Source: Xiphophorus maculatus | Taxonomy: Eukaryota; Chordata; Actinopteri; Cyprinodontiformes; Poeciliidae | DNA: 64,000 nucleotides | Direction: 5' to 3' | Assembly (NCBI RefSeq): GCF_002775205.1 | Contig: NC_036445.1 | Span: 5,972,802 to 6,036,801 of the forward strand | Part shown: positions 1 to 64,000 of the stretch, one piece after another | How positions within the stretch are numbered: position 1 is the stretch's first letter | How the letters are laid out: every line of letters begins with the position of its first letter | Program-made: the position numbers and the translations under genes | The notes under the pieces: model-generated | What the model was told of the DNA's origin: nothing | Database searches by the model: none | What the model saw: the letters and a program-made list of their open reading frames with translations, nothing else

Positions 1-523
1 ATTAGCATTTAGCCATTTTAGTCTTTTTATCAGCTCTCGGTGTTTGTATGTGCTAAAACCTCTTGAATGAATATTTACTTTGCTTGGAGGAATGAGAAGA
101 GTTTCATATGGGGAAAGAATTTGGGGGAAACATTTTTTTATACATTTTAGCTGACATCTATAGCTTGATTTCTGTGGTTGTCATTTTCTTTTTTGTGTGT
201 TTTTTGGGGGGAACAGTTTTCTTTTTACTGTGGATGACTTATATTTGTTACGATCAAATATTTACATTCAGTCTACCCTGACGTGAAGGCCTGAGTCAGT
301 CAGCAGGGCAAAGGTATTCCTATGGTGAAACTTTTTTACATTCAGTTACACAAGTCCACGTATTGGGGTTTTATGTGACAGACCAGAAGGGATAATTACA
401 AAGTGTAAGAGAATGGTGGATACATAGATTTTACAAATAAAAATTTGAAAAGTGTGATATACATTAATGTTCACCTGCCCTATGTAAAAAAAATATATAT
501 ATATATTTTTTTTTAATATATAC

Positions 524-531
<8 letters not shown>

Positions 532-611
<80 letters not shown>
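532..611. repeat. (TA)n microsatellite
   Basis: About 40 uninterrupted TA dinucleotides, preceded by a shorter TA run and a T-tract near 490-515. The Tyr/Ile-alternating frames over it on both strands are artefacts. The length is likely polymorphic. Confidence 0.97.
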
Positions 612-613
<2 letters not shown>

Positions 614-1163
614 AGCTTTTCGTATGTATGCCAGAAACTGTTTTAACTACAGGACCTTCATATACATGTTTCATTTGTCCCCGACATGTCTGCTTGTTTA
701 CTAATGTTCTATAACAAAACCTTGGGAACCTTAATAGAAAATAGAAAACTAAAAACAAACATATACAACATACAGATGGATCTTATTTATTAAATAGCTG
801 AATTTGGAAAGTAATTTCTTTTCACTGGATTTAGGGGTATTAGACTAAACGTGGTTGAACCCAAGACAGTGCAGGGTATTGCACTGTCACATGAAATCTT
901 GTAAAACACATAGTTTTGTATAATATTGTGATTTAACAATACTTTTCCAAGGGACTGTAAGTATCAATGCTACAAAATTGTATACAAAATGTATACAATT
1001 GTATGTTGTATTAAAACATTTAAAATACAAATACATTTAAAAACAATTGTATGTAATTGTATACAAAACTTTAAGGTAGTGAGGTCAGTGGTTTTAGTTT
1101 TACCCCATTTTTTAGTGCAATTATGCCAATTTTGAAAGTTCTACAAATCAGCCCCAAAGATTC

Positions 1164-1628
1164 TTGTACTGCAGAAATATCATAATGCTTGTGCGAACTT
1201 TATGCTTTTCTTCACTGTCTTACCTAGATCACCATGACCAATATTTGTATCATGCCTATCTTGTAGGTGTTGCAACAGTGTGTTTGGCAGCTGCCAGGTG
1301 GAGGAAGCAAGCAGAAGTAACAGTGTCAGTGAACATTAGGAAACAGGAGACACCAGACTTCACCAGCAACAGTGTGCACACCGCAGTGGCAGGCTTGAAA
1401 AAAATTGGCAAGGACCAGATGGAAACCTGGGGGAGATACACTGAAATGTCGTTAACTGATGCTTGGCAGGTGAGTAAGCTGATGCAATGCCCTGAGCCAG
1501 GTGGGAAGTGCACAAGCAGTATGAGAAAGTGGGAACAGCAAAAAGAGGAAAATGTTAAGGAACATATAAAAAAAATAAGGGAAGAAGTATGGAGGCTGAT
1601 GAAACTGAAACCAAGTTCATCTTTATAA
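1164..1628 (+). other. 154-codon open frame, possibly a decayed exon
   Basis: The open frame has a Lys/Glu-rich end (KWEQQKEENVKEHIKKIREE). Inside it, position 1,267 follows an acceptor-like 'cttgtag' and position 1,470 starts a donor-like 'gtgagtaag', so 1,267-1,469 could be a single exon. I recognise no family, and no partner exons were found. It may be an lncRNA exon, a pseudogene remnant or chance. Confidence 0.15.
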
Positions 1629-2248
1629 GTACAGGCTCTATATGTTCTCAACAAAACCACCTCTCTCTCTATTGATCTCTCTTTCTCTCTCACTCTACCA
1701 ATCTGTCTGTATATAGTGGTAGCTGCACTGAAATAAGTTGGAATGCATGTCCTAATTTCAGTTTTTGCTCTAATTTTGCATCATAATTATACCGGTGGGT
1801 CTTGATAATGTCCCAAAATCCTCCCTTTAATGAAATTTAAAAATTATGAAAGACTAAAACATCATGCTTTTTAACCTTTTTATGTTCTTGGCTCTGACGC
1901 TGCCATTATCCTAAGTGAAAATTCTAACAGAAATATCTTGTGCAATAATCTTTCAACTCAGCATTGCTTCAAAACTTCCACTTTAAAATGTTTAAATTAG
2001 AAATTGGTTATGTTAAGAACAGGCTCTGACTTGAGGGATCTTATAGAAGTGACATTTCTATTTCATTCAATAATGGTGAAAATTTTAACAGACCACTGAA
2101 ACCTACCGAGCATTGATCAAAGTTATAATGCATAATATTTTAAAACATTTACACAGTATATAAAAAATCAACTACAACTGTCCTAGTTTCCAATTGTATC
2201 CAAATAGAAAAGTATCTTTTGTGTGCAATGACTGCTTTTTAATTTCAC

Positions 2249-2732
2249 TTAACCCTTTCATGCATAGTGGTCACTACAGTGGACAGCTATCTAAAAGCCA
2301 TTTTCTTGTGCTTCCTGTGGATTTTTATGTTATAAATGCACACAGACCACTGAAGTGGACACTAATGCATCATAAAATATACCATCAACTACTGGCCATC
2401 AGCTGCAAATGCAAGAAATTATTTTTGTTAAATACAATATGGCCGACAGACAAAAAAGCATGAGAACCGACCCGGTCCCTCCTTCTACTGTAGACGACTC
2501 TTGCAAGTAAAAAAAATATTGTGACATCAGATAACCCCTAAGGAACAATACTACTGATGTATTTTTCAAATAACAACTTTGTATTTGGACAAAATTACAA
2601 TTAATCACATAAAAAAAAAATTATTTTTACAAAAAAATTTTCCTACCTTTTTTATGACTTAAGAAAAGAATTTTAAAAAATGGAAAAAAAATTCTGACAC
2701 AAAGGATCATAATTCATGCATCAGAGGGTTAA
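2249..2732. mobile_element. TTAA-flanked MITE-like element
   Basis: The left end reads TTAACCCTTTCATGCATA. The right end, read on the opposite strand, is TTAACCCTCTGATGCATG. Both ends sit at a TTAA, which is the target site of piggyBac and Kolobok transposons. The 484-bp interior has no transposase and contains A-rich stretches, so this is a non-autonomous copy. Inside the left end is a 'gtggtcactacagtggac' repeat with a related 'gaccactgaagtggacac' about 75 bp further on. Confidence 0.6.
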
Positions 2733-4825
2733 TAAATGAGAAAATGAACTTTGGTCTGTGAACTACTAGCTTTGTGCTTTCTCCATCTCATAACAACAGA
2801 GCAGAGGAAAATTTCTCTTTGCACCAGATGCAAAGAACTTTTCTTTATAATTGCATTTTGTTTAACAACCTTTGTATGTGACTCTTCTGTTGGAACATTG
2901 CAAAGTCATAAGGTTTATTTGTTTATATCATTGTTTATCTGCATAGGGACAAGCGTTAATTACCTGCGTTAACACTGAACACTATGACTATTGTAGACTT
3001 AAATACTTTTCAATACGTATATATTAACAATATAAAACTGTTTAAAAGACAGTAAACAGCATAGCAAGACAAAGTATTATCCATGACATAAATCTTAAAA
3101 TTAGCTTAAAACAGACTCCAATGAAACAAAAGTCTCTGAGAATATATGGCTTTTTGATATTAATAAATATCTATACAATCCCTCTGTATGCATGTGTAAT
3201 GTGTCATTTAAATGTGCAGAGAGAGAGAGTTGCTATTTGCTCAATGATATATTTCTTGATGAACATCTGCCTCTTGCAAACTCAGTTTTGCACATATTTA
3301 GGACATAACTGTGAATTCGCGCCTCCAGACAAAAAGAAAATTTTTTAGCACTTTGAATGGGAAGAGGTGAAACTGAACTGCCTGGCTGAAATATTTTGGT
3401 AAAAAAAAATTTTGGTGAGAAAAACCTGTATAAATATATTTGTTTTCATACAAGAGCATTATACTTTGTACAACATTTTCTCTTTTCTGTTAAAGTCTGG
3501 GTTTTTCACAAAAGATTATTAGCCTTTTTTTTTTATCATGACTCGTTGATACACCTTTGGAGAAAAATGGGTAATTAAAAAGCCAATACCTCTTGCAATT
3601 TCTGGAAATTTGCTTATTATTGATCTCCTTTTCTCCTCTCCTGCTGTGAACCAGATGCGTTTCTCTATTGATCTCACATCACACTGTGCAGTGTACCGGC
3701 ACAGTATTTTTAAATCTCAGGCTATTATGTATTGATCTATAAAAACTTTTACATTCTTTTTCCTTCAAAATACATACAAGTTAGTTTGACGGGATGTCAT
3801 TTTCAGCTCAAAGCAATATTAAACTCACTGGGGTATTAATGGCTATGCTCATACAGAAAATGAAATTGTTTTCATTAATTTATCCCAAGAAATACTGCAG
3901 TGTTCGTGTGCCCCATTAGCACAAAGGGCATTCTTGGATTTCTTCACTCTTTTAAAACAAATCCTTTTACTGTATCAGCATCATTTCTCTGAAGGTGTTT
4001 GAAATATTCTAAGCATGCAGCCACCTCAGTGCGAATTCATGCCTGATTTACATGATTTCTATATATGGCTCTCACTTCAAGGTACACCCATTGCGGTTTT
4101 GATACAGAAGTGCTTTGTTGTTAGGAAACAAGGGAAGAAAAAGACCAGAAAACAAAAACAAAAAGTCTATTTCTGTCAAACGACAACCCTCTACAGTCTT
4201 GTGGATGTCAGAAGTTGAATTTACAAGACAAAGGCGGTGAGCACACTGCAGCTCTCTCCTGACAGATGGATGAGAAATAAACAACAGTGGCTCAGAGGAA
4301 AACACATTCCCAGTAAGCAGAAGTGAGACATTTGGCAAAATGTCCACTGTATTTAAATGACAGCTAAGGGTCTATCTCATTGTTCTTACTCTAGTATCCA
4401 TTAGTCATGTTTAGGCTGCAACTTTGGTGTCTCTTTTGCTTTACTTTTGCTACCATGTATATTCACTGCACTGTTGCGTGGGCCAGCATTAGCGTCACGC
4501 TTTTTCTATTTTCCACAAGAGAGCCACATTTGTTAAACTTATGTTAAAATGAGAGTCCATTAAAATTGCAACACATTAAAAAGCAAAAATCATTGAATTT
4601 TATTTAGTTATTTTTATTCTGAATAATAAACTATTAAAGTAATTAATTTTACTTTGTGTGATCTATTAAAATTCTACGTCTTTTCACACTACGAAGCTAA
4701 TAAGAACTTTAACTTGTGCACATAAGAAAGTCTCTGCGTATGAATGTGTAATGAGGTTTCATGGAGTCTCATCCAGCCAGGTTTATGAATATGCATGATT
4801 TATTTTTATTTTTTTCTTATCTCAG

Positions 4826-4893
4826 AGACTTCCCAGTGTTTGGGAAGTTTTCCAAGAAAAGGTTGTGATGGATCTCAATGTTGCTGCATCGAG
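4826..4893 (+). other. orphan exon-like segment with strong splice sites
   Basis: A T-rich tract and 'cttatctcag' precede 4,826, and 'gaggtaagtg' straddles the end at 4,893, so both borders match the splice consensus well. Two of three frames are open through the 68 nt (one begins LPSVWEVFQEKVVMDL). No adjoining exons were recognised on either side. It may be an lncRNA exon, part of a gene that extends outside the window, or chance. Confidence 0.3.
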
Positions 4894-6639
4894 GTAAGTG
4901 GCAGAGAGACATTCTTGAAGTTGTTCTCAGGAGTACAAGAAGAAAAACAACAAAAGCACATTGTCTGTGATTCTGCATGTACGTTCACACCCTTTATCTG
5001 TGCCAGAAGAAGTGGGTGGTCACACTGTGAGGTGAAAACTCACACCTAGGATTATAACACTCCCAACAGATCTGTAATCCTGTGTCAACAATCACCATAT
5101 TATGTGTGCTGTAGGTTAGTGTGCAGGCTGTGTTTAATCAAATTGAAGATTTTGTTATTTAAATTCATTTAGAAGAAAGAAAACTTGATCATGGTTAGAT
5201 TGGAATTTAATAATAAACGAAATGTATCTTTTTGATAATACTAAACAGTTTAATTTAATCAAAAGTCTTATGAAGCATCAGCGATTAACCTACTATGGTA
5301 ATGTATTATTTATTTAAGTCACACAGCTGTATCTTCTTGCTTTAGACTATAGATCATGTCTAAATATTCAAATCTATGGTCAAAAGTCCATAACAAGTAT
5401 TTTCTTAGTTCCTTTCAACTTCTACGCAACACTTTTCTGTTTTTGACCGTGATCTGCTGTAATATTTTATAGCAAAATGTAATGATCACACTTATTTTAT
5501 AGGATTGATTAACACTTACTTAGCTACTGTGCCCCAATAAAAGGTCTTTTTCTAAAGGCAAATATAAAACAAAGTAAAAACTTGTACCTAAATATCAACA
5601 AGACTCTAAAGCAATTAAATAACTGAGATAAGACTTTTAGTCACAAACTGTAGATAGTCAAAATACTCAGAAAACTGTGTGAAGAATGAAAATGTTACAC
5701 AAACATTGATGCGAAAAAACAATATAAATGGAATGTCATGAGGCGCTAAAGGCTGTTATTACTTACTATTACCAAGTAATTAAATTTCCTGAGAAAATAC
5801 ATTTTGGGTTTTCACTAGTTGTAGGCTAGAATAATTAAAATAAATTTATAATGAAATCTATCATTCTGCGTATGATAAATCTTAAGAATTGAGTTACATT
5901 TTTCAAACTGAATGCCTGAAATAAATTAACATTTAAATTTTATTTAAATGTACTATGTTTTGCATGTGGAAAAGCAATGTAAACTGTCCTAATGGTAGTA
6001 TGCTACGAACTCTCTACACATAACCTCAGCCAGATGATAGGAAGTGATGTTCCACAAAATATGCACATTTTTTGAGCTTTCAAACCCAGGAAACATTGAT
6101 TATACCAACATATATCAAAATATATAAAGGAGCAGTTTACTTTAGATTGTTGGATACACTTTTCCTTGCGCTGCAAAAATATCTGCCTGCATGCTTTTCT
6201 GCTGTTTCCTTTCCTCGTGTGAATGAGAGACTGTGGCCGATGCCGCGCTCAGGTGATGAATGACCAGCCGTGGATAAAGTACACAGCAATAACCCCTAGG
6301 CAATTCGAAGAACACTTAAGTATGGGCCAGTGAATTTATCATTCAATTGTCAGAGGATTTTATCAAGTGTGTTTTCTCTGGTGTCTTCTGATTTATTTTA
6401 CAATTTGTAAAAGTCTCTCTGAGTCAGCATTCGACAACCAATGAACAGCAAGCTTCAGCACAATCGAGGAGTTGAGCAGTGTCTTGTGAACAGCAGGAAG
6501 ATGCTTTTTAAAAATGTTTAAATGTAAGAAGTGGTTAAAATTCGGTGTCTGTCCAGAGCTGCGGAGCATGAGTGGTGCAACAAGCAAACAGGGTGTTTTA
6601 AACAGAAACGGACGACCTCGCTCTCTTTCCTCTCACTGC

Positions 6640-7180
6640 TCAGACGAGTGCGTGGGTTTGGGCAGCATGGTGTAGGAAGCACAAACCCTGCTGAGCCCCG
6701 TGGGCTATGAACACTCATCAGCACATGGAGAGCAGTTCGCTATTTTGAAGGGAATATCTGCGCTCTCCCCCATTGCACAAATGGGTCCATGGCAGCGGAA
6801 AAGTTTCCTCTGCGATACCGCTTGTTTATTTCTAATGAGCAGGCTAATTGTTAATTATTTTCTTTCTAATTGTGGTGGTGGACCTGGCCTCTCAATCTGC
6901 AGTGGCAGGCCTCTTATGGCTTGTAATGGGGCTAATGTGATATTGAAACTCATGCACTTTGTCTTGCACTGGCATTCTGTCCCTTCTAAACCTCCCATTA
7001 GCCAACAAGCACAGCAGGAAGGCAGCCCTTGAGGGACATTACCAGTCCCACCGCTTGAAGGCGTAACATGTAAGCTGCCTCTCTACGGAGGGAGGGAGCC
7101 CTGTTTTCTGCCTTGCCCAGTTCTCTGCATCTCTCTGGGGGCTTGGCAGTGTCAGTGTAGGGGTGGCAGTGATTGATGAC
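6640..7180. other. candidate conserved non-coding element
   Basis: Relative to its surroundings this stretch is less AT-skewed and free of simple repeats. It is dense in homeodomain-type TAATTG/TAATTA words (6,844-6,872) followed by GC-balanced sequence. The 110-codon open frame inside it shows no domain. The call rests on base composition and motif density only. Confidence 0.22.
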
Positions 7181-10100
7181 ACCCACTGTCTTTAACACAG
7201 TATGGAAATATAGCACCAGATGTCTTCACGGATGTACGGTTCTGCAAAGTTCTGTGAATCCAGGTCTTAAGAATTAAAAAATATAAGTTGGACGTTGCAT
7301 GCCAATGTGATTACTAACAATAGCTGTACAGGTGTGTTTTAATAACTAAGAAAATCATCTAAAATGTTTATTATTTTGTAAATCCACTAAATTATGTTAT
7401 AACTTGTATGATACACAGTACCTTAGTTATACACATTATATATTATGAGCCAAAGCCATCAGAACTGTCTACCGAGAAATGTTTGGGTGCTTCGTGCTTT
7501 CCACTGCAGAAAAACTTGATTCTGATTTTATTTTCCGGCAGGACTTAACACCTGCCCACTGCCAAAGGCTATAATACCATGTTTAATTGCAATTGTACCA
7601 CTGAGCTTGACAAGCCAGTTAACACTCTGACCTTAACCCAAAAGAGATTCTGTGGAATGATGTCAAGAGTTCAAATAATGCAGATGAGCTGAAGGCCACT
7701 ATTGAACCATACTATACCCTCAATACCATGCAGCAGAGCCACTGCCTTATAGCGTATAGAGGCCCTCACTCGGTATTGAGTGTGTATGCTTTCCATTCCC
7801 TGGATACATCTTTCACTAGGCTGAAACATCTGTTTTGTATATGTGTTTCTTTTACTTTGGTGTAATATTGAAATGTTCAGAGAAAAAGAATTTTGGGTTT
7901 TCATCAGCTATAAGAATGAACTTCAAAATTAACAAAAATAATACCATGAATATATCACTCTATATATAATATACTCTATGTATACTTCATCCAAAAAAAA
8001 TGTATGTGCTTCATATTTTTAGTTGCATTACCAAAAGAAAAATAAATGTTTTCATTCATTTTCCAAACACAGTAGTGTGTTTAATATGCACAGGCACTTT
8101 AAGGGCATGAACATTCACAGTACGTAACTGTTGCTTGAAATTCAGTCTGTATTCATTTCACATATGGCAGCAGTATGTCCAGAGAAATATCAATCATGCT
8201 ATAGGTCGCTTCTTGTTCATTATGACAAAATTTGGACTTCTTATTTTTCCCATGAGTTTAATTTGATGTAATAATTTTATCGTTTTTACAAGAGTGCAGA
8301 TATGTTAAACATCCAGAGGTTATTTTTATGCATAGGGGGAAAAGGGGCAGGGTGAAGTTATTTGTCGGTCTGGTGAAGTGGGAGGAAGTTCCATTTAATT
8401 GGATTTTGATGTGCCCTGTTGTCATGGCACCCAGATCCCAACCTTACACATGAACTTGTCCCTGTGTGTATAAAAGTGTGTAAGACAGAGCAACAATGAG
8501 AATGAGACAAGCAAATGGAGAAATAAAGATATAAATATGAGCAGATGTGAAACCAGGCAGGAGGTGGGGGGTGGGTGAATTTTCTGACACTTCAAGTGAT
8601 CTTCTGAAAGGAGCATTTACTCATGATAGTCTAGCGATTTGAGAAATAAAAGTGCTTGGCTATTTGTCACAACGGGCTCACGCTACAGCTGGTTAAGTGG
8701 CCACGGATGCCTTCACCAGGAGCAAGTGAGATCCCAGCCAAGAGGTTTAGTGCATGTGTAATGAAGGAACACAACGTCCATCTGCATCTCAGTCTGCTTT
8801 GATGTGGCATGTGCTCCATCTTGACTGATCTCAATAGTCAAATGTATCAAATGTCGGAGCAGAAATTCACGTGCAGCATTCATCTGCAAAACTCACAACA
8901 TTTCATAACAAGCAACAGGCTGTAGGGAAAAAAACAGTTTGGACACCAAACTTTGCTTTATGAATTTAATTATTACTTTTGGAAAGGGCAAATCAAGTTT
9001 TTTATTACTAGCAATACATCATAATATAATTATACAGATAAAGTGAAGCTCACTTTACAGACAATTCTTTTGTTTTTTTATTAGTTTTTTGTGCTTTTAA
9101 TTATTCTTTCTATTTTAATTTACAAATAATGATACAGAACCCAACTTTGATTAATTTTACAGGATAACCCAAGTTATTACCAGAAAACCAATCAATAAGA
9201 ACAATGATCAAATATGGAAACAGAATTCTACCAGAAACATTTTGAGGAAGGGTTTCTTTGTAATTTATTAGGAGACATCAGCGTACTTAATATATATATA
9301 TTTTCAAGCCTATGCAAATTATGTCCCTTTTGATATTACCAAACATCCCCAAGAAATGTAACATAATGCACTTGAGGTACATTTCTGTTGAATAATCTTG
9401 AATGCCTAAAATTATACATGCTGCTGATGAATGCATGTAAACCTCTGAAGGGCACTTTATCTCATGTTTGTACACTATAGAACAGACTAGTAGACTCTGA
9501 TTTCTGATTTTTAACAAATTACAAAATAATCCTTGATAAACAAGTTGCTGTCGGTGGTCAGTTCGCTTTAGAAACATTGTTTTGAGTGTAAAGTGCAGGT
9601 CAAATCCCACAAAAATATCCTCATACAAAGCATCAAAACAGATGCTTGGGATGTTGGGTGTGACCTAAATAAGTCCAGATTATATATATCCATCCACTCA
9701 TCCAAAAAAGCACCAAAGAGAGTCAATGAGCGTGTATGTAAACACCAATATTGACATAGCGAGCTATAGCAGCAGCTTAACTTTGCACAGGGGAGCTATA
9801 GCCAATCCAGTGAACCATATAAACACACAGAGGGAAACACTTGGGTTTGAAGGCTCCATATGCCTTATGTCACTTTTATGACTCTGACATCCTTTATGAT
9901 TTGGCGTTTTTCTAAAAGATTTCAACTCAGCTTATTTATGTAGCACCACTTCATAATAATTGTCATCTCAAGGCATTGTGTAGGACAAACAGGTCCAATT
10001 TATATGCAAATATAGAATAATTGAGTCCAAAGTTCATTTGATTCCTTCTCCTTAGTTTAAATACAATTTCATCTAAGTGAATCTGATGTATTCAGATTCA

Positions 10101-12763
10101 TTTTCATCATTTAATTGTAATAAAGTCAGAAATAATTTATTTTAATTAACAATTAGAATAAAAAAAACATTGTCTGATGAAATTAGCAATTATGGCTAAT
10201 AATTAGCCAAAGATTAGCCAGTGAATCTGATTGGGGAATAGTTGCCACTCCAAACCCTCAGCCAGCTGATTTAATATTTCTGTAAGAGAAAACAAATCAA
10301 CATGATTAAAAAACGAACTATTTAATAAAAGGAGTTCTTATGTTGATTAAGCAACATTTAAAATGTATATGGCTTTGTTCTGACTTATCACTGCTTTGGA
10401 GATACAGCCAAATTCTTAGCTTTCTCCATCCAAAGAGGGATGCCTTCTCTATTAATCAGACCAGCATTCAACAAAACCAATCATCTACACACCCCACATT
10501 GTTTTCCAGAATCACCTAAACAACCAGCGGTTGAATGAGGACATGAGGCTAAAAATGTAATCATTCCACCAATATGGGAGTGGATTATAAAAACCACCAG
10601 TCAATTCAAATACATCTGATAAAGTATCAGTTAGAAAGTAATAATTAATTTTAAAAAATGTTAATCCTTCAACCTGGCTCAGAGTATGCAGGCTAAGTGG
10701 GAGCCCATGTCTACCGGTTTTGAAGTCATAGTTGTAAAACTGTTGAAAACAATTGAAAAACTTTTATTCTATTGAATCAGGAAGTAACTACTTCCTGCAA
10801 CAATGGGAAAAGTCTGTGAAAAGTATTATTTCTTTGGTTAACTTTGGACAACCTTACTCAAACTTTGTGGTAAAAGAGCTGTGGAGGAATCATATTTAAT
10901 ATATAAAACATGTGTTCCACAAAGGAAGAACAGTAAAAATGAGGTAAATTGAGTCTTACAGCCCTGTTACACATTTCCTTGTGATAACTTACTGTTCCTC
11001 GTAACTTTTTTCTTGAATATCTTTTCATGAGGTTGGCAGACATAAAAAATAGATGAAGAGGCATCTCGGTTTGGCATGCCAGCACCCACATTCCACATCA
11101 GTGCAAACAAGAATCTGGAGCATCCAAATTTAGTCAAACAAAATCTGGGGTTAATCACCCAAAATACAACGCAGACACTCAAACACCTGTTAGAGACGCG
11201 AGAAAGTGCAATGATTTTGCATGCAAAAATCATCTCCTTTATACTAAAGTTAAATTACTTTTTCTATCTGTAGTGGAAAAAAAATCTTTTTTTAACAAGC
11301 TAGAAATAATGTGGAAGGAGGAACATTGGTTGTGTCCATAGGGCAGCCTACCGTTAAACTGCAGGAGGTGATTAAAAAATCACAACCTATTATTTTTATA
11401 ATAGCAGGTTTCTTATTAATCATTTGCTTCAGAGAATGCATGATGACTACTAACTACTGAGACAAATTCAGATTTGAATATTTTCCAAGTTCATGTGTAA
11501 AGCCACTGCTCTTCAGCTAACTGTGCACTGAAAAAGCTTCGTTTTCCCTCTAAAGCACAGACTTTATTCAGTTTAAGTAAAAATGTAACAAGACTAAGAA
11601 GTGAAGAGATTCACAAGCTAAAATATTGAGTTTCCCTGACTGATAACCTACTGATGAAATCTTTAACCAGGATACATGGTTAGCTCTTGCTAATTAGCCA
11701 CACAAGGGTCAGTCAAAGAAAACTCATATTATTGTTAACCAACACAAAGAGAAGCAAACTGAGAATAGAACAGGCTTTACTTCCCCTAAAGAATTAAGAG
11801 AGTATCCTATGGGAAGATCCATGCCCATTCATCTTTAATGTATCGCTCAACTTGTGCTCCGAAGCCCCTGAGGACTGACATTGGAGAACAGCAGAATAGA
11901 AGAAGAATGTGACAGGGAAAGAGAGAATTTGGAAGGAGGAAAATAAGGGAACACAGGGGCAGCTTACTGGGGAATAGAAGTATAGTGTGAATGATTGATG
12001 AGAAGTCAGAGCTGTTGGGGCGCATTCACCAAGTAATAAAAATGGATTAATGCAACTGTTTTCACTCCCCGTAGATCAGATTGCTATAATGATAAGTGAG
12101 GGGTCTGGTTTTGGGAACTTTTAAGTCTATTAACTGACCGGCTTCTTTCATCTCCCTCTGGAGTCCCTGCATCTCATTCCCTGTTTTGTTCTCTTTGTGT
12201 TGTTTTTTTTATCTGAACCACAGTGTAGATTTTTCCTGCTGTCCAATTGTCAGCGTTCTTTTATCTTCCTGTGTATCAATCCTGATTATTGCTCAGTTAA
12301 TTTGTGGGGATTGATCCACTCTGCCCCAAACCGTTCCCACCATTTTTGAACCTCAAGTGTAATTTTTCCTACAAAATCACCTTCATCCACACTGCGTCGT
12401 GATTACCCTTTTCACCCTGATGTCATCATTTTTCCCACCCAGTCACGTGCTTGTGTTTTTGTGCTTAAGTCAGAGTGACCCCTGTTGGTGGGGAATGCAC
12501 CTGCAGGCAATAATAACACATCTCTCTTCTCTCTTGGGGACATCAAGCGTGAAATCAGTCTGGCATCGGCTACTCTGTGACAGACCCTTAGTCTTGGGGC
12601 CATATTCACCCCCTGCTCTCTCTGTCTTCACTTTGGAAGCAGCACCAGTCAGCAGGTGGGGTTGGTCTCTTTGCTTCATATGTCTCAGTAGTGTTTCCTC
12701 TTTTCTTTAAAAAACAAATACTCCACATCTGACGGAGTTGTTAAAAAGGTCAAGATCATATGA

Positions 12764-12809
12764 TCACCTATATGATCTACAAAGATCATATAGGTGACCT
12801 TTGTAGATC
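12764..12809. repeat. two overlapping, mutually exclusive inverted repeats
   Basis: Stem 1 pairs 12,764-12,778 with 12,783-12,797 (15 bp, 4-nt loop). Stem 2 pairs 12,774-12,784 with 12,799-12,809 (11 bp). The stems share bases 12,774-12,784, so both cannot form on one strand at the same time. No coding sequence is nearby. Confidence 0.8.
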
Positions 12810-14891
12810 TTTTTTGGATGGAAAAGTGATTGGAAATGTTTTGAAATTATAACTGCGGGTCCTTTTCTATGTTATTTCAATTGTCTTACACCATTTGTAT
12901 CCACGCAATTTTTAATACATATTATATTGATACTTTTGAACCTAACATAGTCTCAATGCTCTGAAGAAAAAAAAAATCTAATTTTAAAAGTGGGATTTAT
13001 TTACTAAGGTATAAATGAATTCAAAACAACCTGCATGTATATGAAAAATTAATTGCCCACCTGCCACCCTAAAGTGCATTGATAATGCATAGATCAGAAA
13101 AAAACTGAAAAACATATAAAGCACTGCAGGCCTCACTCGCCTCAGTTAAGGTCAGTGTATATGATTCGACAATAAGAAAGAGACTTGGCAGAAATGGCCT
13201 CAATGGGAGTTCTAAAAGGAAAACTACTGCTGACCAAGGGAATACAAAGGCCGGTCTCACATTTGCCAAAAACATCTTTATGATCTCCAAGACATTTGAG
13301 AAAATATACTATGAGGGGAAATACTGAAACAGTGAAAGTGTGACAGTCTTATTGTTTCGGGACCTGGATGACTTGCTGTAATTGATGGAAACATGAATTC
13401 TGTTCTGTAACAACAAATCCTGAAGGAGAATGTCCAGCCATCAGTGCATGAAGTTAAACTCATGCACTGAGTGCATGTGGGTAAAACAACAGTACGCTGA
13501 CCCAAATCATGCAAGCAAATCCACTTCTATAGGCAACAAATATGTTCACTATAGAAGCACAACAAAGCCAGTTGACTGTCTTGTTCATGAACATTGTGTC
13601 AGGACTTTTCATTTTGATGGCATTTTCATTGACATGAATACTTTCTCTTGAGGAATGAACTATCCATTGTGAGAAAGTGACACGGATTTGTAGGCAATCA
13701 ACTAGGATTTGCAGTTTCTACTATTTGTTTTGAAAAATTCACTAGCTGCTATGCAAACGTCAATAGTGATGTGAGAAAAACTGTAAGATTCTGGGTCATA
13801 AATTTGGACATGCTGTCCTCAAAAATCCTCCTACGTGACAAAACTGAAACAATTCTGCTGATGTTGATCTCCATCAGTTATGATATAATAAATAAGCAAA
13901 AAACTGAAAAAAATCTGTAAAAAGGGAAAATAAAACATATTCAAAACTGCATGAAAACATTACAAATTTATTTTATACACAAAGAGTCCTCCTATAATAT
14001 GCAGTAAATGAAATATGTAATTAACTGATATGCTATGCTATGTTAATTCATAACAATACACTGGTATCTCTCTGCAGCAACCAGGGGAGAGGTGGGCAAC
14101 CCAGAAGCACAGAGGGCAGACAACTCGACATTTATACACTCTTACCTAAGGGAAATATTTAGAGAACCATTAACCTAAAAATCATGTTTTAGGACTATGG
14201 GAGTAAGATGGAGTACCTAGTGTTGGGCATTGACTGCACAGGGACAGTATGAAAACCCCATACAGAAAAACCCCAGGCCCTAATTTGAACAAATAGCTTT
14301 CTTGCTGCCAGGCAATTGTAATAATAATCGTGCCACTGTGCAAAGGGGTTGACATATTACCTACAATTTAAAGTGGCTAAAAAACTATTCATGTTAAAAG
14401 TGTGTTAAACTTCCAAGCCTCAAGTGAGTCCAAATTTCACTTAAATACGGATAAATGTGATCTTGTGGACTGTTTCTTTCCATGGAACCTAAGTTTCATA
14501 AACTTTAGAAGCTTTAATTATGCCATGAAGTTCACTGACTACCTTTGAAGGTGGACCACCCATTGATTGGACTTATTTTTGTCCAGAACATCCACAAGTG
14601 GCTTGTTTGAGCAGAGATCTGAATAATTTAAGGTAAACAGCACAGTTGTGTTTTTCTACAATCTATACACTTCTCCACTAAAGTTCTGTACCTCTCATTT
14701 ACAGTCACAATAAAAAAAACCCATTTGAACTGTTTTCACTTCAAGGGTTTTATGAATTAGGACATAAACATAAATTTCTCTTTACATGTTGTAAAATACT
14801 TATGACTTCGGGTGTATAAAAGTGCATCACTAATTTCACACTGCAGTTTATTAATAAGCAAAGAAAAAAACACAATGGACCTTACCAGAGA

Positions 14892-15046
14892 GGCCGCTTT
14901 TCATTGGCTGATGTTAATCAGCCAATGAAAAGCGGCCCTGTACACATTGCATATTGCGCACATTGCATATAGCGCACGTGACCACATTCTACGTGGTCAC
15001 GTGCGCGGCCGTCTCACAAACACACTTAGCTTCCCGTTAGCTAAGT
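14892..15046. repeat. cluster of three adjacent perfect hairpins
   Basis: Hairpin 1: arms 14,892-14,912 and 14,917-14,937 (21 bp, loop gtta), each arm containing a CCAAT/ATTGG box. Hairpin 2: arms 14,972-14,985 and 14,993-15,006 (14 bp), each containing a CACGTGAC-type E-box. Hairpin 3: arms 15,024-15,031 and 15,039-15,046 (8 bp). Between hairpins 1 and 2 lies a 16-bp tandem duplication (14,944-14,959 and 14,960-14,975). No transposon ends were recognised. Confidence 0.85.
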
Positions 15047-15365
15047 ACAGCATAATGGCAGAACTGATATAACTTCTACACCTTGAAGCCTGTCTGCTAC
15101 ACAGTCTTACGTTAGCTAAACAGATCAATATGCAATGTGTCTGTATCTGACATACACTAAAGATTTTATTTTAGCAGAAAAGGCTTTGGACTAAACTGTT
15201 AGCCACGTTAGCACCAAGTACAGCTAGTCAATCAACCGTCGCTGTGTTCAGGGAAGCGCTGATTAATAATCGAGAAATAAATATCAAGCCTGGAAACCTG
15301 ATATCATAACGGACTGAATGTTATGTTTTTAACGTAATTTTTGCTCGTCTTGCGGGGCGCAGGCG

Positions 15366-15379
15366 GTTGCCACGGTAAC
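15366..15379. promoter_or_regulatory. RFX X-box motif
   Basis: GTTGCCACGGTAAC matches the RFX consensus GTNRCC(N)0-3RGYAAC, with two imperfect palindromic half-sites and a 2-nt spacer. It lies in a locally CpG-rich stretch ('cttgcggggcgcaggcgg') and is followed at about 15,410 by a possible donor 'aaaaaggtagga'. This suggests a promoter, perhaps of a ciliary or non-coding transcript, but no gene was found downstream. Confidence 0.5.
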
Positions 15380-18194
15380 AGGTGTGCTTAAGCTACAGAG
15401 AGAGTAAAAAGGTAGGAGTGGTTTTGAGTTGATCACCTGTTCGGGTTATTTTACCTTTGTTTACTTTTGTTGTGGCGCATTACAGCCGCTGTAGTTTCTA
15501 AACGTTGGACTAATTACCTCGTTCGTTTGTGAGTTTACGTCATTCACAACAAACATCAAATAGAACAAATATATTTCATTAAATTTTAACAAACAAATGG
15601 CTTCTACCGTGGTAATTATGTGAAATTAAATTAATTATATCCCAACTTCAGAAGATTTGCCTTTACCTTTACAGAGCTCTTTGGTTCCTCCTATCAGTCT
15701 GTAGCTTCTCATATTGAGGTCATCAAACCAAATGTCAGATCTACCATAACTGACTGACACCTGCTGACCTCAGGTTTGCAACCAGCTTGTGACTGAGAAA
15801 CCAGTAACCTCCTCCCAGATGATGACATGAACTTGTTAGTTCCTCTGTCCATTGTAGTAGCTGATATATTGTGAAAATCTGGTAGAAATGATGCACTAAT
15901 CGAGTCATGTTTACATAGAAACAACGTGCCGCGAGGCTTTGCTTGTGAGACTTGCGGTCACGTGGGTCGGTTGTGGGCGGAGCTTGGTAAGGTCCATGGA
16001 TACGAGGTGTATGCAAAAATTATGCACATTTGCTCCTTCCATAAGATATAAGTGAGGATGTAAAAAAAAACAGTTGGTATCAGTGTTTTGTGTTTTATCA
16101 CTTGATCATCATCAGGTGGGACCCTGGATGAAGAATCACAGTCCTTAGTGGACAGCGTCACAACTAGCAACGCTGTAAACCACATAGGAATTTATGTCGA
16201 CTTCTCTTTCAGACTGGCTCTCAGCAGCTGGCTGAATCACTTTTAAACTAGGACTTGTCGGCATAAACTTTTAGGCTAAAATAGGAGCTCTCTGAGAGGA
16301 CACTGAGAATCTGCATATACTGTAGGTCCAGATCATTCTATTGTGTCTTGATATATAGACCCCTAAAACTGACACAGAGTTTTTCCCTGACAGTATTAAA
16401 AATACACACATAAACAAATTTTCAATCTTTGAAACATTTCTTAATATCTATATTCTCACATGAATGTATATATTTTTTGCTAGTGAGTTATCCCTGCACA
16501 ACATTTTAATTTCATTCAGTCACTCAGCCATTCCGACATCCACCAGATTCCAGAGAAAGTCGATATAATCGTGTTTGTCGCCGCTGTTGTTCTTGGAAGT
16601 CAAAACACAGAGAAGCGACTCATCCTAAATTCAGTAAAGCATGGAGGCTTTGATACAAGCACCAGAGATTGCCTTTGAAACGTGCAGTACAGTGAACTTG
16701 ACTGTCTGCAGTAAGTGAAGCGTAACAGGGTCCAAACACAAAACAATTTTCACAGTTTGACTTCAAATTTAATCTGATTGGTAGTAAATTGGATTTATGC
16801 AAAAAAGAAAATAGCAATTTAACTCTTCAATATTAAAATGAAGCATAAAGGTATTGTTGATGCTTTGGTGTAGAGGTAAATAGAACAATGACAAGAATGG
16901 GCCAGGAGACAAGAATTACATGTTCTTTTTGTCTTAGTACTGAGGGGATCACTCTGTGATCACTCTGTGACCCCCTCAATACAAACTGAAAGTTCTCATT
17001 AAAACTGAAAGTAACATAACTACCCAGAAACTAATCAGGTTCCACTCAGACAATATCTTTGGTTACAAACTGGCCCTTTGAACATTCTCAATTACCTCAC
17101 TTCATTTATTCTAAATTTCATTTAACCAGAATGACCCTGACTCCAAAAATGACTTTCAAACATCACAATGAGATTTTGATTCAGTGAGATCTGAGCATTT
17201 TGAAAGTTAATTGGTGAAATCTGTCAGAGTGGCTTGTTTAATTATGGTTGACGAGGCTTTCATTTGGGCCTTGACCTAAAATAGCGCAGCAGGTGACTCA
17301 CGTTGTGAGGCTCATTCGTGCAAATGCAGCTGATCCTTTATTTATTTCTACAGAAGTCAAAGCGATGACCCCTGAGGACGGTAATTAAGGTGGAATCAAC
17401 ATTTCATTCTGTGCATGATGAGCATGTCAAGACAATTATACTCTTTGAAAAATGGAAGAGGGACTTGATGCAGGGGGGAAAAATGCAGGAGCTGCTCAGG
17501 TCTGAATTGTGAATAATAACAGGCAGGTTTGAGCATTCACATGAGGCTGATCCACCGGCTGCTGCTTACATGAGATAATTAGGTCCAGTGTAGTCACTGG
17601 AGGAGGAAGCTGGTGGAGTGGGAGTGTGCAGATTCAATCAGCCTGTATATTTTACCGTATTGTTAAGCACTTGAGCTTTTAAGCAGCTTTGTCACTTGGG
17701 AACTAACAGCATTTTTTACCCATCTCCTCTAGATTTGTCAGGCACATATTCATTGCCACTGATTTATGTGTCAGGTCATAGTCCATATAGGCAGTAATGT
17801 ATTCCATCAATTCTACTGTACTCGAGAAGCAGAGAGGCTATGAAGAGCTTTCTCGCCTCCCGCAAAGTCTGAACTGGGTCAGGGCTGAGAACCTGCAGGC
17901 CATTTCTTTTTGCATAAGTATTCCTTTTATGTCATGCCAGTTACATGGCAGATAGGCAACACAGTTCATTTTTATGTAAACTTGTAAACTAATACTCCAT
18001 TTTCTTTCAGCTTAGAAAGAGTATACTGCAATATGTAGGAATTAAACGAGTCACAGCAGAGTCACAACAGCATGCAAACATGCAAGAAACAGATCTGAGG
18101 TATAAAGTGAAATGAATGTTTTCGAGTTTTTAATTCTGTATTTAAACTTTATCTCATTGGATTTTGGCACCTACCGGTACATTTTTTACATTTT

Positions 18195-18221
18195 TGTGTG
18201 TGTGCGTGTGTGTGTGTGTGT
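18195..18221. repeat. (TG)n microsatellite, interrupted
   Basis: About 13 TG dinucleotides with one CG interruption. Confidence 0.85.
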
Positions 18222-21194
18222 TTTAGGGTGTACATTGAGTGTGGTTCATTCATTTAGTTGTATTTTTTTATTTCAAATTTAAATATAATATAATTTTCTG
18301 TTGATCAATATTGTTAGCAATATTAGACTTGGGGTTAGTGCTACTGCATATTTTATGTTATTGACATAAAACTGAACAACTCCTCTTGGTTTGTGTGGGT
18401 CTAGATACTTTGTTGACAATCTGTTCAGATGTTTGTTTAGGTGTCTGAGTCTTCATCTCCTTAAAGTTAGAATAGTGAGTGCTTCTAAAATAGATGCAAG
18501 TTCAGGTCAGAGGCAACAATCTTTTTTTTTTTAAATCCTGTATTTCTGCTTGATTTTCATTGTGCTTTTCTTGGTAGAATATCAAATTATTTTTAGACTC
18601 TAATCTGTTATTGTATTTCAAAATTTTCTTTCTTAGTTTTAGTTTTTGCTCATGACAAGATCAACTGCCAGATTTATTAGTGGATTAGTGCCAGATTTAA
18701 TAGTGGCACTAGAATGTAACAAATGTTTGTAGATAACCAGAAAAACTTTTTTATAATCAAACTAATTTCTTCCTCTGTATGTTTTGAATCTATGAACATG
18801 TTTTTCAATAAATCATCTGTTTAATATCTGATTAGATGATTAAATGCTTGATTACAAAAATGCATCTTAGTGTACTTTTGTTTTGAATTTTATTAAAATA
18901 TGTTCTATGACTAATGGCTCTGATTTGCACCATTCAGTGAAGAAAATAAGCAGAAATGTAAAGATATCTGTTTGAAGTTTGGAGTGTAGAGAACATTTCA
19001 AACTTCAAATTACTTCCTAGGTTTTGAGACAAGACATGATTGTTTTTACTGATCCATTTTAATGTCTTAAAGTAAATGTTGTATGCTATATCTCTCCAGT
19101 GGATTGATTTTCCTGGCGACATTTTCTAATCCCCAAAATGACTGCTATTGCACATGTATTTCTCTTGGCGGTCTTGCTCATAAAGCCTAAAGCTTAATTT
19201 TTAAAACCAATTTAGAAATGTTTACAAAGGTTAAGAAATAATAAATCACATTAAAGAAGTATCTGACTTCCATAAACCTATTATTTTGCTTGTTTCGTTG
19301 GCACTGGAACAGAAATACACATCCAGCATAATTGAACGACCAAATTATGGTAGCCATTGGGAAATGACTTATTTTATGCGTGCTGTTCTCATTTCACGCC
19401 TGATGGAGTCTCACCTTTAACCAGGAGGTGCATGTCTTTCTGTGCAGTTTCGGGCACAGTATTCTAATAAAGGTATAATAGAAGCATTCTCCCTTTTTAA
19501 TTGGACATTGTTAAAATGACATATCAATCCTGCTGCAGAAATGTCCCTTCCATGTATTCTGTAATTGAAACAGTCTCCAGTTCCTGCTCCATTTTCTGCT
19601 GTATAAGAAGATTGAGACGACTTATGTGCAACAAATCCCATCTAACCATAAAGTTGCTTATAGTTGACACTCAGCATTAAATCATCATGTCAGTTTACAT
19701 ATCAAGCTTCTGATTGTAATGATGCTTTGACTTAGTTCCCCACAAAATATATTCAGAAGGTTACAGTTTTTTGCAGCACATAACATTTTGCATACAGGCC
19801 AGAAGATTTCGTTTTATTTTGTATACTGTCCATGTGATTGGTTGAATTGGGTTATATTTATGATATGTAGGAAAAAATTAGTAAAAGGGGTTGAGCCACA
19901 CCTTTCAGATTTGTACTTAGTCATTCACAATTAATCATGACTTTTTGTAATGATTAATAAAATGTCCCTCTAAGGTATGTTCAATTTTGAGGATTCAATG
20001 TGGCAAATATGTGAAAAGTACAAGGAGTATTCATACTTTTGCAAAAAGCTCCTTGTGTGACACATTCTTCTTTGGTTTAAAGTAACCCATTATCTTGCAG
20101 CTCCCTTTTTATTCTTATCATTTATATTAGTAATTCTATTGCTTTCAGTAATTTATCTTCCCTCATAATATTTATTTTCTGCAATTTTGCATTCCGAAAG
20201 CCCTGATTCCCATTAGCATTTTTGCAATTATGCAGAAATTCCATTAAAGTTCTTGGCAATGAAATGACAAGAAATGATTACCCTATTAAGCCCCAGAGTG
20301 AAAACACAACATAACGTGAATACTATTGTATGCTAATAACATTTATTGGAGGAAAAAAAAAAAACATTGAATTACTACCTGTGCCTAACCACTCAAAAGA
20401 TTCTGTTTCAGCTATTCTCGTCATGTGGCAGACAAGCAGACTGAAGCCGAGCAAATAAAAACTGGCAGCTTCTGGATGAACGGCTGCATGTTTGGGTCAT
20501 GATAAGGAAGAATTACATTTTTACACGCCACTGAAGAGAGGAAAACAAAGCCTGGTGTGGGTTTAAAAGCTCTGTAAACTGTTGGAAAACAACTCAGCAC
20601 GGGGGAGGGGGGGGAGATGAAGTATCATTCTCTCTAAATGGTTTAAACCTTGTCCTCGGAGGATGATGTAAGTGATTTAGACTTCATCAGAATCACACTC
20701 TATGGCCCCCAAAGCACAGATACAGAAGAAACATGATTGTAGTGTGCAAGGGAGGGTGTAAGGTGGTATTAGTCTTTTGGGGGGAACTCTGAATGGAGCT
20801 ATTACAGAGCCTAGTGTCATTTCTACAGATATTCGTTCATCGTAACAAGTGGGGCAATGCTTATTTTTAAGAATACTTCCACAGTCCCCTTTCTGTGTCA
20901 TAAAATACTGTATGCTCATCTCCATTATGTATTCCCATCTGTCCATCCACCAATCTAAATCTGACTCAGTGCCAAAGCATTTCTTTATGTTCATATTTGT
21001 TGTTTTTCTTTGGAAAGGTGGAAGCAAATCATAGAGAAGCCATATGGTTCCGGCACAGAATTGAACCGCAAACAGAAAATGATTTAGTTATTCTTTAAAT
21101 ATTAATGTTGTGTTTTCATTGCAGCTACAGATTTATTGGTTTTTTTATTATTATTATTCATGATCCACACTCAATAATATCTAATTTTTAAGTA

Positions 21195-21220
21195 AAATAA
21201 ATAAATAAATAAATAAATAA
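21195..21220. repeat. (AAAT)n microsatellite
   Basis: About six AAAT/AATA tetranucleotide copies in an A-rich setting. Confidence 0.85.
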
Positions 21221-24200
21221 GACCTCTTTTTATTTTATGTTAAATAAAAAACCATCTGTCTTGTTTTTTTTGTTTGTTTGCTTTTGACAGAATTACACAC
21301 AACTTTGTCTATAACCAAATACTGTATATCAATAGTCAACACTAATATTTGTGGTTATAATGCGACAAAATGTGTTTAAAAGTCAGAGAGAACTTTATCT
21401 TCACAAAACTTTTGAAAGACAGCAAAGTGCCTTAGTTTGTAGTCTTTGTTGAAAATAGGAAAGATGACATAAAAATAGCAAAACCACCCTCTCATCACCC
21501 ATTTTTATTTATGTCATCCTGCTTGTTTTGATGTTGTTTGTTTCTTGTTTTACTGACTTATAGTCCTTTTTGTTTTCCCATGTCTGGACACATTGGAAAA
21601 TAAATGATGGGGTGGATAATCTCTCACCAGCTATTTTGATAAGTACTGCATTTAAGCAAAATTGTAAAGAAAAAAATAGAAATGTTTTACGGACATCCAT
21701 TGTGGTGTTGTTTTTGCCTTCTTGTTTTCTTGTCTTCTTTTATATTAAAGCTTCTTGCTGGAAAACACAGGAAGCCAGTAAAATTATTAACACAAACATA
21801 ATCTTTACTGAATGCTTCCAAAAACTGAGTTCAGTCATGGAGGACAAAACAGGGGCACAAGGCCTGTACTGTCTGTTATCTCTACCATTTGGCAGCTTGG
21901 CTCCTCAGAACCTACTCCCACTGAGTGCAAATCAGAAAATCTAACAGCTAATGGCAACAGTTCTGTTCCCTTCTGTTGTTAGTGACAGCAAAACTAATGC
22001 CCACACATACAGAGTGTAGCACAAACGCTGTCAGCACCCTCCTAATGACCCCATGGGTATAAGTGGCCAAAAAGAGAGCGAAATCCCCACAACAGCGCTA
22101 TTTCTTTCTCCAACACCCTTAAAGCACTTTAGCCTTTACCAGCATGAGTGAACTGACATCTTCAATGTTTGTCCTGCAGCAATCAAAATCCTAAGTCACA
22201 TTTGTGACTGTATAGAGCAATACTGGCTGTGTGCAAGAAAGAAGTATGTTTTGTTGTTGTGCTGTCGGTAAATGTGAGGGAGAATTTTTACGTTTAAACG
22301 TGAGACAGATCAGCAGAGACACTGCAAGTCAGAGGTTATTAAAAACAATGACGAAAAATAACTATAATAAAAAAAACATAAAACTGATTAGTAAGTGGGA
22401 GAGTAACAGAGGAAATTATAAAAAAAATGATATACTATTACTGCTTTGGAGTAATGTTTTTTTTCAGATTGTACTGTCATAAATTCATCCTTACACTCTT
22501 AATCCTTGCCCTTTTAATTCAATATGGTCGCAGATTTGCTGGTGCCGATCTCAAGTTGTCAGTTGGTGAGACATATGGCAATGTGAACAGCTTATCACAG
22601 ACACATGGGGTTAAATAATAGAGTAACAAATTAATTTAACATGTCTTTTTGAACTTTGGGTGTACCCTTTGAGAATGAACACCAATAATTAACACAAAAT
22701 AAACTCTATAACTTTGTCTAAACCACAGAGTCTTAGCTTTATGTATTTTTTTATTTTAACATAAAAGCTTAACTCAACAGTTCTTATAAAATGTATCTAC
22801 CCACCAATATATATTCACATTTACACCCCCCTCAACCATTTTTATTTAAGGTTGCCATAAATAGATTGTTTGTTTTCATAGTCATTTGTACCATAAACTC
22901 AAAGCTACTCAATATTGTGAAATTTTGTTTCAAAAATCAAATAAATATCATACTTCATTACAGGATGTGACTGTATTCTTTTCAACACCATAAAAATTAT
23001 TAAATGGGTTATGACCTGCTATGGCCAATAAAAGATGTTTCAAAGTTAAGCATGAAGTAAATACTTTTTATTTTTTATCATTATTGATCACTATAGAAAG
23101 AATTATTATATTAAATGAGATTTAACTCGTCACTAATGAACAAAAACATGTGGGATATATTCTCCAGTTTTGCCACTTCAATCAATCCATAAAGTAATAA
23201 ACACTCTTTGAACATTAAAAACACATTAAAAACACATAAACACGATGATAGATAAGCATTCTTCTCTCTAATTCAACTTGATTAATCTGACTAGACTAGG
23301 CCAACCTGTGTCTCTTCCTCTATTTGCTTGTCACTATTCTGAAACTCCCGTCCACTGAGAAACATTACAAACTGCATGAGAAATATCAGCTTCCTCCAAA
23401 CAATCTCAAACAAAATCTCCTTCAGTTTTATTCTCTTCTGTGTTGTTCTACAACAGCTAAAAGCTCTTAAATGTTGACATAATTTATTCAAGCTGGAACA
23501 TGAAAAATATTCTCATTTGATCTAGCCTCATCACATGGTTTCTTCATGTGTTTTATTATAAAGACTTTTATGCAAAAGCACTTAAGAAAAAGTCAATCTC
23601 TAGACATGCAAAGATGGCAGCTAGTCATGCCGAAAGACCTGCAGCCGTAATTGCAATGAAAGGTGTTGCTGACACATTGATAGAGGATCTGAATTCAGTT
23701 TGAAAAGAGTTATTCTGTGAAAATTTTAGAAAGCTGTGTATCCTTCCCTTCCAATTCACAATGGTTCAATTGCGTCAGTCCTTCTCTTAAAAATTTACAT
23801 GTAATAATGTAACAAAATGTGAAAGTGGTTTTGCAAGCCATTGTACGAACCCTCATGTGGAGCACAATGCAGCTTTTAAATGCAGCTGTATGGTCTTTTT
23901 ATGGCTCTGCAGAAAAGTGTGAGAAAATAACCATGATGTTGTTTTCAACTGCTTCAGAGTCTCGCTTAGAATTGGGAAAACTGTGACATTTACTACCGGG
24001 CTCCATCGCATGAAATCAGGCTGCTGGTTACATCATTCCTCCTTTAAGGGGAATATGTGACTACTCCAGTTTATTTGTTTGTTAGCGAGACAAACAAAAA
24101 AATTGCGGATTTCTTAGTTTGACATCTCTACCAAGAGAGAAGGGAGGATGCTGTCTCAGACTTTTACAATTGGATGCAGTGTTGAATTATAATACAGTTT

Positions 24201-27200
24201 AGGAATTAAATTTACAAAACCCCAGAATGTTTGATTTATTCAAATATCATTTTAAAGAAATCTTTGCCACTCCTTTATGTGAAGCATAACTATCTGTGGG
24301 TTAGTACTTTTTTTTTCTTTTTAAAAAATGCTCAAAAGCCAGAACTCGTGTCAAATTCCACAATACAATACAAATTTGATATCTGTTTCAATCTGTTGGG
24401 TTCTTTTAATTTTAATAACAAAGCTACAAATGCCCCAATACGTCCTGTAGATTGTTAAGAAGTAAACACAGAGTACAATGAAATACCGCAGAGCTCCACT
24501 CACTAAGCTCAGCACTATCTCCAGTGTTCAGCACCTCCACCGAGGCAAATCAAGTTAATGTTACCAGTACACAGCTCATACCACAATTCTGAGCATTGTC
24601 AGCAAGAACAGGAGCCCCGAGGTGAACAAACATCAAAGCAATCACTCAGAGAATGCAAGAATAGAGAGTAGCTGTCACACCATGTAACTGCGTTACCATT
24701 TTTATTCAGCACAAAGAGAAAAATTCTCATAAATAAAACCCTTACATGCTCCGTTGCTGTTTATTTTGCCTCTGCCACAGTGATAAAGCAAACATCGTGA
24801 TGCAGTGTGTTGTCTCTTCTCCCACAGGCCACAGCCTATTTGATTGATAAAGACTGGTTGAAGTCAAAAGCTGGGACTGGAGAAGCAGCACTGCATATCC
24901 CGACAACCCTGAGAGCAAACAGGCATCGGGTTAATCCATCTTCAGCAGCAACAGTGGCACACCCGTGGAAAAGTGCGAGACCGTTACGATTTTCAATTTT
25001 GATGCAGTTATTTTTTCAGCATTGCTCAATAGTGAAGATTTTGATTCGCCGCAACATGAGTGGAGCACTTCAGCAGAAACTCAGCTTTTTTTTTTTTTCT
25101 TACATCCCAGCAGAGAGTGCATTAATCATCGCCGTCTCACCCTCCTAAGTGAAGACAGAGAGCAACAGCTGGGAGAGAGGAGCTCGACTTTAAGCAGTAC
25201 AGACTCCAGGAGGTTCAGCCATCACTTCTTGTTGTGGATTCTGACATCAATAGTAATGAATACCTTGGAGCGTTGCCTGACTGCCTGAGCATGAATTGCT
25301 AGAACACTGAAAAGGGCTTTTTTTTGTTTGTTTTGTTTTTTGCTTGTGTACCTTTGTGTGCTGGACTTCTGCACCTTTGTTTGCTTGTGTAACCACGTGC
25401 ATCAGCGAGAGCACATGCATTTTGTTGGACCAGATATGAGTAATACGCAGAGTATCACACAGGACTAAATGACCTGAACTGACAGGAACAATTAATCAGA
25501 ACATTTGCCGGTGCTCCTGGATGAGGTTTCATGCTGAGGTTACACCTGCACAGGCCTCAGTTGCACTGGGATCGGGAACACATATCCAAAATTATCTTTA
25601 AATGATCTATGGCTGCCTAGAGCATATTTATCTCAAGTGGAGAAATGTGCATTTGCATGGCTTTTAGGGTTTTGTTATAAACCACATATTGTCTCTGGGG
25701 AAACCTGCTAAAATCCCCTTCATTTATTTGTGTAAATTGCCATAGCTATCTCCATAACAAAATGTGTGCTTTGCTGTGTGTAATTTTCTGATAAGACAGG
25801 AAATTAATGAAAAGAAACTTAGGTTAATTTCATTAATAACCTGCCATAACTGATTTGTACCACTAGGAGGCAGATGAAACAAGCTAAAAAAGATACTCAT
25901 ACATCTTGAAGGCAACAACTTTAAAATCTAAAATATTGCTTCTTATTTTTATGTTTTTCCTGTAAATTGATAAAAATGGATTTGAGCTGACATGATAGCA
26001 ACCAGCTGTATAAAATATAACTAAATAAACTCAACAGATCTTCTCTATGAAGTCTGAGACCGAATTTGTAGAAAGATAGCTTAAAAGAATAATCAATTAT
26101 TAACCAACTACATGGTTAGCAAACTTTAAAACAGAAAACTTCAACTAATTTATGAACTTGAAGTTAATCTAATACTTTCCATCCTTTTCTTGGCAGTTGT
26201 CCATTAAGCAACTTCTTCTCTACAATTGTCTGCTCCCATGCTGCTCTGAGAATTTAGTTGTCACTAGTCAAAGCAAATCTAATTAATCCTAGAGTCGAAG
26301 CCTCAGTCCTCTCAGATCTGCTGCTCTTTTTTCCAATTTTCCTTCAGCACTGAAGCCACCTAGTCAGAGGAAAAGCCTCACTTTTTCTACACTTACACAC
26401 AAAGACAGGAGCTCTTTACTCGCAGTTCTATGTAGGACAAGTAACCAGCTGTCTTTGGTAATAAATGAGTAAGATGAATGTGGGGGATGTGTTCATTTGA
26501 AAGCTCTTGTCACTGAGAGTTTGTCGTCCGGCAGCACAAAGGGTAGAGCCGTCCTGCCTGATTTACTTTAGATTCAAACTGCGGCTAAATTGGAAACCGT
26601 GAATCACTCTGACACTATTGGTGCAAGATGGATTACTTCAGTTAAAGGCTGGCTTTCTTTACTTTAGATCTTTTTAAAGAAATCATACAAAAATTAATTT
26701 TTCTGACAGACGGCTGACCTGGGCAGGCTTTAAAAGGAAAAGCAAAGAGACTCCAGCTCTGAGGAACTACAAAGCTGCTTTTTTTTTATATCTCCATGGC
26801 GTTATCCCAGCCGCATCCAAAAGCTCTCAGCAGCACAATGAGTCTGGCTGAATATTTGATCAACGGTCTCAGGTTTAACAAGCCTTGCCAAACAACACCT
26901 GCCTGGGAGGAAAAGATATGCATTGGAGCAGGGCATTGCTTCCCTCAAGATGTTAAGGAAAAAAGTGTTTAATGTTCACAAAGCCCAATCTGTGCGAAGC
27001 TCATCCAATTCTGGGCTCCAGGATTCTGAGCAAGGTTCAAGATTTGCATTTCTGGACAATAGTTTTCCTGATGCCAATAATTCCCAGTGCAATCTAGACA
27101 TAAATTACAAAACAATGCACTCTACCACATCTACGCAATGCTTTTAGAGATTGAATTCAATAAAATGGTAAACAAGTGTCCTTGCCACCAAATGTCACAG

Positions 27201-28505
27201 AACAGATGTTTCTTCATACTGTAATGCTGTTGGAAGGTCTCCCACATGTATGGCCATATGCGATCAATTTCCAGAAAGCAGAGCATTTATCTATTATATT
27301 ATTTTATTCACTCTAGGCTGTATTGTGGTGTAAATTAGTTTAAGGTTAGGACTAGGCTCTGAGGGGTTATGATTAGGTTAGGCCTTCAGGTAAAGAATGT
27401 AAGTCAGAGCTGTTTTTACTCTTGAGGTGATGGAAACACATCTGTTTGAGCGTGCATTTGTGCAAGCTCCAATTCCTGGCTGCTGTCTGCAGCTCATTGC
27501 CCCGTGGTAATATCAGGCCTCACAGACACCTGGGACCAGCAGTTTGAGGCCTCGGAGAAGGCAACAGCCTGGCAACTGGCCCTGATTACTTTCTCCACTC
27601 TCCGGAACTCAACTCGGTGTGTGCCATTAACCAGCTCCGCGCAGTGCAAGTCCAACTCAACCATGCCATTAACCCTGCACACAAAGGGTGGTTTACAGAA
27701 CACACACTCACACACACAGCGCAGAACACTTCACAATTTATCCATCAGTGTTCGAGATACCGAGCTGCTTGCAGGCAAGCACTGTTTATTGTTTTAAAAG
27801 TAAGAGCATAGAGGATTGTAGTGCAATGCCATGAAGCAAGGCTGGCATCTACTGGGCAATTACTATAATAGAAGAATATGAGCTGTTAAAGCGTAATGCA
27901 GTAACAGCGACTACTGCTACTGCAATAATTAATACGAGAAAATTGCCTTCTTTTTTAGACTTTATCTAATTAATCCTTATTTCTATTTTCAAATTTGTCA
28001 TTTTAAATTGTAACAGTGTTGTGTATTTTATTGATGTTGTTATTTTACCTGAAGGGAAGTTGAAATGTATTACTGATCTATGTGCTGTCCTCGCCCTGAC
28101 AACGCCGGACAACGACGCTCCAATAACCAAACTTGTTTCTTTTCTACTTGTTTATTGAAGAGTGGTCCCTGACCACTGCCATCACTTTAGCCATCGTAAA
28201 CTGAAACATACAAGACTGAGTATTAGCCAACGAACATCGCAAATTAGCCAGTTTTGCTGCGAACAAAAAATAAAAAAAAAAACATTTTCCTAAATGTACT
28301 CCAGCGTACAATTATTTACACCACAGTTACATAAAACATAGAGACAATTATTGCTTTCACAATTAACCAATACTTACGAACAAATCTTGTCTGAAACACA
28401 ACGTATAAGGATAATAATCAGCTTAAATCATGAACTGTTCGGTGTTGCGTTCCACCATCTTGGATCTATTTTCTTTTTTAGCGTCACCAAAACATAACAA
28501 AATAT

Positions 28506-28520
28506 CCACCAGGGGGCGTT
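28506..28520 (+). promoter_or_regulatory. CTCF-binding-site-like motif
   Basis: CCACCAGGGGGCGTT fits the vertebrate CTCF core (CCASYAGRKGGCRS) at nearly every position. It sits between the gene desert and the zc3h12a-like promoter, where an insulator would be expected. Two weaker cores in the same orientation occur at 25,860 and 29,006. About 50 bp upstream, CCACCATCTTGGAT (about 28,453-28,466) is a YY1-like motif on the opposite strand. Confidence 0.5.
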
Positions 28521-29101
28521 CTAGTGCGGTTTTCAACCTTGCTGGTCCAGTTTAACTTACAAAAGGCAGCACAATCTATAAAATCCATTGATCAATGGCC
28601 ACTGGCAAATTGCAAAATCTAATTTTAATGAATCAAAGTAAAGTTTTAAAATTATTTTGAATAAACTTCAAAGAGTATTATGCAATGCAAAATGCGGTCA
28701 GGTACATCGATTTTTAAAATGAGTGATTATTATTAGTTTGTAAATATGTAAATGCAAAATGCATTACAACACATAACTTTTACCAGAGTGAGGCATACAC
28801 TGCATTTTATAAATTATTAATAGAGATAAAATGACTATATCACGAAGACAAATATAGCCAAAAATAAATGATGAAAAGGTCTAGAGTTGCATATTTATAC
28901 ATTTTACACTTAATTTACTTTAGAGCAGTGTGTGTATTTCGAAATATTTCCTACAGGAGCTTAGTTTTTACTTTGCTGTCCGTGGATTGTTGTGTCGAGT
29001 TTCAACCACTAGGTGACACAGTCCATCCATAAACTTCATAACACAATCTGTTTCTGACAGGACAAGATAAGGTGTTAAAAGAATAACCTTAATGATAAAG
29101 C

Positions 29102-29102
<1 letters not shown>

Positions 29103-29169
<67 letters not shown>
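29103..29169. repeat. (TTA)n microsatellite
   Basis: About 22 uninterrupted TTA trinucleotides, roughly 270 bp upstream of the presumed zc3h12a-like first exon. Confidence 0.97.
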
Positions 29170-29440
29170 CATTGTTGTTGTTGCATATTTTCCAACTAGA
29201 TTGTTCTTCAATTGGAATATGTTGTTTTGTGTTCACCTAAATGAATTTGCAGAAGCAAAGGTCTATTTTCCTGTAGACCTGGTTAATGAACTACCTGGGG
29301 GAAACATCATGGAAACAAACCTCCTGGAAAAAAATCAAAGTGTAACTGGAAGGTGGGAGGAAAGAGGAAGTCTTCTTTTCTGTCTAATATGCAAATACTT
29401 CCTGGCTTTGCATGTCTCCGCTTAGAAGAGGAGAAAAAAA

Positions 29441-29558
29441 ACCGAAGTGGGCGGTGCTATGAAAAGTGTTAAACTTCACTGTACTCCGACTAGCAACAGG
29501 ATTTACTTTAATCTGTTCGTAAATGGAGTACGAAGACACACAGAAACAACCAAAGCAG
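29441..29558 (+). other. zc3h12a: zc3h12a-like 5' UTR exon (start approximate)
   Basis: The exon ends with 'aaagcag' before 'gtaagagac', a strong donor, and pairs with the acceptor at 30,983. A GC box ('gtgggcggtg') at about 29,446 and ETS-type GGAAGT/TTCC words upstream suggest the promoter is nearby, so the 5' end is a guess. It contains two upstream start codons (29,459 and 29,523). After splicing, both are closed by stops in the next exon before the main ATG at 31,060. Confidence 0.55.
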
Positions 29559-31037
29559 GTAAGAGACTGTTTTCAGTCTTCACTACCAGTACTAGTTCAC
29601 CTTTAGGTATATTAACGGCTGAAAACGTCCCGTGTTGTCACCTGTGTTTGGTAAAGGTACATACACCCAATACAAGCCTTTGAAAAGGGGCCTTTGTTGC
29701 GCAAATACCTGGCTTCAAATATCAGCTTTTCATTCAAACAGGGTAGCATGTTATGTTGATATGCCACATACGTTGCGCCAGAGGAACCACAGGATAGCCT
29801 GCTGTTTTGTATATGATCCCGTTTATCAAATCAGAAGGCAAATATCACCAGTAACAGAAAATGCACTGCCACTTAACTGTATTTACTTAATCAAATTTAC
29901 TTGAGTAGCTTTTTGATGAAAAAAAAAAAACTTGTATACCTACTTTTTAGTTTTACTTAACAATTACTATTCTAAACTATCGCGACTGTAACCTAGGTAC
30001 ACTCTATCTGCCCACTGTGAGAAACTTCATTGGAAGAAACACGTCTTAACCAAAAGTCCAGTTAGACACAAACAGTTTTCAAGTGAGTTTTTTCTTTTTT
30101 TGTACGAAAACGCTGTTCTTTTAATGTTGTTTTCTGTCTGTTGAATCTGATCTGTCACGTGTAAATCAAGAAGATACAGTTAACACTAGAAGTACTTTAT
30201 CCTGTTTTAACATATATTGACTACCTAGTTTCAGAAGTTTTATATTGAATAAAGGTTTGAAAAAAAAATGTTCTGCCTACATTTGTTGTTTTGTAATTAT
30301 GTTATCTATTTTTGTTGTTGTTTGTTTGTTTCCTTTTTGGTCTTTAAACTACCAGAATTTCCTCAAAACTTTATATTTTTTATCTAATGACATCAATTTC
30401 AATTATATGGTATGATGAATATTAATCAGTTACTCAGTACTTAAGTAACTGTTTTACATAATACTTTTTATTATTATTTAAGCATCAGTGAATGGCAACA
30501 GAAATATATATTCTCTCAAAAACAGCATTGACATACTTATTAGCACATGCTATTTTGCAAAAATTACATTGCCAGACAATGCACAGAGTTTGTGCAGGTC
30601 TAATCAAAAGTTTAATCTCTTTCAGAACCTGACATCAGTCGTCTCCGCTATGTAAAACTTTTATAGTTTTATAAACTTGTGATTTTGTAAAGGAAATGTC
30701 TTCCAAACCTGTGCTATTCAGGTCTGCACAGGCTATTTATAAATAGATTCAATGTGAATTTACCATGATTTAATTAGCTTCTGTTTTAAGACTTTATAAT
30801 CAATACTGTAGTAACACTGTGGGAATATTAAAATGTCTAATTTTTGATTTTGTGGTGTTTTGGTGTCGATGTTATCACGCCTTAGTAAACAACTGAAACA
30901 AATCACTCCAGACTTTCTGAATATTTAGTTTGTTGTGTTAATCTTTATGCATAGTGCTAATAAAATTTATCTTTCTCCATCAGTCGGTTGAAGAATATCA
31001 CACTGAAGGAGCAGTGCCTTGCCTTACACATTGCTAA
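29459..31037 (+). promoter_or_regulatory. two spliced upstream ORFs in the zc3h12a-like leader
   Basis: uORF1 starts at 29,459, crosses the intron (29,559-30,983) and stops at 30,989-30,991 (about 35 codons). uORF2 starts at 29,523 and stops at 31,035-31,037 (30 codons including stop), 22 nt before the main ATG. If the first exon is transcribed as modelled, both could lower translation of the main frame. The transcription start is not known. Confidence 0.4.
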
Positions 31038-31059
31038 AACGGAGTTCAGGGGCTTCAGG

Positions 31060-36731
<5,672 letters not shown>

Positions 36732-37680
36732 TCATGGTTCTGTTCTCTTTGATCTGGAATATCAAAATATTTAGGACAATTTCAGTGAGGGCTGCAGCAA
36801 AGTTAACAGCAAAAAAAATGTGGTCCGAAATTTTAGTGTCGTCATGCCCACATAGAACCACATCAATGTTTTTTATAGCAACAATACATTACAGGTGTGT
36901 TAGTTCTTGCACACTAAAACCATCACATTGAGGTGTGTCAGGGTTAAACACAAAAACACGTTGATTGATTTGAACCTCTAGATTTTTAGGGTTTCACATC
37001 ATAATGATGTAAAACGCTGGACACGTGTACTGATACTGAGAACTGATGAACGCCCACAGAGATAGATTAAGTAAATTAACTAAAATAGAAAAACCATCAA
37101 TACGTTAATCTCGTACCAAAATAATTAGTAGTTGCAGCTGTGTGTCATTCAGAGAGTATTAAAAAATGTGTTTTTCAGGGAACTAATGTAAAAGATATTG
37201 CAGCAATGCCTCATTATATCTGCTTTCTATTATGCTACTGAAATATTTATGGAATTTGAGCTATTACTGTATTATATGTATGACATAGTTGTCAAATGTT
37301 ACTTTGCCATTCAAAGTTTGGATGGAATATGCCTAGACCAAAGATCACTGAGTTTCAGGAGTTTTGACTGTTGATGCATATTGTGTCAAATATTATTTTA
37401 AGTTCTCATGCTGTATTAAAGGTTTTATGCTTTTGCTTTCGCTGTAGTTCTCTGTAACAGTCTGCTCTTTCAGTATTATCTTTGATCTGGCTGATCTCAC
37501 AAGGAAGCTAATCAGAGGTGGCTATTAAAAACACTACCTGAATTAAAGGAATTTACCAAGTGTGCTTTTCCCTTTCCTGTAAATGTGCATCATTTCCTTG
37601 AAACGCATACTGGCTAAAATGTAAATTATGTATGTTTTTAAGTGAATATTTTAATAAAGATAGAAATAAAAATTGTAAAT
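36732..37680 (+). other. zc3h12a: zc3h12a-like 3' UTR (end approximate)
   Basis: AT-rich sequence from the stop codon to just past two polyadenylation signals, AATAAA at 37,653-37,658 and 37,665-37,670. It contains TATTTAT-type AU-rich words and a 6-bp stem with a 3-nt loop (36,996-37,010, ACATCA-TAA-TGATGT). Regnase-1 mRNAs are known to be self-targeted through 3' UTR stem-loops. This loop (UAA) departs from the usual pyrimidine-purine-pyrimidine pattern. Confidence 0.6.
37653..37670 (+). terminator. paired polyadenylation signals
   Basis: Two AATAAA hexamers 12 bp apart, about 0.9 kb after the zc3h12a-like stop codon. Confidence 0.7.
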
Positions 37681-38851
37681 GAGTCCTCTCAAATATACGT
37701 TTGAATTAGTGATTGTGGCTGTCTTGGAAAAAATAGTAAGGTAAACAAGCTTTAACAAATCTTACCTTTCAACTACATTTAGCTGCTTTCACCAATTTCC
37801 TTGAAATTAATATTTCTGGACTTGGACTGAGCCACAGTGGTCTCATATGTCATGCCAGAAATCACATTTCCCTAGCTTATATCATGTCAACATCTTTTAA
37901 TTGTCTTGTCATATCTGTTTTGACTGTCTCAGAGGTTTGAAACATGCACCACCCAGAGGTAATCATAATGAGTGTCTATTATCAGTGCAATTACAACCTT
38001 ACCAGCATACAACTTTGACCAAATGTAGTTAATGTAGTAATGCAATTTTCAAAAGTGTTTTTTGCAACTAATGCTTTTCTTGTGTACTCTAGAGTCAAAA
38101 CAAGACATAAAGAAAGAAAATGTGACCAATCACCAACAATATGATATTCTGAGCTGCCATTAAATATATGGCAGTTTGCCAGCAGCACTTGAAAGAGACT
38201 TCATTTCTTAACACTTCTTAATATGTGTCAGTGTCTTACATATTACAATGAATTTGAATAAATAAGCAGTACTTGGTCATTTAAAACTACAGTGATTGTC
38301 TTTTGTTCAAATAAATATGTTTACTTGTATTGCTTTTACCTGGGCAAATATTCACAACAAAGAATATTTTCAGATACAAATTGGTTTAAAAGACATGCCG
38401 TTATACATCTGTAGATTTAGTGTGGTCTCGGTCATTAAGAGACTGAGCATGACATTAAAGACTCTTTTTGGTAAAGTTGTTTTTATTTTGTTTTGCTTGC
38501 TTTGCAAATAATCTCTAAGACATATTAATCTGTAGAAAAAATAGAAATTACTTGTTGTATAGACATTTTATTTACATCTCAACCTTTCAAATTCCCCCTT
38601 GTACCTTAGGGGACACTGTACATATTGCCTTGAAACTTTATTTCTATAAGAAAGTTGCTTTACATGAAAAATCATTGATGTCATGTTTGTCCTTTGATAC
38701 ACAAAAAAGTCACACATTAGCTGTCATACATGGGGTATAAGTCATACTTGGTAATTTGAGAGAGATATTTTGCATTATTTATGACATGAATTTTCTTCAT
38801 GTAGCAGGTTTACTGTTCTGTCTAATGTTCTGCCTGGTCCACAGGATTCTT

Positions 38852-38909
38852 TTATTCCCAGGCCATCAACAACTTGTGGAATGGCACAAAGGCACCATGT
38901 CCCGGTTTG
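38852..38909 (-). CDS. CAP-Gly gene last coding exon
   Basis: After 'atttttttggcag'. It completes the domain with CKPGHGAFVPFHKLLMAWE and a TAA. The CK.G.GAFVP block is the expected last strand of a CAP-Gly domain, in the phase required by the previous exon. A candidate polyadenylation signal on this strand is at 38,642-38,637. Confidence 0.85.
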
Positions 38910-41900
38910 CTGCCAAAAAAATGAAATTATATTTAGATACATGACTGGAAATTTACTAGTTTCAAAAGCAAAAACACATGACAACCTCTCATACACATGT
39001 TTAGCCTTTTGCATATATACTGAGCTACTTCTGTTTAAATTATCTGAGTGATCATAGAGAAAATATCTTCAGAAATACCTTTTTGCTATCTTTGTCACTC
39101 AAATCAGACATGCCCATGCCTCACCTTTTAAGCGCTGTAGTCTGAACCTGCTCAGCAGGCTTTAGGACTGCTAACTGAGGTCAACAAGTTAGGGAAAAAG
39201 AAGGTGTGTAAAGGTACTGTTTTCCTCTAACTATTTTTGTTTTAGTATTAGGAAACAATAGAATACTAACCGTCAAATGAACCAAGGCATATTTGTTTAA
39301 AAGTGGTGGATTTACTTTCAAAGAAGTTGTAATATGATTATGTAAAGCACAGCTGAGAACCTTCGAGTTGGAAAAAACAGAACTGCAGTGTAGCACTTAA
39401 ATTCTTCAGACTATATGCACAAAATATATCCACAAGGTATCAATGTATGGGGAAATTGATATTAGTTACCATTCAAAGTAGGTATGTCCATTATGACTGC
39501 CGTCACACAGTGATGCATCATGGCTCTGCAGCTCCACACCCAGGTGGAGCTCTGGCTCCCCCTGCAGGTTCCCCAAGAAACGAACTGTTCCCGTGCTGAT
39601 CCGGCCAGATGGCAGCATGATCCTAACCCGATGACCCAGTTGCAAGTCCATGGGTGAGTGGGGGACAAAAACCCGATGTGGGCCGTGAGACGTTTTCCAG
39701 GATCGCACACTTCAGAAGGGGAAAAATAAGTTAGTTCTACAGCAAAAACTGAAGTATCATATCATGGTTCATTTGTTGTTGTTTTTTGTTTTCTTGGGGG
39801 GGGCTAAATTTGTAGGCTGATGTCTGCATTATTTTTAGGAACGTTTGGTAATCTATGAAATACTTCAATATAGTATTTTCCATGTGTTGTTGACATTCTG
39901 CTAAGTGTCCTAAATGAAGAAGACATTGAATGGGAATGGATAAAAAAAAGTACTCAGGTCATCAGTGGTGTTTAAACAGAGTTCAGTTGTCCCAATCAGT
40001 GTTGACAGATGGGGTGGGTAACCTCCCAGTGGCTTCTTTTGGGCTGGGAAAAACAACTTTAGGTGGGTTGTTAACATTTGGGGAACTTTTCACAACATTT
40101 GAAAATTCTATTAAATTGTTTGTCATTGTATGGCAGAAAACCACAAACTTATTAATTTTATTAAAATATCATGTTCTTGCTCTCATTTCATTAGTTGATT
40201 TATTGTGAAATGTCTACATTCTGTCAAATATGACATCATTGTTGATTGATAGTTGCTGGTCAATCAAGTCTCACTATGAAATGTATTAGTCAATGTCAAT
40301 TGTAAGGAATTTCACTAAGCTACACTGAGGTGTGTTGGCTTGATGTTCAAAGGCAGCATCACGCTGAAGTGGGGAAAATGCAAAAATTATCCTAAGGAAA
40401 AGGAGGCTGATTTGGAGCTAAAATTGTGGATTGCACCTCTCCCAGAGGATTCTAAAGGCCAATGCAAAGAAATCTGACTTGCAAAAGGGTAAGCTGGATA
40501 TTCAGGTTTAGTTTAGTGAGGGATATGAGATTGACATGTGGATTGGTAGACCACCAAGTATAACCAGATTTAGAAGGATAATTATGACTCAAATTTATTA
40601 CAAAATTATTTACAAGTAGAAGAGTAAGAAGATTAGATGTATAACTAAAAATGGCAGCATTTGCTCAGTCAACAACAGGGTTGCTACTCTGAGTTTCTCC
40701 ACTATTATTGTTTTGAAAAGAATAGTATGGAGAAATTCCCAAAGCAGATTTAATGCATACTGCTGACGTTGCTACTGCACCAAACCCCCTGTTGTCTCGT
40801 ACTGCCTTTGTGGTATTTTTTGTAAATGTACAGCTGTGCTGGATAATGAGATTCCCACATGTGACTTATGAACTGGTAGCAGGAGCTCTGAGGCAGCTCA
40901 TCTTCCCAAGCTTGTGACAGAAATGTTTTGTGAAACAGCCTTGAGTTTTCCAATTAAAATTTTTACTTTAGTTGATCTTCCTGCTAATTTATCCAACTTG
41001 AAATATGGTAATTACTGCTGAGTAGACATGAAAAGCACAATTTAATCACATTCCCCAGATAAACATGCTGTGTCAAGGATAAGAGCCTAATTTTATGTTT
41101 AAGAAAGTCAGAAAAACTGATAAGGTCCAAGTTTTTTGTCTTCTTGTTTTAAAATGCCTGGTAATATTGGGTGTTACTAGATCACCTGTCTTATTACACC
41201 AAACAATCCAAACGTTCAATTGACTCCCTTAAATCATAGAGTCTGTTTTTTTTCCCAGAAGTTGGTGTGAAGACTTGATGCAGAAGGAAGCCCAGTAGAA
41301 CAACTACATCTAAGAACTTTCTGAATCTATGATCAAGTGGAAGTGAAATAGGTTAATGTCTCTCAGGATTTGTAACATAGGCAACTCAGTCATAAAGGTT
41401 TTCTTTTACTGACATGCTGGCCTACTCAATTAATGACTGTACCTTGAGGCTGACGATAAAGAAGAAGATGATCTTGAGCTCTGTGGGGTTGACAATGATC
41501 CATGGCTCCCTGATAAGCTGCATGAATGGCTGCCACTTCTTGATGACACTTTGGATCTTCTGTGTTGGCAGAAACCACCTGCTCATCAGAGATAGTTGTC
41601 GGTGTCATTTCCTACTAACAATTGTCTCAATTGCTTAGTTGCTTTAATGTGATTGCTCTGATTTACTTGACTGCTCATTCAAATCATTTCCATTGTCTCT
41701 CTGCTCCTCACAAGTTCCCACCTTCAGCAGTATCTCAGCCTCAGAGAAAACCTGAGGAAAACCACAATCAGAATCATCGCCACAAACTTAACAACCCCTG
41801 CAAACATTTTAGCAAACACACCTGATTACGCAGTTCCTCCTGTTGCCTTTGCAGCTCTGAAAATCTCTTTTCCCACGATGCTCTCTCACAGGCGATCCTG

Positions 41901-42949
41901 GTCTTGATCGACAGAATCTCTCTCTCGATTTTGGTCACTCGCTTGTGGAGTGCGTTAACGCGGTCGGGGCTTCCTGGGATGGCTGCAGTCATCTTGCTTT
42001 CATAAGCTATTAAAGGACAACAGATGATAAAATGTAGTTCCATGAGTCTGACAGATGAAAAGATGATCTACAGATCAAACACTATTTTTGCAGTAACTTT
42101 TAGAAATAATTAAGCACATTTAAGGAAATATTGAGGTTGTAATATTACCTTGCCTTTTTTTAAATAGACAGCTTTTAACATGGAATTCAAACTCTGGTGG
42201 CATTATCAAATAAAATACTGTTAACAGTGAAGACTTGTTCTTGCGTGTTAGTTAAAAGTGTTTTACCTCATCAAATCCTTACCCACATGTCGTGTCACCT
42301 GTCTGCTTTTCTCCTCTGTGATGTGTGTTTCCCTTGGTAGGAATTTGATTGCATTGTATGGACAGATCTGCAGAGCATATGCGTACCATGCATTATGCAA
42401 GTACTGTGAAAAGATGTCATTATAAACTACCAATAGATCTATACAACAACTTACCCACAGAAACCGGCATGTGCAGAGTATTCCCTTGTATGTCCATATA
42501 AAGAATGTCTGTAGGATGTACGCTGTCATTTTTTTTCCACTCACATCATTCTGTTCTAATCAGATAATAAACAAATCAACTGTTTATACTTATTTTTCAT
42601 ATTAATTTTGTTTATCAAACAAAACTCCTAAGGGGATAAAGTACACCCTGTTTAAGGATTTTGTAACTTTACAAGATTGTACTAAACCAAGTAGGTTTGT
42701 TCCTCTGTTGTAGCATCACATTATGACGTGGTTCTACTCTACAGTAATAACAAATTTGCCTTTTGAAAATGTACACAACACTCACCTTTTTCAGTGGTTC
42801 ATCTGTATATTGAAAAAAGAATCCAAAGTGAGGTCACATGTAGATAATATCTTTCATTTCTGATCAATAAGCTTCTATTTCAGGTCTCTGATAAACATTA
42901 ATGTGGTGCATAAGGCTCACTGACCTGTTGCTATGTGCCAGCTTTGCAT
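38852..42949 (-). CDS. CAP-Gly and coiled-coil protein, eight coding exons, unrecognised family
   Basis: Exons, in order on the minus strand: 42949-42925, 42802-42786 (17-nt microexon), 42367-42283, 42006-41822, 41751-41712, 41578-41443, 39709-39470, 38909-38852. Their summed length is 786 nt (261 aa) with every junction in phase. Residues about 54-104 form a charged coiled coil (VNALHKRVTKIEREILSIKT). About 118-165 are a Ser/Arg-rich linker. About 185-256 are a CAP-Gly domain (GHRVRIMLPSGRISTGTVRF, LGVEL, DGSHNGHTYFE, CKPGHGAFVP). CAP-Gly domains bind microtubules and EEY/F tails. Odd points: the usual GKNDG reads as a degenerate LCDGS and the usual Trp before GVEL is Leu-preceded His, so tail binding may be altered. 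The ATG has a weak Kozak context, and an upstream non-coding exon is possible. It is convergent with the zc3h12a-like gene. The middle exons (41,751-41,443) are the least certain; all three frames of 41578-41443 are open and phase decided the choice. I cannot name an orthologue. Confidence 0.72.
39470..39709 (-). CDS. CAP-Gly gene coding exon 7 (CAP-Gly core)
   Basis: 240 nt after 'cccttctgaag' and before 'gtaactaa'. It contains most of the CAP-Gly fold (LGHRVRIMLPSGRISTGTVR, LGNLQGEPELHLGVEL, CDGSHNGHTYFE). The intron upstream is 1.7 kb. Confidence 0.85.
41443..41578 (-). CDS. CAP-Gly gene coding exon 6 (Ser-rich linker)
   Basis: After 'gatgagcag' and before donor 'ctcaaggtacag'. The frame fixed by both neighbours reads GSHSCSLSGSHGSLSTPQSS and onward, a Ser/Arg-rich linker typical of sequence beside CAP-Gly domains. 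The acceptor could lie 3 nt upstream at the preceding 'gatgag', adding one codon. Confidence 0.5.
41712..41751 (-). CDS. CAP-Gly gene coding exon 5
   Basis: 40 nt after 'gtggttttcctcag', ending at donor 'acttgtgagg'. It encodes VFSEAEILLKVGT. A stronger exon context 'gaaggtggga' upstream would change the phase and break the frame, so this donor was preferred. Confidence 0.5.
41822..42006 (-). CDS. CAP-Gly gene coding exon 4 (coiled coil)
   Basis: 185 nt between 'cctttaatag' and 'gtgtgttt'. It encodes YESKMTAAIPGSPDRVNALH and a heptad-rich helix ending in QRQQEELRNQ. An internal in-frame ATG at 41,992 could serve as an alternative start. Confidence 0.72.
42283..42367 (-). CDS. CAP-Gly gene coding exon 3
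   Basis: 85 nt after 'tatgctctgcag' and before 'gtaaggat'. It encodes ICPYNAIKFLPRETHITEEK and onward to RQVTRHV. It is joined in phase 1 to the coiled-coil exon. Confidence 0.65.
42786..42802 (-). CDS. CAP-Gly gene 17-nt microexon
   Basis: An acceptor 'ttttttcaatatacag' and a consensus donor 'aaaaaggtgagtgt' bracket 17 nt. It enters in phase 1 and leaves in phase 0, joining the flanking exons without a stop and encoding (D)EPLKK. Confidence 0.55.
42925..42949 (-). CDS. CAP-Gly gene coding exon 1
   Basis: Encodes MQSWHIAT and one extra base, then the donor 'caacaggtcagtg'. The upstream sequence would be 5' UTR. The start was chosen because it is the first ATG in phase with the microexon. 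Confidence 0.5.
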
Positions 42950-43745
42950 GAACAGCACTTGACGACTGCTGGGTAGGTAAATCTCACCTAATCTTCTTAG
43001 TCATGCAATTACACAGTCCGGTTGCAGCCTGGCTTCTTAATTTGGTCTGCTGAGCCTAATAGTGTATATAAAACAGTGAGAGGAAACCCTCCGGTGCAAC
43101 CAGTGTCCATCTACATCCGTTCTGTTCTTTGGCATACTGAGCAACTCAAAGCACAGACTATTTTTGTGGAGAGGATTTTCAGACCTGCAACATTAAGCAA
43201 TGTGAAGTCTACTCTACAAATATTGACACATTATTGACTAGTATATTCTAAATGTCAAATTGTGAAGGCTTCTCATTTACTAGATTACCTCCAAATTGAG
43301 TTATCTTAGTTAGTTAATCTAGTTAGCATAAATGTTCTTTATTGACAGGAAACAATAAAACTACAACATACTTTCATAAATGAAATGGGAAAGGAGGGTG
43401 AACAACATCAAATCAGAGATAATTACCATTCTCTGCATCAGTCATTTTGATATGATAGCTCTGTATTACTTATAGAATAACTAAACAATATTTAAAGTCA
43501 AGTAGGTTATGTTGTTAAGTTCTCGAAGTGAATTGACATTTTAGGAGTGTGTGAGCAGAATTCCTTGTGAAAAATTATTTGTGCATTCTCAGCACAACTA
43601 AGCAGTTGTTATAGAGTATCAATAAGCAGAGAGTCAGTGCAGTAATTTGTGGACTGGTGTAATTCTAACACACTTTATTCTGCCATTTTTCATAAAATAA
43701 GTCACTCTGTAAACAATTAGTTTAGCAGAGATTTTTTGTGCCTTA

Positions 43746-43782
43746 TCCAACATATGAAGGGTGCCAACGACCATATGTTGGA
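43746..43782. repeat. 11-bp inverted repeat
   Basis: Arms TCCAACATATG (43,746-43,756) and CATATGTTGGA (43,772-43,782), with a 15-nt GC-balanced loop. Confidence 0.8.
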
Positions 43783-45323
43783 CAGCTGTTAAGTTAGCAG
43801 TCTTTGCTATGATTACATGTTGCATAAGAATTTTTTGGTTTTGTATAATTAAGTTGTCTTAGCAATGTGGTGTTTTACTAGCTGCAAGCCTTAGTTATCT
43901 TAGTTAGCATAAATAAATGGTCGAAATATATGATGGTGTCCACAATAAACCCATTATTTACCAGAGAAAACTTAAACTTTCAGTGGAAATTCTGAAGTAA
44001 TCTGTCAACAACATTTCACTGTATGAAGAAGTACCTGTATCTATGGTATACAATATTTTACAGCTTAGACTAAGCTTCTTTTTTGTTTGTCGTTCATTAT
44101 TGGTTTATATAACACATTTTACTAGATTAATTTTTATATTTAATTATTTTCCTGTATAAGTAGGGTCATTTATATATGTTCAGCCTAAAGTACTGTGCCA
44201 CAGAGCTCATTGTTTGCAAATAAAACAGGAAATGTTTTTTTTCCATCTTTGACAATGCAGGTGCCTTCGGCTTCAAACTAAAAGCTTGGCATTGAGGTGA
44301 AATGTGAGTCAACTGGCCACGTACGCAAGGTAATTGTTGGAGATGAATAGGTGTATAATTTTAAGCCTTATTCAATTTAGGTATTCATTCAGAGACAAAG
44401 AATAGCACTCATCTCAAATTGTGGGTCATGTCCTCATGCATGCTTATAATCAGTCACACAAACTGAACATATAGGCAACAAGCAAACAGCAAAGCTCCTT
44501 TCATGGTTTTGAAAGCAGACAATAATGGGTTTTAATCAGCTTATTGCAGACACTATGAATGTGAGTGAACATCGTCTGTCTTTAGACAGAATAATCTCAG
44601 ACAAACTTTATGCAAATCACATGCTACTATTTACTGTGTATTTGTTACTGAAAAATCCATTCTGACTGTTTACAATTACTTGTAGTTAATATATTAATGT
44701 TAATATGTATATACATTTGGAATATGATCAAAACAGGAAATTTACATCATGGATGTGCAGCAGACAAACAAGCAGCATCCGTGTCAGGTAAACATGTCAA
44801 TATAAACCAAAATCTCTGCAAAATGCTTCAAACATCTTGTTAGATCTCATCAGCTACAAAGACTGAAGGCAGTATGAAAACAAAAAGATTTCCAACCTCC
44901 TTCAAGCAATGTGTATTAATGAAGTGTATGTGCTTCTCATGTTTTTAGCAAACTGAAAACAGATCCCTGTCACACCCATCACCATTGTTGTTCAGCTTTT
45001 GACAATGGATTTTTGAACATTGATACTAAGTACTTCAATACAAGTTCCAGAAGTTTCCTTGGGATCCTTTTTTGCTTTGCAGCACACATGTTATTTCAGA
45101 GAGTTTTGGTTACCAGTGCTCAGCTTCATAATGCGCTTACATTTCTTTTAATTGTACACAACTGTGAATTTGGGGAAACCTTAAGGGAGATTTAGAAAGT
45201 TTTAATAATTGCTTTTCTCTATTATCTCTAGGAATTTATTTAAACACCCTCCATGTAAAAGGAACACACAAACAATACAATTATTGCCTATCTCAATATT
45301 ACTGACTTTCAAAACAAGTGGAG

Positions 45324-45353
45324 TTCCTAACCTCCTTCCAAAGAGGTTAGGAA
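45324..45353. repeat. 11-bp inverted repeat
   Basis: Arms TTCCTAACCTC (45,324-45,334) and GAGGTTAGGAA (45,343-45,353), with an 8-nt loop. Confidence 0.8.
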
Positions 45354-45800
45354 GGTCTCTCTAATCTTTTGCGTCCTCCACAGATTCTCTTTCAAATTCA
45401 AGTTGGCAGAATAACTGGATCTCTCCAAAATGTTGTTACTCCAACATATTTGTCAACATGTTAAAACACTTAAAGAGTAATTTAAAACTAAATCTGCCAG
45501 GGGTATCAATAATTTTGGAATTAACTGTTATACTTTATGGAATGTTACCTCTATTTATTTACTTGAAGACTAATTACATTTGGATTCAACACAAATGTAC
45601 TTAATGTACTTTGTACTTAAAAGATGAAAAGCTTGTGTTATCTTAAGTGATTGTTAGTGTTTGTTAGTATGAACTACAGTAATTAACGTTATAATTATGT
45701 CATAGATAATAACATAAATAATTCCAGTAAAAAAAACGGTTTGGTTGTTATGCCACAAAACCTTTTGTTTTTATGCTTCCAATAAACTTACATAATAAAA

Positions 45801-45834
45801 TTATGCTTTTGGAAATTTTATTCCAAAAGCATAA
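45801..45834. repeat. 14-bp inverted repeat
   Basis: Arms TTATGCTTTTGGAA (45,801-45,814) and TTCCAAAAGCATAA (45,821-45,834), with a 6-nt loop. It is not followed by a T-run. Confidence 0.85.
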
Positions 45835-47023
45835 AATCTGAATTTTGGTAAAAGGAAATGACTCAACACTTTTTAGAGTGTAATTTTGACGTTTTTATGA
45901 TTTGTAGAAACATGGACGTGAAAAATGACACCAGTGAACTCCATAGACAAGATTTGTGTGTGTAAGTTTGAATTTCATTTTTCAAATCCACACAAGGTTA
46001 AGGCTCACATATGCATGCAGTCAATTTAAAAGTGATTGAAAGAAATTGTGTTTGGGTACGTTATATCTCTTGTGAAAGAAATAGTGTTCTGTCTATTTCA
46101 TTGTTTTTTCTTATTAATATTGTCTTCCTTTAAATTGGAAATAATGTGTAAAGTAAGATACATAAGAGGGCAGGGTCAAAAACCTTTTTACTTCTGCCTA
46201 CCTCCTTTTCAAACAAATGGCTATGTAAATATGTACCGTGTGGTGTGTGAATGTAAATGTGAATATGTTGGAAATAAACCAATAAACAAAACAAAATTTT
46301 GATGCAAATGATAAATGCATCAAAGTGCCACAAAGCTTGAAAAATTCTAATAACAATTCTGACAGGGTTAAAATTTTACATTAAATAAACAATCCACAAA
46401 TCCCTTGATGTTTTTATGGGACAGTTTCCCCATCATGTAGTGCAAAGTTTTGATGAAAAGTTGAAGCAGTTCTGTCATCTGGAGTGGAGAAGCTCTTTTA
46501 GTGTTGTGCCCAAGAATTCTATGTTCTTTAGGCCACAAAGAGGTATTTGTTGTGTGGAAGGGTTTTATGGTTCGGAGAGAAAGAGGGGATCTGATTTCAC
46601 ATTGTGTTCAGCAGAAACCAGAAGACTCCCTATACAATCACACTGCAGGGCTCTGAAATCTCACCTTTATTCTTATAGACTTTTCGAAGACCTTATTCAC
46701 TGTTTTTTTATTCCTTTTTTTTATAAAACTTGAATTGCTAGCTAGACGACTTCAGAGCACACTTATGATAGGAACCTAACACTTCAAACAACTATAATGC
46801 TATCTTCTTTTCTGGGTATTATGCTCACAAAACTGGGATGAAGTGGCATTTTGAGAACAGATAGAATTTAATTCTTGCTTTGTAAAGAATTTATTTGATG
46901 CCTTTGCTCTGAATAAGCGCTTAAAAGAGGCATTTAAAGTCATCCCTAAGGTTGACCACATTTGGGGCTTAATCAGAACTATAACCAGACATTAAAGAAT
47001 TTTCATCTACAGTTCTGGGTGCT

Positions 47024-47301
47024 TTGGAAATCCCCACTTCCCCCCCTAGAAAGTGTTTACCTGTACTTATTACCACATCATTTTTAAGACCCACCCAGCA
47101 ACGGCAGTGTGCCTCCAGTCCCCTCCTCCGACATGGTGCAGGTGAGAGTTTCCACTTGTTACACTGTGGTGGAGTCAGGAGGAAGAAAACTGGGGGAGGA
47201 GGAGGTAACAGAGAGCAACAAAGAAAGGGAACTCCAGAGAGAGAAAAAGCTTACTTAACTTCAACCTAAGTTGAGATAAAGGCATCCAGAGTGTATCACA
47301 G
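47024..47301 (+). other. 5' UTR exon of the mucin/LU gene (start unknown)
   Basis: The purine-rich exon ends 'tgtatcacag' before the strong donor 'gtaagtgga'. It joins the coding exon at 48,913. The 5' limit is approximate. Short open frames within it are not in phase with the main frame. Confidence 0.45.
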
Positions 47302-48845
47302 GTAAGTGGATTTTATTCAATTGTTTTCGGCTAACCAAGTCTCCGAAGTCAAAAAAAAAGGAAAATAATAAAGTGCAGGTTGGGAAAAACAGGATCATGT
47401 AACTGGAAAATTTGTTATTTGGAGAGCATATGTTGTCCTGTATTTTCTTTTCCAAGTAAACATTTCAGTTAAAGAAACTCATATGTTTCTTATGTGTAAA
47501 CATATCACTGCTTTTGTCTTTCATATCAAACATTCTTTATTTTTTAAAAATCCCAAACTATGCTCTGCCTTCACAAATGTCTACGATGTATGTCGTCTTT
47601 CCTTTAAAACAATTACTATCTTTAAAATTATGTAATTTCTAGGATTCTGATAGCCAACATGTCCAAATGTCAGAGTTGGATCTTGTGCATTTTACCTTGA
47701 ACTCAACCATCCTACCTTTGAGGCTGCATCACTAAAAAATAAAACTAGTGTTTCTCAAACCTCTGTAACATTCTCAGCAGGTTACAGAAGAGACTTCTTT
47801 AAAATGTAATATAAACTCCAACTTTTATTGGAAAATTTCCACTTTCATAACATTTAAAAAAAAAATCAAGGTTAAACTCTCCTTACAAATACAACATTTT
47901 GGGATTCCTTGTTGAGATGGAAGCTGAAGTGACCGATGTTGTCATCAGTTTCCAGGGTGTAGCACCCACAGGAGCTCAAACTGGGATCCAGGGAAGAAAG
48001 GAACAAAACAAGTCATGCCACTATAGCAGCTCTCCCAATGGGACTGATCAGGGAACAAACACATTTTAATTGTGCTCAATGATAAACTGCCGCAAACCAA
48101 GACACTTGAGGTGTAATTGCGTGACCCAATGCTGAACTAATTTTTGCAGAAGTTACTTCATAGAGGGAGCAGGCTCATATTTTACAGCATTTGCAGCATT
48201 CACTGCATTTTGAGTTTGCATTGTGTTTTTGGGAGAAGTGGGAGGTTCATAGATATTTCTCTATGGACTTAATTTTTAATTAATCTTTAAAAAGACATCA
48301 GTGAAACTGTTTTTTTCTTCTACTAAATCTTTATTTAGTAGAATCGCAAAGACATTGAGACAAAGACATCTTTCACAAGGTGACCTGACCAAAAAAGGCA
48401 GCAGTACACGTCACTGCGGACGATGTAAACAAACGAAAATAACTAAAACAAACTTTTAAAATATTTTTTAAAAAGTAACAATTTCATATGTAAAAGTAGA
48501 AGTTTCTTGCTCTGTGACCGGCTTCACCAAACAATTATGAGCTCACTTTTCCTCAGAACAGTGAGAGGATTGTAAAATGAGAAGATCTCACATCAAAAGA
48601 ACTGGGCAGGTGGGTTACAATGAATGAGTATGGTTGTTATTCAGAAACCTATTATCATTGGTAATCAGTCTAAGTTGAAATCGCATCGCTGTCTGTCACA
48701 TAGACCTTTTATCTGTTCATTAATGCTCAGTTTATTTTGCTGCCAGACAGGTATCGTTTGTCATTAAGTTTGTTGACTTTCAAAGCAGAACAAACAAATT
48801 ACTTTGGTTTAATTATGGAAGTTCAGTTTTAGATATTACATGCTA

Positions 48846-48903
48846 CATCTGAATTTCCCCTCTGTGGGACAATAAAGGTTATTTCTATTCTATTTTATTT
48901 TTG
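48846..48903 (+). mobile_element. LINE 3' tail remnant
   Basis: 'gaatttcccctctgtgggac' followed by 'aataaaggttatttctattc' and T-rich repeats is the typical 3' end of several teleost LINE families. Only the tail is visible. Its T-rich end runs directly into the acceptor at 48,912. Confidence 0.6.
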
Positions 48904-48951
48904 TTTTTGTAGGTTGGGCACAGAGCTGTCTCCGTTTCTTCCAGTAGCATA

Positions 48952-48982
48952 ATGGCTTCAGTCGTTTTTAAAAAGGACACAG
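48952..48982 (+). CDS. mucin/LU gene coding exon 1
   Basis: Exon 48,913-48,982 lies between 'tttttgtag' and 'gtatgggt'. The ATG has A at -3 and G at +4. It encodes MASVVFKKDT plus one base, the n-region of the signal peptide. Confidence 0.7.
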
Positions 48983-51900
48983 GTATGGGTCAATTTCTGT
49001 GAATTTAAAACTTTTGTTGAGATTTATAAACATGGTAATCCTTGTGGTTTTAATCACTTACTAATTTCTAAATCCTGAAAAGTATAGGATAAGCACAGAA
49101 CAGGGTCAAACAAACTGAATTTTTATTTTATTCTCAAAAAGACAGAAAAACACAGGAAAAGATATTAAAATAATTTAGAAAATTATATTGTGGATTATGA
49201 GTAAGAAAAAAAAATTGTGCACCAAATTCTAAAATCCTATCTTGTCCCATTCTCTGAACTTGACTGTCAGTGTTTTTAGAGGCCATGCAGTGTCACTTCT
49301 TCAAACATCTTATCTGATCATTCTATTTCCTTTTAGCATTTCCTTAGATTTTCCATGTAGTAATCTTTGCTCCAACAGTCTTTTTCTTTAGTGATGAAGC
49401 TTTAGTCACTGAGTTCACATGAAGCCCCTGACAGTTGACTTCATTCACAATTTTCTTTATGGAAAAGCTGTACCTGATACATCCAGGTGCTTTTATAACT
49501 CTACAAGAGTGATCCTTTGCACTTTAACAGCCCTTCATAATTTTCTTCTGACCCCTAAGGTGAAGTAAAAACATACCTTGAAAATTAAATGCTCACTCTG
49601 AATTTGACTCTGGATCAGTCTGACATTTCTAAATAGATTCTGTTTGTTAAAATGTTAAAAGAAAATGTCATGAACAGAAACCCCAAAGTGCAAATAAAAA
49701 AAAAAAATGCTTTTTCATGTGGATGAAAAATTATATGAATAACTGTGTTAACAACAGGCAAAAGTACATCTAATCTTACTGGATTGTTTGTTCTGTAGTT
49801 TTAAATGACATATAACCATAGAAAAAAACAACATAATGGAGATATAAACAAGTAATCCTTTCCAAGTTATTATTGCATTATTTATGAAATTATTATTAAT
49901 TATTAAAGCCATTCCTGTAGGCAGCATAAATGTGAGCACAAAAGATAAATGCAAGTAAAAAAAAAGATATTTTACAAAACTACTAAATGTGAAATTCAAA
50001 GCAAAAGTCAGACAAGCCAAATTAAACAGATTTACACTTAATGTCAGTAGCTCTGCTGATGTTAAAGGGGAAGACTTCATAACTACTGCCCTGGCCTAAA
50101 GCCAGTTTACTAGCTTGAAAAAGTAAAAAGCAATAATTTTTCTCCTGAAATTTTTATCCAATTAGCACAGTGCTAATTGGATAGCACAATGGCTCCAAAT
50201 TCAAGCCATTTTTTTTTTAATTTGGAGATTAAAAATTAGATTTAATCATTAATCGTTCAGTGGACACTGTTGTATATTCTTGCAAGAGCTGTTTTTAAAA
50301 TCAACTTTACCAGCAGTTTCCTTAATAAGATGGGTTCATACAATACAGTACCTCACCTGTAGGGAGGTAATTACTGAACCCTGGCAAACAGTCAACAGTT
50401 TACAACCACAATTCTTAATGTCCTGCACTATATGTTTATTGCAAAGTCCTGCAGGCTGGGCTTTATAATCTTCCAAGACATATGTTTGTAACTCTGCAGT
50501 AAACTTTATATCTGGTATCTTTCCCATAATGTCTGTTTGTGCAGGTATTTTTTGCCTCCTCCTATCAGGATTTCTGCTGCCTTCAGTATTTATGTCTGGG
50601 CAAACCACAGCTGCAGACATGAGCACAACTTCTTCCCCTACTGACCCAGCAACAACGACAACTGCCTCCACCATGAATACCACCACTTCTGCAGCAAACC
50701 TCACCATGACCATTTCAACAGCAACCTCAAATACCAACCAGGCTGCTAGCATGACTAGTAGCAGTTCAGCAGCTACCCTTACTCAGAGCACCATGTCCAC
50801 CACTTATGGAGGTACTGTAATGTCTACTGCCATCCAGTCTCCCACAACCAACTCAGATTCAGTATCTCAAAACACCCACTCTACATCAACCACCTCTGGA
50901 GGCCCAACATCAGTAAGCACCCACTCTCCTTCAACCACCTCTGGAGGTCCATCATCACATAGTACCCACTCTGCCTCAAGCACCTCCGGAGGTTCCTCAT
51001 CATTCAGCACCCACTCTCCTTCAACCACCTCTGGAGGTCCATCATCACATATCATCACTCATCACTCTGCCTCAAGCACCTCCGGAGGTTCCTCATCATC
51101 CAGCACCCACTCTCCTTCAACCACCTCTGGAGGTCCATCATCACATATCATCACTCATCACTCTGCCTCAAGCACCTCCGGAGGTTCCTCATCATCCAGC
51201 ACCCACTCTCCTTCAACCACCTCTGGAGGTCCATCATCACATAGTACCCACTCTGCCTCAAGCACCTCCGGAGGTTCCTCATCATCCGGCACCCATTCAA
51301 TTTCAGCCACCTCAGAAGGCACGGTATTTAGCTGCTCTCAAATGCCTCACATGTTATAAGTCAGGGTAAATGCAGGTAGACAACCAGAATACCAACTTTG
51401 CTTTCTCAACTTATATGTATACCTCTATACATATACTTGTAAGTACACAAGTAGTCCTCCTTTTATAGCAAAGAATTGTGAAATAGAACTTGGGAAGATT
51501 CTGACTATAACTTTTTTGTGAAAGATGTATGTTTTTCAGCTGGCAGCTGGTTTCTACAAAAAGGATTGCATCCCATCTGACTTTTAGATTCTTTAGGAAC
51601 TAGTGATGCGCTGACAAATTTTGGGTTAAGAGAATCCGCTTGACTAGCCTATGAGTCTATATAGACTCAAAGTCATATTAGTGTTTTTAGTAATACTAAG
51701 GTGTTTCAAAAATGTTGTCAGGGAAGTGCAGTAGCTGTAAGAAGGTTTTTAATCATCCACTGTATTTTCTAGGATGGCATGTCAGCTGTTCGGCCAGTCT
51801 GTTACAACAGACTTTGGACAGGTGCTAGTTATTTCACTCTGACCATTCAGATCTCTTACAGTTTTGGTTGTTTTGTACCTGATGTTTTGGGGTGCTAAAA

Positions 51901-54900
51901 TTGCCCATCTGCCACAAGATGTCAATTGGTATCTACTTTGGGAACCTTTCATCAAATTGGCAAAGGAGTGCACTGAGCTTTCAAGAAGCCCTGCACATGT
52001 TGCCTCATACTCTGTTTTATTCTATTAAACTTTCAATCACAGTATGCTATGGAACCTCAAGCAATAAAATTCTGTCTTGTAATGTATTTTCTAGTTGCAG
52101 TTATAGTCCAAGATGTTATTATGAAACCCTATATATAAAGTTTAACATTGATGGCCTATATTAGGTTTGAAATTCTCATTTGGGAGAAAGGCCTGAAGTC
52201 GGTCTTGAGTTTTGTGATAGTGTCAACTTATAAACCCTTCATCATTGTACTTTGCCAAGAAATAAAGAAATACTAAAGAGATAACAGACTAGCTAACTAG
52301 TAGCCCCAAAATGATCCTGAGATTTGATTTACCTCTCATTTCCCTTTCTACACTTTAAAACAATCTACATTACACTTGATCTCCACTTCAAAATCTAAAA
52401 CACTTAGATGGATCAAACCTGACCCTGATTATAGAATAAATGGGGTACCTTTAAAACAATTTCAAATTTCTTCAACCTTTTCATTTTCAATGCTTTTTAG
52501 AAACAGAACCACCTTGAAATTCAGTCAGCCAATCAAATATAATTATTGAAAACATTAAATATTGGATTTTTAGTTTTTCTAACATTATTGTTAAGCTCTT
52601 GTGTTGTCTTGTTGTGGTGCACCAAAAGTCTGAGAATGGTTATCAACCACAAATCTACGATGAGGGTATCTCTAATTGGAACCACAGGCAAGCTTGGAGT
52701 CTCAGCGGAGAGCATCCTGTTGGGAATATATGGAACCATGAGTTCTTTAAGATGAGGTGGAGAGATATGATTACCAGGAAAGCAGAAGGAGAGTCCAAGG
52801 CTTAAATTAGAGAAAGACCATGTCTCTTGCAGTTCTTCATAACTTGTTGAAGATGTCTGGATAACCTGATAGTTTTTAGTGAATTCTTAGAATATACTGA
52901 TTGTGAACAATTACAATATACCTGCTTTAAAATTTCCCAAATATGACGCCATTTCTCTATTTCAGGTAATATGACTGAGGAAAATAAAAACACCACATCA
53001 AATTCTTCAATGGAAATGGCAAGTCAATTTTATTATTATTAAAAATATAATATTATCACCATGTTTTTTATTTGTACTATATTGACCTTAATCGTGTGTC
53101 ACTCAATCTGTCTAAAACAGATAAATTGCCCTTCCTTCTCCTGCTATTGCTCTGATTGCTACTCAAAGTACAACAGTCAGAATAAATCTTATTGTTCTGC
53201 TGGAGAATCATGTCAGGTAAGGAAGTAAATAATTATTTTATACTCTGCTAATCAAGTCAATTAAATGATCAGATTATTAGTGTAGAAGGATTGTGAAAAA
53301 ATAAACATTTACAAAAGCATGTTTGTGTAATTTTGCAATGGATCAGCTGCTGAAATCAATGGACATGTGGTACAATGTGAGCTGCAGTGCCTCTTGTGTG
53401 GAAGATTGGAACAACACCTCTCAGCGTAACTGTTCTGTGAATTGCTGTAATTCCACTAGATGCGTTAAAGACATTTTTGCATCTATGATGATGATGATGA
53501 CAACCACAGGTAAAATACAGAAATTGCATTTGCATATTTCATCTTGTCTTGCTTGTCTTTCTCTTTACAGGTATATTTAAAAGTACTTGTTTATGTGTGT
53601 GATCTTGCACTCTTACATACCGTATGCTTTTCTTACATAATTTTAGTAGCTGCAACCACGACAACAAACGCTCCGCCAACAACAAGAACAACCTCAACAA
53701 CAGCAAACAAAGTAAAGGCCAAAATCTGTGAATGACCTTAGCATTTCCCTTCTCCTTACTTGTTAATATCTATAAGTTTACTATTTGCTTTGTACTTAAG
53801 ACTTTCAATTAACTATCAGAACTTGAATGTTCTGACATAATCACCCTGTTTTCTGTGTTGTGTTTTTTTTTTTTTTTACAGGGAAACAAATGTCACAAGG
53901 GTAGCTGTACTGGTGAAAACTGTTATAAAAATTTCAAGGATCTTGAAACCTGTTCTTCTACAAACCCACACTGTCAGGTATGATCTGTGAAAGGATTTTT
54001 TATAGCTTTTCTTTTATTTGTCTATGTGACATAAACCCAACACTCAACAGTAGGTGTAAAGTAAAACAGTCTAAGTAAAAGTCTAAAATAACTACAGTAT
54101 TTTTTTTCTGTTTGAAGTACAATTACCTCATTCGAAAAAAATATTTTCTCTAATAAGAGAGGGATTGATCAATGTTCTTGTACCTACTTAAATTGCACTG
54201 TGTGTTGTGGCAAGAGAAACTTGTTTGTCAGTTCCACTTTTGTAAAACAGTACAAGATAAGTTTTGCAAGTATGTTCATGCTCTCACACAGAAGATCTTA
54301 AAGTACATAGAATTGTTTTTATTTATTTACTACATTATTACTACCGTTGTTGTTGTTGTTGTTTTTAACAACAGCAATAATTTATTTTTGATTAATTTAT
54401 TAAAATATATATTTGTTAGATCACATTAAAGGGTGATTTTTTTTCTGTATCTTTCAACATGAGATGAGGCTACTGGGATAAAATATGCATTTACTCCAAG
54501 GCTTTTTGCATGTCTTTTATGGAGTGTGCAGAAGTGTGAAGAGGTTTGCAAGGTATCTAGTGCTACATGAGAATTAAAAAATAAAATAAAATGACATATG
54601 ACATAATATATCACAAAAAAGTCAGGAATATTGAAAGGTTGCATTAAGATTTTAAAACCGCTTTAAGTCTTTCTCTTTTTTCCTTTTTTATTTCTGAAGC
54701 ATAAATGAAAATAGACTAACTTTATGTTGCTTAGCACAATTTTATTCACTGGGCTTCACATTTAAAGAGTTAAAAACTTGTTGAAGTTCAAGCACCTACA
54801 TTTTTATTTTGATACTATTTTTTTTATATTATATATTGTCTTTTTCAGTTAAAAAAAGAGACTGCTAGCTCCGGCGTTGTTTGGACAGCAGGGTGCACCA

Positions 54901-55097
54901 ATTGCACTGGATATGCTGCCTGTACTGGAACCACAAACCCCCCATGTAACCTGGAGTGCTGCACTGCCACCACAACCTCCTGCCTGATTTTGAACGGCAC
55001 ACTGAATGTTCCGTCTTTCGCCACAAGAGGTCCCTATCTTCATATTGAGTTGATTGCTTCCTTGGTTTGCCTGCTTGCAATCACTCTGCTTCTGTGA
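48952..55097 (+). CDS. GPI-anchored mucin-like surface protein with two Cys-rich (LU-like) modules
   Basis: Exons 48952-48982, 50545-about 51318, 52966-53018, 53121-53216, 53347-53509, 53647-53711, 53882-53977 and 54849-55097. Exons 1 and 2 join to a signal peptide (MASVVFKKDT then GIFCLLLSGFLLPSVF). A Thr/Ser-rich stalk with 14-16-residue repeats follows (HSPSTTSGGPSSH / HSASSTSGGSSS). Then come two Cys-rich modules, each split over two exons: exons 4+5 and 7+8, separated by a Thr-rich exon 6. Exons 4 and 7 are both 96 nt in phase 0-0, and each module ends in C-x3-CC-x4-6-C, as in Ly6/uPAR (LU) domains. The C-terminus (LIASLVCLLAITLLL-stop) is a hydrophobic tail with no cytosolic part, as in GPI signals. 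Several N-x-S/T sites occur. It is probably an extracellular, heavily O-glycosylated protein. The end of exon 2 is uncertain: the phase-1 donor needed is a weak GC site at 51,319. LU assignment is by Cys pattern, not a search. Confidence 0.75.
50156..50182. repeat. 27-bp near-perfect palindrome
   Basis: ATCCAATTAGCAC and GTGCTAATTGGAT around a single A. Each arm has a CCAAT/ATTGG box. It lies in intron 2 of the mucin/LU gene, about 360 bp upstream of the stalk exon. Confidence 0.85.
50545..51318 (+). CDS. mucin/LU gene coding exon 2 (Ser/Thr repeat stalk)
   Basis: It begins after 'tgtttgtgcag' with the hydrophobic core of the signal peptide. The body is Thr/Ser-rich. Near-identical copies start at 50,988, 51,084, 51,180 and 51,270 (spacing 96, 96 and 90 bp). 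The open frame runs on to a TAA at 51,359. The only phase-1 exit near the end is 'gaaggcacgg' (a GC donor), so the border is provisional. An earlier GT donor at 50,813 ('ggaggtactg') would skip the repeats. The repeats may be collapsed or polymorphic. Confidence 0.65.
50880..51310 (+). repeat. coding minisatellite in the mucin stalk
   Basis: Alternating units for HSPSTTSGGPSSH and HSASSTSGGSSS form a 90-96 bp higher-order repeat. Two copies carry an extra HIITH segment, which accounts for the 6-bp length difference. The near-identity of copies indicates recent expansion. Confidence 0.85.
52966..53018 (+). CDS. mucin/LU gene coding exon 3
   Basis: 53 nt after 'tttctctatttcag'. Only phase-1 entry is open, giving NMTEENKNTTSNSSMEM. 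It exits at 'gaaatggcaagt', a GC donor of near-consensus form (GCAAGT). Confidence 0.5.
53121..53216 (+). CDS. mucin/LU gene coding exon 4 (module 1, first half)
   Basis: 96 nt, phase 0 to 0, between 'gtctaaaacag' and 'gtaaggaag'. It encodes INCPSFSCYCSDCYSKY through CSAGESCQ, with six Cys. Confidence 0.7.
53347..53509 (+). CDS. mucin/LU gene coding exon 5 (module 1, second half)
   Basis: After 'ttgcaatggatcag' and before 'gtaaaatac'. It contains NVSCSASCVEDWNNTSQRNC and NCCNSTRC, then an odd MMMMM run from (ATG)5 at 53,486-53,500. Confidence 0.65.
53647..53711 (+). CDS. mucin/LU gene coding exon 6 (Thr-rich linker)
   Basis: 65 nt, entered in phase 1 and left in phase 0. It encodes VAATTTTNAPPTTRTTSTTA and onward, a short O-glycosylation-type linker between the two Cys-rich modules. 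Confidence 0.65.
53882..53977 (+). CDS. mucin/LU gene coding exon 7 (module 2, first half)
   Basis: 96 nt, phase 0 to 0, after a long T-tract plus 'acag' and before 'gtatgatc'. It encodes GNKCHKGSCTGENCYKNF through CSSTNPHCQ. It matches exon 4 in length, phase and Cys spacing. Confidence 0.72.
54849..55097 (+). CDS. mucin/LU gene last coding exon (module 2, second half, GPI signal)
   Basis: After 'gtctttttcag'. It encodes GCTNCTGYAACTGTTNPPC, LECCTATTTSC, a spacer and the hydrophobic tail, ending in TGA. A polyadenylation signal AATAAA lies at 55,357-55,362. Confidence 0.75.
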   Translation, partial: LKKETASSGVVWTAGCTNCTGYAACTGTTNPPCNLECCTATTTSCLILNGTLNVPSFATRGPYLHIELIASLVCLLAITLLL

Positions 55098-55356
55098 GTG
55101 AGTGAGCATGCATTTGCTGTCCTCGCATTTCTTTATGCGTATCTCGTTGGGGTTCATCTGTAATTGTATGAATATGAAACTATGAAAAAGTCTCAGTTTC
55201 AATGTTGATTGTGTGTCCTGTGTTTTGCACTTCCAGTTCACATTCCTTTTTGTTTAAGCATGGCTTTGAACTTAATTGAGAGCATCCACCACAGGGAACT
55301 TCAACCTAATCCTAATTCTCATATTTCAATCTCATATATATTAATATAAATTATAT

Positions 55357-55362
55357 AATAAA
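55357..55362 (+). terminator. polyadenylation signal of the mucin/LU gene
   Basis: AATAAA 260 bp after the stop codon. Confidence 0.6.
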
Positions 55363-55379
55363 GACAAATTTGAGTAAAT

Positions 55380-57050
55380 TATGAGTAATGACTTTTAGTA
55401 TTTATATGACCTATCCTGTCATTTGTACTTTGTCCATTAATTGGAAGTGAAATATTTGCACTGCCACACTTCAACTGCTTAAAGGGGAAATATATTTTGG
55501 TCAGTGAGTGACCCTAAAGTAGGTACAGCACAGATGATTTATGATATAAAAAGTTATTTTTGGAATAATGCAGCTTTAACTTTATTTGCACTTTATGAAA
55601 CCCAAAAGTTGGGCTGTCACAGGAAGTTGTTAAGGCAATTCTTTTACACATGTCCTTCTTGAAGTGTGCAATTTAATATGCAGCAAGTTTTGTCTTATAG
55701 TTTTCTGATTTTTGACTTAAATATATGTAATGTGGGGGATTACCAATTAGATATATCTTATTTTCAAATGGTGACATGTAAAGGCTAAAGGAAATCAGAA
55801 ATGTGTCAATTTATTTTAGCTTTGTGTACAGAATAATTTTGATTGTGCTTAAAATGAAATAAATGCAATCTATATATCTCAAAAGTCTAAATCATTTGAC
55901 ATTTTCCATGCTTTTAAATTACTAACATTTGCTAAAAATTTATTAGCTAGCCTATCACTGATTAATCCTAAATCCATAAAATCAAAATACTATTTAAACA
56001 GAGCTTGTTTAACAGTATCTTGAAGTATGCAAAAAAAAAATAAAGATCTTTAACAACAGACAATACACAAAGTCATCTGTTAGTCTGAAAAGTACAAAGC
56101 TGTTTGGATATAAGTAGGTTTTGCATTACCAACATGGCACAATAGTGAGAGTCATTTGCCAAGAGCAAATATGGTAAAATGGAGAACCTTTCTAGGAATG
56201 GCTAGCTTATCAAAATGACTTCAAGAACTAATCCACAATTTATCTAGCAAGTCACAAAAGAACCCAGAACCAAATTTAAAACACTTTACCCCTCAGCTGC
56301 CTTGGATGAAGTTTGTGTTCATCATTCAACTGTTTGAATGAGAAGGGGCAAAAATGGCATCAACAGGTGAGTTTCAAGGTAAAAACAATTGCTGATCAAA
56401 AGTAACTCAAACACAAAGACATGTTTCACATTTGGCTAAAGGAATCTCCTTGACCCCTATGATTTTGTGGTCTGACAGGACACATAAAAAATTTTTTGTG
56501 AGGATTTGCATCTTATAATTAACATAAAGTAACACAACAACATAACATCACACTCACAGTCAAACATGGTGGTATGTTGGGAGGTAAAATGGTGAACAGC
56601 CTGTATTTGTATAACACTTTATTAAGTCCAGAGGACCTCAAAGGGCTTTACACCACATTCACGTACATATTCACACGCATACCTTCCATTGGATTCAACT
56701 TCTGGGTATCTGACTATACAATAATTTCTAATTCTAAATAAAAACATTTAGTAAAATATATCATTGCATAAAAGACAGTAAGCATAAAGTCTTAAAAACA
56801 CGATGATTTTTTTTTTCTCATGGCTTTTCTTCAGTGCTTTTGAGCATAGCAATATCAAATGTGTTTAGCAATAACCTCTAGGAAGTACCCTGTGTTTGGG
56901 GGGTTGTAATTAGCTGTATACCATAATCATCAGAACTTAAAATCTTATATTTTATTTATTATTATTATTATTATTATTGAGATTCCTGTAAAATAAATTT
57001 CTTATTAAGACACTTGGTGAGGGTTACAGTTTCATCTGTTTTTCAATTTC
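55380..57050. other. intergenic with a dispersed-repeat fragment
   Basis: No gene seen. About 56,600-56,690 ('cctgtatttgtataacactt' and 'caaagggctttacaccacat') matches a dispersed repeat common in teleost genomes, usually assigned to non-autonomous DNA elements. A short ATT run lies at about 56,960-56,980. Confidence 0.5.
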
Positions 57051-57219
57051 CTTCCCCTACATTTTGAAATCACATTTTCCATCATGAACATTTCGTAAGT
57101 TCCGCTCCCCCCTTCTCGAGTTGCGTGTCCTTTGAAGGCTCTAGTCCCATTTGGGTCACTGACTTGAAGCTTAATTCAAACCAATCCCAAAATCCTTCCA
57201 CCCTTTCTGATTGTGCTGA

Positions 57220-57701
57220 TGACAGCCCATATGTGACGTCAAGACTGATCCTGACGAGTGCGTGGCACCGTGAGTGCGCGCGCGCGCTGGGGTTCGGGCT
57301 GAACCAGCAGCGGAGAAAACATCTGGATCGTAAAGGAGTCAAAAAAGGATGTCGGACCGCGCTGAGCTGCTACCGCTGCTGCTGGGCCGTGTCTCTTTCA
57401 GCTGCCTATTCGGTCGGTGATTCCCTCATGGAGGGGGAATAACTGGGTCACTCGAAACTCCTCCGCGGATTCACATTGGAGGAAAAAAAAAGAAAACGTG
57501 CTGCCGAAGTTGTCTCAGTTCTTCACTATGGATCAGTCCGTTGCAATTCAGGAAACTTTGGGAAAAGAAGAAAACTGCATTGTAGTATCCTTTGAGCCGC
57601 GCATGGTTTCTAAATGATCCAAGATTCAAAATAAGGACCTCCTGCTTCAAACTCACTAACTGGACCGACAGATTCTGGAGATACAACCCAGGTTGAGGCC
57701 T
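57220..57701 (+). promoter_or_regulatory. CpG-rich promoter and first exon of the 176-aa gene
   Basis: The local CpG density is far above the surroundings ('gagtgcgcgcgcgcgctggg', 'cggaccgcgctgagctgcta'). A likely donor 'cctgtaagat' follows 57,701 and would join to 58,392. The exon appears non-coding; its short open frames (for example from 57,528) end within it and a TGA lies in the frame of the main ORF. A YY1-type CAAGATGGCG is at 57,884-57,893. Confidence 0.5.
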
Positions 57702-58416
57702 GTAAGATTAAGCTGTGGGAGTTGATCGGGTTTTTATCACTAACTGCGTCATTTGGTTTGTGATTTCGAACCAGAGTCAGCCTGAACAGTTTGCGCAGTT
57801 TTGAGCAGGAAAAACGGGTTTTGTCTTAAATTAGTTCCCCAAAATAGCCTTTTCCATAGAACTGCAGTTGCGCATGTCATCCACAAGATGGCGACATTGT
57901 ATCAACAGCTCATGATTTCTTCTTGTTGGGAGTGGTTAAGGAGGTTTGATAGCATGTAAACATGAAATAATTTGCATACATAAAATAGATTTGAATTAAG
58001 GATACAGCTCTTGAAATGTCTATGCAAATGTTTTATTACATATTTTTATGTTTTTGGCTGAATAGATGAGTAAATATATTTAAATTACACTTTCCTTAAC
58101 TAAACTGCTAACATGCTGCACAATGTGACATCTTACTTGAGGATTGCTCAGAAAGCAGACTTCTTGGACTGGTAGAGTGTGCAAAAGAGCATGCGTAAGT
58201 TCAAACAAATTAAGGAAGCTTTACATGGCTTTTAACCTTGATATTGTTTGTTATATTTGTGCAACAAAAACCTCATCCTGCCTTTTGATTTTTAAATCTT
58301 TATTTCCTTCTGAATCACAAACTTAACTAAAACTGACTCTATCATTGGTATTTGTCTAATACTTGTTGCAATTATGTAAAATTATTTGCAGAATCTTTAT
58401 TTATACCCATCGGAGA

Positions 58417-58489
58417 ATGGCCATTACTGCTGATGATGTGTCACTTGAAGACATTATACCCATCACCCTTGACTTTGCTGTTGTTGAAG
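58417..58489 (+). CDS. 176-aa gene coding exon 1
   Basis: The exon begins at 58,392 after 'ttatttgcag' and ends before 'gtaatttt'. It encodes MAITADDVSLEDIIPITLDF and AVVE. Confidence 0.55.
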
Positions 58490-61347
58490 GTAATTTTCTT
58501 CTGACATTAAATATACAGTGTCTTGCAAAACTATTCTGTTTAGCTCTGTCAATCTTCACTTTTACCCTGTCAACCAAAGCATCCTCACATCATGATGTTG
58601 CCACCACCATGTGTCACTGTTGGGTTGATAAATTCAAGGTGATGTTTGTTGTTAGTTTCGCTCCACAAATGAGTTTGCATATAATGCAAAAATGTTTCAG
58701 ACTTGGCGTCATTTGACCAGGACACGTCCTTCCACATGTCCGCTGTGTCCCATACATTGCTTGTGGCAAGCATTAAGCTGGATTTATTTTCTTTCAATAG
58801 CTGATTTATTATTGATACTTTTTCATAAAGGTTATATTTGGGGAGCGCATAAATAATAGTTTTTCCGTGACCATTAACAGAATGTCCAATATTAACTGGA
58901 TCTTTTCAGCTCCTGCTTAAGCAATAATCAAGCACTGCTCTTGATTATTGCTCTTTTTGCCAAACAGTGGCTTTAACAGCACAAAATTAAGTTGTAGAAG
59001 CTTGTGATATTGTTTTATAACACAACATTGTTTTAGATTTATTCACAGCTTTATCTCTGCTCTATTGGGTGTGTGTCTGGTGCTGTTTGATCACTATGTT
59101 CCTCTAACTAACCTCATTTAATACATTATATGTAGATAGACTATTCACAAATTGCTGAAGGGAGTTGGTTTCACTAGATTTTATTGGAAATATGAGAGTA
59201 AAAGGGGCTGAATAAAATGCAGATCACTTTTCTGATTTTTTGTAACACAAACTTTGAAAACCATGGGAGAATGGTGGTAGGAGTTTGTCTTGCAGTCGGT
59301 GGGTTCAACGGGTATGAATACTTTTGCAAGACCTGTATATTTGCTGGCACTTTTTAATAAAATTGTTATTGCCTCTAAACTGAAAAGCAAATAAAGTACA
59401 GTATGAAGCACCCTGACATATTTCTCATGCTGCTTTCTCTATAGTTTCTTCTCCAGAACAGCTTGTGGTTGTGGGTAAGTTGCCCTCGTTTATTTGAAGT
59501 CTCAAATATCATATCATACATAACTGATCTACCGCACAGAAAATGAACCTTGCAATGTTTTTCCCCTGCCACACTTATTATCTTATTGTAGGTGCAGACA
59601 CCAGAGTGAGAATGAGCTACAAGAATGAAAAATTAGAGCTCAGGCTTCCGTTTGGGTCCCACTCTCGCTTCTTTCTCGGTGAAGTCAACAAGGCATGGAG
59701 TGGTAGGGTGAACTGTTTGTGATCTGTTTGCAACAGCCAGCATTTGACAAAATCTTCCAAAGCTTTTGAACATTTTAAGGAGCAAAATATAACCAAATTC
59801 TATAATATGTTTGTTAGACAAGTTGCACAGATGTATTGCAAAAACATACGTCATCATGTCTGAACAATGACATAAGAATTAGACAAGCCTTTAGTTAGAA
59901 GGAGGTCTCTGTTGCTAGGGATGGTCACATTCACCACAAGCTCACTTTCACATTGGAAGCATCACATGAACAAAATGTCCCTTTTGTTGTTGTTGTACTC
60001 AAAGTAGAGCTGTTAATGCTTTGCTGTGAAAGATATCACATTGTTTTCTCTTAATCTATTATTCTTGCTGTCACTGTCCGTTCGTCCATTAGATGTGTGC
60101 AGGTTGCCCACACAAGTACCCAAGTTCGAGTGGACCAAGAAGTACAAGAAATCTATCAAAAGACAGGAAGCTACGAAGCAAGCCATTGCACCATTGGAGG
60201 TGTTATCTACTAAAAATAACCAGCACCAGAAAATCGGTTTGTCATCTCTGTTTTATTTATAAAAAGCTGGGGTCTGTGTAACCTATTGAACTCCTGACAG
60301 TGTCAGAGCAGAGAGGGATGAAGCAGACGCTTGTTTCTGTGTCTTTGGTCGACAATTTTATGCTTTGGAGAATTGCATCATAGCGATTTCAAAAACACCA
60401 CTTCCTTTGGACGAAACTCTGTCATTCTTCATAGCGTATATTGCAGTACCTTATCACTGGTGAAACAACACCATGAATAACGGGACAATTGCTGAGGCAG
60501 ACAAATTTGGTAGCACACCTGGCAAAGATATAGAAAATGTTTGAAAATAAATTAATCTTTTAATGCTGTAGCATAATTTCTCACTGAGAAAAAAAAAAGG
60601 AGTCTGAATATTGTACCTCAACAGTTCTTTGCAGTATGAATATTGCACACACCAATATAGGATTGAAACTATACAATGGGCCACTGGTATTCACGGGGTA
60701 AGGAAACACAACCCTCCATGAATAGCAAAAATTTGCGTTTCATTAGGCCTATATCAAATGCAGAAGAGAGTATTTTAAAAACGGCGATCTTAAATCGTCT
60801 CAGTATCTTAGGTCACTATTGCCACCCTAAGACAAAATGTACTTGTTATTCTTAATGTAAGCACAACATCTTGTGAGTTGCATTTTATTTTTGTACAATA
60901 TTTCATTTCTTGCAGAATATAGCCTATGTTACATCTGTGTTTTGTGTGCTCCTGTAGACACGCATGCAAAACAAAATCAAATGCACAAACACTAAGACAG
61001 ATCTCTGCAAGCTGAGTGAAACATTTCTGACCTTGTTTGCTACTTGGTGTTGGTACAAAACAAACGTAAACTTTTTTGAGCGTTGAATTCCCAACCACAC
61101 TCTAAGCAGGGCATGAAGTATTTCCCAGTTGCATTTTTGCAGCTTGTTCTGCGTGTTTTGTCTTTTCACTGCAGCAAGGAAATGCAAAAACCCCTCCTCC
61201 TACTACAACGTTAGCATGGGCAGGTCTGAAACACAATGTACATTGATCCTCTGCACAGAATGCGTGGGAGCGGCACAAGGACATGTCTGGGATGACGAGA
61301 GACTCTGGTATGAAAATCATTCCCAAAGCATTGATTGTTTATTCTGA
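58417..61347 (+). CDS. unrecognised 176-aa protein, five coding exons
   Basis: Exons 58417-58489, 59445-59474, 59592-59702, 60093-60236 and 61175-61347. Every internal intron is phase 1 and the sum (531 nt) stays in frame. The first ATG has a good Kozak context (A at -3, G at +4). The N-terminal part is acidic and hydrophobic (DDVSLEDIIPITLDFAVVE). Next come a beta-rich block (ELRLPFGSHSRFFLGEVNKA), a basic stretch (FEWTKKYKKSIKRQEATKQA) and a Cys-containing C-terminus (QCTLILCTECVGAAQGHVWD) ending DCLF. There is no signal peptide or membrane segment. I cannot place it in a family. The donor at 60,237 ('atcggtttgt') is weak, and 'ctctggtatga' at 61,308 might be a further donor, in which case the protein continues beyond the last exon given here. 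Confidence 0.55.
58512..59340 (-). mobile_element. Tc1-like DNA transposon relic with transposase fragment
   Basis: The left end 'tatacagtgtcttgcaaaac' and the right end, reverse-complemented, 'tatacaggtcttgcaaaagt' are inverted repeats flanked by TA. On the minus strand 58,797-58,585 an open fragment reads WSNDAKSETF and then NPTVTHGGGNIMM. This matches the WSDETK.E.F ... PTVKHGGGSIM block around the second catalytic Asp of Tc1 transposases. The rest of the transposase is missing or broken, so the copy is dead. It lies in the first coding intron of the 176-aa gene. Confidence 0.75.
58920..58952. repeat. 13-bp inverted repeat inside the Tc1 relic
   Basis: Arms AGCAATAATCAAG (58,920-58,932) and CTTGATTATTGCT (58,940-58,952), with a 7-nt loop. 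Confidence 0.8.
59445..59474 (+). CDS. 176-aa gene coding exon 2
   Basis: Only 30 nt, between 'gctttctctatag' and the perfect donor 'gtaagttg'. It encodes VSSPEQLVVV. Confidence 0.55.
59592..59702 (+). CDS. 176-aa gene coding exon 3
   Basis: 111 nt between 'atcttattgtag' and 'gtagggtg'. It encodes GADTRVRMSYKNEKLELRLP through FFLGEVNKAWS, the most protein-like part. Confidence 0.65.
60093..60236 (+). CDS. 176-aa gene coding exon 4
   Basis: 144 nt after 'gttcgtccattag'. It encodes DVCRLPTQVPKFEWTKKYKK and onward, very basic. The donor is weak, and read-through would stop 27 nt later. Confidence 0.55.
61175..61347 (+). CDS. 176-aa gene last coding exon (provisional)
   Basis: After 'tcttttcactgcag'. 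It encodes ARKCKNPSSYYNVSMGRSET and the Cys-rich end, stopping at TGA. It may be an internal exon if the donor-like site at 61,308 is used. Confidence 0.5.
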
Positions 61348-64000
61348 GGAGGCGAGAGAAAACACAGGAGGAGCTGTCAGGGAGCTGAGATTGGCTAACT
61401 CTTTCTAGCTAATGCTAACCAACAGTAATTCGAACAGAATTAGTGTTGCTAATTAGTTACAGCGTTCTCATTATGCGGAAATGTATCGCTTATTTTACGT
61501 CCCTTTCGTAACGCTAATGTTATCAACTTGTCTGCTTTTGTTGACTTGAAGACGTGGATATTAAAAGGTCGCGGCTAACGCTAGCAGCAGTATTTAAATG
61601 ATGTCGATGGTGGGGCACCTGTTGTGGCTGATGTAGCTCAACGTGTTTTAGTGGTGGAATATTCGTGTCCGTTCATACATTTGAATTGCGGTCAACCTGT
61701 TACATTTCCTGTCTTTTCACTGTCTGTCTACTCTTCTTTTGTCTTTTTCTTTCTCTGCCTTTTAGCTTAAAGCCGAAACTTTGTTGAGCTCAGAGTGCCT
61801 TTCCCTTTAGAAATTCTGCTTTAAAAATAATAGCTCAGCTTCCAGCCTGTCACCTGACTTTAAGTAGTATTAAAACATGTCAGTCATACCTGAAGCTGAA
61901 AATATATTGCATTAAAAACAAAAAAATCTTGCTTAACCCATGTTTAGGTGAAGTCTCGTTGTTGATGCAGCAAGGTATGACGGGGAAGTTATGTAATTTT
62001 GAACTTTGTGCAGTTGTAGTGACAAAAAGGCGTTAATGTTTTAATACGGAAGATAATGAAGAGTGTTAAAAACGAGCTGACATGTATGCTGAGTAAAGAT
62101 TGACCCGCTGATAAAGGCACATGAGCGGTGCAGTTTCTTATCTCCATATCTGGAAGTGTAAGCTCTTCCTACAAACGCTAAGGCATCTAAAAAAATCCTT
62201 ATAACTTAAGAGCTACTAATACGCATAATGTGAATTATTGTTACAAAACCAATTCAGAAATATGTTGGATTTAATAGATTATTTCTGATAACTAACTGCT
62301 GCTTGAATGCATTTTGCAGTTTGTTTTAAAAGCAGGTGTAGCATAATTCACAAGCAGTTGAGCTGTTTTTATTTGCTTTACCATTGCTTTTGTCCAACTA
62401 ATGGCTAATATACTGCATGTCAATACAGCTGCATGAATTATTTTATCACAGTTGCTGTTGCAATATCTTTGCAGTCGCATAAGGTTATTTGTCTTTTAAG
62501 TACTAATAATTTGTAATCTAAATGTCATTAATAGCCAGCTTTTAAAAAGTTACTACCTCAAACGTTATTTTATTCAGAGACCTTTAAACGTACAGGAAAT
62601 ATTGCACTTTTCATGAGTTCGGGGAATTCTGGAAATGCATCTTTGCCCCTCAATCTTTTTTTGCTGTGCTCTGCCCGTGAGCTTACCGAATTAAGAAATC
62701 TACATGTCTGGTTGCAGATAAGATGTGTTTTGCTGTTGTGAAAGACATGTTGTTCGAACAACATATCTGATAAGCCAGCCACTGCCAACTGTCTTCCTGA
62801 GCAGATATCTCAAGCAAATAGCATCTTATTATACTCGATATTATTCATTAAATAGAAGAATGATAAAAAGCATTGCATTTAACTACGGTACTACCGCTTA
62901 TAAACAATTTTTGTGAAATAAACTATTTTAGCAAAAACAGAATGGTTTATTTAATTGTTTGTATTTATAAGAGGAGGGTCAATTGTAAAGCAAAATTAAA
63001 CATTCCTTACAGATACCGTGATTTATCAAGAACATTACATTTTTTGATTTTGCTACATTTAATCTTGCTTTCAAGGGCTTAACCTTTGTGCCACATTTTA
63101 TCCTATGTTTGCCTTTCTTTTTCCAATATACATCTTAATATCTAATTAAGTAGTTTAGTGTCTTTTCAGGTAGGTCCTGCAGTCCATATTCAAATATATT
63201 GCTAATGATTGCCAACTGCAATTTATTAACCATGTTGTCTTAATAAGAGTGAGTAGTGATCCTTCGTTTTTAACACAGTGAGTTCCATATCTTTATGACC
63301 AGGAATATATTTGCATAGTTGCATTTGTTTTTTGGGCAGGTGTAGTGGCATAATTTTAGCCTGCTGACCGGCAGTGAGTAGCAATAGGTGAGACAGCAGT
63401 TTGTCAGGTCTGTACAGCCTAGGAAAGCTGAATCACTCATTCACTTCTGATGGTAAAAAGACTTTACCTTAGTAAAAGTATCACAGAAAATGTTAGTTTT
63501 GAATCTAATATCATTTGGTATGTTGGTGACCCAACTAGCATTGTTAGCTGTTAATAAAGATTTATAAATAAACGTTGAAGGATCTCTTCTGGAATTCATT
63601 ACAATTACTATTTTTTACCTCCTTGCATTGTTCCAGATTTTCGTGGTTCTTGTGGTTTCTTTTTGAAGGTTTTAGAAGTCACTTGACCATATGGAACATG
63701 CTGAGATTCTTGAGAAGTCTGGGTCATATGTCACCACACATTTCCCTAATAAAACTAATGCAATAAGCACATTTTCTTATTGAAGATGTAAAAATGCAAT
63801 CCCAGCTTTAGTAGTAACATTTCTGATTTTTACATTTATTTTATAATCATACATGTGCAGTTGTAGCTAATAAAAAATTGGATGCCTCCAACATATGACT
63901 ATAATTTAATAACTTCCTAAAAATTGTAGGCTTAAGATGGGAGTAGATTAGGAGGTTATACATATCAGATATAGTTTAGTGAGACTAAAACTATAGTCAT
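61348..64000. other. no gene recognised
   Basis: A CpG-containing patch at about 61,400-61,640 ('ggtcgcggctaacgctagca') could be UTR or a second promoter. The remainder is AT-rich, with AATAAA words at about 62,918 and 63,552 that could end the upstream transcript. No exon with convincing splice sites was found. Confidence 0.4.

What the first reader, a model, noticed from the sequence alone, without database searches (positions are those of the whole stretch)
38852..42949. Undescribed small CAP-Gly protein gene assembled from eight short exons
Exons of 25, 17, 85, 185, 40, 136, 240 and 58 nt join in phase to 261 codons: a coiled coil, a Ser/Arg linker and a C-terminal CAP-Gly. I know no named vertebrate protein with this short layout. 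It sits tail-to-tail with the zc3h12a-like gene, where human ZC3H12A has MEAF6 as neighbour.
Basis: partly seen in the sequence, partly recalled or inferred. Interest (0 to 1): 0.75.

Follow-up and report, generated by a model that had tools for sequence, protein, structure and literature searches.

The report
Small fish CAP-Gly cytoskeleton gene
A stretch of what looks like a fish chromosome most likely holds a real gene for a small cytoskeleton-type protein (a coiled coil, a serine/arginine linker and a CAP-Gly domain), but its first exons and middle are uncertain, and whether it is new could not be checked without animal sequence databases.

Summary
The eight segments are at the stated coordinates, have GT/AG borders and join in phase into 261 codons plus a stop. 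Best supported are the CAP-Gly domain (Pfam E 3e-16; joining the last exon lifts it from 38.3 to 62.4 bits) and the coiled-coil exon 4. Exons 1-3 have strong splice sites but weak coding signal, and exon 4 has a better start codon (214 aa). No longer CAP-Gly protein shows upstream. I read it as a real gene for a small coiled-coil/CAP-Gly adaptor with a non-canonical ligand site. 'Undescribed' is untested. New member of a known kind; modest interest.

The parts
41822..41992 (-). Exon 4 from its own ATG: MTAAIPGS..., coiled-coil helix (57 codons); the exon's acceptor is at 42006
   Evidence: start context top 8.8% of ATGs in window, donor top 0.3% of GTs; helix 9-56, mean pLDDT 92.3; heptad score reached by 1 of 2000 shuffles; kept in 8 of 8 gene-finder runs
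41712..41751 (-). Exon 5 (40 nt), end of coiled coil; a competing donor makes it 30 nt (41751-41722)
   Evidence: acceptor top 0.7%; donor top 2.6% against top 0.8% for the rival donor; the gene finder takes the 30-nt form in 8 of 8 runs; of the two models compared only the 40-nt form keeps the Ser/Arg frame
41443..41578 (-).
   Evidence: 20 Ser of 44 codons, 15 TCN and 5 AGY; 0 of 20,000 dinucleotide shuffles reach 20. Against: coding score -8.2 bits in this frame versus +15.5 in another open frame
39470..39709 (-). Exon 7, most of the CAP-Gly domain
   Evidence: CAP_GLY 38.3 bits for this exon alone; coding score 29.5 bits
38852..38909 (-). Exon 8, end of CAP-Gly, stop codon TAA
   Evidence: adding it lifts CAP_GLY to 62.4 bits and completes the profile to position 65/65; acceptor top 1.0%, coding score -5.8 bits
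38637..38642 (-). First AATAAA poly(A) signal after the stop (others begin at 38572 and 38487)
   Evidence: pattern scan; sequence
42283..42367 (-).
   Evidence: coding 0.19 bits/codon, acceptor top 5.3%, donor top 1.0%; the gene finder often extends it to 42403
42786..42802 (-).
   Evidence: donor top 0.1% of GTs, acceptor top 10.3%
42925..42949 (-).
   Evidence: start context top 62% of ATGs, donor top 0.6%; replaced by another first exon when the finder sees 4 kb upstream
30984..36731 (+). Convergent neighbour: zc3h12a-type (regnase) gene
   Evidence: Pfam UBA_6, RNase_Zc3h12a, Regnase_1_C; gene-finder exons 30984-36731

Best explanation
This is a functional protein-coding gene of what is probably a bony fish, convergent with a zc3h12a-type gene. 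Its core product, about 214 aa from the ATG at 41992, has three parts: a coiled coil, a basic serine-rich linker and a single C-terminal CAP-Gly domain. Inferred mechanism: the coiled coil makes a homodimer or joins a partner, the basic linker gives electrostatic contact with acidic microtubule (or actin) surfaces, and the CAP-Gly module docks a partner through a site other than the usual EEY/F groove, because residues of that groove are replaced. Shown by sequence: the CAP-Gly family match across exons 7 and 8, the helix in exon 4, the open frames, the replaced groove columns. Less sure: the linker frame and the 5' end. Inferred: dimerisation, microtubule association, ligand change. I put about 0.85 on a real CAP-Gly gene with exons 4, 7 and 8, and about 0.45 on the whole statement including mechanism.
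For: CAP_GLY E 3e-16 over 58 of 65 profile positions; the exon 8 join adds 24 bits. Heptads and helix. Linker +8 net charge with no acidic residue, 24 Ser of 65. Of 19 columns identical in 5 reference CAP-Gly domains this one keeps 12, among them 7 of 9 glycines; the 7 losses all lie in columns 29-49, where 1 of 8 is kept, against 11 of 11 elsewhere (the split was chosen after seeing the data). Dynactin-1 EEY/F residues are F52, W57, K68, N69 and R90 (PMC3583065, passages); at the matching columns F (5 of 5 references), W (5 of 5), K (4 of 5) and N (5 of 5) are G, H, S and C here. Serine-rich regions next to CG2 restore F-actin binding of CLIP-170 fragments (PMC9062740, passages).
Against: No RNA, no homologous gene and no second species. 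The rival middle scores 15-22 bits above the five-exon model at the four penalties tried. One other block, 56-64 kb on the plus strand, reaches 68.8 at -16 with a model that uses none of the inpp5b-type exons there; that is above the fixed five- and eight-exon models, though below the free best model here. Coding scores of exons 1, 6 and 8 are negative. Splice and codon tables were recalled, not trained. The AlphaFold model of exon 7 alone is poor (mean pLDDT 55.6), and its fold search gave 0 matches at E<=0.001, though the first row is a CAP-Gly chain (E 0.49). R90 is not informative: the five references have P or K there. The CAP-Gly domain is slightly acidic (net -2), unlike the positive groove side reported for CLIP-170.
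Confidence: 0.45

Rival explanations
1. Same gene, different middle: exon 5 ends at 41722, exon 6 begins at 41559 and is read in another frame (...KKIQSVIKKWQPFMQLIREPWIIVNPTELKIIFFFIVSLK...), and a 14- or 29-nt exon ending at 40859 restores the CAP-Gly frame; there is then no Ser/Arg linker.
For: Higher splice plus coding score at the four penalties tried; the 30-nt exon 5 is taken in 8 of 8 and the 117-nt exon 6 in 8 of 8 free-search runs; all three frames of exon 6 are open.
Against: Needs an extra microexon; only 2 candidates of 9-40 nt passed the thresholds in the 1.73-kb intron, sharing one donor. Leaves unexplained the 20 Ser codons of mixed TCN/AGY type (0 of 20,000 shuffles). The segment has no Pfam match at E<=1, nor has the Ser/Arg segment.
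Confidence: 0.25
2. The CAP-Gly exons are the 3' end of a longer known-type CAP-Gly gene (CLIP, KIF13B, CEP350 class) whose upstream exons lie beyond 43 kb or outside the window.
For: A late CAP-Gly occurs in KIF13B (construct 1685-1784, PMC8511506 passage; that this is near its C-terminus is recalled). Splice-site strength in exons 1-3 leaves room for upstream exons.
Against: 0 of 22 upstream minus-strand ORFs of 75 aa or more reach a Pfam cut-off; shorter exons were not tested. Exon 4 has a good start context. The genes seen upstream (mucin-like at 50.5 kb, inpp5b-type from about 57.5 kb) lie on the other strand. Coil plus linker match no PDB chain better than E 0.28.
Confidence: 0.08
3. A decaying duplicate of a CAP-Gly gene: the domain still scores but its ligand residues are eroding and the gene is not expressed.
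For: 7 of 19 reference-invariant columns are replaced, including 2 of 9 glycines; codon scores of exons 6 and 8 are negative.
Against: No stop or frameshift in the joined exons; the losses are confined to columns 29-49 while 11 of 11 invariant columns elsewhere are kept, which random decay would not be expected to do; splice sites intact and AATAAA signals present.
Confidence: 0.1

Closest known systems
TBCB (tubulin-binding cofactor B)
   Same: Short protein with one C-terminal CAP-Gly domain; 1whg (mouse TBCB) is the best PDB match of the 214-aa core (E 2.2e-6).
   Different: No N-terminal ubiquitin-like domain found by Pfam; GKNDG not kept; a Ser-rich basic linker instead.
CLIP-170 / CLIP-115 / CLIP4
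   Same: CAP-Gly next to Ser-rich stretches; 2e4h (CLIP-170) is the best match of the CAP-Gly part alone (E 5e-7); 37-40% identity over the domain.
   Different: One CAP-Gly, coil on its N-terminal side, groove residues replaced; zinc knuckles of CLIP-170 not seen.
CYLD CAP-Gly domains
   Same: Precedent for CAP-Gly domains with ligands beyond EEY/F tails: ubiquitin, NEMO and other peptides (PMC8511506, PMC13376213; passages).
   Different: No deubiquitinase domain; weaker sequence match (1whl E 0.0011).
MEAF6
   Same: Would occupy the same convergent place beside ZC3H12A.
   Different: A recalled MEAF6 N-terminal segment gave no tblastn hit in the window at E<=1; MEAF6 has no CAP-Gly (recalled).

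Membership tests
CAP-Gly domain family (PF01302) | Profile match above the gathering score | tested here: met
   59.5 bits in the full model, cut-off 26.5
CAP-Gly domain family (PF01302) | Conserved glycine scaffold | tested here: met
   7 of 9 glycine columns invariant in 5 references are kept; the 2 lost lie in the groove segments
CAP-Gly domain family (PF01302) | GKNDG loop and aromatic groove for EEY/F tails (typical, not universal) | tested here: not met
   F, W, K, N columns read G, H, S, C here; motif context
TBCB | N-terminal ubiquitin-like domain | tested here: not met
   no such Pfam match in the 261-aa model; a missed upstream exon cannot be excluded
CLIP-170 family | Two or more CAP-Gly domains | tested here: not met
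   one CAP-Gly stretch in the model; none in 22 upstream minus-strand ORFs of 75 aa or more
KIF13B | Kinesin motor and FHA domains upstream (recalled) | tested here: inconclusive
   none in the 22 upstream ORFs, but short exons were not tested and a gene continuing outside the window cannot be seen
Known fish gene annotation | Named or predicted gene at this locus in a fish assembly | not testable with these tools
   no animal genome or protein collection; the genome search unanswered six times

The most novel reading that the evidence does not exclude
A fish CAP-Gly protein family, absent from the set of human CAP-Gly proteins that I recall, in which the CAP-Gly fold is kept but the C-terminal-tail-reading groove has been given up, so that a coiled-coil dimer with a Ser/Arg microtubule-contact linker uses CAP-Gly as a plain docking module.
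Probability: 0.25. Interest if true: 0.45.

Novelty: new member of a known kind. Interest (0 to 1): 0.3.

Why it matters
If real and conserved among fishes, it would add a small member to a short list of vertebrate CAP-Gly proteins, and a natural test of what the CAP-Gly fold does once its tubulin-tail groove is gone. If it is already annotated in fish genomes as an uncharacterised locus, which is quite possible, it is only a name for an existing entry.

Tried and rejected
Coil plus linker against PDB: 3 matches at E<=10, best E 0.28, taken as chance coiled coils. The whole core also matched 2 amylosucrase chains at E about 0.5, taken as chance. Pfam hits of the coil (Snapin_Pallidin 21.0 bits against cut-off 29.6, and 8 more families up to E 1, none reaching its cut-off) were rejected as generic coiled-coil matches; six below-cut-off hits to 5 of the 13 upstream ORFs were taken as chance. 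An EB-binding SxIP-type motif ([ST]x[IL]P) was sought in the 261-aa model and not found. Literature: in the listings and passages that I saw no protein of this kind is described. The searches were CAP-Gly + zebrafish + uncharacterized protein + coiled-coil (1 paper, listing); zc3h12a + inpp5b + synteny (0); CAP-Gly domain + teleost (12, listing); GKNDG + CAP-Gly (8, listing, two read in passages); CAP-Gly family names (1, passages); CAP-Gly phylogeny (9, listing, one read in passages); atypical CAP-Gly (1, passages). This is no proof of absence. Repeats in the locus: only chance-like pairs. At exon penalty -6 the gene finder strings together noise exons even around zc3h12a, so only -12 to -18 were used. 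Structure of the CAP-Gly exon alone: low confidence, not used as evidence.
Full report
What was checked. That a join can be made proves little: with a low exon penalty a home-made gene finder strings noise exons even around zc3h12a. The core therefore had to be tested piece by piece.

CAP-Gly. The joined protein matches PF01302 at E 3e-16, 59.5 bits against a cut-off of 26.5. Exon 7 alone gives 38.3 bits. So exons 7 and 8 and their junction are secure. In PDB the CAP-Gly part matches 37 distinct sequences at E<=1, best CLIP-170 at 5e-7; 35 bear names of known CAP-Gly proteins and 2 are called RIKEN cDNA 1700024K14, which I recall as a CLIP4 relative. With the whole core, TBCB is first at 2.2e-6, and 2 of 39 matches are chance hits to amylosucrase.

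Coiled coil. Exon 4 has the second-best coding score per codon of the set (0.49 bits, after 0.51 for the short exon 5) and a donor in the top 0.3% of GTs. Its 57 codons from the internal ATG fold as one helix in all but the first eight and the last residue, mean pLDDT 92.3 without an alignment. The heptad score of a 49-residue stretch, which lies in exon 4 but for its last residue, is reached by 1 of 2000 residue shuffles.

Linker and its frame. All three frames of exon 6 are open, which 268 of 20,000 dinucleotide shuffles match. Against it, the codon-usage score is -8.2 bits in this frame and +15.5 in another. A rival structure with a 30-nt exon 5, a 117-nt exon 6 and a 14-nt extra exon scores higher at the four penalties tried: 95.9 against 74.4 for the five-exon model at -12, and 65.9 against 50.4 at -18.

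Exons 1-3. The start context at 42949 is poor (top 62% of ATGs); that at 41992 in exon 4 is good (top 8.8%). Coding signal in exons 1-3 is weak (-0.28, 0.33 and 0.19 bits per codon). Their donors are strong (top 0.6, 0.1 and 1.0%), and mainly for that reason the eight-exon model outscores the five-exon one at three of four penalties (89.8, 75.8 and 61.8 against 74.4, 66.4 and 58.4) but not at -18 (47.8 against 50.4). With 4 kb upstream the finder takes another first exon (44985-44976), reached by 0, 0, 0 and 1 of 100 shuffles. Leader exons seem as likely as coding ones.

Whole-gene score. In eight runs (four penalties, two minimum exon lengths) the finder's best model here scores 74-132, against 160-198 for zc3h12a, the positive control. 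Comparison blocks (two overlapping 11.5-kb stretches between 8 and 25.5 kb, both strands) give 34-46 at -14 and 20-31 at -16, where this stretch gives 104-113 and 86-95. Seven further blocks at -16 give 31-47 except one, 56-64 kb on the plus strand, with 68.8, whose model uses none of the inpp5b-type exons there. So the finder supports a gene here, but not its exact structure.

Surroundings. The plus-strand neighbour is a zc3h12a-type gene (UBA_6, RNase_Zc3h12a, Regnase_1_C), convergent with this one. Upstream lie a mucin-like ORF with 45/96-nt repeats and two exons matching the INPP5B PH domain, one above its Pfam cut-off (49.5 bits) and one below (21.3 against 29.2), all on the plus strand. 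From memory, INPP5B and ZC3H12A share human chromosome band 1p34, so the window looks like a bony-fish version of that region; no call names the organism. A recalled MEAF6 segment had no hit. All 22 minus-strand ORFs of 75 aa or more upstream of the gene (list), and exon 3's own ORF, were scanned: none reaches a Pfam cut-off, and six below-cut-off hits to five of them are taken as chance. There is no sign that this is the end of a longer CAP-Gly gene, though shorter exons were not tested.

Groove residues. Aligned with CLIP-170 CG2, CLIP4, CLIP-115, TBCB and CEP350, the domain keeps 12 of the 19 columns that are identical in these five, among them 7 of 9 glycines. The 7 losses all lie in columns 29-49 (1 of 8 kept there, 11 of 11 elsewhere; the split was chosen after seeing it). 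The residues that bind EEY/F tails are named for dynactin-1 as F52, W57, K68, N69 and R90 (PMC3583065, passages), and GKNDG is called almost always present (PMC3806363, passages). By position in the motif (dynactin itself was not in the alignment) the F, W, K and N columns read G, H, S and C here. The five references have P or K where I place R90, so it is not informative. The usual ligand site is therefore probably lost while the rest of the fold is kept. CYLD shows that CAP-Gly domains can take other ligands (PMC8511506, PMC13376213; passages).

Mechanism. Most likely a coiled-coil dimer whose basic Ser/Arg linker (+8 net, no acidic residue, 24 Ser of 65) contacts microtubules or actin, with CAP-Gly docking an unknown partner. 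The sequence features are shown; dimerisation, filament contact and ligand change are inferred. In CLIP-170 fragments, serine-rich regions beside CG2 restore F-actin binding (PMC9062740, passages).

Novelty. I could not test whether fish annotation already has this gene. Seven literature searches showed no description in what I saw of them. Verdict: probably a real gene, a new or uncharacterised member of a known kind, modest interest.

Noticed in passing
window 50469-51356 (+), with 53305-53577 and 54813-55094: Ser/Thr-rich mucin-like ORF with 45- and 96-nt tandem repeats, followed by Cys-rich ORFs, the last with a hydrophobic tail; perhaps one cell-surface gene. No Pfam match above cut-off.
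   Followed up: partly
window 57366-57614 and 58360-58713 (+): Exons matching the INPP5B PH domain (E 2.5e-4, below cut-off; E 5.1e-13, above it): start of an inpp5b-type gene near the zc3h12a-type gene.
   Followed up: partly
window 57138-57416 (+): The gene finder's best model for 56-64 kb rests on this segment (68.8 bits at penalty -16); its ORF has one below-cut-off Pfam hit (PpoB2). Unexplained.
   Followed up: partly
window 7623-7862 (+): ORF that looks by eye like a fragment of a Tc1-type transposase (recalled); no Pfam match.
   Followed up: partly
window 41443-41578 (-): All three frames of exon 6 are free of stops, seen in 268 of 20,000 dinucleotide shuffles; alternative reading of the exon is possible.
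   Followed up: partly
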